Positions 1 to 64,000 of a DNA stretch of 64,000 bases are shown piece after piece (the stretch's first letter is position 1; each line of letters opens with the position of its first letter). The translations under genes and the position numbers were made by a program. The stretch is from Bacteroidota bacterium (GTDB taxonomy: Bacteria; Bacteroidota; Ignavibacteria; Ignavibacteriales; Melioribacteraceae): NCBI GenBank assembly GCA_018829205.1, contig JAHJUE010000025.1, positions 1 to 64,000 on the forward strand. Reading direction: 5' to 3'. The notes beneath the pieces were generated by a model, which had not been told where the DNA came from, made no database searches, and saw only the letters and a program-made list of their open reading frames with translations.

Positions 1-54
1 TGAACGAAATTCTGAAAGAGGTTGAATATCTTTATCTAATTGTATTCTGTGCAT
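1..54 (-). CDS. Phd/YefM-type antitoxin, N-terminal fragment cut by window edge
   Basis: Only the first 18 codons lie in the window. They read MHRIQLDKDIQPLSEFRS, which carries the D-x-x-P-x-S-E-F-R signature that opens many Phd/YefM-family antitoxins. These neutralise RelE/ParE- or Doc-type toxins and repress their own operon through the N-terminal domain that begins here. A GGGAG ribosome-binding site sits 6 bases before the ATG at position 54. The gene points left, out of the window, so a toxin gene would be expected just outside. A perfect inverted repeat at 68-107 lies directly upstream and could be its operator. The neighbouring integron-type integrase makes a cassette origin plausible. 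The call rests on few residues. Confidence 0.7.
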   Translation of the reverse strand, partial: MHRIQLDKDIQPLSEFRS

Positions 55-67
55 AAACACTCCCTTT

Positions 68-107
68 TATATTGTGCTGTTAAACGTACTATATTTTGCA
101 CAATATA
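68..107. promoter_or_regulatory. Inverted repeat, candidate operator of the antitoxin gene
   Basis: Perfect 10-bp arms TATATTGTGC (68-77) and GCACAATATA (98-107) are separated by 20 bp, so matching faces repeat about every 30 bp, close to three helical turns. The repeat lies 14-53 bp upstream of the antitoxin start, where type II antitoxins normally bind to repress their own operon. The operator role is inference. Confidence 0.4.
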
Positions 108-155
108 TCAACACCATGATAATTATTTTTTGTGGTATAACATATACTTATATAG

Positions 156-172
156 AACCCCTAACTGGGGTT
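156..172. other. Perfect 6-bp hairpin between integrase and antitoxin gene
   Basis: AACCCC (156-161), loop TAACT, GGGGTT (167-172). It is followed by a T-rich run only on the + strand, where no gene ends. It could be a weak terminator or part of a folded recombination site. Its loop holds TAAC, a core element of integron sites, but no full site could be assembled around it. Confidence 0.3.
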
Positions 173-296
173 TGTTACTTCTTTTATTTCTGTTATTACG
201 GGAATAATTTCCGAATAACAATTATTTATTTAGTTATACAAATTATTGTTTCTGCAAAAATTTGCAACTAATACAACCATAATTAAATCCCCGCCT

Positions 297-338
297 TGTG
301 TTAGAACGGAAATTTTTTCGGAACTAAAAATGTGTTAG
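297..338 (-). repeat. Two direct repeats TGTGTTAG at the 3' end of the integrase gene; candidate attachment site
   Basis: TGTGTTAG occurs at 297-304 and at 331-338, exactly 34 bp apart. The second copy overlaps the integrase stop codon. Each contains GTTAG, the start of the integron core consensus GTTRRRY, but neither copy matches all seven positions. A short GC-rich segment (CCCCGCC, 289-295) adjoins the first copy in an otherwise AT-rich spacer. Paired core-like repeats beside an integron integrase resemble an attI region. The attribution is inference. Confidence 0.35.
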
Positions 339-1387
339 TCCAGAGGACTCCTTACACCTGATATATTTTTTAATACATGCGTATATATCATTGTTGTTCT
401 TAATGACTGATGCCCTAATAATTCTTGTATTGTTCGTATATCATATCCGTTACTTAATAATTGCGTGGCAAAACTATGTCTGAATGTGTGCGAACCTGCT
501 TTTTTATCTATTTTCGACTTTCTTAATGCCTGCTTTATCGCTTTTTGTATCGTAGTTTCATGAATATGAAATCTTACATACTTTCCGCTAATTTCATCTT
601 TTATTCTTTTATCAGCCGGAAAAACATATTGCCACTTAAATTCTTTTGCCGCGTTTGGATATTTTTTACCCAAGGAATATGGCAGTATCGTTTCTCCGTA
701 TCCTTCCCTTAAATCATTGTAATGGATTTCTTTTATATTATTTATATGGTCTTTTAAGTCATTAATAATTGAATTAGGCAAAACAGTAGTTCTATCTTTT
801 TTCCCTTTTCCGCTTCTAACTGTTATCGTTCTATTTTCAAAATCAATATCTAATACCCTCAACTTTAATGCTTCATTTAATCGAAGCCCGCTTCCATATA
901 ATATTGAGGTAATTATTTTCGGTGTGCCGTGAATAAATGAAATCATTTTCATCGCTTCATCTTTTGAAAATACAACGGGAATTCTTACACTCCTATTTGC
1001 TCTAACTGCATCCTCAAGCCAGCCGAAATCTTTTTCTAATACTTTTTTATATAAAAATACAATTGCGCATAAAGCCTGATTTTGAGTAGATGATGAAACC
1101 TGCCTTTCAACCGCAAGATAAGATAAAAATGTTGATACATGATTATTGTTTAAATTTTCAGGATGAACTCTGTTATTAAAAATTATAAATTCTTTTATCC
1201 ATCTTAGGTAAGCTTCTTCTGTTTTAATGCTATAGTGTAAGGTACGCAGAGTTATTCTAACTTTATCAAGTAATTTTGGTTTGTTTTCTATTTTGAGTGA
1301 TAAGTTCAAAATTTTAGATATTATTGAATAGCTGAAAATAATATAATATCGATAATTTACTTTTTCAAGGTTAAATTTAATCAACAT
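335..1387 (-). CDS. Integron-type tyrosine recombinase (IntI-like)
   Basis: A 350-residue site-specific recombinase. All tyrosine-recombinase catalytic residues are visible: R169 (GSGLRLNE), K194 (SGKGKKDR), H300 and R303 (HTFRHSF), H326 (LLGHQ) and the nucleophile Y335 (MIYTH). The SAM-like N-terminal DNA-binding domain spans about 36-115 and starts KLLDKVR..HYSIKTEEAY, as in integron integrases. Residues 248-292 (KEFKWQYVFPADKR..HIHETTIQKAIKQA) form the extra helix region found only in IntI proteins, and the C-terminus GVRSPLD is also IntI-like. The first 35 residues look like an upstream extension, so a later start is possible. The 120 bp upstream abut a response regulator gene, leaving no room for a cassette array there. 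The 3' side faces a toxin-antitoxin gene, so the arrangement appears inverted. Confidence 0.88.
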   Translation of the reverse strand: MLIKFNLEKVNYRYYIIFSYSIISKILNLSLKIENKPKLLDKVRITLRTLHYSIKTEEAYLRWIKEFIIFNNRVHPENLNNNHVSTFLSYLAVERQVSSSTQNQALCAIVFLYKKVLEKDFGWLEDAVRANRSVRIPVVFSKDEAMKMISFIHGTPKIITSILYGSGLRLNEALKLRVLDIDFENRTITVRSGKGKKDRTTVLPNSIINDLKDHINNIKEIHYNDLREGYGETILPYSLGKKYPNAAKEFKWQYVFPADKRIKDEISGKYVRFHIHETTIQKAIKQALRKSKIDKKAGSHTFRHSFATQLLSNGYDIRTIQELLGHQSLRTTMIYTHVLKNISGVRSPLD

Positions 1388-1507
1388 TAAATATAAAATT
1401 GGTATTTCATATAGAATGTCCTTTTTGGGTAATTTTTTATATTTTTCTAGTACTTTGAATTTAATATTTATATATAAATAGAATCTTAATTGAAGTTTAT
1501 TTGGAGT

Positions 1508-2233
1508 TTATATAATACTTTCATTACAATCTTCAAAAATATATCCTACTCCCCTTATACTTTTTATATATCTAGGTTCAGATGGATTATCTTCACAATA
1601 TTTCCTTAATCTTGATATAAAAATATCTACTGTTCTCGTTTCTATTTCAGGAGATACATGCCAAACGTTTTCTAATAAATCCTTTCGGCTTACTATTTTC
1701 CCCTTGTTGTCTATAAGATATTTTAATACCATAATTTCGTTTTGAGTTAATTGGTAAGTTTTACTTTTACTATAACATTCCATTTTTTCAAAGTCTATTT
1801 TATTTTCGCCAAATTTGTAAACTAAATTGCTCCCCTCTGTCGTATACCACGATCTTCTTTTTAACATTCTTTTTATACGTAATAATAATTCTTCCAAATG
1901 AAAAGGTTTGGTCAAATAATCATCAACTCCCAATTCAAAACCTCTTATTTTATCTTCATTTTTAGATTTAGCGGTAAGTATTAGAAGAGGAATTCTCGGT
2001 TCTTTTTTTCTTATTATTTCAACAAGCTCAAATCCATTGTAATATGGAAGCATAATATCGATAATAATTAAATCAAATTTTTCTGTCTCGAATATTTCTA
2101 ACGCTTCTCTTCCGTCTTTTGCTATAACTACGCTGTAATTCTCTTCCTTTAAATTATATTCAAGTCCCAGCGCAAGAGATTCCTCATCTTCAACAATTAA
2201 TATTCTATTTTTAGTTTTAACTGAATCATACAT
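1508..2233 (-). CDS. OmpR/PhoB-family response regulator
   Basis: A 241-residue DNA-binding response regulator. The receiver domain (about 9-123) has the acidic pair E15/D16, the phosphoacceptor D59 (IIIDIMLP), T87 and K109 (LTKPF). A winged-helix domain follows at about 140-235, with the family motifs LTQNEIMVLKYL and RTVDIFISRLRKY. It is the second gene of a two-gene operon. Its ATG lies 3 bases after the kinase stop, and its GAGGA ribosome-binding site is embedded in the last kinase codons, so translation is probably coupled. The signal and target genes cannot be deduced. The integrase gene lies 120 bp downstream in the same direction. Confidence 0.95.
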   Translation of the reverse strand: MYDSVKTKNRILIVEDEESLALGLEYNLKEENYSVVIAKDGREALEIFETEKFDLIIIDIMLPYYNGFELVEIIRKKEPRIPLLILTAKSKNEDKIRGFELGVDDYLTKPFHLEELLLRIKRMLKRRSWYTTEGSNLVYKFGENKIDFEKMECYSKSKTYQLTQNEIMVLKYLIDNKGKIVSRKDLLENVWHVSPEIETRTVDIFISRLRKYCEDNPSEPRYIKSIRGVGYIFEDCNESII

Positions 2234-2236
2234 AAA

Positions 2237-3247
2237 TTAATTCCTCGATATTTCATATTCTTTTGTGCTTTGCAGTAGTTTGTTTATATATCTAATCTTC
2301 GACAATTTATAAATAGGAAGCTCTATTTTAAATGTTGTTCCTTTGTTTTTTCCTTCGCTTGAAACACTTATGCTTCCGCCGTGACTTTTTATTATTTCCC
2401 TTGCCCAGTACAAACCTAATCCGGTGCCTTTTACATTAGGAATTTCATGATTGTATATCCTGTGAAATTTATTAAATACCTTTTTCTGTTCGTCAAGAGG
2501 AATACCTATACCGTAGTCTTTGAATTCAATTATTATTTTTTTTATTCCGCATTTAATTTTAAGATTTATCTTTGGCCGGTTCGTCGAATATTTTATTGCG
2601 TTATCAATTAGATTGTTGATTACAATTTTTATAGCGTTTTTATCAATAACAAAAAGACATCGGGCATTACCTTCAATTGTTATAGAACTTTCAGGCAGCT
2701 TAAATTCATCCGCCGATTCTTTAACCATTCTGATTATCTCCTGCCCCGAATTATAAACATGAAAGTTGTGCGAAATACGTTTTTGGTCAAGAACCGATAT
2801 TTCAAGAATTGAGTTTATCAATTTCTTAAGCCTGCTGGCATCCTTTAACATCAATTCATAAAACTCTTTTTGCTTTTCCGGCGGCACGTTCCTGCTGTTT
2901 AATGTTTCAAGGTAAAGCTGTATTGATGATAATGGGGATTTTAATTCATGTGTTATATTAGCAATAAAATTGTCGTATAATTTGTGAAGCTTAAGCTGTA
3001 CGTTTAAGTGACGGAATATCAATGACATACCGAATGATATTCCAAGTAGTAGTATAATACCACCAATGAAAGGAAATATATTTACACCGTCGTAAACTAT
3101 CTGCGGCGATAATTGGTCGCCAACTTTTTCAAAAATTATATAGTTAGATACATACCAATAAATCCAAATGCCCAGCAATAAAAGCCATGCAATCTGTGCC
3201 AGTACAAATATTAATATGTGATATAGAATCGAATGAGGTTTTTTCAT
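2237..3247 (-). CDS. Membrane sensor histidine kinase
   Basis: A 336-residue inner-membrane histidine kinase. Two transmembrane helices (about 9-33 and 56-77) flank a periplasmic loop of only about 22 residues, so it may sense within the membrane or through a partner. No HAMP domain is obvious. The HisKA box has phosphoacceptor H100 (NITHELKSPL). The ATPase domain shows the N-box (NNLIDNAIKYS, 211-221), G1 (DYGIGIP, 244-250) and G2 (KGTGLGL, 273-279) motifs. It probably phosphorylates the regulator encoded 3 bp downstream. The 205-bp region before it is shared with the divergent radical SAM gene and should hold both promoters. Confidence 0.94.
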   Translation of the reverse strand: MKKPHSILYHILIFVLAQIAWLLLLGIWIYWYVSNYIIFEKVGDQLSPQIVYDGVNIFPFIGGIILLLGISFGMSLIFRHLNVQLKLHKLYDNFIANITHELKSPLSSIQLYLETLNSRNVPPEKQKEFYELMLKDASRLKKLINSILEISVLDQKRISHNFHVYNSGQEIIRMVKESADEFKLPESSITIEGNARCLFVIDKNAIKIVINNLIDNAIKYSTNRPKINLKIKCGIKKIIIEFKDYGIGIPLDEQKKVFNKFHRIYNHEIPNVKGTGLGLYWAREIIKSHGGSISVSSEGKNKGTTFKIELPIYKLSKIRYINKLLQSTKEYEISRN

Positions 3248-3452
3248 TTTACAAATTCCGGCGTGTTCATATTTTCTATAAAAGACTTGAGCTATATATA
3301 TAATTATTATTTGCTATGATAAAGAACAGTATCTAATATTTACATTTCTTTTACAAATCTATTTTAAAAATATTTGCATTATTCAACAAGATAAATTGTT
3401 ATAAAATCTTATAATAATACGACTTAAAGTCTTTATTTGAGAGGTAAGAAAA

Positions 3453-4931
3453 ATGAAAATATTAATGGTATACCCCGAAACACCCGATACATTCTGGGGA
3501 TTTAAGAATGCATTAAAGTTTGTCTCTAAAAAAGCGTCAGAACCCCCCTTAGGTTTAATCACAGTGGCCGCAATGCTTCCCGCCGACTGGCAGTTAAAAC
3601 TGGTTGATATGAATGTATCTTCTTTGAAAGATAAACATATACTTTGGGCAGATTATATTTTCTTAAGCGGAATGATTGTGCAAATTAATTCGTTTAAAGA
3701 TGTTATTAGAAGATGTAACATTTTAGGTAGAAAGGTAATTGCAGGAGGTCCTTTAGCTACTACGCAATATTCAGATATCCTTGGCGTGGATCATTTTATT
3801 TTAAATGAAGCTGAAATTACATTGCCGTTATTTTTACACGATCTTGAAGCTGGTAATCCTAAACATATTTATACTTCAAACGAATTTCCCAATCTCAATA
3901 TAACTCCATCCCCGCGGTTTGATCTTCTTGAAATGAATAAATACGCAACAATGGATATTCAATATTCGCGAGGCTGCCCTTATGACTGCGAATTCTGCAG
4001 CATAACACTACTGAACGGCCACAGACCAAGAGTAAAAAGCGCATCACAGTTTTTAAATGAATTGCAGAATCTCTACAATTTAAATTGGAGAGGTGATGTA
4101 ATGATCGTAGATGATAATTTTATCGGCAATAAAAGGCTGCTGAAAAATGAACTTCTCCCCGCTTTAACAAAATGGGTGAAAGATAAAAATTACCCTTTTA
4201 AATTTATTACAGAAGCGTCAATTAATTTGGCCGACGATGATGAACTTACAAGCATGATGATTGAAGCTGGATTTACAGGTGTATTTGTAGGCATAGAAAC
4301 CACCAACGAATCAAGTCTAATCGAATGCGGCAAATCACAAAACCTGAAAAGAAATTTAACTGACTCTATTAACAAACTTCACAATAAAGGCTTAATTGTT
4401 TCGGGCGGTTTTATTGTCGGATTTGACAATGACCCGGCAAATATTTTTGAGCAGATGATTAATTTTATTCAAAAAACAGGCATTGTTACTGCTATGGTTG
4501 GACTTCTAAACGCTCCAACGGGAACAAAATTATTTAATAGATTAAAATCGGAAGACAGGCTGCTTGAAAACTTTACCGGCAATAATATGGACGGGACTAT
4601 AAACTTTGTACCGATTATGCCTTATCATGAATTAATTAACGGCTACGCCAAAGTAATAAAAACCATTTATTCTCAAAAAGAATTTTATAACCGTGTTAGA
4701 ACATTTTTAAGCAATTATAAAATTCCAATCGTTCATACGGATAAAATAAGAAAAAGAGAAATTTTCGCATTCTTAAAATTAATTTGGAAATTGGGTATAA
4801 TCGAAAAAGGGAAAAAATATTTCTGGAAACTGGTTGCAGTCAGTTTATTTAAACATCCTAAAAAGTTTTCAACAGCTATGACTCTCGCTGTTTACGGATT
4901 TCATTTCAGAAAAATAGCGGCTATGCTTTAA
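3453..4931 (+). CDS. B12-binding-domain radical SAM enzyme
   Basis: A 492-residue radical SAM protein. Residues 1-135 form a cobalamin-binding-like Rossmann domain, and the 4Fe-4S cluster motif is C175-x3-C179-x2-C182 (RGCPYDCEFC). The SAM barrel runs to about 380, and the remaining C-terminal region resembles the DUF4070 extension of the same family. Relatives include the hopanoid methylase HpnP and other methyltransferases or rearrangement enzymes acting on unactivated carbons. The usual B12-ligand D-x-H-x-x-G motif is not evident, so cobalamin may bind without a lower histidine ligand or not at all. A strong GAGAGG site lies 8 bases before the ATG. It appears monocistronic, so the neighbours give no substrate clue. 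Confidence 0.85.
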   Translation: MKILMVYPETPDTFWGFKNALKFVSKKASEPPLGLITVAAMLPADWQLKLVDMNVSSLKDKHILWADYIFLSGMIVQINSFKDVIRRCNILGRKVIAGGPLATTQYSDILGVDHFILNEAEITLPLFLHDLEAGNPKHIYTSNEFPNLNITPSPRFDLLEMNKYATMDIQYSRGCPYDCEFCSITLLNGHRPRVKSASQFLNELQNLYNLNWRGDVMIVDDNFIGNKRLLKNELLPALTKWVKDKNYPFKFITEASINLADDDELTSMMIEAGFTGVFVGIETTNESSLIECGKSQNLKRNLTDSINKLHNKGLIVSGGFIVGFDNDPANIFEQMINFIQKTGIVTAMVGLLNAPTGTKLFNRLKSEDRLLENFTGNNMDGTINFVPIMPYHELINGYAKVIKTIYSQKEFYNRVRTFLSNYKIPIVHTDKIRKREIFAFLKLIWKLGIIEKGKKYFWKLVAVSLFKHPKKFSTAMTLAVYGFHFRKIAAML

Positions 4932-4932
4932 A

Positions 4933-4970
4933 TTATTATGCTGTCGCAAATAACTGCAACAGCATAATAA
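4933..4970. terminator. Bidirectional terminator hairpin between convergent genes
   Basis: A perfect 12-bp stem (TTATTATGCTGT, 933-944 of this kilobase, pairing with ACAGCATAATAA, 959-970) encloses a 14-nt loop. It lies 1 base after the radical SAM stop and 25 bases from the carbonic anhydrase stop, and can serve both convergent genes. T-rich flanks are only moderate. Confidence 0.6.
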
Positions 4971-4994
4971 TACATAAATTTATATTAACAATTT

Positions 4995-5780
4995 TTAATG
5001 TCCCGCGTATGGTTCTGTTTCTTTATCCGGTGATAACTCTACTGCTTTAAGAATCTCATCACTTTTATCAAGCGGAAGCCAATCTATTTTTCCCGTTCCT
5101 ACATCATATATTGCTCCGGCTACCTTAACTTTACCTTCTTTAACAAGATTGCGTACAGCCGGACTTTTCATAAACAAATCGCTAATTCCCTGCCATACAT
5201 TCTCTTCAATGGCATAAGGAATAATCGCATCACCATGAATATCACTATATTTTTCTGAAGCGCGTTTTACGGCAGGTATAATGTTATCAACCAAGGCTGG
5301 AATATTTCTTTCTAACTTATGTCCTTCACCATGAACAGCATGTGTAACAGCTGTTACCGCTCCGCATTGTGTGTGTCCTAATACAACCAGTACGGGAGTA
5401 TTAACATGTGCAAGCCCGTATTCTATTGAGCCTATTTCATCCGTATCGCAAACATTTCCCGCTACACGTATAACAAATATATCCATAACACCCGCGTCAA
5501 ATATTAATTCTACGGGTACTCTTGAATCGGAACATGTAATAACTGTAGCGTACGCGTAATCACCTTGTTTTTTTTCGCCCGCAAGTTTTATTCTTTCGGA
5601 ATTAGAGTGCGGAAATGATGAGTTCTCAGTATAAAAACGTTCATTACCTTCTTGCAGCATTTTAATTACCTTATCGGGATTCGGTTTATTACCGTGGCCA
5701 TCCGATTTAGCAAAATGAATAATCTGAAATGAAATAAATACAACCATAAAATAAATAGTTAATTTAGCAGGTTTTTTCAT
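4995..5780 (-). CDS. Exported beta-class carbonic anhydrase
   Basis: It interconverts CO2 and bicarbonate. The zinc ligands of beta carbonic anhydrases are present: C83, H136 and C139 (GHTQCGAV), with the D85/R87 dyad in CSDSRVP. The first 25 residues are a hydrophobic signal peptide after KK, so the enzyme is probably periplasmic, unlike most cytoplasmic beta-class enzymes. The ATG at 5780 is chosen because GGAG lies 7 bases upstream. A TTG four codons earlier in frame overlaps that Shine-Dalgarno. Length (261 residues) is normal once the signal peptide is allowed for. It is monocistronic and convergent with the radical SAM gene. Periplasmic placement suggests supply of bicarbonate to a transporter or pH control, which is inference. 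Confidence 0.92.
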   Translation of the reverse strand: MKKPAKLTIYFMVVFISFQIIHFAKSDGHGNKPNPDKVIKMLQEGNERFYTENSSFPHSNSERIKLAGEKKQGDYAYATVITCSDSRVPVELIFDAGVMDIFVIRVAGNVCDTDEIGSIEYGLAHVNTPVLVVLGHTQCGAVTAVTHAVHGEGHKLERNIPALVDNIIPAVKRASEKYSDIHGDAIIPYAIEENVWQGISDLFMKSPAVRNLVKEGKVKVAGAIYDVGTGKIDWLPLDKSDEILKAVELSPDKETEPYAGH

Positions 5781-5911
5781 ATAATTCTCCAATAGAGTTA
5801 CTAGTGTTTAAGTAATTGACGGAATGTTTTTTAAGATTGCTATAATAATTTAAATTAAAATTTCATAATAATATCGACATACTTCAATTTTTTTTTGAAT
5901 TTAGTATAATG

Positions 5912-8611
5912 TTATTTTATCAAAATAGCTTTAATAATACTATTATATTTCCCAGTTGACAAACGAACAAAATATACGCCGCTTGTTAAATTAGAAGCAT
6001 TAAAATTAATTTGGTGCAGTCCTTTATTCATTTTACTATTTATCAATTCTTTAACTTTTTCTCCGAGTAAATTATAAACAGTTATATTCACTTCTGCATC
6101 TTCCGCCAAGTTATAGGAAAATACTGTATTACTGTTAAACGGATTTGGATAATTTTGAAATAATTTATATTCAGATAAACCTTCCGGATACTTGAATTCT
6201 AACAACGAAGTTTTATTCATATAAATATCATAACCTTTACCCGGTTCTTTCGAATCTTGCCATGTATATAATATTTCCCCCTTATCATAAAAGAAGAAAT
6301 GGTTATCAGCTTTTGTTTGTGTTTTTTCAATTAGTATAATCGGTTCCATAATTTTGCTTAACGAGAAATCAGTAACTTGTGCCAATAATTTGTTGTTATG
6401 ATTTATTACAAATAATAAATTGTTTGAATTATCTGAAATCATATTTCTAAAAAAAGGTACAGAGGTAGTCGTTGATAATGAATCAAATAATAATGAACCT
6501 TCATACATTTTTGAGGCGGCCGGATCAATACGGCTTATATTTATTACATAATCATTAAAATCAGTTTTATTCATCCAGCTTATTAAAAAATTATTTTCGC
6601 TGTCGGAAGCGGTTCTTAAATATGATGAATAAAAAGTTTCATTGTTCCTTATAATTGGAATATTTCTTGTTTCACCAATTATTTCACCTTCAGATGAAAC
6701 TAACTGTGCTTTAATTTCATTGTTAAAACTATTAACACTACTGTTATATGTATTCCAGAAATAGCATATCTGCCAATCATTGTTAACGGCAAAGGAACCT
6801 CCAATTGGAGAATCAGGTTTATTATAATCAAAAATGATATAATCTTTTACATCAGTTAATGCAAATCCATCTTCCCTAAATTTTCTTCCGAATACGCCTA
6901 TTTTATATCCCGATTGAATATTATTATAGAAGAATTTAATACCATCCCATATAATAAACATTGTATTTATAGAATTGAATTTTATATCTATCTGATTAAC
7001 TTCCCGGAAAATTTGATCAGTGATTTTTAAATTATCACCTATTAATTTTCCTTCTTGAGAAAGTTTCTGTATAAAAATATTATAGTTATAAATCCAAGCA
7101 ATTACATAATTTCCTTTATTATCAACTCTAATAGTAGGCTTAAGAGAACCGTAAAATTGATTGTTTTCGTTCATATAACTTATTTTAATATTGGGGCCTA
7201 TTGGGCTTCCATCTGCGCTATATGGTTGAGCATAAACCTGTGAGAAGCCGTCCCTTTTATCATTCCACGCAACAAGATAATTCTTTTTCTCATCAGCGAT
7301 TATTGCAGGGTCTGTTTCAAAAGAACTTTCACCATCATTCGTTGCTTTAATATTGCTTCCATACGGATTGTTGAATTTATCATATTTCTGAATAAATATA
7401 TCCTTCGTACCAAACCGCATATCCTCCCACACAAAAACATAATTGCCAGATGTATCAGAACTAACGCTCGGCCAATATGGATATGCAATTTTACTATCAA
7501 GTTTTATATAAAAATCATTACCGAGGGCGACTCCATTTGAATCAAATCTTCTTGCTGATAATAAACTACCGTTTCGCCAAGAAACTAAGAAATCATCGTC
7601 ATTTAATGAACAAACGCTAGAAAAATTCGAAGATCTATTGGAATCTCTCTCATTTACAAAAATATTGTTTCCGATTAATCCATCATCAATCGAATATCTT
7701 TGTGCGGTTATGTATGAATAATCCGCTCTGAACTCATATTTCCATGACTCCCAGGCAATTACGAAATTATTATTTTTGAGTTTTGAAATTGAAGGAAAAT
7801 AATTAAAGGTAGAATCAGATATTTTAGAAACTAAAATATTTTCCGAAATTTCTTTACCTTCATTATCATATGACTTGAGGAATATGTTTGAAGTATTATC
7901 CTTAGTATTTCTCCCCGACCATACAATAACAAATTGTCCGTTTTCCGATGAGGCAATTGGTCTACTGGTTGAACTGAAACTTGTGATAAAATATTCGTTG
8001 CTTATATTTATTTCTTCCGTTTTTGGTTTAAGGTCATTTGAAAAAATTTTTCCCCTTAAATATTCATCCAGCCAAACAACCATAAAATTGCCATTGGAAT
8101 CAGATGCTATAGATGGTGAATCACAATTATAATTCCATTGTGAGTAGTTATTAATAATTAGATTTGAGCCAATTCTTTGTCCTTTGGAATTAAATTTCTG
8201 CGCGTAAATTGATTTTCCATTTGAAGGCCATACAATAATAAAACTTCCGCTATCTAAAAATGCAGCAGTAGGTGCATAATTAAAAACTTCGTTCCCATCC
8301 TCATTTACTTTAATATTATCATCTATAACTTGTCCTTCAGATGTAAATCTTTGATAGTATACGTCTCTTCCACCATTCCTATAGTCGATCCAAGTTGTAA
8401 TAAAACTACCATCTCGATCAACACAAATGCTAGGTGCAGTTTGTTCAGCCCCGTATTTACCTGCGTTCTGGTTAACCTTTTTTTCTCCAAAAAAACTATT
8501 CGATGCGTACTCTTGTAAATAATTTTTCTTATCTGAATTTTTGATATTCTTAGATAATACGATATTAAACAGAACTAATATTAAGTAGATTAGATAAATG
8601 TAAGTTTTCAT
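5912..8611 (-). CDS. Large secreted repeat protein with type IX secretion sorting domain
   Basis: About 899 residues. The signal peptide is MKTYIYLIYLILVLFNIVLS. The body consists of ten or more repeats of about 50 residues with the recurring pattern D-x-x-G-x-F-x-V-x-W followed by Y/Q-x-Y/F-x-x-x-G, suggesting beta-propeller or beta-sandwich blades. The last 80 residues are a type IX secretion C-terminal sorting domain: the linker YPNPFN, then a beta domain containing VYNLLGEKV and SGVYFVRL. The protein should be exported across the outer membrane and released or anchored. The ATG at 8611 is preferred because it starts the signal peptide. An in-frame ATG 75 bases upstream would bury it. Its binding target or activity cannot be told, and no catalytic motif is evident. 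Confidence 0.85.
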   Translation of the reverse strand: MKTYIYLIYLILVLFNIVLSKNIKNSDKKNYLQEYASNSFFGEKKVNQNAGKYGAEQTAPSICVDRDGSFITTWIDYRNGGRDVYYQRFTSEGQVIDDNIKVNEDGNEVFNYAPTAAFLDSGSFIIVWPSNGKSIYAQKFNSKGQRIGSNLIINNYSQWNYNCDSPSIASDSNGNFMVVWLDEYLRGKIFSNDLKPKTEEINISNEYFITSFSSTSRPIASSENGQFVIVWSGRNTKDNTSNIFLKSYDNEGKEISENILVSKISDSTFNYFPSISKLKNNNFVIAWESWKYEFRADYSYITAQRYSIDDGLIGNNIFVNERDSNRSSNFSSVCSLNDDDFLVSWRNGSLLSARRFDSNGVALGNDFYIKLDSKIAYPYWPSVSSDTSGNYVFVWEDMRFGTKDIFIQKYDKFNNPYGSNIKATNDGESSFETDPAIIADEKKNYLVAWNDKRDGFSQVYAQPYSADGSPIGPNIKISYMNENNQFYGSLKPTIRVDNKGNYVIAWIYNYNIFIQKLSQEGKLIGDNLKITDQIFREVNQIDIKFNSINTMFIIWDGIKFFYNNIQSGYKIGVFGRKFREDGFALTDVKDYIIFDYNKPDSPIGGSFAVNNDWQICYFWNTYNSSVNSFNNEIKAQLVSSEGEIIGETRNIPIIRNNETFYSSYLRTASDSENNFLISWMNKTDFNDYVINISRIDPAASKMYEGSLLFDSLSTTTSVPFFRNMISDNSNNLLFVINHNNKLLAQVTDFSLSKIMEPIILIEKTQTKADNHFFFYDKGEILYTWQDSKEPGKGYDIYMNKTSLLEFKYPEGLSEYKLFQNYPNPFNSNTVFSYNLAEDAEVNITVYNLLGEKVKELINSKMNKGLHQINFNASNLTSGVYFVRLSTGKYNSIIKAILIK

Positions 8612-8879
8612 AATTTTAAGCCGTTTAATAATACGTATGTGTCTTAATCTTTTCCTGAAAATAGACAACACTTCAAAAAGATTCAACTAATTAAATCTTA
8701 CCTAATACTTTTGAAACAAGAAAATTTTTATTGCTCAATAATTTTAGTTGAGATGAATTTAAGGTAGGTTAAAATTATACTTCATAAATTTCATAATCAC
8801 ACAATAAAATTTACTTCAGTAAAACTATTTATAATTTGTTTTCGAAAGAAAATTGAATTAACAAATATTTTGGTTTAAG

Positions 8880-10157
8880 CTAGTGTCCGGCTCCAACTTG
8901 CGATAACTCCGCTTTCATTGCTTTACTGTCCTTTACTAAAAACCACAACACTGCAGATATTGCAAGAGTAGTTCCGCTTATTATAAAAATCAGATTTTTA
9001 TCAGCGGCGTTATTTATAAAGTACCCTAAAACAAGACTTACAAATAATTGAGGTAATACAACGGAAAGATTAAATATTCCCATAAAAAAACCCATTCGGC
9101 TTTTTGCAACTTTTTCAGACATAATAGCAAATGGCAATGAAACTATTGCGGCCCATCCGATTCCGGCAACACTCATTAATATATATAATGATGTTACAGT
9201 TTTACCGAAAAATACTATCCCGAAATATGCGGCAGACATTACCGCCACACACATAAGATGAGTTTTAACTCTTCCAATTTTTTCGGTTACAGGTTCTAAT
9301 ATTGTCGCGGGTAAAACCGCGCCTACAGCATTTAAAATTAAAAATGAAATTGCAATTATCTGCCCTGTCTCGTTATCATCTGCCGGACTTAAATACTGGG
9401 TTATGTATCCGATTATATAAACAAACATTGTCTGCACGCCAATCCAGGAAAAAGAATGCGCGAATAATACCTTCATAAATTGATTCCAGTCGGTTTTATC
9501 CCTGCCGGTTTCCTGGTCAATCTTGTTTTCTTCGGCAGTATTTAAAACTCTTTTTTCCTTTATAAATAACATCGGGATAATAGAAAAAACAAATACTAAT
9601 CCGACTCCAAAATAAATTAAAACAAAATTTCCGAAATACGCGCCTATAGCATAAGCTAAAACTCCGAACGTACCTGAAATTGTCTGCATCCAGGTATATC
9701 CCATTGTGCGTGTAGTTCCTTCAGGTGTGACATCGGCAATAATTGAACGTGTAGGATTAAAACTTATATTTATAGCTAGATCAAGCGTAAGAGCAACTAC
9801 GGTCGCAACAAATACTATACTGCCGATCCCGAAAAAACTGCTGATAGCACCAAGATTTGGCAAAGCTAATAACATTAATGCGGCAAGCGTGGCGCCGATA
9901 AAAATGAAAGGTCGCCGTCTTCCTCCCCAAAACCATACGTTATCACTAATTAAACCAACAATCGGCTGACCGATAATTCCTGCAAGCGGACCGGCAGCCC
10001 AAACAATTCCAATTTCATGAAGATCTAATCCGTACTGAGTTGTCATTATCCAGCTTAAAGCTGAGATCTGAATTGATAAAGCAAATCCCATTGCTGTGGC
10101 AGGCAGACTTAATACTGCATAAAATAGATTAGTGAGCTTTTTCTGCATTTCCAACAT
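8880..10157 (-). CDS. MFS transporter of the SLC45/sucrose-transporter type
   Basis: A 425-residue inner-membrane protein with about 12 transmembrane segments. The segment after helix 2 (GQPIVGLISDNVW) followed by GGRRRPF matches the loop motif typical of the glycoside-pentoside-hexuronide and SLC45 sucrose-type symporters. The likely role is proton- or cation-coupled uptake of a disaccharide such as sucrose, maltose or trehalose. No sugar-hydrolase gene is adjacent, so the substrate is open. It stands alone, with 210 bp before the next gene. The start may be codon 1 or the ATG at codon 4. Confidence 0.85.
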   Translation of the reverse strand: MLEMQKKLTNLFYAVLSLPATAMGFALSIQISALSWIMTTQYGLDLHEIGIVWAAGPLAGIIGQPIVGLISDNVWFWGGRRRPFIFIGATLAALMLLALPNLGAISSFFGIGSIVFVATVVALTLDLAINISFNPTRSIIADVTPEGTTRTMGYTWMQTISGTFGVLAYAIGAYFGNFVLIYFGVGLVFVFSIIPMLFIKEKRVLNTAEENKIDQETGRDKTDWNQFMKVLFAHSFSWIGVQTMFVYIIGYITQYLSPADDNETGQIIAISFLILNAVGAVLPATILEPVTEKIGRVKTHLMCVAVMSAAYFGIVFFGKTVTSLYILMSVAGIGWAAIVSLPFAIMSEKVAKSRMGFFMGIFNLSVVLPQLFVSLVLGYFINNAADKNLIFIISGTTLAISAVLWFLVKDSKAMKAELSQVGAGH

Positions 10158-10367
10158 AATTTACCCGCAGGTTATTGATGTCTAATAGGTTTGATCTTAT
10201 TTCAAAAACGACGCAAAATAGATAATCTTTGAGTATAATTAAAGAATAATATAATGACTTTTTAAAAACAGTCTGTTTATGTAGGTATAGATTATAATGT
10301 AGCTTTAATGTAACGATTTACATTTTGAATGGGTTTTACGGCTATTTACGAAGCTATATTATTTATA

Positions 10368-11138
10368 TCATTTACTTCTTTTCTGAAGTATCGTCTCACA
10401 GCCGAATGCCAGAAATTCCCTTATTACGGGAATATTAAAGAATGGTATCGTCGGAAGCCCAAACCGGAATTTATATATCGGCCTGAATAAGTATAACATT
10501 TTTTTTACAGGTATAAAATTATTTTTACGGGACAGTTTTTCAAAAAGACTAATTGTAATGCCAGTTCCGTAATTATGTTTTATATGTTCAACAAAATTAG
10601 AATGCTCATTAAATATCTTAACTAAAATACCTGTTATAAATGCCGGAAGTAAATGAATATACGGTGTAAATTTTAAAAATGTTCTTCCAACCTGCTGATG
10701 CCCCGCAAATCCGCTGAACTTTGGAGGAAAACTCATAAACATAAATCCCCCTTCTTTAGTCAGCTTGCTTAAATTTTCAAATGCTTTTTCTTTATCCGGC
10801 ACATGCTCAATAACTTCACGCATAATTACAAGGTCAAATTGTTCATTTATTTTTTCAACTAATGAATCGTCGGTTATGTCTCCAATAATTATCTGAAGTC
10901 CCGGATTTTCTTCAAGCGCCATTTTAGCGCGCGAATTATCAAGCTCTATTCCAAGTGTTTCAATACCTAAATCTTTTAGTACACGAAGAAATCCAGCTTC
11001 TGCACAACCGACTTCAAGTACCTTCAATCCCGGTTTAATTACCGGAAGATTTTCAAAACCTGGAATATTGTTCTTAAAAAATGGGAGTAAATATGAATTT
11101 GTATATTCTATCTGTTCGTAATATTGTTTTTTGGCCAT
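10368..11138 (-). CDS. Class I SAM-dependent methyltransferase
   Basis: 256 residues. The SAM-binding motif I is VLEVGCAEAGFLRVL (about 45-59), followed by the acidic end of strand 2 (GIELDN) and motif IV LVIMREVIEHVPD, typical of the Methyltransf_11/UbiE-like group. The C-terminal third is hydrophobic and may contact membrane or lipid. Substrates in this broad group include quinones, lipids and cell-surface glycans. The gene is divergent from smpB with 238 bp between them, so no operon partner helps to choose. Confidence 0.85.
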   Translation of the reverse strand: MAKKQYYEQIEYTNSYLLPFFKNNIPGFENLPVIKPGLKVLEVGCAEAGFLRVLKDLGIETLGIELDNSRAKMALEENPGLQIIIGDITDDSLVEKINEQFDLVIMREVIEHVPDKEKAFENLSKLTKEGGFMFMSFPPKFSGFAGHQQVGRTFLKFTPYIHLLPAFITGILVKIFNEHSNFVEHIKHNYGTGITISLFEKLSRKNNFIPVKKMLYLFRPIYKFRFGLPTIPFFNIPVIREFLAFGCETILQKRSK

Positions 11139-11376
11139 GTGTAAATTCTAAATTATAAAAAATGCTTGGCAATGTTAATAAAGATGTCTGTTAAATCAAA
11201 ATTAAATATAAATCTTTGTTCCAGTTATTTATCATGTTTTTTCAATAAAACTTAATAAAAATGAAATAATTCATAGAATTTAAGCATAAAATAAATATTT
11301 GCTTAAAATTCATTTTATTCATTTATTGCATTTGGTTTGGCGATAAAATAAATTCGTTATTCAATTTTTTAAAATT

Positions 11377-11832
11377 ATGCCCGAATTAGAAGAAAAAAAT
11401 ATTACCGTAAACCGGAAAGCAAGACATGATTACTTTATCGTATCTACATACGAAGCAGGTATTGTTCTTGTCGGAACTGAAGTTAAATCCTTAAGACAGC
11501 ATAAGGCTAACTTATTGGATAGTTACGCAAAAATTATTGACGGTGAAATTTGGCTGATTGGAGCGCATATAAATCCGTATGATCAAGGTAATATTTATAA
11601 TCATGATCCGCTGAGAAAAAGAAAATTATTATTAAACAAGAATGAAATCAGAAAATTAACTAAATTAGCATCTGAAAAAGGAAATACATTGGTAGCGTTA
11701 AGATTATACTTTAAAGGAGGTAAAATTAAAGTAGAACTAGGCGTTGCAAAAGGGAAAAAATCTTACGATAAGCGTGAAGATATTGCTAAAAAAGATGCAA
11801 TACGCAGTATGGAAAGAAAAGTAAAATTATAA
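11377..11832 (+). CDS. smpB: SsrA-binding protein SmpB
   Basis: 151 residues, the normal length. SmpB binds tmRNA and brings it to stalled ribosomes for trans-translation. Visible family features are NRKARHDYFI at the N-terminus, GIVLVGTEVKSLRQHKANL, the GEIWLIGAHINPY segment, and the basic C-terminal tail beginning KGKKSYDKREDIAKKDA, which inserts into the decoding centre. No ssrA gene was recognised in this window. tyrS follows 148 bp later on the same strand after a tandem repeat. Confidence 0.96.
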   Translation: MPELEEKNITVNRKARHDYFIVSTYEAGIVLVGTEVKSLRQHKANLLDSYAKIIDGEIWLIGAHINPYDQGNIYNHDPLRKRKLLLNKNEIRKLTKLASEKGNTLVALRLYFKGGKIKVELGVAKGKKSYDKREDIAKKDAIRSMERKVKL

Positions 11833-11902
11833 TAGATTTGTAATTTAGATTAAAGATTTTCAATAAAATATCAGTAAGTACACAAAAAGTAATTATTTTA
11901 CC

Positions 11903-11965
11903 AACTTTAAGAACTTTAAGAACTTTAAGAACTTTAAGAACTTTACAAACTTTAAGAACTGTAAC
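11903..11965 (+). repeat. 9-bp tandem repeat in the tyrS leader
   Basis: Seven contiguous copies of AACTTTAAG-type units: four exact (11903-11938), then AACTTTACA, one exact, and a final degenerate AACTGTAAC. The array ends 15 bases before the tyrS TTG start and just before its AGGA ribosome-binding site. Copy number could vary by slippage and alter the leader. No coding frame uses it. Confidence 0.85.
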
Positions 11966-11980
11966 TAAAAAGGAAAACTA

Positions 11981-13213
11981 TTGGAAGAAAAAACATCGTT
12001 TGCCTCCGTAAATGAACAAATGGATTTGATTAAAAGAGGCGCTGTAGAAATAATTCCCGAAGAAGAATTAGTAAAGAAATTAACGAAATCGAAAGAATCC
12101 GGAAAACCGCTAAATATAAAATTAGGATGCGATCCCACAAGACCCGACCTTCATTTAGGACATTCCGTTGTACTTAGAAAATTAGCACAGTTTCAGCAGC
12201 TTGGTCACCAGGTAATTTTGATTATAGGTGATTTTACAGGAATGATCGGTGACCCGTCAGGAAGAAACGCTACTCGTCCTCCCCTTTCTCTTGAAGAAGC
12301 CAGGTTTAATGCCGATTCATATATCGAACAAGCGGCTAAAATTCTCGACGCAAAAAAAACAAAAATTGTTTTTAACAGTGAGTGGCTGGGTAAAATGTCG
12401 TTTGAAGATGTAATAAAACTATCCTCGAAATATACAGTTGCCCGTATGCTTGAACGTGATGACTTTACCAAAAGATTTAAAGGCGGTATTCCCATAAGCA
12501 TGCACGAAATTTTATATCCGCTCGCTCAAGCAATGGATTCAGTTGCAATCGAAAGCGATGTTGAACTCGGCGGTACTGATCAGAAATTTAATCTGCTTGT
12601 CGGACGCGATATTCAGAGAGAACACGGTGTAGAACCTCAGGTAATATTAACAATGCCCCTGCTGGTTGGAACCGACGGCGTTGAGAAAATGAGCAAGTCA
12701 TACGATAATTATATTGGTATTAACGAATCGCCAAAAGATATTTACGGAAAATCTTTATCAATCCCTGATGAATTGATTTATACTTATTATGAACTTGCTA
12801 CTGATGTATCAAGTGTCGAACTACAGAAAGTAAAAGAATTTTTAGCCGATAAAGAAAATAATCCTCGCGATATTAAAAGAGCGCTGGCCAGAAAATTAGT
12901 GGAAATGTATCATAACGCAGATGCCGCCGTAAACGCCGAAGCCGAATTCGATGAAATATTTATTAATAAAGGAATTCCGGATGATATACCTGAATTTCAA
13001 ATTAATACTTCCGTGAAAGAAATTAATATTATCGATTTGATTGTTGATGTGAAATTTGCGCCATCTAAAGGCGAAGCAAGAAGATTAATTCAGCAGGGCG
13101 GAGTTTCTATTGACGGAGAAAAAATTTCAGATTTTTCTACTAATATAAAAATCGATTCGCATAAAATATTAAAAGTCGGGAAAAGAAAATTTATTAAACT
13201 AATCTGCAATTAA
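11981..13213 (+). CDS. tyrS: Tyrosyl-tRNA synthetase
   Basis: 410 residues; charges tRNA-Tyr. It is a class I synthetase: the HIGH-type motif is in [12 protein letters not shown], the KMSKS motif is exact (EKMSKSYDN), and a C-terminal S4 RNA-binding domain runs from about 345 ([16 protein letters not shown]). Overall it matches the TyrRS class with the shorter catalytic domain and C-terminal S4. The start is TTG with AGGA 6 bases upstream; no ATG precedes the conserved N-terminus. The 9-bp tandem repeat lies immediately upstream of the ribosome-binding site. The arginine decarboxylase gene follows after 14 bp and is probably cotranscribed. Confidence 0.97.
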
Positions 13214-13227
13214 GCGGGAGAATAAAA

Positions 13228-13773
13228 ATGTATGTACCTAGAAGAATATTTTTTACCAAAGGGGTAGGTATCCACAAAGAATACTTAGCGTCTTTCGAAA
13301 GCGCATTAAGAAGCGCTCAAATTGAAAAATTCAATTTAGTAACTGTCAGCAGTATTTATCCGACAGGCTGTAAAAGAGTAACTATTGAAAAAGGACTGGC
13401 GGAATTATCTCCGGGACAAATAGTTCATTGCGTAATGGCGCGTAACGCTACTAATGAACCTAACCGTTTAATTGCTTCATCAATTGGAGTTGCATTACCG
13501 GCCGACAAAAACACCTACGGTTATTTATCAGAACATCACCCATACGGCGAAACAGCAAACACAGCGGGCGATTACGCAGAAGACTTAGCTGCATCTATGC
13601 TGGCTACTACATTGGGCGTTGATTTTGATCCTGATAAAGCATGGAATGAAAAAGAACAGGTTTTTAAAATGTCCGGTAAAATTGTTAATACATTTAATAA
13701 TACGCAATCTGCGAAAGGAAATAAAGACGGTCTTTGGACTACAGTAATTTCAGTGGCTGTTTTATTGGCATAA
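13228..13773 (+). CDS. pdaD: Pyruvoyl-dependent arginine decarboxylase
   Basis: 181 residues. It converts arginine to agmatine, the first step of polyamine synthesis by the agmatine route. The family's self-cleavage site is present as VSSIYPTG: cleavage between S41 and S42 would generate an N-terminal pyruvoyl group on the larger subunit. GCK, the acidic stretch [14 protein letters not shown] and the length also match archaeal, Chlamydia and Bacteroidota/Chlorobi-group enzymes. A GGGAG ribosome-binding site precedes the ATG. The gene lies between tyrS (14 bp) and the TerC-family gene (4 bp), which looks like an operon, but neither partner is a polyamine gene. Confidence 0.93.
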
Positions 13774-13777
13774 ATTT

Positions 13778-14716
13778 ATGTTTAATGATCTACCTTTGTT
13801 GATAGTTTTTGTTTGTGTTATCAGCCTGCTTCTGTTTATAGACTTAAGGATGATAGGCCATAAACAAAAAAAAATGGGTTTAAAAGAAAGTCTTGTTTGG
13901 AGCGGTATCTGGATAGGTACCGCTTTAATTTTTATGGTGCTGATTTATTTCTTTGAAGATAACGGGAAACTTAAAGCAATAGATTTTATTTCAGCATACT
14001 TGATTGAAAAATCCCTTTCAGTAGATAATCTTTTTGTATTTCTTATGATTTTTGATGTCCTATCAATTGCCGAGGAAAAACAGCATTATATTCTTTCATG
14101 GGGAATTTTAAGCGCTATTGTACTTAGATTGTTATTTATTTTTGCCGGTGTCGCTCTCGTAAATTTATTCCATCCAATATTATATTTTTTCGGAATTATA
14201 CTTTTCTTCGCGGCTTATAAAATGGCTTTTGGGAATGAGAAAAAAATTGATCTTGAAAATAATTTTCTAATAAAATTTATTTCTAAAAAATATAAAGTAT
14301 TATCCGATTATGAAGAAAATAAATTCTTTGTTAGGAAAAACGGTCAGCTTTTTATTACTACTTCACTGCTTGCTTTAATTCTTATCGAATCCGCCGATAT
14401 AGTTTTTGCGGTTGATTCCATTCCTGCCGTTTTCGCAATTACTTTAGATCCGTTTATAGTCGTAACTTCAAATTTATTCGCGATTCTCGGACTTCGTGCT
14501 TTATACTTTGCCTTGGCGGGAATTGTCGTATTATTTAAATACTTAAAATTCGGTGTCGCTGTAATACTTGCGTATGTTGGCTTTAAACTTATCGCTATCG
14601 ATTTTATCCATATCTCTAATTTTGTTTCATTATTTATAATAATCTCTGTTCTTGCTTTATCAATTATTGCGTCAATCATTTCAAAGAAAAAAGAAGAAAG
14701 TATTATTTCTCAGTAA
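13778..14716 (+). CDS. TerC-family integral membrane protein
   Basis: 312 residues with about nine transmembrane helices. The family signatures are EKSLSVDNLFVFLMIF (about 73-88) and ESADIVFAVDSIPAVFAIT, whose acidic residues in membrane helices are thought to handle metal ions. Characterised relatives (Alx, MeeY/MeeF, YceF) export manganese, and some assist metalation of secreted proteins; the original TerC is linked to tellurite resistance. A manganese-export role is inferred from the family. Its 3' end overlaps the end of the converging symporter gene by 14 bp, with no room for a separate terminator. Confidence 0.92.
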   Translation: MFNDLPLLIVFVCVISLLLFIDLRMIGHKQKKMGLKESLVWSGIWIGTALIFMVLIYFFEDNGKLKAIDFISAYLIEKSLSVDNLFVFLMIFDVLSIAEEKQHYILSWGILSAIVLRLLFIFAGVALVNLFHPILYFFGIILFFAAYKMAFGNEKKIDLENNFLIKFISKKYKVLSDYEENKFFVRKNGQLFITTSLLALILIESADIVFAVDSIPAVFAITLDPFIVVTSNLFAILGLRALYFALAGIVVLFKYLKFGVAVILAYVGFKLIAIDFIHISNFVSLFIIISVLALSIIASIISKKKEESIISQ

Positions 14717-16115
14717 TAATAGATTTTATTAAATTTTTTCTGAACAAATATTTCAGATGCAAAATAAGCGCTGCAGCAAGACCTATAATCATAGGCTCAA
14801 TCTCGCTTAAAATATTCGTGCTTTCAAAATTGGGACGTATTAAAATCCAAATTAAACTTGCCGCTACTGAAACAATAATTTCATAAAATGCTGTTTTTCC
14901 GGATACCCTGAATTTTTCAAAATAGGCTCCGATTATTAATAAAATTATTCCCGGAATACAAATACTCCCTATTGTATACCAAATATCAATTACAGATGTG
15001 AACAATAACCCCAGTATAACTGCAATAGCAGAAGATATTATTATTCCTGATTGAACATATTTTTTTAGATTTGTATTCTCTGTTTCTCTTTTAAGTTTAA
15101 ATACAAAATCCCGTCCGAAAGTAGTAGCGCTTAAAAATAAAAAACTGTTAAGTGTTGAAAGAATGGTTGCGAATAGCGCCGCGTAAAATACTCCTTTAAA
15201 TCCGCTTCCCAAAATTTTTTCGGCGTAAATTGGGAATGCTAATACAGGATTAACTAAATCTGGGATTACCGCTTTGGCAAATAATCCGGTTACGTTTGTT
15301 AAAAAATCAAAAATTAACCAGAGAAAGACAGAAATAATTATACCAAACTTTGCTGTTCTTCCGTCTTTTGCCGCGTAACACCTTTGATGAAAACCGGGGT
15401 CCGTAAATGTCCAAAGCGCAATTAAAAACCATACTGTTACATAAACAACAGAAGCGCCTCCTGTAAACTGCAAATGCGTTTCAGGGAGATTATTCACTAG
15501 GAATTCAGTTCCTCCGAAATCACTTACGGAAAATATCATTATAATTATAAAACCGGCGAACATTACAAAAAATTGAAATGCGTCGGTCAATAAATCAGAT
15601 CTATATCCTCCTACTAATAAATATGAAGCTGATAATAATATGCCGGCAAGCAATCCCCAAAAAATATCAATTTCAAAAATAAGCGATAATAAATTTCCGG
15701 CCATTAATAAATAAGGCGCAGGAGAAACTAGAATAAATATTATTACCGCGCTCAATATCCCTACCTTTCTGCCGTATATTTCGTCAAGTTTATCGGGTAT
15801 AGTAAATAAGGATGAGTTTCTGATTTTAGATGCGAAAAAAAAAGCAAACAATATTGCGAAAAAATAATACGGAAGCCCTTGTGTAACCCAGCTTAATATA
15901 CCGTAACGGTAAGTAAACTCCCCAACACCGAGAATTCCCCCGTACCATGTAGAAACATTTGTAAGAATAAAAAGAAGTAGTCCGACCTTTCTTCCGGAAA
16001 GCAGATAACCATCGGCAGTATTTGATTCTTTTCCGCCGGATAAAAAACCGATTAAAAGAAGAATGCCGAAAAATGAAAATATTATTATTAAATCAAGACT
16101 GCTGAAAGAAACCAT
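14703..16115 (-). CDS. Sodium:solute symporter family protein, candidate thiamine transporter
   Basis: 470 residues with about 13 transmembrane helices, in the SSS family (LeuT-type fold). The N-terminus after helix 1 reads DGYLLSGRKVG, and a TxxSTWYGGILG-type helix 2 follows, both family-typical. It is the last gene of the TPP-riboswitch transcription unit and overlaps the thiamine pyrophosphokinase gene by 23 bp, indicating translational coupling. That context makes thiamine or a precursor the most likely substrate; a riboswitch-controlled SSS member has been proposed as a thiamine transporter elsewhere. Family assignment is firm and substrate is inference. Confidence 0.85.
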   Translation of the reverse strand: MVSFSSLDLIIIFSFFGILLLIGFLSGGKESNTADGYLLSGRKVGLLLFILTNVSTWYGGILGVGEFTYRYGILSWVTQGLPYYFFAILFAFFFASKIRNSSLFTIPDKLDEIYGRKVGILSAVIIFILVSPAPYLLMAGNLLSLIFEIDIFWGLLAGILLSASYLLVGGYRSDLLTDAFQFFVMFAGFIIIMIFSVSDFGGTEFLVNNLPETHLQFTGGASVVYVTVWFLIALWTFTDPGFHQRCYAAKDGRTAKFGIIISVFLWLIFDFLTNVTGLFAKAVIPDLVNPVLAFPIYAEKILGSGFKGVFYAALFATILSTLNSFLFLSATTFGRDFVFKLKRETENTNLKKYVQSGIIISSAIAVILGLLFTSVIDIWYTIGSICIPGIILLIIGAYFEKFRVSGKTAFYEIIVSVAASLIWILIRPNFESTNILSEIEPMIIGLAAALILHLKYLFRKNLIKSIITEK

Positions 16116-16755
16116 TTTTTCTCAATGTTTTAAAATCTCTAATAACAAATATTTTACCGCCTGTAATTTTTAGTTCAACTTTATCCGACATAGAAACATT
16201 GCTTGTACTTTCTTTTTTCCCGAAAGGTAGACTTACTCTATCTAGCGGGTATTTTAATCCTTTAGAGCTAATTTTAGTTTTATCATCAAATCCGTACAAA
16301 GATATAATTTCATTTTTAACGGAAGTTAAAATTACCTTTCCCGAAAAACATTGCAGATACGACTTTTGATGAAGAATATTTATTCTAATTTTATCATAAA
16401 ATTTTAATACTATTCCTAAGTTGCAGAATGAATGATCTAATCTGTCGCCCGTAGCTCCAAGAAGAATTACTTCGGAATATTTTTTTTGTATTAAATATTT
16501 CAAGCATTTTTCTACATCGGTATCATTCTGCCTATTTATTTTTATAATTCTGGATTTGTTTTCATAATATTTTAATACATCATGATTTATTGAATCAAAA
16601 TCTCCAATTATTAAATCGGGATTAATTCCAAGTTGATAAGCTGAATTGCCACCCCCGTCAGCGCATACTAATGTTCTGTAACCGTTCTTCTGTAAATATC
16701 TAATTACAGAAACGGAAGGATGAAGTCCGTTGGCAAGTATTAAAGCTTTATTCAT
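16093..16755 (-). CDS. thiN: Thiamine pyrophosphokinase
   Basis: 220 residues. It transfers pyrophosphate from ATP to thiamine to make TPP. Family motifs are ILANG at the N-terminus, CADGGGNSAYQLGINPDLIIGDFDS (about 33-57, where DGG and GDFDS bind ATP and magnesium), NDTDVEKCL and GATGDRLDHSFCN. The C-terminal beta domain binds thiamine. It lies between the TonB-dependent receptor (125 bp upstream) and the symporter (23-bp overlap), under one TPP riboswitch. This supports salvage of external thiamine rather than de novo synthesis; no thiamine synthesis gene is present in the window. Confidence 0.94.
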   Translation of the reverse strand: MNKALILANGLHPSVSVIRYLQKNGYRTLVCADGGGNSAYQLGINPDLIIGDFDSINHDVLKYYENKSRIIKINRQNDTDVEKCLKYLIQKKYSEVILLGATGDRLDHSFCNLGIVLKFYDKIRINILHQKSYLQCFSGKVILTSVKNEIISLYGFDDKTKISSKGLKYPLDRVSLPFGKKESTSNVSMSDKVELKITGGKIFVIRDFKTLRKNGFFQQS

Positions 16756-16880
16756 ATTTACATTTTTATTTATTTAATAAGTTATTGCACCGCTCAATAA
16801 TATATCAGTTTTATCAGTATCAAACGAATGTACAACAAAGATATATGTGAATGTAATATATTAACAAATACTAAATATAT

Positions 16881-19346
16881 TTATATACCTATTTTGATTC
16901 CTGCAAGAAAATTTCTTTCAGCTGCCGGGAAATACTCTTTACCTATTGCGTAAGCCGCGTATAGATTATCAAATATATTGTTGACCTGCAAATATACTTT
17001 TACTTTTTTAAAGAAATCTCCTAAGGAAGTTTCATATCCGGCAAACAAATTAGCAGTGAAATAAGCATCCACTTTATTATCGGTGTAATCAACAAAACCG
17101 GGATATATATTAATATAATTGCCGAGATTTTTATCATAGTTATCGGAGTAAAAATCACCTACATATTTAGCTAAAAACTGCGCTGAAAATTTCTCGTAAT
17201 TAAATTTAATTATTGCGTTAAATGTTATATCGGGGAAACCGCTTATTCTGTTATCCGCCAGGTTAATTCGTTCGTCTGCGCCCAGATATTCGTAGCCTTC
17301 TTTTATATAATTATTACTGTATGAACCGTTCATCATTATTTCAAAATTATCGTTTAATTTTGCCGCGGCGCTTAATTCAATTCCGGTATGAATTGTTTTG
17401 TCAATATTACCAGTTACAGGCTGACCGAATCTATCAACCTGACCCTGTTTAACAATTTCATCATTAAAAAGCATATAGAATATATTTGCGGTTAATGAAA
17501 GTTTATCGGAATTATAATTTGTTCCTATTTCAAGGCTGTTCATTGATTCCGGTTTAACAAGCGGATTATCATAATTGTATGTGCCGTTTGAGTTAATTTC
17601 AAACTGGGGCACTTCTCCTCCGCTTGATTCGGCAGCGTCATAATAATTTTTTAATCTAGGTTCGCGTGTAACTCTAGCTAATGCGGCATAGGCGCTAAGC
17701 GATTCATTAACTTTATAATTAAATCCGACTCTCGGATTTATAAATATACCGCTTACATTAAAATCGGTATTGATATATTTTTCGTTATCTAAAGAATACT
17801 TGTGATACGCCAGTTGAACTTCACCCAACAAATTAATTCTATCACTAAATTGATATTCTTCATGAGCGTACAAATTTAATATCTGTTTTCCGCCTTCATA
17901 ATAATAATAACGGTAACTTGGTGTTAAACCCGCTGGAAGATTTTCGCCGTATTGAATACTTCCCCAATGAACAGAATTATGGATTCTAAATTCGCCGCCA
18001 AGAATTAAATTCCCGTTATTATGTTTTATACTTAACCTAGGTATCCATCCCCATTGCTTATTTTCAACTTGTGCTCTTATTAATGCGTTTTGAGGAACCG
18101 ATTCCGAATCGAATCCGTTTTCTTTTAATCTGAAATAATCATCATAATAAACGCTCCATGATCCGTCATAATCAAAAAATCCATCGCCAAGCACTAAAAA
18201 TAAAGCGCTGTTAAAAATAATATTTTCATTTAATTTGAATTCATTTAATAATTCAAAATGAGGCTGTGAAAAATTTTCTATTTCCTCAGGCCTTCTCTCA
18301 AGAGTATAAGTATAATTATTTCCGTCCGATTCCCAATAGGAATAATTCTTTTTTCTTAATTCCTTATCCTTTACGGCAAATTTAGCGACTCCCGTATAAC
18401 CCAGTCCGTCTGCTACCGGACCGCCATAAATGTTTATTTGTGTTGTCAGGTTTTCATCGTAACGTACCGCCGATACATGAAAGCTTTTAAAATCAATCCA
18501 TGTTTTATCTTTATACCCGCTTGAAAGCGTATTGGAAAATTTTACATATAAGGAATACTTTTTGTCAATTAATCCGCTTGAATATGAAAACCCGTATTTT
18601 CTTGTATTGTAAGATCCGTAAGCGGCCGACATATCAAATTTCGGTTTATCCGAAAAAGCAGAAGTGATAATATTAATTGATCCTCCTACAGCAGGATACC
18701 CTATTACACCGCTGCCGGCTCCTCTTTGAACCTGAATAAGTTCAGTACTCTCTATTAGATCCGGGAAATCAAGCCAATATACGTTATGATCTTCAGGATC
18801 GTTTTGTGGAATCCCGTTAATTGATACCGATATTCTTCTTTGATCAAAACCGCGTATACTTAAATAATTGTAGCCCAGCCCGTTTCCCCCTTCGGAATAA
18901 AAAGTAGCCGAAGGCATATAACTTAAGTATTCGGGAACATCCTGAGTTGTATAATTTTCTTCAATATCCTTTCTGTTTATTTTTGAAAAAGTAATTGGAG
19001 TGGTACCCTGTAGTCCGATGCTGCCTTTTACAAGAACTGTTTGCGAAGTTATAATTTTACTTTCGAGAATAATTATGTTTATTTTTTGCGGGGATAATTC
19101 AGTAACATCAATACTTTTAGTTTCGTAACCGATATAACTTATATTTAATTTGTCGCTGCTGTTTTTTTCTACTTCAATTTCAAATTCTCCGTTTTTATCA
19201 GTCGCTGTTCCAACGTTTCCATTTAAGGAAATATTTGCGAGATACAGCGGTTCGTTTGTAAGTGAACCGACAACCTTGCCTTTAATTAATTCAAGCGGAA
19301 AAACAGAAATGTTTAAAACAAAAAAAAGAATAATTATGTGTTTCAT
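16881..19346 (-). CDS. TonB-dependent outer-membrane receptor, TPP-riboswitch controlled
   Basis: 821 residues. The signal peptide spans about 1-18, then a carboxypeptidase-regulatory-like beta-sandwich domain (GKVVGSLTNEPLYLANISL.., about 22-105), a plug domain (about 115-235, with IRGFDQRRISVSINGIPQNDP and VQRGAGSG) and a 22-strand-type beta barrel. It should import a scarce solute across the outer membrane using TonB energy. A TPP riboswitch and terminator lie in its leader, so thiamine or a phosphorylated form is the expected cargo. AGGAGA sits 7 bases before the ATG. Thiamine pyrophosphokinase and symporter genes follow. Confidence 0.93.
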   Translation of the reverse strand: MKHIIILFFVLNISVFPLELIKGKVVGSLTNEPLYLANISLNGNVGTATDKNGEFEIEVEKNSSDKLNISYIGYETKSIDVTELSPQKINIIILESKIITSQTVLVKGSIGLQGTTPITFSKINRKDIEENYTTQDVPEYLSYMPSATFYSEGGNGLGYNYLSIRGFDQRRISVSINGIPQNDPEDHNVYWLDFPDLIESTELIQVQRGAGSGVIGYPAVGGSINIITSAFSDKPKFDMSAAYGSYNTRKYGFSYSSGLIDKKYSLYVKFSNTLSSGYKDKTWIDFKSFHVSAVRYDENLTTQINIYGGPVADGLGYTGVAKFAVKDKELRKKNYSYWESDGNNYTYTLERRPEEIENFSQPHFELLNEFKLNENIIFNSALFLVLGDGFFDYDGSWSVYYDDYFRLKENGFDSESVPQNALIRAQVENKQWGWIPRLSIKHNNGNLILGGEFRIHNSVHWGSIQYGENLPAGLTPSYRYYYYEGGKQILNLYAHEEYQFSDRINLLGEVQLAYHKYSLDNEKYINTDFNVSGIFINPRVGFNYKVNESLSAYAALARVTREPRLKNYYDAAESSGGEVPQFEINSNGTYNYDNPLVKPESMNSLEIGTNYNSDKLSLTANIFYMLFNDEIVKQGQVDRFGQPVTGNIDKTIHTGIELSAAAKLNDNFEIMMNGSYSNNYIKEGYEYLGADERINLADNRISGFPDITFNAIIKFNYEKFSAQFLAKYVGDFYSDNYDKNLGNYINIYPGFVDYTDNKVDAYFTANLFAGYETSLGDFFKKVKVYLQVNNIFDNLYAAYAIGKEYFPAAERNFLAGIKIGI

Positions 19347-19370
19347 TTTTATCTCCTTTATTTATTAAAG

Positions 19371-19399
19371 AAAATAAAAAAGCCGTTTTGGAAAACGGC
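19371..19399 (-). terminator. Riboswitch expression-platform terminator
   Basis: Stem GCCGTTTT/AAAACGGC (19382-19399) is followed on the minus strand by a T-rich run (19381-19371), giving an intrinsic terminator 24 bases before the receptor's start codon. It lies directly downstream of the TPP aptamer. The aptamer's last strand (AACGG, 19425-19421) resembles the terminator arm, consistent with a ligand-controlled switch. Confidence 0.85.
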
Positions 19400-19420
19400 A
19401 GCACTAAATATTCTCTCAAT

Positions 19421-19502
<82 letters not shown>

Positions 19503-19539
19503 CTTTTTTATATATGCGTCAACTTAAAAAAAAAATTAG

Positions 19540-22347
19540 TTAATTCAAAATTTTAATATTATCCCCAATTTTAATTTTTTCGGTTTCAAGATTATTCCAA
19601 TTCATCAAATCTTTTACAGTAACTTCATATTTTTTGGAGATTGTCCAGAGTGATTCTCCTTCTTTAACTCTATGAAGTTTTTGAGCTATTGTTTCATTTT
19701 TTACAGGTTCATTAATTTCAGCTGATTTTTTACCCGGACGAATTATAAGTTCCTGCCCGACAACAATTTTACTTCCGCGTATATTATTCCATTCACGTAT
19801 ATCCTGAGAGGTAATAAAATATTTCTCGGCAATGTGACCCATTGTGTCACCCTTCTTAACAATGTAATGAATTGTAGTATCGCCTGAATTATTCTTGAAG
19901 TCCTCTTCTGAATTATTATTGCTTTCAGAACTGCCTGAAGCTACTTTTGAAACATCAACATCAGAATAAATTTTAAGAGTTTTTCCGGCTACTATTTTAT
20001 TGCTGCTGAGATCATTCCATTTTTTTAAATCGTTTGTATAAACCTTAAATTTCTCCGCAATTTCGCTTAGATTATCGCCGCTTTTTATTGTGTAATTAAT
20101 AACGTTTGAGTTGGACTTCACAGTGTTATCACCGTATGATTGAGGCTCTTCTTTATTAAAAACCGTAAGAGTTTTTCCGGCAACTATTCTGTTGCTTGAA
20201 AGTTTGTTCCAATTGCGTAATTGAGCGGTTGATACTCCGAACTTAATAGCTATTTCACTTAATGAGTCGCCTCTTTTAATTCTATATTTTGTTACGTTTC
20301 TATTAACTTCTGAAGAAGAAGAATTTGATGCAAGAGATTCATTTCCCGTAAATATTTTCAAAGATTTTCCCGCGACTATTCTGTTACTGCTTAGGTTATT
20401 CCAATCTTTAATCTGACTTACTCTTACTCCGTATTTTTCCGCAATTTTACTAATCGCTTCGCCTCTTCTTATTTTATGAGTAATCCACGCGCCGTCTGAA
20501 GTTGCGTATAATACGCCTAATTTCTGCTGTCTCGAAAGTTCGTCAAGTGAAGAATAATATTCCATTTTATCAATAGGAACATACACATTTAACTTTTGAC
20601 CGATACGTATTGTTGTAGTGTAAGGCAAATTATTCCAATTTCTTAAATCCGATACTCTTACATCAAATAACTGGGCAATGTCTGTTAAGTTATCATATCG
20701 CTTTACCGTATATTCAATAGTTTCTCTTCCTTCAGGAATTATTACCTCGTAAGTTGTATCTCTATTTTCCGTTATATTCCGGTAAATTTTTCTATACTTT
20801 TCTTCATCTTCGTTTTCATTTAATATTAATTGATAAGGAGCTGAAGCGGCAATTAAATCTTCTTCTTCTAATGCCGCAATAACGTTTGTATTAACAGTAA
20901 AATCAGATTCGTTAAAATCGGAGACCGGGATTTTTAACGGTACACCCGGATAAATTCTTGATTTAACTGAAATATTGTTAAACTTTGCCAATTGAGCTAA
21001 ACTTACTTTATACTTTCCCGCAATACCTGATAATGTTTCTCCTGTTCTAACTTCATGATTTACATATTGAAGTCTGGCTTCAGACGGAATATTTTCCAAA
21101 TTATCTAGAAACGCGTCGTATGTTTTTGACGGCACTCTTAAAGCATAGCCGTTTATATGATCAGATGGAGTTGTATGTTGTATTAGTTCAGGATTCAGAT
21201 CTTTTAACTGATCAAATGTAATACCCGCGCATTTAGCTAAAATGTTCAAATCGGTTGGTTCTTTAATTTTAACAATTTTATGATCAAGAGCCTTTTCATA
21301 CTTAATATCTGAGAAACCGTATTCTTCCGGTCTGCTTGCAATTAAGGTTACTGCAATATATTGAGGCACATAATTTCTTGTTTCTTTTGGAAGGAATTTT
21401 CTGATTTTCCAGAAGTCGTTACCTCCTGAGCGTCTCATTCCTCTTCTAACCCTGCCTTCGCCGCTGTTATAAGATGCAATGGCTAAATACCAATCATTTA
21501 ACGAAACATATAAATCTCTTAAATGTTTTGCCGCCGCTCTGGTGGCTTTTTCAGGGTCTCTTCTTTCGTCAATATAAAAATCAATATCAAGATCATACAT
21601 TTTTGCGGTACCTTTAACAAACTGCCAAATACCGACAGCTCTTGCCCATGAACGCGCGTGAGGATTAAGTCCGCTTTCCATCATACTTAAAAATATAAGC
21701 TGCTGAGGAACTTTTTCTTCGGCAAAAATACTTGCCATCATCGGGAAATATTTACCCGATCTTTCGAGCCAAAGCTGCATATGTTTTCTTCCTCTCCCGG
21801 TAAAATATTCAATATATTTTTCAACATATGAATTAATTTCCAGAGGAAAATCGCCGACAACAATTACATTTTTGGTTTCAACGTTATCATCTGTTGTGCT
21901 GTCTTCGCTCGAGTCTTCAAATTGAAGCTCCTGCACATTTGAAGCAATCCATTCTTCCAATGCCGTAAAAGAAACACCTTCGGGAAGCTCCTTTAATCCG
22001 TCAACATAACTTTTATAATCTTCAAAAATTGAATTTTCTAATTCTACATAGGCTTCGTTTTCTTCGATTCCGGGGTAATAACTTAATTTAGTGATTTTTG
22101 ATAATGCCGCTTCGTAAGAGTTTAATGCGTCGGTTTCAAAACCAAGTTTAGCGCTCTGAAGAGCATCTACATAATTTTGACGTGCATCTTCAAGCATAGA
22201 ATTTACAATTGTTGATGTTTCCGCGACCTGCAATGAATCATTTGAAAGTGAGTCGTCGTTTTTCACAATTGAATCAAATACGCTGCAAGATGTAAGTAAA
22301 ATAGCGACAAATACCGGAATTATATATCGAAGTAATTTTATATTCAC
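19540..22347 (-). CDS. MltD-like lytic transglycosylase lipoprotein with seven LysM repeats
   Basis: 935 residues. The lipobox LTSC with C21 makes it a lipoprotein, probably outer-membrane anchored in the periplasm. A soluble-lytic-transglycosylase (GH23) domain spans about 195-320: catalytic E224 (MMESGLNP), then [15 protein letters not shown] and YNSGEGRV. It cleaves peptidoglycan glycan strands with 1,6-anhydro ends. Seven LysM peptidoglycan-binding repeats occupy about 440 to the C-terminus, several sharing the phrase SSNRIVAGK, a sign of recent internal duplication. Known MltD proteins have two or three. The start is GTG with AGGGG 5 bases upstream. The gene follows the thiamine unit's riboswitch on the same strand but has its own 348-bp upstream region. 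Confidence 0.92.
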
Positions 22348-22695
22348 GAAGACCCCTATTTTTTATAATCTGTTACCAAGTTATTGCATTATTAAGATTT
22401 TGTCAAGTAGAATGTTACATGATTACGTTTACTTATTGTTATTTAATAAGTTAACTAATTGATAAATTCCCACTTACTGTCCAATATCTTAATAATTATC
22501 GAAGAATTATTAATTTATTTAATGATGTTTAGCACAATTAATTTAATAGTACAATTTTTGCATTTTTTTTCGAATTTCACAATTTAAGAAAGGTTATTAG
22601 AATCGATAAATTATTATTACAGGTAATGCGGATAATAAGATATGATTACAAAATAAATGCATTACAAACAGATAACTTAGTTAAATAAGTTAATT
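22348..22695. other. AT-rich intergenic region without a recognisable gene
   Basis: This 348-bp gap separates the carboxylase stop (minus) from the transglycosylase start (minus). It is strongly AT-rich, has no open frame longer than a few codons, and shows no tRNA or GC-rich terminator hairpin. It presumably holds the transglycosylase promoter, but no confident -35/-10 pair was found. Confidence 0.5.
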
Positions 22696-24261
22696 TTATA
22701 ACGGGATATTATTATGTTTTTTCTTAGGATTAGAATCAACCTTTGTTTTAAGCAGCTGGAACGCATTAACTAGTTTTAACTTAGTCTCACGCGGGAAAAT
22801 TACGCTGTCAATATATCCTCTTTCGGCAGCTATATAAGGATTGGCAAATTTTTCAATAAATTCATTTAGAAGCTGGTTTAATCTTTCTTCTGGTTTTTCA
22901 GCCGAATCAATATCGCGCTTAAATATTACCTCGACAGCCCCTTTAGGACCCATTACCGCAATTTCTGCAGTAGGCCATGCATAATTAAAATCACCTCGAA
23001 TATGTTTTGAATTCATAACATCATAAGCTCCGCCGTAAGCTTTGCGTGTTATTACCGTTACTTTTGGAACTGTAGCTTCGCAGAAAGCAAATAATAATTT
23101 TGCACCATGACGTATAATTCCGTTCCATTCCTGTTCTGTTCCCGGCATAAAACCGGGAACATCTTCAAGTACCAGCAGCGGAATATTAAATGAATCGCAG
23201 AATCGTATAAACCTGGCGCCTTTTGACGAAGCGTTTATATCCAGCACTCCGGCCATTACAGCCGGCTGGTTAGCAACAATACCAACACTTATTCCTCCGA
23301 TACGAGCGAATCCGACAATCAAATTGGGAGCGTAATTTTTATGAATTTCCAAAAAATCGCCTTTATCAACAAGCAGACTTATAACTTCACACATATCATA
23401 CGGTTTATTGGGATTATCAGGAATAATATCATCAAGTTTAGGAATTGTTAAATCGTCATTAAAACCTTGTTCTCCGCTCGGCATCTCAAATTCTTTTTCG
23501 GGCGATTTATCTTTCCAGTTAAGAGGAATAAAGCTTAATAATTTTCTAATATTTTCAAAAACTTCTATTTCACTATCATATGCAAAATGCGCTACTCCGC
23601 TTTTAGCGGCGTGAGTTTCAGCCCCTCCCAAATCCTCAAAACTAACATCTTCATGGGTCACAGTTTTAACTACATTTGGCCCGGTTACAAACATATGCGA
23701 AGTGTTCTTTACCATAAATACAAAATCCGTTATTGCCGGCGAATATACTGCCCCGCCCGCACATGGACCAAGTACAGCGGAAATTTGAGGAATAACTCCG
23801 GAAGCCATTGTGTTTCTTAAAAAAATTTCTGCATAACCTCCAAGACTGACAACCCCTTCCTGAATTCTTGCGCCGCCTGAATCATTTAGACCAACAATTG
23901 GAATTCCGGTTTTTAACGCTAAGTCCATTATTTTACAAATTTTTTCGGCATGAGCTTCTGAAAGCGAGCCACCGAAAACAGTAAAATCCTGACTGAATAA
24001 TGCAATTGGTCTTCCGTCAATTCTTGCGAATCCGGTTACGACTCCATCACCTAAAAATTTCTTTTTATCCAGACCAAAATCGCTTGAGCGGTGCTTAACG
24101 AACATATCAATTTCGTCAAAACTTCCGGCGTCTACCAATAACTCAATTCTTTCTCTTGCAGTCAGTTTCCCTTTTGCGTGCTGTTCATCTATTTTTTTTT
24201 GACCGCCGCCAAGCAAGGCTTCTTCACGAAGCCTGTTTAACTTTTCAAATTTATCTGACAT
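22696..24261 (-). CDS. Acyl-CoA carboxylase carboxyltransferase (beta) subunit
   Basis: About 521 residues. This is the carboxyltransferase half of a biotin-dependent acyl-CoA carboxylase, most like propionyl-/methylmalonyl-CoA enzymes: [48 protein letters not shown], and the second crotonase-like domain with [21 protein letters not shown] and [11 protein letters not shown]. It moves carboxyl from carboxybiotin to propionyl- or acetyl-CoA. The ATG at 24261 is preferred over an in-frame start 66 bases earlier, because the family N-terminus begins at SDKFEKL and the longer form would overlap the ABC ATPase gene. Biotin carboxylase and carrier genes are not in the window. It ends a five-gene operon. 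Confidence 0.9.
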
Positions 24262-24271
24262 ACATTTCCGT

Positions 24272-25021
24272 TTATATGGAAAGATTAAACAATTTTTGTG
24301 ACTGATGTTGTTTGTAAATTTTTTCAATCCTTGTACGCATTAAATGAAATTCATCCTTATCCAAAAGTTCATAATTTCTTTCTTTGTCAAATTCTATTTT
24401 TATTTCTTCCAGTATTTCGGCAGGATCTTTTTTCATTAAAATAATTTTATCGGAAAGATAAATTGCCTCTGTAATATTTGTAGTTCCCAAAAGCATTGTC
24501 TGTTTTTCATTACAATTTATTTTGTTTACCAAACTATAAATTTCGGCTTTGGTTTTTATATCCATTTTATTAAATGGTTCATCCAAAACAATTATCGAAG
24601 GTTCTATAGCCAGCGCTCGGGCAAGTGATATTCTGAATCTGAATCCCAGGCTTTTATTATGTGGTATATGATCCTCATAACCGTCAAGTCCAACTATATT
24701 TATATATTTTTTTATATCACTTTTATCCTTTGCTGCAAACCGTATGTTTTCCTCAACAGTCATCCATGGAAATGAGCTCGGCTCTGTAGGAATATAAATT
24801 ATTTTTGTGTCTTCTTTTTTAATAATCTCTCCGCTTGATTGAGTTTCAAGTCCGGATATTATTTTTAAGAATGACGATTTCCCCATGCCTGTAGGCGCGA
24901 GTACTGTTGTGAAGGAATTCTTTTCAACATCAAATGAAATGTTTTGAAACAGATTTTTTCTAAATCCCGTTTCATCAACAAATTCTTTAGATAATTTTTT
25001 TATTTCTAAGTCGTTATTCAT
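24272..25021 (-). CDS. Divergent ABC-transporter ATPase
   Basis: About 249 residues, closest in layout to the nitrate/sulfonate/taurine (SsuB/TauB) class. Walker A is APTGMGKSS and Walker B is IIVLDEPF. Other motifs are worn: the Q-loop region reads [12 protein letters not shown] without Gln, the signature region reads [14 protein letters not shown] instead of LSGGMRQR, and the switch His is absent (GTTNITEA). The ATG at 25021 follows the permease stop by 2 bases; an in-frame TTG 15 bases earlier is less likely. It pairs with the permease gene. No substrate-binding protein gene is adjacent. ATP hydrolysis may be altered, but the open frame and conserved Walker motifs argue against a pseudogene. 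Confidence 0.8.
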
Positions 25022-25023
25022 AA

Positions 25024-25773
25024 CTACTGCCGCCAATAAATTATTTTATTTTTAAAAAAGTTTATAAATGAATTACCGGCAAAAATAATAATACTAATAA
25101 AAATTGCCAGCGCAAATAATGCAGCAAAATCGTTATAGGTTAGTAAAGAATTATAAATTCCGCCAAAGCCGGAAATTTTTCCGATAAATTCAAATATCAG
25201 TACAAGCACCCAAATATAATAATGCAGTTTGGAAATCGAATCATATACGTTCGGCTGAATTATTTTCCACAATACAATAGAATTTATTTTCGATTCTGAT
25301 ATACTAAGACTTTTAGCAGAATCAATATATTCTATTTTAACATTCGGCAATTCGTTTTTAATAGTCAGCACAAAGTAAAATACCGCAGCAATTAAACCGA
25401 AAAAATATTCTGCGATTATTGATTCCGGGAACCAGAAAGCGAAAATAACAGCGTAAAAAAACGCGGGAAAATACCTGAATATTTTAAACGGAACCAATAA
25501 TTTTTCATTTTTTATGAATGTGGATATCCAAAATCCGGATGTGAAATTAACAATTAGATACCCTACGATTATTGAAGTGTAAACTGCAGATGCCGACACT
25601 AAAAACGCGCTGAATAAATTATAATCATTCCATAATGAAGAATACGATTCAATTAACAAAGACGGTTTCGGCAGAATTCGATTTAACGGCAGAATAAATT
25701 CGAATAGAAAATAATAAACTGCTATTACTAACAGAAGAATTATTAATTTTTTTTTTGAATTAATACTTTTCAA
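25024..25773 (-). CDS. ABC-transporter permease, SsuC/TauC-like
   Basis: 249 residues with about six transmembrane helices (the first at about 10-27). The cytoplasmic coupling loop is recognisable as EYIDSAKSLSISES..IVLWKIIQP, matching the EAA-x3-G-x9-I-x-LP pattern except that the conserved Gly is replaced. This is the inner-membrane half of the transporter whose ATPase is encoded 2 bp downstream. The operon (aroC, MBL hydrolase, permease, ATPase, carboxylase) does not point to a substrate. High sequence divergence matches that of its ATPase. Confidence 0.75.
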   Translation of the reverse strand: MKSINSKKKLIILLLVIAVYYFLFEFILPLNRILPKPSLLIESYSSLWNDYNLFSAFLVSASAVYTSIIVGYLIVNFTSGFWISTFIKNEKLLVPFKIFRYFPAFFYAVIFAFWFPESIIAEYFFGLIAAVFYFVLTIKNELPNVKIEYIDSAKSLSISESKINSIVLWKIIQPNVYDSISKLHYYIWVLVLIFEFIGKISGFGGIYNSLLTYNDFAALFALAIFISIIIFAGNSFINFFKNKIIYWRQ

Positions 25774-25787
25774 AATTTTATTCCTAA

Positions 25788-26441
25788 TTACTGTAACGTA
25801 TTTATTAAAAACGGATTATGAGCTTTTTCATAACCGATGGTACTGCTTTCGCCGTGACCGGGAAATATTTTTACGTCGTCAGGCAGAGAAAACAATTTGT
25901 TTTCAATCGAAGAAATTAATGTTTTATAATTTCCGCCCCAAAGATCAGTTCTGCCTATTCCTTCTTTGAACAGAACATCGCCTGTAAAACAAATTTTATC
26001 TTTCTCAAAATATAAGCAAAATTCTCCGGGTGTATGACCAGGTGTGAATAAAAATTTAATTTGAATATTACCGATTTTTAGGTCAGTATCTTCAGTAATA
26101 TAATTTCCCGGGTTTGGCGAATATTTCATTTCAATTCCATATTCTTTTGAAAGAACCGGAAGCATATCAATAAGAAATACATCTTTTTCCGGTGCGTAAT
26201 ATGGTACGTCATATTTATTTTTTACAAATGCGTTACCGAAAACGTGATCAATGTGGCAATGTGTGTTTAATAAATAATTAATTTTTAACTTTTCACTTTC
26301 AATAAAATCAGCAAGTTGATTTTCTTCGTCCTCAGATAAGCATCCCGGATCAACAACAGCCGCGTTGTTGTTTTCTTCATCCCATATTACATAAGTGTTT
26401 TCCAAAAAAGGGCTGAATACAAAATGTTTAATTTTCAGCAT
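25788..26441 (-). CDS. MBL-fold hydrolase, glyoxalase II-like
   Basis: About 217 residues. The metallo-beta-lactamase fold is marked by THCHIDHVFG (H-x-H-x-D-H), GHTPGEF, FTGDVLF and FPGHGESS, which supply the two-metal site. The short length without the glutathione-binding C-terminal domain resembles YcbL-type glyoxalase II or thioesterase-like proteins. The ATG at 26441 has GGAG 8 bases upstream and starts the conserved LKIKHFVFSPFLENTYVI; an in-frame ATG 27 bases earlier lacks this. It lies 60 bp after aroC and 14 bp before the permease gene, within one operon. Confidence 0.9.
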   Translation of the reverse strand: MLKIKHFVFSPFLENTYVIWDEENNNAAVVDPGCLSEDEENQLADFIESEKLKINYLLNTHCHIDHVFGNAFVKNKYDVPYYAPEKDVFLIDMLPVLSKEYGIEMKYSPNPGNYITEDTDLKIGNIQIKFLFTPGHTPGEFCLYFEKDKICFTGDVLFKEGIGRTDLWGGNYKTLISSIENKLFSLPDDVKIFPGHGESSTIGYEKAHNPFLINTLQ

Positions 26442-26501
26442 AAATATTTCTCCGTAAAACCAATTCAATTTAAAAATTGTTAAAGAATTTTAAAATTTAT
26501 T

Positions 26502-27713
26502 TTATTTTTTAAAATTCTTTAGCATTCTTTTGTTAATATTTTCCGTATAACTATTATAGTTGTCTTTTGTTTCCTCTATCGAATCGCCGCCGAATTTCTG
26601 AAGCATAAATTTAGCAAGCACCCATGCGAGCATTGATTCGGCAATTACCGCACACGCAGGCACGGCAACAAAATCGCTTCGTTCCCTTCTTGCTTTAATC
26701 TGTTTCATGGTTGAAAGATCAACCGTGTCAATAGGCGACATTAAAGTAGCAATAGGTTTCATAGCCGCACGCACAATTATAGGAAGTCCTGTAGATATTC
26801 CGCCTTCAATTCCCCCGGCTCTGTTTGATTTCCGGACAATTAAACCGTTCTTCTTAACTATTTCATCGTGAGAAACTGATCCGAACGCATCAGCGGATTT
26901 GAAACCTGTTCCTATTTCCACCCCTTTAACCGCATTAATACCCATCATAATATGAGCAATTTCGGCGTCCAATTTTGTATCATAATTTATAAAACTGCCC
27001 AGTCCAACCGGTACACCAGTGGCAACCGTATAAAATGTACCGCCGAGAGTATCACCGTTTTTTTTAGCGGATTTAATTTTACGAATTATTTTTTCTTCCT
27101 GATCTTTATCTAAAACACGAACGGAGCTTTTATCGGATTTTTCGGATAAACTCCATCCATTAAAATTTTTAGGGAGTTTATCATTAAACAGTTTATCAGC
27201 GAAATTTTCTTTGGGAAAAATACCGCCAATATTTTCGACAAAACTTCCGATTGAAATTCCGAATTCTTCCAAAAATCTTCTGGCAATAGAACACGCGGCG
27301 ACACGAGCGGCGGTTTCTCTTGCGCTTGATCGTTCAATTGAATTTCTTATATCATTAAAATTATATTTTGTAACTCCGACTAAATCAGCGTGACCCGGAC
27401 GAGGTACTGTAATTTTTTCAACTTCAGTTTCCTGTTTACCCGGAGTCATTTTATCAATCCAATTTTCCCAATCATAATTTTTTACAAAAAGTGAAATAGG
27501 AGTTCCTAAAGTTTTCTGGAACCTGATGCCTGAAAGAATTTCGGCAGTATCTGTTTCAATTTTCATTCTTAAGCCGCGGCCGTATCCCATCTGCCTTCTT
27601 TTTAAATGAAAATTTATGTACTCGTTTTCTATTTTTAAATTGGACGGGAATCCGTCAATAATAGTTGTTAAACCTTTTCCGTGCGATTCGCCGGCGGTAA
27701 TAAATCTTATCAT
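26502..27713 (-). CDS. aroC: Chorismate synthase
   Basis: 403 residues. It converts 5-enolpyruvylshikimate-3-phosphate to chorismate with reduced FMN, the last shikimate-pathway step. Signature segments are GESHGKGLTTIIDGFPS at the N-terminus, RRQMGYGRGLRM, RPGHADLVGVTKYNF, RSSARETAARVAACSIARRF and NRAGGIEGGISTG. Length is normal, slightly extended at the C-terminus. It is the first gene of the operon that continues with the MBL hydrolase. No other shikimate genes are nearby. Confidence 0.97.
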   Translation of the reverse strand: MIRFITAGESHGKGLTTIIDGFPSNLKIENEYINFHLKRRQMGYGRGLRMKIETDTAEILSGIRFQKTLGTPISLFVKNYDWENWIDKMTPGKQETEVEKITVPRPGHADLVGVTKYNFNDIRNSIERSSARETAARVAACSIARRFLEEFGISIGSFVENIGGIFPKENFADKLFNDKLPKNFNGWSLSEKSDKSSVRVLDKDQEEKIIRKIKSAKKNGDTLGGTFYTVATGVPVGLGSFINYDTKLDAEIAHIMMGINAVKGVEIGTGFKSADAFGSVSHDEIVKKNGLIVRKSNRAGGIEGGISTGLPIIVRAAMKPIATLMSPIDTVDLSTMKQIKARRERSDFVAVPACAVIAESMLAWVLAKFMLQKFGGDSIEETKDNYNSYTENINKRMLKNFKK

Positions 27714-27750
27714 ATTTTATTTGGATTTGTGATCGGATATGCAAATATAA

Positions 27751-27778
27751 AAAAAGCGTTCTTAAAAGAACGCTTTTT
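27751..27778. terminator. Intrinsic terminator after the HtrA gene
   Basis: Near-perfect 13-bp stem AAAAAGCGTTCTT (27751-27763) and AAGAACGCTTTTT (27766-27778), with T runs reading out on both strands. It lies 22 bp past the protease stop, between that gene and aroC (both minus), and so separates the two transcription units. Confidence 0.85.
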
Positions 27779-27800
27779 GAAATAAAAATATATTTATTTT

Positions 27801-29303
27801 TTAGCTTGGTATTTCAAGTCCTACATATCTTGTTGATCCGTTTTTATAAACGACTTTAAGCAGTATTGCCTCGCCTTTTTTAGATTTAACTATTTTTTCA
27901 AATTCTCTTACAGAATTAATAGGTTTTTTATCTACTTCAACAATAACTACATTTTGACCAAGCTGCTGGTTATAAGCTTTGCTGTAAGGTTTAACATCAC
28001 TGATTAGTATTCCGCTTTCAACTTTGTAGCTTTCGCGTTCGGAAGACTTAAGATTTTTCACAGACATTCCGATATTATCTAAAGTAACTTCCTGAATATC
28101 AAGATCCATATCATCTTTTTCGATTTTATTATTTGAAACAGGCTCTGCATTACTGTCGCCGTCGGGTGCTTTTAATTTAACATTTCTTTCAATTTTATCA
28201 CCGTCTCTGAATAATTGAAGATTAACTTTATCTCCGGCCCTTTTACGCGCAACATAACTTTGAAGTTCGTTTGGCTGATTAACTTCATGTCCGTCGATTT
28301 TAAGAATGATATCGCCAGCTTTAATATCCTCTTTAGCGGCGGCTCCGTCTTCCAAAACATTTTGAATTAAAACACCGGCAGGTTTATCCAAACCGAATGC
28401 TTTTGCCGTTTCATCATTTACTGCTTCAATACTTACTCCGATATAACCTCTGCTCACCTTGCCGTTAGCGATTAAATCGGCGGCTACAGTTTTTGCCAAA
28501 TCAATTGGTATTGCGAAACCATATCCGATGTAACTGCTTGTCATACCGTTTGTAGCAATTGCAGAATTGATGCCGATAACTTCTCCTTTAAGATTAACAA
28601 GCGCACCTCCGCTGTTTCCAGGATTAATTGCCGCGTCTGTTTGAATAAAGTTTTCTACTCCGTAACCTTTTGTATCCTTGATAATATTTAGACTTCTTCC
28701 TTTTGCGCTTACAATACCCGCAGTAACGGTAGAAGAGAAAGAAAGCGGATTACCTATTGCCATTACCCATTCTCCAACTTGAACATTATCCGAAGTACCG
28801 AGAAAAGCCGCTGGCAGATTTTCTGCGTTCACTTTAATTACAGCCAAATCGGTTAAAGGATCCGTACCTACAACAGTCGCGTCGAATCTTCTTTTATCTG
28901 TAAAAGCAACCTGAACAGAACTCGCGTTTTCAACTACGTGATTATTTGTCAGAATATATCCGTCGTTGGAAATAATAACACCGCTACCTCCTCCCTGTCT
29001 TTCTTGAGGCACGTCATCCCGGAACGGGAAGAAAAATTTAAACTGATCATGGAAATTACTTTTAACTTCCGTAACAACTGTTATTTGAACAATTGATGGT
29101 GTAACTTTATTTGCCACTTCAACAAAGGCATTGTTAAAAGCAACAATATCCGGTGTAACATTTACAACAGGCGGGTTTTCGCTACCAATTTGAATTTCAG
29201 CTGCCGACGGTCTTACCCATCCGAAACCTGAAACCAATACAGATCCGAATATAATTCCGAACAGAACAAGTGCTGCCGCTCCAATAATTTTTCTGCGATT
29301 CAT
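27801..29303 (-). CDS. degP: HtrA/DegP-family periplasmic serine protease
   Basis: 500 residues. It degrades or refolds misfolded envelope proteins. The N-terminal hydrophobic segment (about 6-26) is a signal peptide or anchor. The trypsin-like triad is H122 (LTNNHVVENA), D152 (DPLTDLAVI) and S231 (NPGNSGGALVN). Two PDZ domains follow: the first at about 275-370 (GYIGVSIEAVNDE..), the second at about 390-495. The start has GGAG 7 bases upstream. It has a strong terminator downstream and appears monocistronic. The symbol denotes the family; DegQ-like function is equally possible. Confidence 0.95.
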   Translation of the reverse strand: MNRRKIIGAAALVLFGIIFGSVLVSGFGWVRPSAAEIQIGSENPPVVNVTPDIVAFNNAFVEVANKVTPSIVQITVVTEVKSNFHDQFKFFFPFRDDVPQERQGGGSGVIISNDGYILTNNHVVENASSVQVAFTDKRRFDATVVGTDPLTDLAVIKVNAENLPAAFLGTSDNVQVGEWVMAIGNPLSFSSTVTAGIVSAKGRSLNIIKDTKGYGVENFIQTDAAINPGNSGGALVNLKGEVIGINSAIATNGMTSSYIGYGFAIPIDLAKTVAADLIANGKVSRGYIGVSIEAVNDETAKAFGLDKPAGVLIQNVLEDGAAAKEDIKAGDIILKIDGHEVNQPNELQSYVARKRAGDKVNLQLFRDGDKIERNVKLKAPDGDSNAEPVSNNKIEKDDMDLDIQEVTLDNIGMSVKNLKSSERESYKVESGILISDVKPYSKAYNQQLGQNVVIVEVDKKPINSVREFEKIVKSKKGEAILLKVVYKNGSTRYVGLEIPS

Positions 29304-29332
29304 TTTTTATCTCCTAATAATATTGTTTTCTT

Positions 29333-30070
29333 TTAATAAACATGTAAGGATTTCAAACCTTTAAATTCCGGAATATGGTATGAAATATATTTTTCAAAAA
29401 AGTAAATCAGCCTATTGAGATCTTTGACACTGTATTTACATTCGTTATTTCTACGGCTTAAACACATCAACAAATTGAAAAGTTCCGGTGAAAATTCAAA
29501 TGAAATTAGCTGGTCGTTCTTACAATTCATGCATAAAATTCCGCTGTTAAAATTAAAAAAATATCCTTCGCCGGGTTCGGTATTATTGCCGCAGCATGAA
29601 CAATTTTCAAGTTGAATTTCGTAGCCAAGTTCTTTCAAGAAAAATATAAGATATTTAATAAAATAGTATTCGGGAACTTCTTTTGATTCGTTCATTAATT
29701 CCAGAATCTTTACAGTTCCTTTAAATAATTTCGGATGAGCTTCATCTTCAAGATTAAGATGCAGTAATAGTTCAGCAACCGCAGATGCAAATTTAAGTTT
29801 ATCCAGATCTTCTTTTATTTTGGAATGGTGATTGATAAGTTCTGCTTTGCTTATAAGCTGAACTTCTCTGTTTTCTTTTTTGTAATAAACAATTTGAAGT
29901 GTGTTTAGTATGTCAACTACCGGTCCCATTTTGGATTTAGCAGTACGCGCGCCTTTAATAATTCCTGTAATTTTCCCGTAGTCTTCTGTATAAAATGTTG
30001 CTATTTTACTTGTGTCGCCATAATCAAGCTTCTTAATTACAACAGCTTTTGTTTTTATAATTTCAGACAT
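29333..30070 (-). CDS. recO: DNA repair protein RecO
   Basis: 245 residues. RecO anneals single strands and loads RecA with RecR in gap repair. The N-terminal OB fold includes TKAVVIKKLDYGDTSKIATFYTEDYGKITGIIKGAR. The C-terminal region has a four-cysteine zinc site (CSCCG ... CMNC). Its ATG directly follows the mtnA stop with no spacer, so translation is probably coupled to mtnA and the PfkB kinase upstream. The HtrA gene follows 29 bp downstream but has its own ribosome-binding site. Confidence 0.94.
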   Translation of the reverse strand: MSEIIKTKAVVIKKLDYGDTSKIATFYTEDYGKITGIIKGARTAKSKMGPVVDILNTLQIVYYKKENREVQLISKAELINHHSKIKEDLDKLKFASAVAELLLHLNLEDEAHPKLFKGTVKILELMNESKEVPEYYFIKYLIFFLKELGYEIQLENCSCCGNNTEPGEGYFFNFNSGILCMNCKNDQLISFEFSPELFNLLMCLSRRNNECKYSVKDLNRLIYFFEKYISYHIPEFKGLKSLHVY

Positions 30071-31072
30071 TTAAAAATTATACGGAGGTTTGTGTAATGA
30101 TTCTTCCGTAATAATACCTGTTATTAATTCGTTTGGCGTAACATCAAAAGCCGGAGAATAAACATTATAATCGTCTCTTGTAACTTTAACGCCATTTACA
30201 TTTGTTACTTCACTTTTATTTCTTTCTTCTATATTTATACTGCTTCCGTCTTTACAACTTTTATCAATAGTTGAAGTAGGAGCCGCAATATAAAACGGAA
30301 TTTTATGATAATTACATAAAACCGCCAAATTATAAGTGCCTATTTTATTTGCTGAATCGCCGTTTACGGCTATTCTATCGGCGCCGGTAATAACAATATC
30401 AATTTTATTCTGACTCATAAGCATTGCCGCAGCTGAATCGGTATTTATTGCAAAAGGAATGCCCGATTTAGAAAGCTCAAAAGCAGTTAATCTTGAGCCT
30501 TGAAGAAGCGGACGCGTTTCATCCGAATAAACAAATTTTACTTTCCCGTTTTCAAAGCCTTTTTTTATAATACTTAGTGCGGTACCTTCTCCCCCCGTGG
30601 CTAATCTTCCTGTATTACAATGCGTTAAAACAACGGACTCCTTATTAAATATTTCCAATCCGTTTTCCCCGATTTTATCGCATTTGTTAATATCATCATC
30701 ATGAATATTTTTAGCTTGTGAAAGAAGCAATCCATAAAGATTTTCGTAACTATTGAGTGTTGAAAAATAATTCTCCATTTCATCAAGAGCCCAAAATAAA
30801 TTTACGGCAGTCGGCCTTGTTGCGGCTAGCCTGTCATATATTTTCTTAAAAGAAACCTTATAATTATCCGTAACATTCTTCATTCCCAATGCAATTGCGT
30901 ATGCAGCCGAAATTCCAATGGCGGGAGCTCCTCTTACTTCGAGCCTTTCAATAGCAAGAGCAATTCTTTCATAATCATCAGTTTCAATATATTTTTCTTT
31001 TAGCGGAAGTTTAGTCTGATCTAAATAACGAAACATACCATTTCTGAATTCAATACTTTTAAATTGAGACAT
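30071..31072 (-). CDS. mtnA: Methylthioribose-1-phosphate isomerase
   Basis: About 333 residues. It isomerises 5-methylthioribose-1-phosphate to 5-methylthioribulose-1-phosphate in methionine salvage. Family motifs are EVRGAPAIGISAAYAIALG, LTHCNTGRLATGGEGTALS (catalytic Cys), DETRPLLQGSRLTAFEL and ITGADRIAVNGDSANKIGTY (catalytic Asp). The frame is open 150 bases further upstream, but that part overlaps the PfkB kinase gene. The family N-terminus begins near MSQFKSIEFRNG, and AAGG precedes a run of three ATGs (31078, 31075, 31072). The overlap with the kinase gene (stop at 31059) is then about 14-20 bp. No other salvage gene is visible. Confidence 0.93.
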   Translation of the reverse strand: MSQFKSIEFRNGMFRYLDQTKLPLKEKYIETDDYERIALAIERLEVRGAPAIGISAAYAIALGMKNVTDNYKVSFKKIYDRLAATRPTAVNLFWALDEMENYFSTLNSYENLYGLLLSQAKNIHDDDINKCDKIGENGLEIFNKESVVLTHCNTGRLATGGEGTALSIIKKGFENGKVKFVYSDETRPLLQGSRLTAFELSKSGIPFAINTDSAAAMLMSQNKIDIVITGADRIAVNGDSANKIGTYNLAVLCNYHKIPFYIAAPTSTIDKSCKDGSSINIEERNKSEVTNVNGVKVTRDDYNVYSPAFDVTPNELITGIITEESLHKPPYNF

Positions 31073-31988
31073 CATCATCAAACCTTGATAGTTCTTTAAA
31101 TTCCAAAAACCTGTCGTGAATTTGTAATGTAGATAATTTTTCAAGTCCTTTAGTACTAAATTTCTGTACGCAGAAAGAAGCCATTGTGCTTCCGTATACC
31201 ACAGCTCTTTTAAGATTTTCAAAACTTAGATCGGCAGTTTTGTGAAGGTATCCTGTAAATCCGCCCGCAAATGCGTCGCCCGCGCCGGTAGGGTCAAATA
31301 TATCTTCGAGTGGATATGCGGGAGCTGAAAAGACAGTATCTTCTCCGAATAAAAGCGCACCGTGTTCCCCTTTTTTAATTATAATATACTGCGGACCCAT
31401 TGCCTGAATTTTTGCTGCGGCTTTAATTAAATTCGGTTCCTGTGAAAGGAGTCTTGCTTCAGAATCATTTATGATTAACACATTAACTCTTTTTAATACT
31501 TTTAATAAACTTTCAAGCCATCCCTCAATCCAATAGTTCATAGTATCGCATACGATAAAATGGGGATTATCCAATTGATCTAAAACATTTGACTGAAGAT
31601 CGGGATGAATATTTCCCAATAGAGCAAATCTCGATTTTCTTGATTTTTCAGGAATAACAGGATTAAAAGATTCGAACACATTCAGTTCAGTATATAAAGT
31701 ATCGCGGACATTTAAATCATAATGATATTTGCAGCCGTATCTGAAAGTTTTTCCACCTTCAATAATCTGCAGACCGTCAATATCAATATTATGGTCTTCA
31801 AGCATTTTAATATGATCATTATCAAGATCGTCGCCGACAACTCCAACAATTTGAACCGGGCCGGTAAAATAACTTGAAGCCAAAGCGATATAGGTTGTAG
31901 AACCGCCGAGAGCGTTTTCAATTTTATCAAATGGTGTTTCAATATAATCCAGCGCGATTGAACCGACTATTAGTAATCCCAAAATCAT
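31059..31988 (-). CDS. PfkB-family carbohydrate/nucleoside kinase
   Basis: 309 residues of the ribokinase fold. The N-terminal glycine motif is GSIALD..GGSTTYIALASSYF and the C-terminal signature DPTGAGDAFAGGFTGYL carries the catalytic Asp. Substrates in this family include ribose, adenosine, fructose-6-phosphate and 2-keto-3-deoxygluconate. The overlap with mtnA suggests a link to methylthioadenosine or 5-deoxyribose metabolism, which is inference. AAGAGG abuts the ATG at 31988 with no spacing, while the TTG two codons later (31982) is ideally spaced, so the true start may be that TTG, giving MGLLIVGSIALD. Confidence 0.88.
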   Translation of the reverse strand: MILGLLIVGSIALDYIETPFDKIENALGGSTTYIALASSYFTGPVQIVGVVGDDLDNDHIKMLEDHNIDIDGLQIIEGGKTFRYGCKYHYDLNVRDTLYTELNVFESFNPVIPEKSRKSRFALLGNIHPDLQSNVLDQLDNPHFIVCDTMNYWIEGWLESLLKVLKRVNVLIINDSEARLLSQEPNLIKAAAKIQAMGPQYIIIKKGEHGALLFGEDTVFSAPAYPLEDIFDPTGAGDAFAGGFTGYLHKTADLSFENLKRAVVYGSTMASFCVQKFSTKGLEKLSTLQIHDRFLEFKELSRFDDDVSI

Positions 31989-32060
31989 CCTCTTGTTTTA
32001 TTATGAAGGAAATTAATTTGACTTATAAAAATGAAAATTTTCGAAAGTAAATGCTAATTT

Positions 32061-32534
32061 TTATTTGATAATTTTAAAATGATTTATCTCATTAAAAGAA
32101 AGAAATTCATTTTGATTCATAAAATAATCATAAATTATTTCTACAGATTTTCTTTGTCCGGGCCATGCTAAAAGTTTTAATGCTTCATTTTTGCTGACCC
32201 ATTTATATTCCGAATGTTCGTCAGATAATCTAATTATTTTGTCATCAGTTTTTGCCGCAAATACGGGAACCATTACTAATTTATTTTTCTGATGCGAATA
32301 AAATGAATTTACATTCGGTACAACCCATAATTTATCAATTATAATTCCTGTTTCTTCAACTATTTCTCTTGCCGCGGCATTATATGCAATTTCTTTATCT
32401 TCAATTGCTCCTGTAACCATTTGCCATAAGTTCGGATATGATTCATTATTACGGCGTTTAAGCAAAAGGAAATATAATTTAGCATCTTCAATTCTAAAAA
32501 CATGAGCTTCAATTAAATTGGATAATACTTCCAT
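32061..32534 (-). CDS. Nudix hydrolase
   Basis: 157 residues. The Nudix box is complete: G42-x5-E48-x7-R56-E-I-V-E-E-T-G-I (GAIEDKEIAYNAAAREIVEE), binding magnesium to hydrolyse nucleoside-diphosphate-linked substrates. The general look (LLKRRNNESYPNLWQMVTGAIE, late SEYKWVSKNEAL) resembles NudB-like dihydroneopterin-triphosphate pyrophosphatases of folate synthesis, but no folate gene is nearby. AGAGG lies 4 bases upstream of the ATG. It may be cotranscribed with the preceding outer-membrane protein gene (51 bp gap). Confidence 0.9.
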   Translation of the reverse strand: MEVLSNLIEAHVFRIEDAKLYFLLLKRRNNESYPNLWQMVTGAIEDKEIAYNAAAREIVEETGIIIDKLWVVPNVNSFYSHQKNKLVMVPVFAAKTDDKIIRLSDEHSEYKWVSKNEALKLLAWPGQRKSVEIIYDYFMNQNEFLSFNEINHFKIIK

Positions 32535-32585
32535 AAGACCTCTTCTAATTTCTTGAAACTGCTACTCATTACTTGATACTTGCTA

Positions 32586-35500
32586 CTAAAAATACGCTCT
32601 TGCTTCAGCACGCATTGTATGAACTGTTTTTCCTTTACCTTGAAGTCTTCCGTTGTAAGTTATAGTAGTTTGTAAATTACCGGAAATTCTATAATCAAAG
32701 TTTAATCTCCAAAAATAGTTTTTCCCGATAAGATTTCCTCTCAAAATTTCAAATGGTATGAAATTTTCGTTTGTATTTGTCAACAGCTCATTTCTTTCTA
32801 TTTCGGCTCTCAGTCTACCGCGGTTTGCAATTGAATATGTAATACTTAATGTCAAAGAATTATTAGTGATTATTGTAGGAGAAGAAGGGTAATCGTCCTG
32901 ACTTCTTCCGCTTTTAATTTTGAAACCAATCTCAATATTATTTTCGGGCCGGTATGAAAAGTCGGTCGAGATTTCATTTCTAGTTAATAGTCTTGCTCTA
33001 TTGGAAGACGAGTTTGCGTAAAGGTTATCAATTTCGTTTACTAAGTCAGTTTGATTATTTATTTCTTTAACCATTTTGAATTTTAGTCTGAGACTCCTTT
33101 CCCTGGCAAAACCTTTTTCAGTGCCGGCGCTATACTGATTTAAACTTTGTCTCTGATTAAACCTAAACCTCAAAGAGAATTCGCGTTTATTTTTAAAGAG
33201 ATTTAAATCCTGCTGAATAGAATTAAAACCTGTAATTGTTGTTGAGTCATTTAAAAAATTGGAGAATTGCAGAAGATAAATTTTGTTTAAATCCGGTTCC
33301 TTGCTGTTTTCTTCAACCCTAAGAAAAGTTTCTGTTGAAACCGGATTCAAGAGAGCATTTAACAGCCCGTTCCCGCTGAAAATTTTTGAGAAGTCTAAAT
33401 TAAAATGCACATTTGCTTTCAAATCTATTACAGGGAAAAGCTCGTCTGTGGGAATTGTTGTTACAATAAAATCGCCGTCATAAACCGCCGGCTCAAATTC
33501 GAATTCCTCCGCTATCCCATTGTTGTTTATGTCGCCCAGATAAATATAATTTCCCGTTCCCTGTTCAACACGAATGAATACTTTTTCGAGTCGCGCCGCT
33601 TTTTGAGTGGAAGCTTCATAAAACGATTCTCCTTCAAGAAATCTATTGAACAAACTTATACGTGATTGAGAACGTATCAGAACTGTTTCATTATCAATTC
33701 TGCCAAGTTCCTTAAATATTTCTTCATATTTTTTATTGCGGAAAGTTACATTAAGGTTGGTAGTAAATTCTTTAATCCCGGAATAATTGATTTGATAACT
33801 TTGTAAAGTTGACCGGCTTTCAGAATTAAGCACTCCTGCCAAAGGGAATGATTCATCCCTAACTGAATATTTGGCAGTAAATGTTACTCCGCTTCCTCCT
33901 GAAATTTCAAACAAGGGAGAATATTCAAAGTAATATAAACTTGTATTTATAAGTGAATCTGAAGAAAGTAAATTTTCCTTTTTATCTTCATGAAGAAATT
34001 CGAAACCCGGTTTTATAAATCCGAAGTTATAATCAGCTTTTCCGTTTTGACGCAGCCAATTACTTTTAATTAAACTGTTTTCCGATTTTACAATATCAAA
34101 ATTGTAATAAACGTTTATTGATTCGTCTTTTCTAAAATCAACATTTGTAAAAAATCTGTCGGAATTGAATGAGTTACCTTTTTTAAGAAATCCGTATTGA
34201 GAATTTATTTTTAGATTTTCGGTCGGGACAATAGATAAATTAATTTCACGCAGCTGTTCATCCGCATTAATATTATCAGACAAATTATAGTACCGCTTAA
34301 ACTCCGCTTCATTAATTCTGTCAAGAGCAGAAAATTTATTTTGTATAAATCTATCTTTATAACTTAAACCAGCTTTACCCAAACTGATACCACCTAAATA
34401 AATTTCACGCGGTTTTATGTTTAGAAAAATATTCCTGGCATTTCCAAAATTATCACCGTCATTAATATTTGAGAAAGTATTTTTATCAAAGATGCTACCC
34501 GCAAATTCCAGCTTAAGATTCACATCTTTAAATGGTTCAGCTTCAATAATAATATTTGCCTGCTGATTTGATTGCGCTACGGGCAAATATTTTATAGGCA
34601 TATAGGATCCCTCCCCGGGTCCCGCAAATCTGTAGTTGCCAAGACTAATCTGCGAATAATCACCTTTTCCTGCGCCGACAAATGAAAACGTAACATTGTA
34701 TAAAGAGTTGATACCGCCCGGATTATACTTATAAATAGAATACATAATTCCGTTTATTGTTGAATCTATTTTTTCATAAAATCCTTTTATATTGCCTAAA
34801 GAATCAGGTTCGGCAATTTTAGCACCGTCAATAATAGCTTTATTACGGTCGTCACCCGCGAGTTCTAATATTTTTCTTTCATTGTCAGATATTGAAATAT
34901 CAATAGGACTGTTTTTATCGTCACCTTCTTTAAAAAATCCCAATGTAATTTTTAATTTATTATTAAAAAAAGAAGATGATAAGTCCGCGCCGATATAATT
35001 TCGATTAAATTGACGGTCGGTATATTCAAAGTCAACATTAATTCTGCTTGCAGATGTAATTATTCTATTAGGTGTAAATATTATTTCTGAGTTTGCATAC
35101 TCAATTGTATAATCATTATTCTCACCGCGTTTTAATTCAACGCCATCCAAATAAATTTTTTCGCTGCCGGCAATAATTATAATATTTCTTTCATTATTTA
35201 CTCCATACAATCTATATGGGCCTTGATTTCCGTCCTGCCCGGTAAATTCATTTGTATTAAACTTTCCTCTTGATCCGGCAATTGCAACCGCTCCCGAATA
35301 ATTATCAATATTAAATTCCGTTTTAATTCCCTGTAACTTTCTATTAATATTTCCGAATTCTCCGATTCTTTTCGTTAAATCATAATCACCAAAAGTACCA
35401 ATCGCATTTTTATGTTTTAATTCGATAAATACTTTATCAAGTTCATCTAGTGTTTCGGTATTACCTTCTGGCTGAATAGGTGTATTTTCATCAGTTAATG

Positions 35501-36056
35501 CCGCGACAATTTCAATATCATCCGACAATCTGCCAGATAACTGCAGACGGAGACCGCTGTTAACGGTAAAGTCTTTATTTGTTCCGACTGTAAATCCGCG
35601 TAAGATTGTTCCGCTTTTTTGTATTCCTTCACCGAAAATTGATTCTGATGTTAAAGGTTTCGATAATGATTTTACAATTCTTACCGTATCGGAATTCAAT
35701 TCATCATATTGATAAACAAGACTTCTGTTTTTGTATTCATTCCTAAAATTCATAAGTCTCATTTCATATGAGATAAAAATTGTGTCGAATATTGAGTATT
35801 CCAGAGAATCTGACAATGTGAACTTGCCCAATCTGTAATCAAAATTGAAATCATTATTATTCAGATTTCGGCCGCTAATTATTAATTTTTCGGAAAATGG
35901 GATAATCGAAATTGCTTTTATTTTATATTCGTTTTTTAGATTAATTAAAATAGTATCGGTTACGGAAATAGTATTAAAATCATTCTGCGAATAAATTTGA
36001 GAAGTGATAAAAAATATTATGGAGAATATATATTTATAGCTATTTCGGATATCCAA
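32586..36056 (-). CDS. Giant putative outer-membrane beta-barrel protein, unknown function
   Basis: 1156 residues. A hydrophobic N-terminal segment (about 9-21, ending TSQIYSQ) is a signal peptide. The chain is rich in alternating hydrophobic/polar strands with many aromatic-terminated segments and ends in ARAYF, a C-terminal phenylalanine typical of barrel proteins recognised by the BAM complex. A conserved-looking region at about 140-260 (GTILRGFTVGTNKDFTV..LDELDKVFIELKH..GTFGDYDLTKR) may be a separate module. I know no named family for it; similar large proteins occur in Bacteroidota/Chlorobi genomes. It is far shorter than SprA. The start is TTG with no clear Shine-Dalgarno, and no ATG precedes the signal peptide. 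Function unknown. Confidence 0.75.
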   Translation of the reverse strand: MDIRNSYKYIFSIIFFITSQIYSQNDFNTISVTDTILINLKNEYKIKAISIIPFSEKLIISGRNLNNNDFNFDYRLGKFTLSDSLEYSIFDTIFISYEMRLMNFRNEYKNRSLVYQYDELNSDTVRIVKSLSKPLTSESIFGEGIQKSGTILRGFTVGTNKDFTVNSGLRLQLSGRLSDDIEIVAALTDENTPIQPEGNTETLDELDKVFIELKHKNAIGTFGDYDLTKRIGEFGNINRKLQGIKTEFNIDNYSGAVAIAGSRGKFNTNEFTGQDGNQGPYRLYGVNNERNIIIIAGSEKIYLDGVELKRGENNDYTIEYANSEIIFTPNRIITSASRINVDFEYTDRQFNRNYIGADLSSSFFNNKLKITLGFFKEGDDKNSPIDISISDNERKILELAGDDRNKAIIDGAKIAEPDSLGNIKGFYEKIDSTINGIMYSIYKYNPGGINSLYNVTFSFVGAGKGDYSQISLGNYRFAGPGEGSYMPIKYLPVAQSNQQANIIIEAEPFKDVNLKLEFAGSIFDKNTFSNINDGDNFGNARNIFLNIKPREIYLGGISLGKAGLSYKDRFIQNKFSALDRINEAEFKRYYNLSDNINADEQLREINLSIVPTENLKINSQYGFLKKGNSFNSDRFFTNVDFRKDESINVYYNFDIVKSENSLIKSNWLRQNGKADYNFGFIKPGFEFLHEDKKENLLSSDSLINTSLYYFEYSPLFEISGGSGVTFTAKYSVRDESFPLAGVLNSESRSTLQSYQINYSGIKEFTTNLNVTFRNKKYEEIFKELGRIDNETVLIRSQSRISLFNRFLEGESFYEASTQKAARLEKVFIRVEQGTGNYIYLGDINNNGIAEEFEFEPAVYDGDFIVTTIPTDELFPVIDLKANVHFNLDFSKIFSGNGLLNALLNPVSTETFLRVEENSKEPDLNKIYLLQFSNFLNDSTTITGFNSIQQDLNLFKNKREFSLRFRFNQRQSLNQYSAGTEKGFARERSLRLKFKMVKEINNQTDLVNEIDNLYANSSSNRARLLTRNEISTDFSYRPENNIEIGFKIKSGRSQDDYPSSPTIITNNSLTLSITYSIANRGRLRAEIERNELLTNTNENFIPFEILRGNLIGKNYFWRLNFDYRISGNLQTTITYNGRLQGKGKTVHTMRAEARAYF

Positions 36057-36245
36057 TTGCTTTGAGATGATTATTAATAAAAATAAATCTAAATGGAATG
36101 GATTTCTATTGCAAGGAGAAATTAAATGGACTTATTATTAGCATCAATTAAGAATACGGTTTAAAAATATAATAGAATAGAAATTATGAATCGATTTAGC
36201 TGTACCTAACTTGAGATTACACTTGAATATTCGTTTACATTAAAA

Positions 36246-37469
36246 CTATTCGTACCTAAGTGCGTCAATAGGATCAAGGTTAGCGGCTTTGTAAGCCGGG
36301 TACGTTCCAAACGTTACACCAATAATAACACAAAGTAAAATACCTATTACTACCCAATCAATTGGGAAAACCGCTTTAGCTTCAAGAAATGAACCTGCGA
36401 AATTACCGGCTGAAATTCCGAAAATTATTCCGGCTATTCCGCCGGCTATACTTAAAATAATTGCTTCAATCAAAAATTGAAGAAGGATATTCCTCTTTTT
36501 TGCACCTACTGCTTTACGGATTCCTATTTCTTTTGTTCTTTCAGTAACCGAAACAAGCATTATATTCATAATACCAACACCGGCGGCAAGAAGAGCAATT
36601 GCCGCAACTACATAGGAACCTAATCTAACTCCTTCGGTAATTTCATTTATTTGCGTAAGAATTGACTGATTTGAAAAAATACCGAAATCATTTTCTTCTC
36701 CGGCCGGTACTTTTCTGATAATCCGCATAGCTCCAACGGATTTTTCAATCAAATCTTCATAAGATTCTCTATCGAATGAGGTTACAGTAATATTAATGCT
36801 TCTTGATCTTCTACCGTAAAAATTCTGATATGTTGAAATCGGTATTACCGCAAAGTTATCCTGGCTGTGACCGAACATTGCGCCTTGTTTTTCAAGCACG
36901 CCTATAATTTTTAATTTATGTCCGTCAACTTTAATTTCCTGTCCAATGGGATTAATAAAATCAAATAAAACTTTTGCGACATCCGCACCTATAATTACAA
37001 CGCGATTAAAACTATTAATATCGTTTTGATTAAACTCTCTGCCGTTTTCTATTACCCATTGATTATTAGGAAAGGCTTCCTGCGTGCATCCTGAAAGCGA
37101 AATATTCGGATTTGTTTCTTTATTGCCAAATGTTAATACTTTTCCGAATCCCCATTGCTCTGCGCCGACGGCTTTAGCATCGGTCAGCATTTCTTTTAAC
37201 CTGTAATACTCTTCAATTGTAATATCTTTTCTATTTCGATACCTTGCTCTATCATTATGACCGCCGCCTATTACAACATCCCATTTTTGTATCTGAAATG
37301 TGTTTTGGCCAAGCATTGATACGCCTTCTTCAATACTTGTTTGAAGCATCGAAATTACGGTGCTTATTGAAATAATAGAGAAAATCCCTACAATTATTCC
37401 AAGCATTGTTAGAGATGATCTTAAACGATTGGCGTTAAGCGAACTCAACGCTACTTTAATTATTTCCAT
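36246..37469 (-). CDS. MacB-type ABC permease, third in operon
   Basis: 407 residues with MacB/FtsX topology: an N-terminal transmembrane helix (about 15-40, LTMLGIIVGIFSIISIST), a periplasmic MacB_PCD domain (about 50-250), then three C-terminal helices (about 280-400) including GIMNIMLVSVTERTKEIGIRKAVGAKKRNI. It is a close paralogue of the gene at 37526-38764, with near-identical terminal regions, so the two arose by tandem duplication. It probably forms a homo- or heterodimer driven by the ATPase encoded at 40020-40748 and transmits mechanical force to the periplasmic adaptor. It is the last gene of the efflux operon, 56 bp after its twin. Confidence 0.9.
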   Translation of the reverse strand: MEIIKVALSSLNANRLRSSLTMLGIIVGIFSIISISTVISMLQTSIEEGVSMLGQNTFQIQKWDVVIGGGHNDRARYRNRKDITIEEYYRLKEMLTDAKAVGAEQWGFGKVLTFGNKETNPNISLSGCTQEAFPNNQWVIENGREFNQNDINSFNRVVIIGADVAKVLFDFINPIGQEIKVDGHKLKIIGVLEKQGAMFGHSQDNFAVIPISTYQNFYGRRSRSINITVTSFDRESYEDLIEKSVGAMRIIRKVPAGEENDFGIFSNQSILTQINEITEGVRLGSYVVAAIALLAAGVGIMNIMLVSVTERTKEIGIRKAVGAKKRNILLQFLIEAIILSIAGGIAGIIFGISAGNFAGSFLEAKAVFPIDWVVIGILLCVIIGVTFGTYPAYKAANLDPIDALRYE

Positions 37470-37525
37470 ATATTTTCAATGATACTTATTAATAATTCAG
37501 CATCAGGAAAAAAGGAAATACAAAT

Positions 37526-38764
37526 TTACTCGTACCTAAGAGCCTCAATCGGATCAAGGTTGGAAGCTTTATAGGCCGGATAGGTTCCGAATGTTACACC
37601 GATCAGCACACATAACGTAAAGCCGATAATAACCCAGTCAATTGGAAACACTGCTTTCGCATCTAAGAATGAACCGGCAATATTACCGGCGGCAATGCCG
37701 AGAATTATACCTACAAATCCTCCCGCCAAGCTTAAAGCCACGGCCTCAACTAAAAACTGGAATAATACACTTGATTTTTTTGCGCCTATTGCTTTTCTGA
37801 TGCCTATTTCTTTTGTTCTTTCGGTAACAGAAACTAGCATAATATTCATAATTCCGACACCGGCTGCAAGTAGAGCTATAGCTGCTATTACATAAGAACC
37901 AATTCTTACACCTGCAGTAATATCATTAATTTGTCTAAGCATTTGTTCATTCGAACGAATATCAAAATCATTTTCTACGCCTGGCTCAACTTTTCTAATA
38001 GTACGGAAATATCCTTCTGTAACTTCTATCAAATTATCATAACTTTCTCTGTCAAACGCCTGAACTGTAATATTAACACTTCTATTTCTTTTACCGTAAT
38101 ATTTCTGATATGTAGTAATAGGAATTATGGCAAAATTATCCTGACTTTGTCCGAATACAGCTCCCTGACTTTCAAGAACACCAATTACTCTTAGTTTATG
38201 ACCGTCCATCCAAATTTCCTGTCCGACAGGATTTATAAAATCAAAAACGGTATTGGCAATATCTTTTCCAAGCACAATTACTTCCTCAACACTGTTTATT
38301 TCATTTTGCGTAAATTCTCTTCCCGATTCAATTATCCAATTATTATTTGAAAAAGCGCCGATAGTCACTCCTGAAATACTAACATTAGGATTAGTTTCTT
38401 CACTTCCGTATTTAATACGCACTCCGAAATTCCATTGTTCGGCTCCAACGGACATTGCAACACCTTTTAATTTCTCGTTTAGTCTATAATACTCTTCAAC
38501 CGTAATATCTTTTCTGTTTCTTATTTTAGCTCTTTCTTCGGGAGAACCAGTTCTAACCGACGGCCATTTCTGAAGCTGAAATGTATTTTTACCTAATGCC
38601 GAAACGCCTTCTTCTATGCTTGTCTGAAGCATACTTATAATTGTACTTATTGAAATAATCGAAAATATCCCTACAATTATCCCCAGCATTGTTAGTGAAG
38701 ATCTTAATTTATTTGCATGCAGAGAAGAAAATGCAACCTTAATTATTTCCCATAATTTATTCAT
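37526..38764 (-). CDS. MacB-type ABC permease, second in operon
   Basis: 412 residues, with the same four-helix plus periplasmic-domain layout as its neighbours. It aligns almost end to end with the gene at 36246-37469 (shared SSLTMLGIIVGIFSIISIST and DAKAVFPIDWVxIG), while the first permease gene is more distant. Its ATG overlaps the previous stop codon (TAATG), so translation is coupled. In the operon it lies between the divergent permease and its twin. A heterodimeric pump built from two different permeases is possible, but the sequence alone cannot say which pairs form. Confidence 0.9.
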   Translation of the reverse strand: MNKLWEIIKVAFSSLHANKLRSSLTMLGIIVGIFSIISISTIISMLQTSIEEGVSALGKNTFQLQKWPSVRTGSPEERAKIRNRKDITVEEYYRLNEKLKGVAMSVGAEQWNFGVRIKYGSEETNPNVSISGVTIGAFSNNNWIIESGREFTQNEINSVEEVIVLGKDIANTVFDFINPVGQEIWMDGHKLRVIGVLESQGAVFGQSQDNFAIIPITTYQKYYGKRNRSVNITVQAFDRESYDNLIEVTEGYFRTIRKVEPGVENDFDIRSNEQMLRQINDITAGVRIGSYVIAAIALLAAGVGIMNIMLVSVTERTKEIGIRKAIGAKKSSVLFQFLVEAVALSLAGGFVGIILGIAAGNIAGSFLDAKAVFPIDWVIIGFTLCVLIGVTFGTYPAYKASNLDPIEALRYE

Positions 38765-40002
38765 TATTCATACCTCAAAGCTTCAACGGGATCCATTTTT
38801 GCGGCTGTATAAGCAGGAGCAAAACCTGAAAGCACACCGGTTAATATTGAAATTACAATTGCTAAAATTACTGCGTCACTTTGAACAGATGTCGGTAAAA
38901 ACTGGTTTACTGCAATACTTGTAATAACGGCTAACCCTAATCCAATCATGCCTCCAAGAAGACAAATGATAGCTGACTCAGATATAAATTGTCCTAATAT
39001 TGTTCTTCTTTTAGCGCCGATTGCTTTACGTATTCCAATCTCTTTAGTTCTCTCTTTAACCGAAACAAACATTATATTCATTATACCAATAGCGCCGACA
39101 AAAAGAGAAAGTCCGGTAATAAATATTCCGGCAATTTGAATTACGCCAATTGTCTGATTAATATTTGTTAACAATCCTTCCTGCTGATTGATTGAGAAAT
39201 CATTTACTTCATCGTGCTGCAGGCCTCTTACTCTTCTCATTATACCAGTGGCTTCCTCTTTTACAGCGTCAACCATTAAAGCATTAGGAGCTCTAACATT
39301 TATTGTAACTGATCTGAAGTGCTGCCTTTGCAGGTTTTTAAAAATAAATCCGATCGGCACGTAAACAAGATTATCAGGATTCCAATTTCCCATTACCCAG
39401 CTTCCTTGTTCCTCAAGCACGCCAACGACTTTTAATTTATTGCCTTTTATTTTAACTTCATTGCCTAATGCGTTGCCTAAAGGAAAAAGTTTATCGGCGA
39501 CAGTATAACCAAGGACAATAACATTTCTATTACCGTTACTTTCAAGTTCGTTAAAAAATCTTCCGCTGCTGAACGAAAGATTTGTAGTCTCAATATATTC
39601 GTTAGTTGTGCCGGTAATATTGATGAATTCAACTAATTTCTCTTCATGTTTTACGGTCTGCTGTGTTCCTACCGAAGGTGCAACAGCAACAGGCAGTTTT
39701 GCAAGTTCCTTGTATTTTTCAAAATCCTCCAAATCAAGGTTTTTTCTGTTTCGCAGCTCCCACCAGGGTATATCATTATTGAACCATTCCCATTTATCTA
39801 TATAAATATTATCGGACCCCAATGAAGAAACGCCTGTCTGAAATGCCTGATCTATTCCTTTTATTGCAGTCGACATTGTAACAACCGCCCATACACCGAT
39901 AATAATACCAAGAGTAGTAAGCACGGATCTTATTTTATTTGCTTTTATTGCCTTAAAGGAAATGACCAATCCTTCTTTTAACTCAAACAGAAAGTTTGAC
40001 AT
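38764..40002 (-). CDS. MacB-type ABC permease, first in operon
   Basis: 412 residues. It has an N-terminal helix (about 20-45, LTTLGIIIGVWAVVTMST), a periplasmic MacB_PCD domain and three C-terminal helices with GAIGIMNIMFVSVKERTKEIGIRKAIGAKRRTI. It diverges more from the other two permeases than they do from each other. Genes 17 bp upstream (ATPase) and overlapping downstream (permease 2) place it centrally in the MacAB-TolC-like operon. Such pumps export macrolides, peptides, lipoproteins or siderophores; the substrate here is unknown. Confidence 0.9.
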   Translation of the reverse strand: MSNFLFELKEGLVISFKAIKANKIRSVLTTLGIIIGVWAVVTMSTAIKGIDQAFQTGVSSLGSDNIYIDKWEWFNNDIPWWELRNRKNLDLEDFEKYKELAKLPVAVAPSVGTQQTVKHEEKLVEFINITGTTNEYIETTNLSFSSGRFFNELESNGNRNVIVLGYTVADKLFPLGNALGNEVKIKGNKLKVVGVLEEQGSWVMGNWNPDNLVYVPIGFIFKNLQRQHFRSVTINVRAPNALMVDAVKEEATGIMRRVRGLQHDEVNDFSINQQEGLLTNINQTIGVIQIAGIFITGLSLFVGAIGIMNIMFVSVKERTKEIGIRKAIGAKRRTILGQFISESAIICLLGGMIGLGLAVITSIAVNQFLPTSVQSDAVILAIVISILTGVLSGFAPAYTAAKMDPVEALRYE

Positions 40003-40019
40003 CCTTTACCTCCTTGCCA

Positions 40020-40748
40020 TTATACTGTGACTTCCCTTTTTTCGGGAACAATTCTGTCTTGAACAATTGTATCAGTTTCAATCAGACCGTCTTTTAATCT
40101 TATAATTCTTTTTGCATGTTTCGCTATTTCTTCTTCGTGCGTAACAATAATAATTGTATTTCCCTGTTCATAAATATCATTAAACAAGGCCATAATGTCC
40201 TGCCCTGTTTTTGAATCGAGATTGCCAGTAGGTTCATCAGCCAATATGATTGAAGGATTAGTAACAAGCGCTCTGGCAACAGCTACCCTTTGTCTTTGTC
40301 CGCCGGAGAGTTCATTAGGTTTATGATGAATTCTATCGGACAAACCGACATGCTCTAATGCAAGTTTAGCACTTTCCTTCCGTTCATGGTTAGGAACACC
40401 TGCATATATTAACGGTAGTTCAACATTATGAAGCGCGTCCGAACGTGGGAGCAAATTAAATGTCTGGAATACAAATCCGATTTCCCTATTTCTAATTTGA
40501 GCTAATTCATTATCATTCATTTCACTAACGTTCACACCGTTAAAATCATATAATCCTTTAGAAGGTGTATCAAGGCATCCTAAAATATTCATCAGCGTAG
40601 ATTTACCCGATCCCGAAGGACCCATTATTGCGACGTATTCGTTTTTATCAATACGCAGGGATACATCTCTTAAAGCACGAACTTCCTCGGAGCCGACCTG
40701 ATATATTTTAGCAATATGTTCTATATTAATAATGTTCATATTATTCAT
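40020..40748 (-). CDS. MacB/LolD-type ABC ATPase
   Basis: 242 residues. Complete nucleotide-binding motifs: Walker [11 protein letters not shown]-loop FQTFNLLP, signature [15 protein letters not shown], Walker [13 protein letters not shown], switch His in IIVTHEEE. This is the subfamily of separate ATPases that drive MacB- and LolCE-like permeases. It lies 18 bp after the adaptor gene and 17 bp before permease 1. It presumably serves all three permeases of the operon, since no other ATPase gene is present there. Confidence 0.95.
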
Positions 40749-40766
40749 TTCTCTTTTTAGTGAAAA

Positions 40767-42032
40767 TTAGTTCTTAGAATCTACGCCGAATTCCTTACCT
40801 TTAGAAACTGTAACCGTTGTGCTGTCCTGAAGTTCTTTAGAAATAGCTCTGTAAGGACCGCTTATAATTTTTTCATCACCGGTTAATCCTTCTATTATTT
40901 CAATATAGGTATCATCGCTTATACCAGTTTTCACTTCAATTTTTTTAGCTTTGTTTCCGTCAACAATAAATACAACTTCTTTCGGTTTAATATTTTTTCT
41001 TGTAACAGGCTTTTCACCTTCCTCAGGTTCTTCCATTTTCTCTTGACGGGCAGTTACACTTTGAATAGGTACAGTCAGAACGCCATTTTTTGTTTCGGTT
41101 TTAATATCTGAATCACATGACATTCCGGGTCTTATTTTTTCGCTAGGATGTAATATTTTAATTTTTACTTCAAAATTTACCACTTCGTCTTGAGAACCAA
41201 GACCGGCTACCTTTGCGCTGTTTCCAATTTGAGTTACAGTTCCGAGAAATTTCTCATCGCCAAAGGCATCAATTTCAACTTCTGCCGTATCACCAACAGA
41301 TATTAAAACTACATCATTTTCGTCAACATCAACCGTAGCTTCCATATTATCTAAATCAGCTACAGTTAACATATTTGTACCTTGACTGAACCCGCTTCCT
41401 AAAACTCTTTCACTTAATTCAACATTAAGGGCACTAACAGTACCGTTAATAGGAGAATAAATAGCAGTTTTAGCAAGATTCTCTTGTGCTTCTTTTAATG
41501 ATTCGCTAGCTTGAGCAACTATCGCAAGCTGCGATTCATATTGTCCTTTATTCTGAAGATAATTTGCTTTCGCCTGTTCAAGCTGTGAATCGCTTGCTAA
41601 ACCTTTGTCATACAATCCTTGAACTCTTTTATACTCTGATTCAACTTGATCCAAAGTGGCTTGCCTTACATTTAAATTAGCTTCGGCAGATTTAAGACTA
41701 GCTTCCGCTCTATTTTTTTGCGCAATATAAATATCAGGTTTAATTCTAAGTAAGAGCTGACCTTTTTTCACATCGTCGCCTTCTTCAACCGGCAGTTCAA
41801 CAATTTCACCGGTCACTTCAGGAGTTATTATTACCTGAAAAACAGGATTGATTTTTCCGGTAGCTGATACTACCTGTGTAATATTTCTTTTTACAACATC
41901 TTCAGTCTGCACCGATACTATTACCTCATTATTTCCGCCGAAGGCAACAAGACCCACAACAGTGAATAATAGAACAACAATAACTCCGATAATTATTATT
42001 TTCTTTTTAGATTTCTTTTTACCGTTTGCCAT
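40767..42032 (-). CDS. Periplasmic adaptor (MacA/HlyD family)
   Basis: 421 residues. An N-terminal membrane anchor (about 10-29) is followed by a lipoyl-like half (VTGEIVELPVEEGDDVKKGQLLLRI), a long coiled-coil hairpin (about 95-180, heptad-rich with KNRAEASLKSAEANL), the second lipoyl half (IYSPINGTVSALNVELSERV) and beta-barrel domains. An acidic-basic insertion near 345-365 (KMEEPEEGEKPVTRKN) is unusual. It bridges the inner-membrane permease and the outer-membrane channel in a tripartite pump. It lies 25 bp after the TolC-like gene and 18 bp before the ATPase gene. Confidence 0.93.
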   Translation of the reverse strand: MANGKKKSKKKIIIIGVIVVLLFTVVGLVAFGGNNEVIVSVQTEDVVKRNITQVVSATGKINPVFQVIITPEVTGEIVELPVEEGDDVKKGQLLLRIKPDIYIAQKNRAEASLKSAEANLNVRQATLDQVESEYKRVQGLYDKGLASDSQLEQAKANYLQNKGQYESQLAIVAQASESLKEAQENLAKTAIYSPINGTVSALNVELSERVLGSGFSQGTNMLTVADLDNMEATVDVDENDVVLISVGDTAEVEIDAFGDEKFLGTVTQIGNSAKVAGLGSQDEVVNFEVKIKILHPSEKIRPGMSCDSDIKTETKNGVLTVPIQSVTARQEKMEEPEEGEKPVTRKNIKPKEVVFIVDGNKAKKIEVKTGISDDTYIEIIEGLTGDEKIISGPYRAISKELQDSTTVTVSKGKEFGVDSKN

Positions 42033-42057
42033 TTATCTAATCCCCTTTTAGAAAAAA

Positions 42058-43404
42058 TTATTCAAAATCTTTATAGTTCAATTTACCCAAGTAATTTACC
42101 AACCTGTCTTTTAATCTGTAAAATTCAAATGTTGCGTCAATTTTATTGCTTATCGCAACAGAGTAATCTCTATCGGCCTGAAGCACGTCAAGTATTGTTC
42201 CGGAGCCGAGATTGTATCTTTCATAATTAATTCTTCTGTTTTCTTCGGCCGAAGTTAAATTTTTGGTAGCAACATCCAAACCTTTTTTAGCTGCTTGAAA
42301 GTCCTGGTAACCCTGTTTAACTTCCACTTTAATTTGTCTTTCCAAAGCTGTTAAATCTTCTTCAACATTTTTAGCGCTGACTTCAGCAATTTGAATTCTG
42401 TTTTCGGTATTAAAATTAGAAAATATGGGCAGACTTAAAGTTAGCCCAAGAGAGTACGCTTTTCTGTCAAAAAGATTTCCCGGTTCGGTTGCTCTAGTTG
42501 AAAATCCGTAATTACCAGTCAAAGAAGGAAGAACACCCCCAAATGCCGCAGATACACCGCTTTCGGCGCTTTGAAGAGAATACTTTTGAGACTGGTAGTC
42601 TTTTCTGTTTGTCAATGCTTCTGATACTAAAGAAGTTATGTCACCGAATTGAGACTGGAAGGAATCAGATTTAAGTTCTTTTGCTTCAGCAAACGGGTCA
42701 ACAAATTCATAATCTTCCAATACGTCCAAGGCTAAAAAATTAAGCAAGGTTGATTTTGAATTCTCAAATAAGTTCTGCTGCTGAATTAGAAGAAGTTCCG
42801 CGTTGCCGAGCTGAACCTGCTGAGAGTATACATCTGCAATTGCTACTGAACCTAATCTATTTCTTTCCTGCACCTGTTCCAGGAATTTTTTATTAAACTG
42901 AACATTATCTTCTCTTACCTTAACCAATTCTGCTTGTCTTAATACGTTATAATAAAATTCCATAGTTTGAAAAACAGTGTTTTCTTTTAATCTTTCAAAG
43001 TCCAGTTTTGCTGACTCCAAATCATCGGACCTGCCTGAAATATTAGCATAATTAGCCAATCCGTCAAACAATGTAACATTTCCGCCGGCGCCTAAAGAAA
43101 AATCTCTTGATTCAGTTTCCGAAGCTCCGAAAACTCTTGGAACTCCGAATTCATCAATCTGCGTACCCCCAATATCGGTTATTCTTTGCCAGCCCCATGA
43201 ACCGGAGGCGCCTAGACTAGGCAATAAATTACCCCAAGCGCTTTTTAAGTTAGACTTATTAACTTCGAGGTTATTTTGAAATTTAATAACATTTGAATTT
43301 CTTTGAAGTGCAATAGATACAGCTTCAGTTAAAGTAAGTTTCTGTTGAGCAAATAAGCTTGTGGATATCAAGAATGCACAGAAAAGAACTAGGTATTTTT
43401 TCAT
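42058..43404 (-). CDS. TolC-like outer-membrane efflux protein
   Basis: 448 residues. The signal peptide ends at about LFAQ (residues 1-20). The OEP fold repeats twice, each half with beta strands embedded in long alpha-helical stretches (for example LTLTEAVSIALQRNSNV..LKSAWGNLLPSLGASGSW and the mirrored second half at about 265-430). It forms the trimeric exit duct of the pump. First gene of the efflux operon; the 178 bp before it should hold the promoter. With adaptor, ATPase and three permeases downstream it makes a complete MacAB-TolC-type system. Confidence 0.94.
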   Translation of the reverse strand: MKKYLVLFCAFLISTSLFAQQKLTLTEAVSIALQRNSNVIKFQNNLEVNKSNLKSAWGNLLPSLGASGSWGWQRITDIGGTQIDEFGVPRVFGASETESRDFSLGAGGNVTLFDGLANYANISGRSDDLESAKLDFERLKENTVFQTMEFYYNVLRQAELVKVREDNVQFNKKFLEQVQERNRLGSVAIADVYSQQVQLGNAELLLIQQQNLFENSKSTLLNFLALDVLEDYEFVDPFAEAKELKSDSFQSQFGDITSLVSEALTNRKDYQSQKYSLQSAESGVSAAFGGVLPSLTGNYGFSTRATEPGNLFDRKAYSLGLTLSLPIFSNFNTENRIQIAEVSAKNVEEDLTALERQIKVEVKQGYQDFQAAKKGLDVATKNLTSAEENRRINYERYNLGSGTILDVLQADRDYSVAISNKIDATFEFYRLKDRLVNYLGKLNYKDFE

Positions 43405-43582
43405 TTTCGCTCCTCATTAAGACGGTTTTATTTAAATTTATTTTAATTTCTTTGCCCTTTTGACGTAACCTTATTATTAAAAGTTACATTTTAATTAAGA
43501 TAAAATAACTATTTTTTTGAGTTCTTCAGCAAACGATAAGTTTAACAATCGAATTGGAATAAATGTTTTTGAAATCGGTTAA

Positions 43583-44986
43583 TTATGTGTTTAGAAATTT
43601 ATCTTTTATTTTTAATAAATACTGATATGCTTCTTCATAATTATTACCAATTTCACCTTCTAAAATTGCTTCTTCAATTGCGGATTTTATTTCTCCAACT
43701 TTTTTTGAGGGAGTTAAATTGCATATACTCATAATTTCATCTCCTTTAACCGGAGATTGAAACGCTCTTAGTTTATCTTTTTCCTGTACTTCTATAACTC
43801 TGTTCATCACTCTATTATAATTATCAAGATATTTAGCAACCTTATTCGGATTCTTGCTTGTAATATCGGCTCTGCACAAAGTTATCAAATCATTTAAATC
43901 CTCATCCGCCGTAACAACAAATCTTCTTATTGCGGAATCCGTGACATCGTCGTCAACTAATGCAATAGGACGCAGGTGAAGACGTATTAGTTTTTCAATA
44001 TATTCCAATTTGTTTAACGGCATTCTCATTCTATTAAATATATGCTTCATCATTCGCGCGCCCAATTCTTCGTGACCGTGAAATGTCCATCCGGTACCTT
44101 CCACAAATTTTTTGGTCGCAGGTTTTGCAATATCGTGAACAAGTGCTGCGAATCTAAGCCATACATCATCGGTATTCTGCGAAATATTATCCACTACCTG
44201 GCAGGTATGCAGGAACACATCCTTGTGGTGATGATCCTGCCGTTGTTCCACTCCGCCCAGACTTGCAACTTCAGGAAATACTACATCCATTACTTTTGAA
44301 TAATATAGAAGTTTTAAACCGATTGAAGGTCTGGGAGAGGAAAGAATTTTCAAAAATTCATCCGTAATTCTTTCCTGGGAAATAATTTTTAATCTTTCTG
44401 CAAGTTGTTCGGCTGCCAGTAAAATACTATTGTCCACTTCAAATTCAAGTTGAGAGGCAAACCTGAAAGCGCGCATTATGCGAAGAGGATCATCATTAAA
44501 TGTAATTATAGGATCAAGCGGGGTCTTTATTACTTTATTAATTATATCATTTACACCATCGAATGTATCAATTAATTTTCCGAATGAATTAGCATTTAAA
44601 GAAACCGCAAGGGTATTAATTGTAAAATCTCTTCTTTCTATATCTTCTTGAAAAGATCCGGCTTCAACTTCAGGATTCCTACTTTCTTTTTTGTAGGATT
44701 CCTTTCGTGCTCCTACAAATTCATAATCAAAATTATTATAATTAAAATGAGCTGTACCGAAATTTTTATAAACCGATAGAGTTTTAATGTTCAGTTTATC
44801 GGCTAATTTTTGCGCAAAATTAATACCGTCGCCAACTATTAAAAAATCTACTTCTTTCTTATCTTTTTCTAGAATTAAATCTCTAACAAAACCGCCAACG
44901 ACATAAACTTCACATTCTAATTCAGCAGCAAGTTCTGAAATAATAGTATAAATTTTCTTAGAACTGAAATATTTATTAAAATCCAT
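43583..44986 (-). CDS. CCA-adding/poly(A) polymerase-family nucleotidyltransferase with HD domain
   Basis: About 467 residues. The polymerase beta-like head has VYVVGGFVRDLIL and the metal-binding carboxylates in KEVDFLIVGDG, followed by the RRDFTINTLAV motif. A C-terminal HD phosphohydrolase domain carries HDIAKPATK. It adds or repairs CCA ends of tRNA, or is a specialised A- or CC-adding enzyme; such splits cannot be settled by eye. The tRNA-Leu(CAA) in this window lacks an encoded CCA, consistent with the need for one. The ATG at 44986 avoids overlap with the upstream gene; an in-frame ATG 42 bases earlier is possible. Last gene of the kinase-murA run. Confidence 0.9.
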   Translation of the reverse strand: MDFNKYFSSKKIYTIISELAAELECEVYVVGGFVRDLILEKDKKEVDFLIVGDGINFAQKLADKLNIKTLSVYKNFGTAHFNYNNFDYEFVGARKESYKKESRNPEVEAGSFQEDIERRDFTINTLAVSLNANSFGKLIDTFDGVNDIINKVIKTPLDPIITFNDDPLRIMRAFRFASQLEFEVDNSILLAAEQLAERLKIISQERITDEFLKILSSPRPSIGLKLLYYSKVMDVVFPEVASLGGVEQRQDHHHKDVFLHTCQVVDNISQNTDDVWLRFAALVHDIAKPATKKFVEGTGWTFHGHEELGARMMKHIFNRMRMPLNKLEYIEKLIRLHLRPIALVDDDVTDSAIRRFVVTADEDLNDLITLCRADITSKNPNKVAKYLDNYNRVMNRVIEVQEKDKLRAFQSPVKGDEIMSICNLTPSKKVGEIKSAIEEAILEGEIGNNYEEAYQYLLKIKDKFLNT

Positions 44987-44996
44987 GATTTGATTC

Positions 44997-47210
44997 TCAA
45001 TTTGTAATAGTTGAATTGGATAAAACATCAGTACCGAATTTATGAAACCATTTATATTTTTTTAAATACTCATTATAAATGATTTTTTTATTTTCATTTA
45101 TTTCTAATTTTAATGCAATATTTAAACAATTTACAGCGTAATTATAATCATTATTTAAAGACGCTGTTTTAGAAATTTCAAACAAGGAATTTGCTGAAAC
45201 AGCATGCTCCCCTAATCCGGTTATAAAATTTTTCCTATCGTTATAATTTTCTTTTTCTGACAAATTCAAATAAAAAGGCACAATTTGCGGATCATTTGTT
45301 TCTAAAAGAATTTCCTTAATTATCGTTAGTTTATTATCCGGTTCAGCTTCTAAATATTTTACTAATAAAGAGTCATTTTCATGTAATAATATTTTTCTGA
45401 AAAACGCCAGATTTTTATATACCGGTTTGGGATTTTGCTCCATTAATACCGAATAGATCGAATCTGCCTTATTGAATTCTTTATTTCTTACAAAAAGATC
45501 ACCTAAAAGAATTTCCAAATTAAAGAAATAAGAAGTGCCTTCAAACTTTTTGATCTCATTATTTATAAAATTAAGCGCATCATTAATTCGATTTAATTTA
45601 ATTAATGAATTGGTTTTTCCGGCCAAAGATTGATAAGAATCTGAGACGTTGTAAATATCAGAGAAAACCTGCTCCGCTTCAAAAAACTTTTCAGAATTAT
45701 AATATTCAAAACCTTTTTTAATTTCATTAGCCACAAAACGCGCGCAAAACCTTTTAAAAATCGGTTTACTGCCAAAATACAAATCCGCCGTATTTTTGTT
45801 ATAAATAAAATTTTTACTTAAAAGAAATTCATAATATTCAGTTTCAAGTTCTTCAATTTTTTTATTAAAAATACTCTCGAAATCTAAATTTCCGTAAAGT
45901 TCTTTTGTTTTTGAGATTCCGTAAAATTCACTTAAATACTTTATAAACGAACCTGCGTAAATATAAGAAATAGAAGAAGTTTGACCGAAAAAGTTAAATC
46001 CCGTAAAAAATGAACTTATTGAAATATTATAACCTGAATTATAGGCCAGCCCCGCCATAAAATGAATGTCATTGTCGTCATAATTATTAGCTAAAGAAGT
46101 CGCAAATCCTTCAATTAGAACCGGATTAAAATTATCGGCAATTTTAAAAATTGTTATTCCGTAATTGGCAGAAAATAAGTGAGCGATTTCATGCTGCAAA
46201 GTAGCAGAATAGTTTGAATAATTTAAATATATTTGATTGAGCCAAGGTTTAGCTACATCAGCGTTTTTGGACCCGAAAAGTTCACCTTTCTGTGCTCCGT
46301 CTTTAAATATAAATGAAAATATTTTCGTTTCTGGTTCATCTTTTAATTCATTTTTTAAAACTTCATATGCATATTCGTGGTTTAGAATCAAATCGTCTTT
46401 TTGAGATTTTGTGAAATCTTCCGAATAAAATATTAAAAAATGATCTGTTTCAATCGTGTTTTTTAACTCTTTCTGCATTCTGCTTAAATCTGTAGATAAT
46501 CCAAAACTTGGTTTTAATAAAGAGAAGCTAAGTACTGATATTACAATGACTAAAACCCTAATAGTTTTATGAAATTCAATTTTATATAATCTTTTATCAA
46601 TAACTAAATAGAAAACAAATAGAAAAAAGATAATATTCATAATCCGGTAAAGAATTAAAGGAAATGTAATTGTAATATCTTCGTCGTATATAGTTCCGGG
46701 TGAAAAACCAATAAAAGGATTATAAAAATATAACTGCGGATTTGAGTACAATTCCGATATCGGAGCAAGCAATACTAACAGCCAAATTGAAATAAATATT
46801 AGAATTGAATATCTTCCGGAAATCGAAAAAGCAAATATTCCTATAATTATACCAATAAAAAATGAAGGTATGGTTATTACAAAATAAAACAATAATCCTT
46901 CTGAAAGAGGACAGATTTGAGCAAAAACATTAAAGATAAAAGCCAGTAAGAATTGCGAAAAAGTAAATAAAAATAAGAATCTAAAATTTGATTTGAATAC
47001 GTTAAACTGAATTTCTTTTTTCAGCGAGTTTTTATTAATAAAATAAATGGAAATCAGTCCCCCGAATAATGACTGAATAATTCCATTTATTGCAGAAAAT
47101 TCATAATGGAGCACGTTAGTTAGAGGAAGGGTTTGAAGATATACATTTATCCCGGTAATTATCGTTAATAATAAAACGGGAAAAACAAATATTTGATTTC
47201 TCTTCAACAC
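44997..47210 (-). CDS. Multi-pass membrane protein with gluzincin-type metallopeptidase domain and TPR-like tail
   Basis: 737 residues. About seven transmembrane helices occupy residues 8-232. A soluble domain (about 250-460) contains H340-E-I-A-H344 and a downstream E367 (LIEGFATSLA), the H-E-x-x-H...E zinc site of MA-clan gluzincin peptidases; the 22-residue spacing between H344 and E367 fits. The last 250 residues are helical repeats resembling TPRs (YNSEKFFEAEQVFSDIY.., NKEFNKADSIYSVLMEQN). The start is GTG, 2 bp after the murA stop. I know no named family with this exact architecture. It lies between murA and the nucleotidyltransferase gene, so an envelope role is possible but unproven. 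Confidence 0.7.
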   Translation of the reverse strand: MLKRNQIFVFPVLLLTIITGINVYLQTLPLTNVLHYEFSAINGIIQSLFGGLISIYFINKNSLKKEIQFNVFKSNFRFLFLFTFSQFLLAFIFNVFAQICPLSEGLLFYFVITIPSFFIGIIIGIFAFSISGRYSILIFISIWLLVLLAPISELYSNPQLYFYNPFIGFSPGTIYDEDITITFPLILYRIMNIIFFLFVFYLVIDKRLYKIEFHKTIRVLVIVISVLSFSLLKPSFGLSTDLSRMQKELKNTIETDHFLIFYSEDFTKSQKDDLILNHEYAYEVLKNELKDEPETKIFSFIFKDGAQKGELFGSKNADVAKPWLNQIYLNYSNYSATLQHEIAHLFSANYGITIFKIADNFNPVLIEGFATSLANNYDDNDIHFMAGLAYNSGYNISISSFFTGFNFFGQTSSISYIYAGSFIKYLSEFYGISKTKELYGNLDFESIFNKKIEELETEYYEFLLSKNFIYNKNTADLYFGSKPIFKRFCARFVANEIKKGFEYYNSEKFFEAEQVFSDIYNVSDSYQSLAGKTNSLIKLNRINDALNFINNEIKKFEGTSYFFNLEILLGDLFVRNKEFNKADSIYSVLMEQNPKPVYKNLAFFRKILLHENDSLLVKYLEAEPDNKLTIIKEILLETNDPQIVPFYLNLSEKENYNDRKNFITGLGEHAVSANSLFEISKTASLNNDYNYAVNCLNIALKLEINENKKIIYNEYLKKYKWFHKFGTDVLSNSTITN

Positions 47211-47212
47211 AG

Positions 47213-48478
47213 TTAAAATTCTGATGTCGAAACTCTTTTTATGTCAGCTCCAAGATTTATCAATTTTTCTTCAATTCTCTGATATCCCCTGTCAATATGA
47301 TAAATCCTTAATACCTCAGTAGTCCCTTCGGCAGCAAGACCACCTAAGACTAAGGATGCGCTTGCTCTTAAATCAGTTGACATAACTTTTGCGCCGTTTA
47401 AGGACTTTACCCCTCTAATGATCGCGCTGTTTTTCATAACTTCAATATCTGCTCCCAATCTAACTAATTCGGGAACATGTTTAAATCTATCAAAATAAAT
47501 ATTGTCCGTAACTGTTGAAGTGCCATTTGCAAGCGCCATATAAATTGTCCATTGCGCCTGCATATCAGTAGGAAATCCCGGATGAATTGCTGTCTGAATG
47601 TCAATATTTTTAGCGGATAAACCACTTGCGTTAATAGACAATAAACCATTGTTATTAATAACGTTAACTCCGCTGTCATTTAGTTTAGAAATAACAGAAT
47701 CAAGATGATCATTATTTCCGTATTCAAGTTCAATATTTCCTTTAGTTATTGCCGCCGCAATAAGTAAGGTTCCTGCTTCAATTCTATCGGGAATATTTGT
47801 TACTTCTGCAGATTTTAGCTCGTCGACTCCTTGAATTATAAGATGACTTGTACCTGCTCCATCTATCTTTGCTCCCATATCAATTAAAAATTCGGCAAGT
47901 AATGTTATTTCAGGTTCAATTGCCGCATTTGAAATTGTAGTTTCTCCATTAGCCAATACAGCTGCCATCATTGCATTCCCGGTCGCTCCCACGGAAGAAA
48001 TATCAAAATGCAGTTTTGTTCCTTGAAGTTTTTTTGAATTAGCGATAATATACCCATCTTCAAGATCTATTTCCGCTCCCAGCTTTTTCATCGCTTCTAG
48101 ATGTAAATTTATTGGGCGAGGGCCCCAAGCACATCCGCCCGGCATCGAAACTTTAGCATGACCGTAACGGGCAAGCAATGGGCCAAGCACATATACTGAA
48201 GCTCTCATTTTTTTTACATGTTCATAAGGAGCAAATTGACTTGTAATATTTGACGAATCAATTGACATCTCAAAATTATTATAATCAGAATTAACTCCCA
48301 ATTCTTTTAAAAGCTTCATCATCGTAAAAATGTCATTAACTTCGGGAATATTAAATATTTTATTAATACCCGAATTAAGTATACACGCAGGCATAAGAGC
48401 TAAAGCGGCATTTTTTGCTCCGCTTACTTTTACTCTGCCAGCTAAAGGCACACCGCCATTAATTACAAATTTTTCCAA
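47213..48478 (-). CDS. murA: UDP-N-acetylglucosamine 1-carboxyvinyltransferase
   Basis: 421 residues. It transfers enolpyruvate from PEP to UDP-GlcNAc, the first committed step of peptidoglycan synthesis. The catalytic cysteine is present (C116 in MPGGCAWGPRPINLHL), so fosfomycin sensitivity is expected. The N-terminus INGGVPLAGRVKVSGAKNAAL and the late DLRASASLVLGGLAAEG motif confirm the family over EPSP synthase. The start is TTG with AAAGG 5 bases upstream. It follows the Ser/Thr kinase gene after 9 bp and is followed after 2 bp by the metallopeptidase gene. Confidence 0.97.
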   Translation of the reverse strand: MEKFVINGGVPLAGRVKVSGAKNAALALMPACILNSGINKIFNIPEVNDIFTMMKLLKELGVNSDYNNFEMSIDSSNITSQFAPYEHVKKMRASVYVLGPLLARYGHAKVSMPGGCAWGPRPINLHLEAMKKLGAEIDLEDGYIIANSKKLQGTKLHFDISSVGATGNAMMAAVLANGETTISNAAIEPEITLLAEFLIDMGAKIDGAGTSHLIIQGVDELKSAEVTNIPDRIEAGTLLIAAAITKGNIELEYGNNDHLDSVISKLNDSGVNVINNNGLLSINASGLSAKNIDIQTAIHPGFPTDMQAQWTIYMALANGTSTVTDNIYFDRFKHVPELVRLGADIEVMKNSAIIRGVKSLNGAKVMSTDLRASASLVLGGLAAEGTTEVLRIYHIDRGYQRIEEKLINLGADIKRVSTSEF

Positions 48479-48487
48479 GTTTTACCT

Positions 48488-50383
48488 TTACAATAATTTA
48501 ATAATTGTTCCATTTACACCAACAAGAAAAAGTCTGCCTAATGGTGTGGAACATAAATTTGTGAGATTTTCGAAAATGTCTTCATCAAGAAGATTCCAAT
48601 TCTCACCTTTGTTATTTGAAACAATAAAATTTCCCTTACTTCCAATAGCAATAACTAGATTCTCATTAATAAACTTTACTTTCTGCAACCCGCTTATATT
48701 ATCAACATTTATTAATGTCCATGTTTCACCTGCATTATCGGTTTTATAAATTTCGCCGCCGCCGCCGACAATAACACCGTATTCGCCCATTAAATCAATT
48801 GATTTTAAATACTTGCGCGTCATTGGTTTTTCAATAGTCCAGGATTCACCTCTATCAGTTGTTTTAAGAACGGTTCCATTCCATCCTACAATAAATCCCA
48901 GACTTTCGTTTACAAACGATACATCATATAATAATTGATTTGTAGGTGAAAATATCCGCCGCCAGGATAAACCTCCATCCAAGGATTTCATTATTATACC
49001 GTTATTTCCTAAAACAAAACCCGTCAAGTCATCAATAAAATGAATTCTAAATAGAGTATTATTCCCCTGAATAAGAATCTGCCTGTAATCATTTAAATAA
49101 TTGGTGCTGAAGTAAAATGCAGAACTATCCCCAACTAAAATTGATTTTCCGGTTGGAAGAAAATAACCATCATAAATATTCTTTTTACTATAAATATTTA
49201 TTTGCTGCCATGTATTTCCGCTGTCGGATGTCGTAAGCACTGTACCTGAATCACCCAAAGCAAAACCATTTCTTTCATCAAGAAATGAAATTGAATTAAT
49301 TCTAAAATTTGTACCGCTTTTTAATTTTTTTAAACCTGTAAAACCCGGACTGTCATCAGTTGAATTAAACAAGGACTGAAAGCTGTATTTTTTCAATTCG
49401 TTAAGCTGTTCGCTGTGGAGCAGGGCATCAACCTGAAGAAAAACAAAATAAGATAACCCAAACATTGCTAAAATAAATCCAGAAAATGCCAAGATTGAAA
49501 ATGATTTAGATTTTGGCTTCCGTTTTTTTTGATTGAATAAGTTTGATTCAACCTGCGCTAAGTATTTATCCAATTCATGAACTGCCTGCTGAAATTCGCC
49601 GCAATCATTGTACCTTTCATTAGCGTCTTTTGCCAAAGCTCTTTCAATTATTTTATCTATAATTTCAGAAGTACCGGGCATTACTTCATTAACTTTTTTA
49701 TGCTTTTTCTTTAAATGTCCTTCCATAACATTGTATTCACTGTCTTCGTAAAATGGAGGCTGGCCGACAAGCATTTCGTATAATGTGCAACCTAAAGCGT
49801 AAATATCACTTCTGTGAGTAACATCTTTCCCCATAATTTGTTCGGGACTCATATATAAAACAGTACCGATTTTAGCGCCTGTGTGAGTAACTCCTTTATC
49901 AAATAGAGATTTTGAAATCCCGAAATCAACGATTTTCGCAATTCCCTCTTTATTAAGAATTATGTTGGAAGGTTTTATATCGCGGTGAACAAATCCTTTT
50001 GTGTGCGCATATCCTAAACCGGCTAAAATCTGACGGGTAATATAAATTGCATCATATATATGCAATCTTTTCTGACGGTAAATAATTTTATCCAAACTTT
50101 CACCGTCAACATATTCCATTACAATGCCGAGAAGATTATGATATTCAATAAATCCAAAAACTGTAACAATATTAGGGTGAGAAAGCTGAGCTTGGTTTTT
50201 GGCTTCTCTTTTAAATCTTTCAATAAATTTTGCATTATCAACAACAGCGGAACCTAAAATTTTAATCGCAACCCGCCTGTCTAGTTTAAGATCATGGGCC
50301 AGATAAACTTCTCCCATGCCTCCTTTCCCTATTTGGCTTAGGATTTCATAATTTTCTATTTTTTTCCCTACAAGATTTTCCAT
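48488..50383 (-). CDS. PknB-like Ser/Thr protein kinase with C-terminal YCF48-like beta-propeller
   Basis: 631 residues. The cytoplasmic kinase domain (about 11-275) has GKGGMGEVY, K41, HRDIKPSN with D135, and DFGISKS with D153, so it should be active. A transmembrane helix lies at about 295-316. The extracytoplasmic part (about 350-631) consists of six or so repeats with SGNTWQQ/GGLSWRR/GESWTIE turns, the pattern of photosystem II assembly factor YCF48 and BNR propellers. The kinase domain is inside and the propeller outside, suggesting ligand-triggered signalling. It starts a run with murA, so control of wall synthesis is plausible, as for PknB, but unproven. Confidence 0.92.
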   Translation of the reverse strand: MENLVGKKIENYEILSQIGKGGMGEVYLAHDLKLDRRVAIKILGSAVVDNAKFIERFKREAKNQAQLSHPNIVTVFGFIEYHNLLGIVMEYVDGESLDKIIYRQKRLHIYDAIYITRQILAGLGYAHTKGFVHRDIKPSNIILNKEGIAKIVDFGISKSLFDKGVTHTGAKIGTVLYMSPEQIMGKDVTHRSDIYALGCTLYEMLVGQPPFYEDSEYNVMEGHLKKKHKKVNEVMPGTSEIIDKIIERALAKDANERYNDCGEFQQAVHELDKYLAQVESNLFNQKKRKPKSKSFSILAFSGFILAMFGLSYFVFLQVDALLHSEQLNELKKYSFQSLFNSTDDSPGFTGLKKLKSGTNFRINSISFLDERNGFALGDSGTVLTTSDSGNTWQQINIYSKKNIYDGYFLPTGKSILVGDSSAFYFSTNYLNDYRQILIQGNNTLFRIHFIDDLTGFVLGNNGIIMKSLDGGLSWRRIFSPTNQLLYDVSFVNESLGFIVGWNGTVLKTTDRGESWTIEKPMTRKYLKSIDLMGEYGVIVGGGGEIYKTDNAGETWTLINVDNISGLQKVKFINENLVIAIGSKGNFIVSNNKGENWNLLDEDIFENLTNLCSTPLGRLFLVGVNGTIIKLL

Positions 50384-50560
50384 TAAGGCATGAATTTATT
50401 GGATTTAATAAGCGTAAAATAGTTTTTTTTCTTCAATAATATAATAAAAATATTATTCGACATAACGATTTCAGCAAATTTCTTCTATAAAGGATGTTTT
50501 TCAGGGTTTACTTTTCTTGCTTTTAATCAAGTTAAACCATAATTTTGTTTTCTTATTTCT

Positions 50561-50645
50561 GCGAGAGTGGCGGAATTGGCAGACGCGCTAGACTTAGGAT
50601 CTAGTATCGCAAGGTGTGGGGGTTCGAGTCCCCCCTCTCGTACCA
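50561..50645 (+). tRNA. tRNA-Leu (anticodon UAG)
   Basis: The class II cloverleaf is complete: acceptor GCGAGAG pairs with CTCTCGT (one G-U), the anticodon loop CTTAGGA gives UAG, there is a long variable arm, and the T-loop is GGTTCGAGTC. The discriminator A and an encoded CCA end at 50645. It lies 31 bp before tig on the same strand. Confidence 0.97.
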
Positions 50646-50676
50646 GTTTTAAAATCATTTATTACAGAGGTTATAT

Positions 50677-52005
50677 TTGGAAACAAAAGTAAATATTATT
50701 TCGGATTCTGAACACGAAGTTGAAGTGAATCTTAGTTACGAAGAAATAAAACCGGAAATTGAAGAAGCATATAAAAAAGAAAGCAAAACTATTGCGGTAC
50801 CAGGCTTCCGTAAAGGAAAAGTACCTATGCATATGATAAAAAAAATGTATGGCGAAGCTATTGAATACCAGGCAAGCGAAAAAATTGCACAAAAAAAATT
50901 CTGGGATGTAGTTGACGAAAAAGAATTAAAACCAATAAGTACTCCTGCGTTAACCGATATAGATTTTGTTAAAAATGAAAAACTATTTTTTAAAGTTAAA
51001 TATGAAATTAAACCTGAACTTGAATTAAAAGATTATAAAGGAATTGAAATAGAGAAACCTATTTTCAAAGTAAAAGATGAAGATGTTCAGAAAGAAATTG
51101 ATTATTTATTAAAACAAAATGCAACTTTCGAACCGGCTGATGCTGTAGAAAATAATAATTGCAGAATAACGGTTAATCTTCAAAGACTTGATAAAGAAAA
51201 CAATCCGATATCAGGCAGCAGCAGCGAAAATATTGTTATTGATCTATCGGAATCGAATGTTAATCCTCAAATTGCTCAAAGTGCAAAAGATAAAAAAGTA
51301 GGTGAAACTTTTAATTTTGTATTTACGGACGAACATTTTCACGGTGAAGAAAAACACGTTGAGGAATTCAATTACTCGGCAGATATTACCAAAATTGAAA
51401 AAATTGTTCTGCCAGAACCAACCGAAGAATTGGTAAAAAAACTTTCCAAAGATAAGGCTTCAAGTTTAGATGAATTAAAAGCTGAACTTAAAAAGAATTT
51501 TGAAAGTTATTATGAGGGACAGACAGAAAATATTTTCAGCAATTCATTAATAAATAAAGTTGTTGAAAATAATGACTTTACAGCACCTCCGGGTTATGTT
51601 GAAAATCTGAAAAACAGATTAATTGAAATGGAAAAAGAAAACGCTAAAAGATACAAACAACCATTTGATGAACGCGCTGTAGCCGATCAATTAAAAGAAC
51701 GCGCCGAATGGACAGCTAAATGGCAGATCATATTAGAAAACTTAGCAAAAAAAGAAAACATTTCGGTTGACGATTCCGAATTGGAAGTACTTGCCAAAGA
51801 AGAAGCCGAAAAGACAGGTATCTCTGTAGATAAATTGGTTAAATACTATAAAGATTCAAATAGAACAGAAGCATTGCTGGAAGATAAAGTTGTGAAGTTC
51901 TTAAAAGAAAACGCAAAAATTATAGAAATTGACCCGGAAACAAAACTAAAAGAATCAAAAGAAAAAGAGACAGCGGCAAAAGGAACAAAGGGGAAGAAAA
52001 AATAA
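50677..52005 (+). CDS. tig: Trigger factor
   Basis: 442 residues. A ribosome-associated chaperone that shields nascent chains. The ribosome-docking signature is GFRKGKVP (about 44-51). A PPIase-like middle domain (about 150-245) lacks obvious FKBP active-site aromatics, and a long helical C-terminal arm region follows with a lysine-rich tail. The start is TTG with AGAGG 6 bases upstream. The stop codon overlaps the clpP start (TAATG), so the two are translationally coupled, as in the tig-clpP pairing of many bacteria. Confidence 0.94.
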
Positions 52006-52646
52006 TGAAACCGGAAATCTATAATCAATTAGTACCATATGTTATTGAACAGACCGGACGCGGTGAACGCGGAATGGACATTTTTTCCAGACTTCTTAGA
52101 GAAAGAATTATTTTTCTTGGGACAGCAATTGACGATCATATAGCAAGTTTAATTATTGCGCAATTGTTATTTCTTGAAGCCGAAGACCCGGATAAGGATA
52201 TAAATCTTTATATAAATTCTCCAGGCGGCAGCGTTTCTGCTGGACTTGCAATATATGATACAATGAAATTTATTAAATGCGATGTTTCAACAATTTGTGT
52301 CGGACTTGCAGCAAGTATGGGCGCAATTCTTTTGGCAGGCGGACAAGACGGGAAAAGATTTTCACTTCCCCATTCAAAAATTATGATTCATCAGCCATGG
52401 GTCGGTGGAATGCAGGGACAAGCATCCGATATTGAAATTCACGCAAAAGAAATGATGAAAACACGTGATACGCTTTATAAAATTCTTACTGTTCATACCG
52501 GTAAAACAATGGAACAGATTGCAAAAGACTGCGACCGCGATTACTTCCTAACATCAGAAGAAGCTAAGGAATATCATTTAATTGATAAAATTTTTGACAA
52601 ACGAATTCTTCCCGGTAAGGAAAAAGAAAAAAAGTCTGATAAATGA
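52005..52646 (+). CDS. clpP: ATP-dependent Clp protease proteolytic subunit
   Basis: 213 residues. The serine peptidase core of ClpXP/ClpAP has catalytic S104 ([10 protein letters not shown]), H129 ([11 protein letters not shown]) and the Asp in the [11 protein letters not shown] region. The family motif [19 protein letters not shown] is intact. The N-terminus is [23 protein letters not shown]. No clpX or lon follows; a terminator closes the unit and a separate signalling gene starts 156 bp later. The partner ATPase must be encoded elsewhere. Confidence 0.97.
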
Positions 52647-52660
52647 TAAATATTTTCGAA

Positions 52661-52690
52661 AAAGGGGCTCATTTAGAGCCCTTTCTTTTT
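52661..52690 (+). terminator. Intrinsic terminator after clpP
   Basis: Stem AAAGGGGCTC/GAGCCCTTT with one bulged G and loop ATTTA (52661-52683), followed by CTTTTTTT. It lies 15 bp after the clpP stop and ends the tig-clpP unit. Confidence 0.85.
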
Positions 52691-52802
52691 TTAAAACCTA
52701 TTACTTATTTTTTAATTTTAATTATATTATAGTTTAAAATCACATATAATTTATGTATTTTTTTTAGTTAAATAACACTTCCTACAATTACAAGTATCGA
52801 TT

Positions 52803-55169
52803 ATGATTTACGGAGTAAAACTAGAAGCTCTTGAAAAAACAAATGAACTGTCAAAACTGGCATTAGCCGGAAATGATAATTTTCCCGATGAAATTTGCAA
52901 ATACCTGGTTTCCGAATTTGAACTACAAGCTACTGTTTTATTTAAAGTGCAGGGAAATGAACTTGTAGTTTTAGGAAAGTCTTCAACTGCCCGTAAAAAT
53001 TATTTACGCGGCTCTAAATTTGGTTGCCATGTTTGTAAAATTATAAACGACAAACTTGATTTCTCTGTTAATTCAGATACAAATTGTGAACTGCAAATTT
53101 CCGAATTTGTCGTTTATGAAACATGTGTTTTATTTGATATGGGTTCGGGAGAAAAAGGATTTTTAAAACTCGCAAAAAAATCCCCTTTCGCTCAGGGTGA
53201 TTCTGAATCACTTAACAAAATAACCGATTATATCGGTTTTTTACTGAGGGCTTGGGGAAATATTAGAGGCGGATCTACAAACCTGGCTTCAAAACCATTC
53301 AGTACTTTAGTCGCGGAAATTTCATCCGAATTAAGAACTCCGACTAATAGTATAATTGGGTTTACATCAATATTGTCTGAAGATAATTTAAGCGCTTCGC
53401 AAGCCGAATATGTATCGACCATCAAAAAAAATTCTCAAAGTTTGTTATTAACAATTAATGATCTATCCGAATTATCTAAAATTGAAAGCGGAAAAGTCAC
53501 TGATACTAAAAAACAGATTAATCTAAAATTACTTATTGATGAAATTACTTCCATTTTTAAAAATAAATTCGGAAACAGAATAAGTTATACATGGAATGCG
53601 GATGAAAACATTCCTAATGAAATAAATATTGACGATTCCAAACTCCGTTATATTTTAAATAATCTTCTTCTATTTATGACAAGTTTAGCAAATCAGAATT
53701 CCGTTGTTATCACAGCAAAACCGGCGGGTAATAAAATTCTGATTTCTTTGGAAGGAAAAAACAACCCGCTCCCTTCCGGTTCTGAAAAAACTATATTTGA
53801 ACCTTTCGTTATTTCGAAAATTTCTGAACTTAAGCAATCAAATTTAACTGGACTTGGATTAACCATTGTAAAAAGATATGTGGAAATTTTAGGAGGCGAA
53901 ATTGCGGCTTCTTCAATTTCCGACGGTACAAGTGTCAAATTCTCAATCGGAACATCCAACAAACTACCGTCATCTTCAAGTAATATTGAGTCTGCTGTTT
54001 CTCAGTTGCCAAAACCAACATCCGATAATACAAAAATATTAGTAATTGAAGACGATTTTGCTACTTCAAAACTTTTAAGCAACTATTTAAATAAATGGGG
54101 GTACTCACCTACCATTGTAAATAAATATGAACAAATATTAGCGTTGGTTGAACGGGAACAATATCTGGCAATTATTTTGGATATTGAATTACCGAATATC
54201 AACGGTTTAGAACTGATGAGAAAAATAAAGGAGTTTAATACAAATAAAGGAACTCCTATTATAGTTTGTTCGGTCGAAGCTGAACAGCAGAAAGCATATT
54301 TAATGGGAGCTGTTGAATATTTCGTTAAACCTATCAATTACAATTATTTGGTTGAAGTATTAACAAGCTATAAACTTAGAAAAAATTCAAATATTCTTTG
54401 TGTTGATGACGATTTGCCAACACTTAATTTGGTAAAGCAGGCAATTGAAACAGCAGGCTTTAATTCAATTGCCGAAAATATTTCTGCGAACGTAATGAAT
54501 TTGATTAAAGACAAAGATATTGATCTTGCCATAATAGATCTTGACATGCCTTACCCTAACGGGTTTGAATTAATTAAATTAATAAAAACTGAAAATAAAT
54601 TCGCAAAACTGCCTATCATTATTTATACAGGCAAGGAAAATTATCAGGAAGATTTAAAAAAAATTGACGGTATGTTTGAGTTTCTTCTGGATAAAAAAAG
54701 CACAAATATTGAAGATTTATCAGATACTATTAATTCGATGATTAATAGAATGGATATCCCGTCAACTGTTGAAGAAGTTAAACAAAAGAAGGACGAAGTG
54801 AAACTATTACTTGCCGAAGATTATAAGCACTCGCAGATAATCGTAACCAGACTTCTAAAGAAAAACAACTTCGAGAATGTTGTTGTTGTTGAAAACGGAG
54901 AAGAAGCTTATTTGGCTTCGCAAAAAGATAAATTCGATTTAATTCTTATGGATATGCAAATGCCCATAATGAACGGATTCGAAGCAACTGAAAAAATTAG
55001 GCAGCTGCCTGAATATAAAGATACTCCGATTATTGCCCTTACGGCTTTTGCAATGAAAGGCGATAGAGAAAAATGTCTTGATGCCGGTGCAACCGACTAC
55101 ATTCCAAAACCGATAGACAGCAAAGAGTTTATTGAAAAAGTTAAATATTATACTAATGCGCAAAAATAG
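52803..55169 (+). CDS. Hybrid histidine pseudokinase with three receiver domains
   Basis: 788 soluble residues. An N-terminal GAF-like sensor region spans about 1-155. A HisKA-like helix pair follows, but the phosphoacceptor position in ISSELRTP is S175, not His. The ATPase domain has lost the N-box second Asn (NLLLFM, 287-292) and the D-x-G-x-G of the G1 box (EGKNNPLPSG), keeping only GLGLTIV. Three receiver domains follow with intact aspartates D460, D579 and D717 and conserved Lys/Thr partners. It cannot autophosphorylate in the usual way and probably receives phosphate from another kinase or acts as a scaffold. It stands alone between clpP and gltX. Confidence 0.88.
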   Translation: MIYGVKLEALEKTNELSKLALAGNDNFPDEICKYLVSEFELQATVLFKVQGNELVVLGKSSTARKNYLRGSKFGCHVCKIINDKLDFSVNSDTNCELQISEFVVYETCVLFDMGSGEKGFLKLAKKSPFAQGDSESLNKITDYIGFLLRAWGNIRGGSTNLASKPFSTLVAEISSELRTPTNSIIGFTSILSEDNLSASQAEYVSTIKKNSQSLLLTINDLSELSKIESGKVTDTKKQINLKLLIDEITSIFKNKFGNRISYTWNADENIPNEINIDDSKLRYILNNLLLFMTSLANQNSVVITAKPAGNKILISLEGKNNPLPSGSEKTIFEPFVISKISELKQSNLTGLGLTIVKRYVEILGGEIAASSISDGTSVKFSIGTSNKLPSSSSNIESAVSQLPKPTSDNTKILVIEDDFATSKLLSNYLNKWGYSPTIVNKYEQILALVEREQYLAIILDIELPNINGLELMRKIKEFNTNKGTPIIVCSVEAEQQKAYLMGAVEYFVKPINYNYLVEVLTSYKLRKNSNILCVDDDLPTLNLVKQAIETAGFNSIAENISANVMNLIKDKDIDLAIIDLDMPYPNGFELIKLIKTENKFAKLPIIIYTGKENYQEDLKKIDGMFEFLLDKKSTNIEDLSDTINSMINRMDIPSTVEEVKQKKDEVKLLLAEDYKHSQIIVTRLLKKNNFENVVVVENGEEAYLASQKDKFDLILMDMQMPIMNGFEATEKIRQLPEYKDTPIIALTAFAMKGDREKCLDAGATDYIPKPIDSKEFIEKVKYYTNAQK

Positions 55170-55299
55170 TTTTTAACTTAATTCAATATCCCTCTGTTTG
55201 TATGAATTCGGTTTTATATCAATACTATAATTTCATTATATTTATTGTTTTGATTCCGGCTATTCGGCAGGTAAATCTAAAAACTATTTATGGAGAAAA

Positions 55300-56757
55300 A
55301 TGATAAACGAAAAACCAAGGGTTCGTTTTGCCCCCAGTCCAACAGGATATTTACACGTAGGAGGATTGAGAACCGCTTTATATAATTTTCTTTACGCCAA
55401 ACATTACGGCGGAAAATTTATTTTAAGAATTGAGGACACCGATAGAAACAGATACGTTGAAGGAGCAGTTGAAAATTTAATTGACTCCTTAAAATGGTGC
55501 GGACTCGATTTTGATGAAGGTCCCGGTAAAGATGGTGAATACGCTCCTTATATGCAGTCAGAAAGATTAAACATTTACCTAAAATACGCCGAGGAATTAA
55601 TTTCAAAAGGTAAAGCCTATTACGCGTTTGATACTCCTGATCGGCTTGCTAAATTAAAAGAAGAGCAGACAGCTAGAAAAGAACAATCAAAATATGATAA
55701 ACTTGCATTGACATTATCTCAAGAAGAAATAAAAAATAAACTTGATGCAGGAGAGCCGTTTGTTATTAGGCTAAATGTTACACCCGGACAAAGAGTAATT
55801 GTTGATGATGTTATAAGAGGAAGGGTTGAATTTAATACTGATATTGTTGATGATCAAATATTAATTAAAAGCGACGGGTATCCTACCTATCATATGGCAA
55901 ACGTCGTTGACGATCATTTAATGAAGATAACCCATGTAATTAGAGGCGAAGAATGGCTTTCTTCAACTCCTAAGCACGTTTTATTATATGAATTTCTTGG
56001 TTGGGAAATTCCTGTTTTTGCACACCTCCCTCTTCTGCTGAATCCCGATAAATCAAAGCTTAGCAAAAGACAAGGCGATGTTGCCGTTGAAGATTATAGA
56101 GCAAAAGGATATTTGAAAGAAGCTTTGGTAAATTTTGTCGCATTATTGGGTTGGAATGCCGGAGACGATAAAGAGTTCTATAATTTTGAAGAATTAATTA
56201 ATAACTTTTCTTTGGAAAGAGTGAACAAATCCGGAGCGGTATTTAATGTTGAAAAATTAGATTGGCTAAACGGAGAACATATTAGAAGCAAAACTGCACT
56301 TGAAATTCTTCCATTATTTAAAGAGGAGCTGGATAATTCTATTTATAAGGATCATAATTTTTCAGACGAGCATCTTTTAAAAATAATTGACGCTATGAAA
56401 GAAAGAATAATCTTTATCCGCGAATTAATTGAAAAATCTCCATACTTTTTTGAAGCTCCCAATTTATATGAAGAGAAGGCAGTTCAAAAAAGATGGAAAC
56501 CGGAAACTCCCGATGAACTGAAAAAATTGTTAAGTGAATTTGAAAAAATAGATTCATCGAGCAAGGAAGATTTTGAAAATGCTCTTCATAAATCCGCCGA
56601 AGAACTTGGAATTGGCAACGGGAAATTAATTCATCCTGTAAGGCTTGCTGTTTCAGGAAGTTCTACCGGACCTGGAATTTTTGACTTGCTACATATACTT
56701 GGGAAAGAAGAAGTAATATTAAGAATAAAAACCGCGCTTGAAAAAATAAATAATTAA
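55300..56757 (+). CDS. gltX: Glutamyl-tRNA synthetase
   Basis: 485 residues; charges tRNA-Glu. The class I signature is RFAPSPTGYLHVGGLRTALYN and the second is KLSKRQGD (KMSKS equivalent). The middle insertion MANVVDDHLMKITHVIRGEEWLSSTPKH is family-typical, followed by a helical anticodon-binding cage. GGAG lies 6 bases before the ATG. glnS follows on the same strand within 20 bp. A separate GlnRS suggests GluRS is discriminating, but anticodon recognition cannot be judged by eye. Confidence 0.97.
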   Translation: MINEKPRVRFAPSPTGYLHVGGLRTALYNFLYAKHYGGKFILRIEDTDRNRYVEGAVENLIDSLKWCGLDFDEGPGKDGEYAPYMQSERLNIYLKYAEELISKGKAYYAFDTPDRLAKLKEEQTARKEQSKYDKLALTLSQEEIKNKLDAGEPFVIRLNVTPGQRVIVDDVIRGRVEFNTDIVDDQILIKSDGYPTYHMANVVDDHLMKITHVIRGEEWLSSTPKHVLLYEFLGWEIPVFAHLPLLLNPDKSKLSKRQGDVAVEDYRAKGYLKEALVNFVALLGWNAGDDKEFYNFEELINNFSLERVNKSGAVFNVEKLDWLNGEHIRSKTALEILPLFKEELDNSIYKDHNFSDEHLLKIIDAMKERIIFIRELIEKSPYFFEAPNLYEEKAVQKRWKPETPDELKKLLSEFEKIDSSSKEDFENALHKSAEELGIGNGKLIHPVRLAVSGSSTGPGIFDLLHILGKEEVILRIKTALEKINN

Positions 56758-56775
56758 AAACTATTGAATAAAATT

Positions 56776-58485
56776 ATGCATGAAGAAAACATCAACTCCG
56801 AAACTAAAGAAAATGATTCGATAAAACCTTCAAATTTTATCAGAGATATAATTGATGAAGATTTGAAAATAAATAAGAATGAAGGAAGAGTTCATACCCG
56901 CTTCCCTCCCGAGCCTAATGGTTATCTTCATATTGGACATGCGAAATCAATATGTTTAAATTTTGGGATCGCCAGGGATTACAAAGGATTTTGCAACTTA
57001 AGATTTGATGATACTAATCCGGCTAAGGAAGAAGTTGAATATGTTGATTCGATAAAAGAGGATATTAAATGGCTTGGGTTTGACTGGGGCGAAAGAGAAT
57101 ATTATGCTTCAGATTATTTTTATAAACTTTATGATTTCGCAGTTCAGCTAATAAAACAAGGCGACGCTTATGTTGACTCTTGTTCATCCGAAGAGATTAA
57201 AGAACTGCGCGGTAATCCCACTGAACCGGGAAAGGAAGGTCCATACAGAAACAGATCCGTTGAAGAAAACCTTGATTTATTTGAAAGAATGAAAAACGGC
57301 GAATTCCCTGACGGCAAACACGTGCTTAGGGCAAAAGGCAACCTGTCTTCTCCGAATATGAACTTAAGAGATTCAATTATGTATAGAATACGTCATGCCC
57401 ACCATCACCGCACCGGTGACAAATGGTGTATTTACCCAATGTATGACTGGGCGCACGGACAGTCCGATTCTATTGAAAAAATTACTCATTCAATTTGCAC
57501 ACTTGAATTTGAAAATCATAGACCTTTATATGATTGGTATATTGAAAAGCTTGGAATATATCACCCTCAGCAGATAGAGTTCGCGAGATTAAATCTTAAT
57601 TATACTATAATGAGCAAAAGAAAATTGCTTGAACTTGTAGAAGGAAAATTTGTTGCAGGTTGGGACGATCCCCGTATGCCTACTATTTCCGCTTTTAGAA
57701 GAAGAGGTTATACTCCCGAATCAATTAGAACTTTTGCCGAACGTGTTGGTGTTGCCAAAAGAGATAATATAATAGACCTGGCATTACTTGAACATACATT
57801 AAGAGAAGATTTAAACAAACGCGCTCAAAGAGTAATGGCTGTCTTAAGACCTCTGAAAGTTACAATAACTAATTATCCCGATAACCTTGTTGAAGAAATG
57901 GATGCTGTAAACAATCCCGAGGATGATTTAATGGGATCCCGTACAATATATTTTTCAAAAGAAATTTATATTGAACAAGATGATTTTATGGAAAATCCCA
58001 TGAAAAAATTCTTTAGACTTTCGCCCGGCAATGAAGTACGTTTGCGTTATGCATATATAATTAAATGTGATGATGTAATTAAGGATGAGAACGGGAATAT
58101 CATTGAACTAAAATGTTCATATGACCCTGAAACTAAAAGCGGTTCAACCGCAAGTCAAAGAAAAGTAAAAGGTACAATTCATTGGGTCTCAGCCAAACAC
58201 GCAATTGAAGCCGAAGTGAGGTTATACGACAGGTTATTCACTGATGAAGATCCAGGCGGACATAAAGACAAAGACTTTAAAGAATTTATAAATCCTCTTT
58301 CATTGGAAATCTTATCCGGCTGCAAACTTGAACCCTACTTAAAAGATTCTAACCCGGGTGATAGATATCAATTCGAAAGACTTGGTTATTTCTGTGCTGA
58401 CAGCAAAGATTCAAATAAAGATAAGTTAGTATTTAACAGAACAGTTACTTTAAAAGATACTTGGGCAAAAATATCAAAGGGATAA
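56776..58485 (+). CDS. glnS: Glutaminyl-tRNA synthetase
   Basis: About 569 residues; charges tRNA-Gln directly. HIGH-type motif in [18 protein letters not shown], the strand RFDDTNP, and KMSKS-type IMSKRK. Two C-terminal beta-barrel anticodon domains are present (about 350-569), the hallmark separating it from GluRS. The ATG at 56776 starts the chain; an in-frame TTG 12 bases earlier also lacks a clear ribosome-binding site. It sits 18 bp after gltX. tRNA-Leu(CAA) follows 62 bp downstream. The presence of GlnRS implies the GatCAB route is not required for Gln-tRNA. Confidence 0.96.
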
Positions 58486-58547
58486 GATTTTTTATTATTT
58501 ATTTATTGATTAAGATGTAATTTAGCTTTAATTTTGCAGTTCAATTA

Positions 58548-58631
58548 GCCGGAGTGGCGGAATTGGTAGACGCGCATGACTCAAAATCATGTATCTGCAA
58601 GGATGTGCCGGTTCGAGTCCGGCCTTCGGTA
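58548..58631 (+). tRNA. tRNA-Leu (anticodon CAA)
   Basis: A class II tRNA. Acceptor GCCGGAG pairs with CTTCGGT (two G-U), the anticodon stem is CATGA/TCATG with loop CTCAAAA giving CAA, and the T-loop is GGTTCGAGTC. The CCA end is not encoded, unlike the UAG isoacceptor in this window. Bases 588-617 of this kilobase recur exactly at 58995-59024 beyond the GIY-YIG gene. A terminator follows at once. Confidence 0.96.
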
Positions 58632-58632
58632 C

Positions 58633-58665
58633 AAAAAGCCTGAAATATTCTTCAGGCTTTTTTTT
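58633..58665 (+). terminator. Intrinsic terminator after tRNA-Leu(CAA)
   Basis: Stem AAAAAGCCTGAA (58633-58644) pairs with TTCAGGCTTTTT (58651-58662), loop ATATTC, followed by more T. It starts one base after the discriminator base. The GIY-YIG gene begins right behind it with no visible promoter of its own. Confidence 0.9.
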
Positions 58666-58745
58666 AATATGTATTACGTTTACGCTATTTTTTAATATGT
58701 ATTACGTTTACGCTATTTTTTAATATGTATTACGTTTACGCTATT
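58666..58745 (+). repeat. 28-bp tandem triplication of the GIY-YIG gene start
   Basis: Copies start at 58666, 58694 and 58722 with an exact 28-bp period. Each carries an ATG (58669, 58697, 58725) followed by the codons for YYVYAI. Copies 1 and 2 run into TTT TAA and encode only MYYVYAIF; copy 3 opens the real gene. The unit includes a run of T like that of the preceding terminator. Because 28 is not a multiple of 3, the extra starts are out of frame with the gene. Confidence 0.95.
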
Positions 58746-58979
58746 AAAAGCATATCGAAAAATTATATCTATGTTGGAATGACTTCCAATCTTATAAAAC
58801 GTCTTGAATATCATAACAAAGGTTATGAAAAAACTACGAAACCTTACAGTCCTTTCAATCTTATTTTTACCGAATCTTTCGATAATAGAATTGATGCAAG
58901 AGTTAAAGAAAAATATCTTAAAAGCGGTATAGGAAAAGAATTTCTTAAAACTTTGTCAAACATACAATTTTATGAATAG
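58725..58979 (+). CDS. Small GIY-YIG nuclease (UPF0213/YhbQ-like)
   Basis: 84 residues, a single GIY-YIG domain. The GIY and YIG positions are YVY (3-5) and YVG (16-18). The catalytic Arg is R26 (IKRLEYHN), followed by H30 and N31, and the metal-binding Glu is E62 (VKEKYLKSGIGKEFL). These suffice for endonuclease activity; no DNA-recognition domain is attached. Relatives are common in Bacteroidota, where database entries often mislabel them as UvrC. The gene has no Shine-Dalgarno, sits 60 bp after a tRNA terminator and is bounded by tRNA-derived repeats. Its start is preceded by two decoy copies. Its target is unknown. Confidence 0.85.
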   Translation: MYYVYAIKSISKNYIYVGMTSNLIKRLEYHNKGYEKTTKPYSPFNLIFTESFDNRIDARVKEKYLKSGIGKEFLKTLSNIQFYE

Positions 58980-58994
58980 TTTTCAGATTATATA

Positions 58995-59024
58995 CATGTA
59001 TCTGCAAGGATGTGCCGGTTCGAG
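58995..59024 (+). pseudogene. tRNA-Leu(CAA) fragment (partial copy)
   Basis: Thirty bases are identical to the anticodon-stem to T-loop part of tRNA-Leu(CAA). Flanks diverge at once on both sides, although CCCTTCCGGTAA a little downstream (59039-59050) faintly recalls the tRNA's CCTTCGGTA end. It cannot fold into a tRNA. It is either an attachment-site copy or the decayed remnant of a second tRNA. Confidence 0.8.
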
Positions 59025-59229
59025 CTTACCATAATATGCCCTTCCGGTAAGTCTGGAATTAAGTACCACGTTCTGATAAAATATTTTGAATAATTGCTTT
59101 ATCGTTTTAAACCTTTTTTTGTACCAAGTACGTTTCAATTTTAAATATTGATATCGTAATTATATCTTGTAATGGACTAAATAATTATTAGTTTTTTAAT
59201 AAATGAGCCACAGAAATTTATTAATAAGT

Positions 59230-60408
59230 TTATGATTTATGAAATGCGATATTAGCACCAATCCACGTCTGATTTTTATTAAAATCAACACCCATCATTT
59301 TCCCTTTGCTGACTCTTAAAAGATTATTTACTAGAACCGGTTTATCAATCCAAATAAACATCATTCTAACTTCAGCTTTAGCAAATTGATCCGGAGTTTT
59401 TATAATTGGCGCATAAGTTACCTTTCTTTGAAGAATATAATTCTGCGGATCTTTAATTGAGTTCAATTCTTCTTTTGAAACATCAATTTTAACTCCTGAA
59501 CCCGCAAAACTGTACAATGGTTTAAGTACATAATTTTCCAAATCAAAAGGATAATCTTTAACTTCGTTTAAGAAAAAACAAGGCGGCGCAAATTCGCTTT
59601 TAATAATCGGCAGGGAATATTTACTTATTCTAAAAAACCAATTTGGATGACCGGCCCATTCAACATTTAAGTCGTCTTTAAAATTAAAGTTATACTCAAT
59701 TTTTTTATTTTCAAGCTCATCAAAAATAACCCTATTATAAATTCTTTCGATAGGAATTTCCTTGCCATCCTTTTTATAAAATAGATTATTCCCCTTTTGA
59801 ATAACTTGACTTATGCAGACTGTATTAATTCCCAACAATTTATTAGTCAAATAAAAATCTATCCTGGTTTTTTGATTGTCAGGGTCTATTTCAAGAAGTA
59901 TTACATTTTCTTTGTCTTTATTTTTTAATACCGCGTCTGAAAAAAGTTTATAATAATTATCGTTATTGTAATTATTAAAATAGTTTGTAAAAGAATTCTC
60001 AATCTGAAAATGTTCTTTAACCTTATCGCCAAGGTAGGACTGAAAAGCGTATAGCGAAGGAAAACCCTGCAATTCAATAAGCTGAGGAATTAATTCACCG
60101 TTTTCATTTTCTGCAATAGCGAAATCAATTTGCAAAAAAACCGGGTGTTCATCTTCATTAGGTATATTAAATTTATTAGGGACTGCATTTCTGCTGGAAT
60201 TTTTAAATTTTTGAGACTGCAATTGATCTGCAATTGATTCCGACGCATTAATTAGTTTATTCTTTATTTCATTATCCAAAAATAACGGTGTTTCATTAAT
60301 ACGAAAATCCACCTCTCCGCCGGTAATTTTCCAAACATCATCTAAAAATTTCAAATACTTTTGATCGGAAAATTCTTTATTAAATTTTTCTCTTATTTCT
60401 CTAATCAT
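59230..60408 (-). CDS. ATP-grasp-like ligase protein, unusual domain order
   Basis: 392 residues. An ATP-grasp-type nucleotide site is suggested near the C-terminus: K296 in YVLKPLYSFAGSGVKID with a glycine loop (302-305), and hydrophobic QRKV at 327-330. A segment resembling the metal-ligand strand of ATP-grasp enzymes (LIPQLIELQGFPSLYAF, about 107-122) instead precedes it, which suggests a circularly permuted fold as in glutathionylspermidine synthetase relatives. It is the last gene of a four-gene run, 11 bp after the GCS2 gene, so it probably forms an amide or peptide bond in the same pathway. Substrate unknown; the fold assignment is tentative. Confidence 0.6.
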   Translation of the reverse strand: MIREIREKFNKEFSDQKYLKFLDDVWKITGGEVDFRINETPLFLDNEIKNKLINASESIADQLQSQKFKNSSRNAVPNKFNIPNEDEHPVFLQIDFAIAENENGELIPQLIELQGFPSLYAFQSYLGDKVKEHFQIENSFTNYFNNYNNDNYYKLFSDAVLKNKDKENVILLEIDPDNQKTRIDFYLTNKLLGINTVCISQVIQKGNNLFYKKDGKEIPIERIYNRVIFDELENKKIEYNFNFKDDLNVEWAGHPNWFFRISKYSLPIIKSEFAPPCFFLNEVKDYPFDLENYVLKPLYSFAGSGVKIDVSKEELNSIKDPQNYILQRKVTYAPIIKTPDQFAKAEVRMMFIWIDKPVLVNNLLRVSKGKMMGVDFNKNQTWIGANIAFHKS

Positions 60409-60419
60409 TTATTTAATTT

Positions 60420-61529
60420 TTACCTTAAACCCATGTTAGTTTCTTCAATAATTAGATCAACTACTTTTTCCATACTGTTAGTATCACGCCATACTTTCAA
60501 TTGTCTTCGGGCTCCGGTACCCATTTTCAAAATTTCATTTACATAATTTATTTCTTCGCGGCTGCCAAGCTCATCAACTACATCATCAACAAATTCAAGC
60601 AGTTCATGAATTAATTCCGGTGTGGGAACTTCTGATTGTTTGCCAAAATCAATCATCTTCCCTTCAAGTCCGTAGCGAGACGCTCGCCATTTGTTCTCGT
60701 TTATATAAAGTCTTCGATATAATCTAAACCCCAAATTCTGTTTTAGAAGTTTGTGAAGTTTTGCGATTACCGCCTGAATAAGAGCTGCAAGAGCAATAGT
60801 TTCATCAACCCGCATTGGAACGTCGCATATTCGAATTTCGAGTGTATTAAATACAGGATGAAGTCTTATATCCCACCATACTCTTTTAGCATCATCAATG
60901 CAGCCTGTTTTAATCAGTAAGTTAATATAAGATTGGTATTCACCATAACTGTTAAAATGATCAGGAATTCCTGTTCTTGGGAATCTATCAAAAATTTTAG
61001 CGCGGTATGATTTGAAACCTGTATTTCTTCCTTTCCAAAAAGGAGAATTAGTAGAGAGAGCGTAAATGTGAGGAAGAAAATATCTTGCCGCATTCATAAT
61101 ATGAATTGCCTGTTCCTTGTCATCAATTCCTACATGAACATGCAGACCAAATATCAAATTCGCACGAGCCACCTGCTGCATATCCTCCACAACTCCGTGA
61201 TATCTGGGATGATCGGTTATTCTTTGATCTTCCCATCTGGAAAAAGGATGAGTTCCAGATGCCCCAATCTTTAATCCGTGCGCAGCCGCAACATCCGCAA
61301 GTTTTCTTCGAAGATTTGTAACCTCAGTTCTTGCTTCTTTTATGTTTTCACAAATATTTGAACCGGTTTCCACCACTGATTGATGCATCTCTGCTTTCAC
61401 CTGCTCTTTAAGAAGCATCTTGCCTTCTTCTAAGATTTGCTGAATATGTGATTTAAGTTCTCTTGTATGCGGATCAATAATTTGAAATTCTTCTTCGATC
61501 CCTAGTGAAAACAGTTTTCCTTCGCTCAT
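60420..61529 (-). CDS. GCS2/YbdK-type carboxylate-amine ligase
   Basis: 369 residues. It belongs to the glutamate-cysteine ligase family 2 (glutamine-synthetase-like fold). The N-terminal metal/ATP motif is LGIEEEFQIID (9-19), followed by VVETGSNICENI, GLHVHVGIDD and RICDVPM, all family-typical. Such enzymes join the gamma- or alpha-carboxyl of an amino acid to an amine using ATP; E. coli YbdK has weak glutamate-cysteine ligase activity. Flanking ATP-grasp genes at 27 and 11 bp suggest it makes one bond of a larger product. GAGAG lies 5 bases before the ATG. The product cannot be read from sequence. Confidence 0.9.
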   Translation of the reverse strand: MSEGKLFSLGIEEEFQIIDPHTRELKSHIQQILEEGKMLLKEQVKAEMHQSVVETGSNICENIKEARTEVTNLRRKLADVAAAHGLKIGASGTHPFSRWEDQRITDHPRYHGVVEDMQQVARANLIFGLHVHVGIDDKEQAIHIMNAARYFLPHIYALSTNSPFWKGRNTGFKSYRAKIFDRFPRTGIPDHFNSYGEYQSYINLLIKTGCIDDAKRVWWDIRLHPVFNTLEIRICDVPMRVDETIALAALIQAVIAKLHKLLKQNLGFRLYRRLYINENKWRASRYGLEGKMIDFGKQSEVPTPELIHELLEFVDDVVDELGSREEINYVNEILKMGTGARRQLKVWRDTNSMEKVVDLIIEETNMGLR

Positions 61530-61556
61530 AAATTTCTCTCATTTCTAATTTATATA

Positions 61557-62510
61557 TTAGAGTTTTTGTTTTTTAACACTTTTCTGCAAATATTCACCCC
61601 ATGTAAGGTTATCAATACCCTCTTTATGTTCTTTTGCTTTTCTGATCGCCATATTTGCTGCGGTTTCAATTACCCATTCAAAGTTTTCCTGTCCAACAGA
61701 ATTTACATCTGCGTCGGGGGCCGGATTACAGAAATCAATCGCAATAGGAATGCCATCTCTAACGGCAAACTCAACTGTATTAAAATCATAACCCAAGCCA
61801 TTATTTAACTTGAGCACATAATCTTCAACTGTCTTTAGCAACTTTGCTTCAATAGGTTTGGGATCTTTAACATAACGCAAATGATGAGGCTGTTTTGGAT
61901 CATACTGCATTATTCGAACATCTTTTCTATCAATACAGTAACAGCGGAAGTAATCGGTAAAATCAATTGCTTCCTGAAGCATCATAACAAGCTGACCTGT
62001 TTCGTGATATGCTTTAAAAAATTCATCCGCTGAATCTAATTTATAAACATTTTTCCATCCGCCACCGGCAAATGGTTTAAAGAAAGCCGGAAATCCAATA
62101 TGATTAAATATACCCTGCCAATCGAGCGGATATTCAAGATTGCGCATTGAAAATTCATTTGTATCAGGCGGATGCTGGTTTGAAGGGAGCAGTACTGTTT
62201 TGGGAACCGGCACACCTAATTTAACTGCAAGCGAATTATTAAAAAACTTTTCATCTGCACTCCACCAAAACGGATTATTTATAACTGCAGTTCCTGAAAT
62301 AGCCGCATTTTTCAAATATGCTCTGTAAAAAGGTATATCCTGGCTAATCCTATCTATAATAACTGCATAACCAGTTGGTTCAGCTTGTAAAACCTTGTTA
62401 ATTTTCGCTAACTCTGCAAAAATTCCTTTTTCTTTTTTAGAATTAATTCTTTCTACTAAAGCCGGGGGGAATGTGTTTTCCTGTCCGAATAATATTCCAA
62501 TTTTTTTCAT
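61557..62510 (-). CDS. ATP-grasp ligase, D-Ala-D-Ala-ligase/RimK-like
   Basis: 317 residues. The ATP-grasp features run in normal order: an N-terminal Rossmann-like part (KKIGILFGQENTFPPALVERI), ATP-binding K145 in PAFFKPFAGGGW, and the metal ligands E247 (NTVEFAV) and the D259-F-C-N262 motif (AIDFCNPAPDAD). Such enzymes activate a carboxylate as acyl-phosphate and couple it to an amine. Residues 72-104 (NNPFWWSADEKFF..LGVPVPKT) are also typical. It is the second gene of the run, between the alpha/beta hydrolase-like gene and the GCS2 gene. Likely a peptide or amide ligase; substrate unknown. Confidence 0.88.
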   Translation of the reverse strand: MKKIGILFGQENTFPPALVERINSKKEKGIFAELAKINKVLQAEPTGYAVIIDRISQDIPFYRAYLKNAAISGTAVINNPFWWSADEKFFNNSLAVKLGVPVPKTVLLPSNQHPPDTNEFSMRNLEYPLDWQGIFNHIGFPAFFKPFAGGGWKNVYKLDSADEFFKAYHETGQLVMMLQEAIDFTDYFRCYCIDRKDVRIMQYDPKQPHHLRYVKDPKPIEAKLLKTVEDYVLKLNNGLGYDFNTVEFAVRDGIPIAIDFCNPAPDADVNSVGQENFEWVIETAANMAIRKAKEHKEGIDNLTWGEYLQKSVKKQKL

Positions 62511-62531
62511 ATAAATACCTTTTTTATTTAT

Positions 62532-63254
62532 TTAATATTCTAACTCTTTTATATAATTATAAAACATATGTCTCCACCAAGGCCAGTTATGATCTGCATC
62601 CGGTAAAACATCAAACCTATGCAAAAAGTTTTTTTCGGTAAGTATTTTTGATAATAATTTATTTTCTTCATAACAAATATCTTTTTCCCCGGTTCCAATC
62701 ATAATATTAATTTTGTTAATTTCATCAATATATTTTAAGTCATTTAGACCGGTTAAATAATCCGGCGGATTGTTATAATAGCAATTTTCATCATAATACC
62801 CGAAAATAAAACGTTTTATATCAAAAGTTCCGCCCATCGTTATCAAATGACTAACTAAATCAGGATGTTTAAATGAGTTATTAGCAGCTTGATATGCGCC
62901 CAAATCGCACCCGGCTAAAGCAATTTTATCAAAATTAGATTCATATTTTGCAAATTCAATAACTTCATTAAGTATTAAATTTTCATATATAATTTGTCTA
63001 TTAATTCTTTCATCTGGTTCAATGTAATAATTAAGCAGACTTTCATTATCAATTGTATCAGGGCAATATATTTTGATTTTTCCGTTTTCCAAAAAATCTT
63101 TAACTGAATCAATTAGCCCGAAATCTTTTGTTTCATAGTATCTGCCCAACGCAGTTGGAAAAAGAACAATAGGTAAACCAGAATGCCCGAAAACAAGCAT
63201 TTCAAAGTCCCTCCCAAGATATTGGGAATACCATTTATGATAATACTCTTGCAT
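62532..63254 (-). CDS. Alpha/beta-hydrolase-fold protein with altered nucleophile
   Basis: 240 residues, in the esterase group resembling COG4947. The nucleophile elbow reads G-C-D-L-G (115-119): D117 stands where Ser is expected in the G-C-S-M-G motif of relatives. The general acid/base region DADHNWPWWRHMF keeps its His. It may be inactive, use an Asp nucleophile as haloalkane dehalogenases do, or bind a ligand. It opens the run of amide-ligase genes with a 21-bp gap to the first ATP-grasp gene, and relatives also neighbour ATP-grasp genes elsewhere as far as I recall. Confidence 0.75.
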   Translation of the reverse strand: MQEYYHKWYSQYLGRDFEMLVFGHSGLPIVLFPTALGRYYETKDFGLIDSVKDFLENGKIKIYCPDTIDNESLLNYYIEPDERINRQIIYENLILNEVIEFAKYESNFDKIALAGCDLGAYQAANNSFKHPDLVSHLITMGGTFDIKRFIFGYYDENCYYNNPPDYLTGLNDLKYIDEINKINIMIGTGEKDICYEENKLLSKILTEKNFLHRFDVLPDADHNWPWWRHMFYNYIKELEY

Positions 63255-63340
63255 ATAAATTTGATGATTTTAAAGTGAAGCAACTAGTGTTGGGAAGTAA
63301 TATAGTGAAGAAAAAATAAATAATCAGAAAATAAAAATAA

Positions 63341-64000
63341 CTAAAGATAAAGTTTTATAACTTCTTTAAGTTTTGCAAGTATTTGGTCCTGATTCTTTAT
63401 TTTGTTTGAATTAGCTTTTTTATACCATTTATCTGTTTCGGCTTTATCTTTCCCTTTTTTAGAAATAAGATAAAGACTGGAATATGCTTCAGAATATTTA
63501 GGAGAAAGTTCAATTGTTTTTAAATAATATTTTTTAGCTTCGGATGTTTTTTCAAAAATATTTTCATAAAAATACCCCATTATGAAATTAAGATCGGCGT
63601 TTTTAGGATCAGCTATATATTTATTTTCCAAAGCTTTAAAGAGCTGAAAATCTCCATAACCGAATTTCATATAATGGTCATTTATAAAATACTGGAGCAA
63701 CAATGAAAATTTATCAGGATCCTGAAATCCAGCTATTGTATTTATAAAATCACCGCTGCGTGAAAAAAATCCGGTAGCCGGATATCCTGAAACTTGAGCA
63801 GCTCTTGCAAAGTCGGCCGCGCTGTATGTTTCGCCTTGAAAGGTTACGGGACCGTCTTTTTCAGGATTAAGTTTTACTAGGATAAAATTTTTATTTAATT
63901 CTTTTATAATTTTTTCATTAGAATATGTTTTTTCGTCCATAACCTTGCACCAATGACACCAATCGGTATAAAAATCAACAAGCAATAACTTCTTTTCTTT
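63341..64000 (-). CDS. Thioredoxin-like protein with TPR tail, 5' part outside window
   Basis: At least 219 residues; the frame is open to the window edge, so the N-terminus (probably a signal peptide) is missing. The thioredoxin fold carries the redox motif C-H-W-C in DFYTDWCHWCKVM and the cis-Pro strand in SGYPATGFF, resembling the Thioredoxin_7 group of periplasmic thiol-disulfide proteins. The C-terminal half contains TPR-like helices (FIMGYFYENIFEKTSEAKKYY..SEAYSSLYLISKKGK). It lies 86 bp upstream of the amide-ligase cluster on the same strand and may or may not be cotranscribed. Confidence 0.85.
   Translation of the reverse strand, partial: KEKKLLLVDFYTDWCHWCKVMDEKTYSNEKIIKELNKNFILVKLNPEKDGPVTFQGETYSAADFARAAQVSGYPATGFFSRSGDFINTIAGFQDPDKFSLLLQYFINDHYMKFGYGDFQLFKALENKYIADPKNADLNFIMGYFYENIFEKTSEAKKYYLKTIELSPKYSEAYSSLYLISKKGKDKAETDKWYKKANSNKIKNQDQILAKLKEVIKLYL

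Follow-up and report, generated by a model that had tools for sequence, protein, structure and literature searches.

Why should a lone gene for a very small GIY-YIG nuclease lie between an intact tRNA-Leu gene and a second, partial copy of the same tRNA? The original prediction for this locus, made on the window (the whole stretch of 64,000 nucleotides that was analysed), described an exact 30-bp copy of the tRNA beyond the nuclease gene, at a period of 407 bp, and proposed a minimal selfish element. Our reading, to which we give roughly a two-in-three chance, is that of a minimal element driven by its GIY-YIG nuclease and seated in a tRNA gene: isotype-specific, homing-like in its predicted cutting and spread, and restoring the half of the tRNA that it enters. 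The features of the locus are as follows.

58548–58632, + strand: intact tRNA-Leu(CAA), the host gene of the element (ARAGORN; Rfam RF00005, 56.6 bits)
58588–58617, + strand: reference copy of the 30-bp repeat CATGTATCTGCAAGGATGTGCCGGTTCGAG, tRNA nucleotides 41–70, from the 3′ strand of the anticodon stem to the T-loop
58633–58668, + strand: terminator-like hairpin AGCCTGAA..TTCAGGCT with T8, plus leader, between the tRNA and the nuclease gene (read from the sequence)
58661–58745, + strand: 28-bp tandem repeat, three copies, of the start of the GIY-YIG gene ATGTATTACGTTTACGCTATT, with ATG at 58669, 58697 and 58725
58725–58979, + strand: gene for an 84-aa single-domain GIY-YIG nuclease, active-site residues intact (Pfam GIY-YIG, E 6e-15)
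58995–59024, + strand: psi-tRNA-Leu, exact second copy of the 30-bp repeat (tRNA nucleotides 41–70)
59025–59051, + strand: T-loop insert of the psi-tRNA with inverted ends CTTACC/GGTAAG, at the same place as the inserts of relatives
59052–59066, + strand: decayed 3′ end of the psi-tRNA, 10/15 identical to tRNA nucleotides 71–85 (tentative)

Both copies of the repeat fall where they had been predicted, and the repeat is the sole exact 30-mer in the 64-kb window that recurs within 1 kb; in a blastn comparison of the tRNA-Leu with its surroundings, the psi copy is recovered with an E value of about 1e-13. The earlier description of the copy as running from the anticodon stem to the T-loop stands for the 30 exact positions, but the copy does not plainly stop at the T-loop: an insert starts after its TTCGAG, with the decayed 3′ end beyond. 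The length of this insert is uncertain, since the alignment favoured by the program has an insert of 18 bp, with TCCGG after it, instead of the 27 positions listed above. The hairpin and T-run themselves occupy 58637–58665 and separate the tRNA from the nuclease gene, whose start is repeated three times in 28-bp steps, the copies being mutually out of frame in a pattern that resembles slippage. As had been claimed, no integrase-like gene is found among the ORFs around the locus, read by eye. A second tRNA-Leu gene in the window (anticodon TAG, 50561–50645) has no partial copy within about 1.5 kb.

The window protein belongs to the GIY-YIG superfamily by its Pfam match, its catalytic residues (Tyr, Tyr, Arg, Glu) and its fold. 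Y5, Y16, G18, R26, H30 and E62 are all present and are invariant in the family alignment (22 sequences), while the AlphaFold2 model (pLDDT 85) matches PDB structures of UPF0213, Slx1 and, weakly, the catalytic domain of I-TevI. Across the class, the nucleases are about 80–90 residues long and consist of a single domain, without a separate DNA-binding domain, and dN/dS values of mostly 0.05–0.3, between species as well as inside arrays, indicate purifying selection. The invariant residues, the dN/dS values and the predicted fold support an active nuclease under selection.

Association with tRNA genes and isotypes

The nuclease family had been expected to be enriched beside tRNA genes. In a PF01541 search of three complete genomes, 12/21 small GIY-YIG loci lie at most 200 bp from a tRNA gene (0.2 expected), all on the same strand. 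Another 8/21 lie more than 600 bp from any tRNA, one of them beside tmRNA, and the UvrC-size GIY-YIG proteins of these genomes are never near a tRNA, the six long ones being 3–47 kb away. This search above all, together with the others made outside the Leu-clade scan described below, provides the unbiased test of association. The genome of the window itself has eight PF01541 matches, and two further small GIY-YIG genes in it show a related anatomy: one lies between a broken tRNA-Arg 5′ half (an exact stretch of 27 bp and another 14 bp, with a palindrome between them) and an intact tRNA-Arg (L001), and the other is a nuclease pseudogene accompanied by an intact tRNA-Met and a degraded tRNA-Met copy (L008). 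A protein search of 58 relatives gives matches in 51, with most of the loci that were read adjoining a same-strand tRNA. In a phylum-wide HMM search, 198/296 sampled genomes have matches, up to 18 per genome, and 28/30 examined loci adjoin a same-strand tRNA, a fraction obtained with an HMM built largely from tRNA-adjacent genes; the isotypes at these loci are Asn, Ser, Arg, Leu, Gly, Cys, Met, Val, Pro and Asp.

Small GIY-YIG genes also lie directly 3′ of tmRNA (L063, L077 and, as a tandem pair, L073), and a few belong to other clades, some with flanking inverted repeats. At L061:1520-1810 (genome G048), a small GIY-YIG gene lies between the inverted repeats TTCACCCCGTCAAATA and TATTTGACGGGGTAA, within a reading frame similar to that of a four-helix-bundle (S23-type) gene.

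The diverse protein alignment A1 (22 proteins) was too variable for a wider scan, so the narrower Leu-clade alignment A2, a query that contains no RNA gene, was scanned against 84,980 species genomes; the resulting set of 80 loci is for this reason biased towards the Leu protein clade. A same-strand tRNA adjoins 71 of the 80, and at 69 it is tRNA-Leu, with anticodons CAA, TAA, CAG, GAG and TAG, so that the expected enrichment appears in this similarity scan as well as in the complete genomes. Some loci without an intact tRNA still keep pieces of tRNA-Leu. The hosts are Bacteroidota, Ignavibacteriota, Balneolota and several Patescibacteria lineages.

Other protein clades go with other isotypes or with tmRNA. 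On a tree of 150 proteins, we count 15 isotype changes versus 46 with shuffled labels, and 12 versus 31 without the loci of the Leu-clade scan, contrasts that are inflated by near-copies from arrays and drawn from few alignment columns (77). The Leu clade has an SH-aLRT support of 96 and contains Patescibacteria interleaved with Bacteroidota, on these 77 columns with many open forks. The association with isotype could partly reflect vertical descent, although the five Leu anticodons and the many phyla argue against this as its cause. With regard to mobile DNA, the window protein has no tblastn match at 1e-5 among 50,697 phage records, a plasmid origin finds no plasmid matches, PHROG gives only weak matches to homing endonucleases, and four IMG/VR contigs match, one of them beside tRNA-Arg.

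Layouts, broken tRNA copies and palindromes

We observe two layouts. In layout D, to which the window locus belongs, an intact tRNA is followed by the nuclease gene and a broken 3′ half, whereas in layout U, which is about as common, a broken 5′ half and the nuclease gene precede an intact tRNA. On the protein tree, the layout changes 22 times (40 with shuffled labels), and the two interchange often within one protein clade; copying of the cassette as a whole is therefore sometimes unfaithful. The same syntenic tRNA-Leu is found with U in some species and with D in others.

The original prediction proposed tRNA-derived repeats flanking the nuclease genes, and such repeats are found, with psi-tRNAs scoring above the 99th percentile of shuffled tRNAs in 105/111 testable cases. 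An insert of at least 8 bp is present in 88 of the 105 psi-tRNAs, mostly at the borders of the D-loop or the T-loop. The D-loop contains 53 of 106 inserts, against 25 expected under a uniform distribution, and the T-loop 26, against 12, and a further 11 or so that are scored as stem, at nucleotides 60–65, correspond to the 5′ border of the T-loop once a two-base alignment ambiguity is allowed. The inserts are strongly palindromic, with a self-complementarity of 0.57 versus 0.30 when shuffled and an MFE of −11 versus −5 kcal/mol, and the commonest palindrome, CCTGCCTGCCGGCAGGCAGG, is found in both Bacteroidota and Patescibacteria.

We rejected the idea that the palindromes are private to the element, since members of their family are found throughout the genomes of some hosts, both within hairpin loops and within reading frames. 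The palindrome occurs in about 1/7 genomes without the nuclease gene versus 28/51 with it, a difference that we regard as suggestive. In genome G048, reading frames at L207, L209 and L212 contain the dispersed palindrome in frame, giving ...GQN-LPAGRQG-LSSGVYFY..., while at L206 and L210 it occupies a hairpin loop in the order ATGCTGAA, palindrome, CTTGTTTCAGCAT, three times at L206 with a 121-bp period. Its position here suggests that hairpin loops are where it inserts.

In U layouts, the stop codon of the nuclease gene lies a median of 5 nt 5′ of the tRNA (at most 35 nt in 44/50), and the promoter-like motif TAnnTTTG is found upstream of the psi-tRNA in 14/44 versus upstream of the intact tRNA in 4/44. 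This short gap and the greater frequency of the motif before the psi-tRNA suggest that the original promoter now serves psi-tRNA, gene and tRNA together.

Arrays, empty sites and alternative explanations

Tandem arrays occur at 50/190 locus-strands, a count that includes some loci sampled more than once. Many of the loci read in relatives are tandem arrays with a psi-tRNA in each unit, and a single gene lies between the copies; in G046, five copies follow one another with a 450-bp period, the three that were compared differing only synonymously. At L066:1223-1625 (G035), four exact 31-bp 3′ fragments of tRNA-Val with a 124-bp period are followed by a degraded GIY-YIG gene. Altered tRNA-Ser copies in the arrays of L076 and L051 are still called tRNA genes by ARAGORN, and thus the tRNA annotation of these genomes may count broken ones.

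The identical units of such arrays, the observation that the degraded copy may be either flanking one and the amplification of tRNA-Tyr driven by phage SegB would all suit a segmental duplication of the tRNA by slippage or unequal crossing-over, in which tRNA–GIY-YIG arrays form, one tRNA copy degenerates and the nuclease gene, itself a bystander, is neutral or serves the host through tRNA-gene amplification as in SegB. The arrays, however, usually have one intact tRNA and broken copies, so that they grow without a rise in tRNA dose, and the nuclease tracks its isotype across phyla and five Leu anticodons. The glnS–tRNA-Leu(CAA) site, which is common to the relatives, also speaks against simple duplication. 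It is occupied in the window genome (G000), in G002 and in G010 (two copies); carries a degraded nuclease in G029 and G015; retains psi remnants and no nuclease in G025, G041, G037 and G023 (flanks read by eye); and is empty, with one tRNA and no psi-tRNA, in G013, G017, G022 and G032. Such a patchy distribution at one orthologous site, with empty sites that have a single tRNA and no nuclease, makes duplication an unlikely account.

Within genus g52, G056 has the order psi-tRNA, gene, tRNA-Ser(GGA), while in G053 and G057 the tRNA stands by itself; the promoter-like motif TATATTTG stands before the psi-tRNA in G056 and before the tRNA in G057. Empty sites in relatives, which the original prediction had anticipated, thus exist in two forms, as orthologous sites at which tRNA-Leu is present only once and as gene-free sites within one genus. 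The arrangement that would have told against it, two full tandem tRNA-Leu genes at this site, was not seen. Taken together, these sites look like the result of recurrent invasion and loss.

We also considered a nuclease that acts on RNA, residing within the tRNA precursor transcript and cutting or regulating its own tRNA, with the psi-tRNA as a decoy or processing signal. This would be consistent with the U layouts, in which the stop codon leaves little room for a promoter before the tRNA and TAnnTTTG is commoner before the psi-tRNA, with inserts at stem-loop borders that would leave the psi-tRNA arms folded, and with the use of tmRNA as a host. We nevertheless judge it quite improbable: the nearest folds are Slx1, UPF0213 and I-TevI, the GIY-YIG enzymes of known function cut DNA, to our knowledge, and RNA regulation leaves the arrays, fossils and empty sites unexplained. 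Lastly, a relic of a tyrosine-integrase island, with the 30-bp repeat as its att site and one cargo gene left after deletion, is rejected as highly implausible, for although tyrosine integrases act at the anticodon stem to T-loop region of tRNA genes and the direct repeat beside the tRNA spans just this region, the window locus has no integrase-like gene, about half of the cases lie upstream with 5′-half copies (an arrangement rare among tRNA islands), one and the same gene stands alone at more than 100 loci, and the copies hold internal palindromes with no clean run to the 3′ end of the tRNA.

A homing-like model and its relation to known systems

In the nuclease-driven reading that we prefer, a cassette of nuclease gene and replacement half-tRNA would enter a tRNA gene, the displaced half becoming the psi copy, and the host would retain one working tRNA because the cassette restores the missing half, a course of events that the DNA of both layouts suggests. 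The nuclease would recognise the tRNA gene of its own isotype and break the uninterrupted gene, and the element would be copied in during repair of the break, the simplest driver of its spread, with the tRNA and psi sequences of the donor as homology arms; the same breaks would account for tandem amplification. Where palindromes border the D- and T-loops of the psi-tRNA, they would destroy the target, and owing to them, deletion of the element by recombination would leave a dead tRNA. We infer cutting and repair-driven spread from the isotype specificity, the conserved catalytic residues, the purifying selection and the precedent of SegB.

As for a homing gene, empty alleles are found in relatives, with the tRNA as the presumed cutting target. 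The insertion does not interrupt this target: the intact tRNA is uninterrupted, and only the psi copy is interrupted. Simple immunity through an interrupted target fails for the intact neighbour tRNA, which would have to be spared by low expression or by some other kind of protection. Against the reading also speak the frequent exchange of U and D layouts, the small GIY-YIG genes that lie far from any tRNA and, in contrast to I-TevI, the absence of a separate DNA-binding domain. One possibility for the palindromes is that they shield the psi-tRNA and turn its recombination with the tRNA, and with it the loss of the element, into a lethal event; another is that they are dispersed palindromes of the ordinary kind, which persist only at redundant tRNA copies. 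A fuller scheme, which we put forward as possible though doubtful, is that of cross-phylum, isotype-specific, half-kilobase elements whose nuclease would cut at the D-/T-loop borders, carry a replacement half-tRNA that lets the host survive, and bring about its own homing as well as the entry of dispersed palindromes at the break; the psi-tRNA, with its palindrome, would then provide immunity and trap the element against being lost precisely.

By analogy, we place the nuclease-driven element among the free-standing homing nuclease genes, with cleavage, the activity that defines them, as its predicted activity. Its closest relative in mechanism is phage SegB. SegB of phage T6 cuts inside tRNA genes and amplifies the tRNA together with segB in tandem by recombination (PMC13096335), and the arrays here likewise are tandem amplifications of a nuclease and tRNA segment. 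SegB and the T4-like free-standing GIY-YIG homing endonucleases also share the position of their genes beside tRNA genes (PMC13096335), and the SegB motif RAWTSGAAC (PMC13096335) is, by our own reading, the reverse complement of the T-loop consensus GTTCSAWTY. SegB differs in that it comes from a phage and shows no preference among the many isotypes with which it is associated, and no half-tRNA duplication or loop palindromes are described for it (PMC13096335), whereas the elements here lie on bacterial chromosomes, encode single-domain proteins of 80–90 aa in isotype-tracking clades and carry psi half-tRNAs. The phage search at 1e-5 gave no sequence relation to SegB.

I-TevI and other intron-borne GIY-YIG homing endonucleases share the catalytic fold and residues and offer break-repair homing as a model, but the elements here have no intron, linker or DNA-binding domain, and their target gene is kept alive by the duplicated half rather than by splicing. 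Islands that integrate into tRNA genes by a tyrosine integrase similarly restore the lost half and have a partial copy at the far end; the present elements have no integrase, span 0.3–0.5 kb and restore the 5′ half as commonly as the 3′ half. The closest solved folds of the single domain, UPF0213/YhbQ-like GIY-YIG proteins and Slx1, are solitary proteins or repair enzymes with no known tie to tRNA genes. REP/RAYT and Rickettsia palindromic elements are likewise short palindromes, dispersed in the genome, that insert into reading frames and genes for structured RNAs, whereas the palindromes here lie at the D-/T-loop borders of psi-tRNAs, beside a GIY-YIG gene.

In agreement with the original suggestion that the class was undescribed, searches of the open-licence literature gave no account of GIY-YIG genes linked to tRNA genes in Bacteroidota, and a 2006 survey of GIY-YIG proteins mentions tRNA in other contexts only. 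What had been predicted did not include the psi-tRNA inserts, the tandem arrays, the isotype specificity or the mirror layout, in which the gene precedes the tRNA. These loci apparently represent a widespread and undescribed class of very small selfish elements. If so, the class would account for the crowding of small GIY-YIG genes around tRNA genes and would be a kind of mobile element close to the smallest size possible, with one domain and half a tRNA. It offers predicted isotype-specific tRNA-gene nucleases that are open to direct assay, a test bed for the entry of palindromic repeats into hairpin loops, and a natural case of an essential gene that is invaded yet alive.
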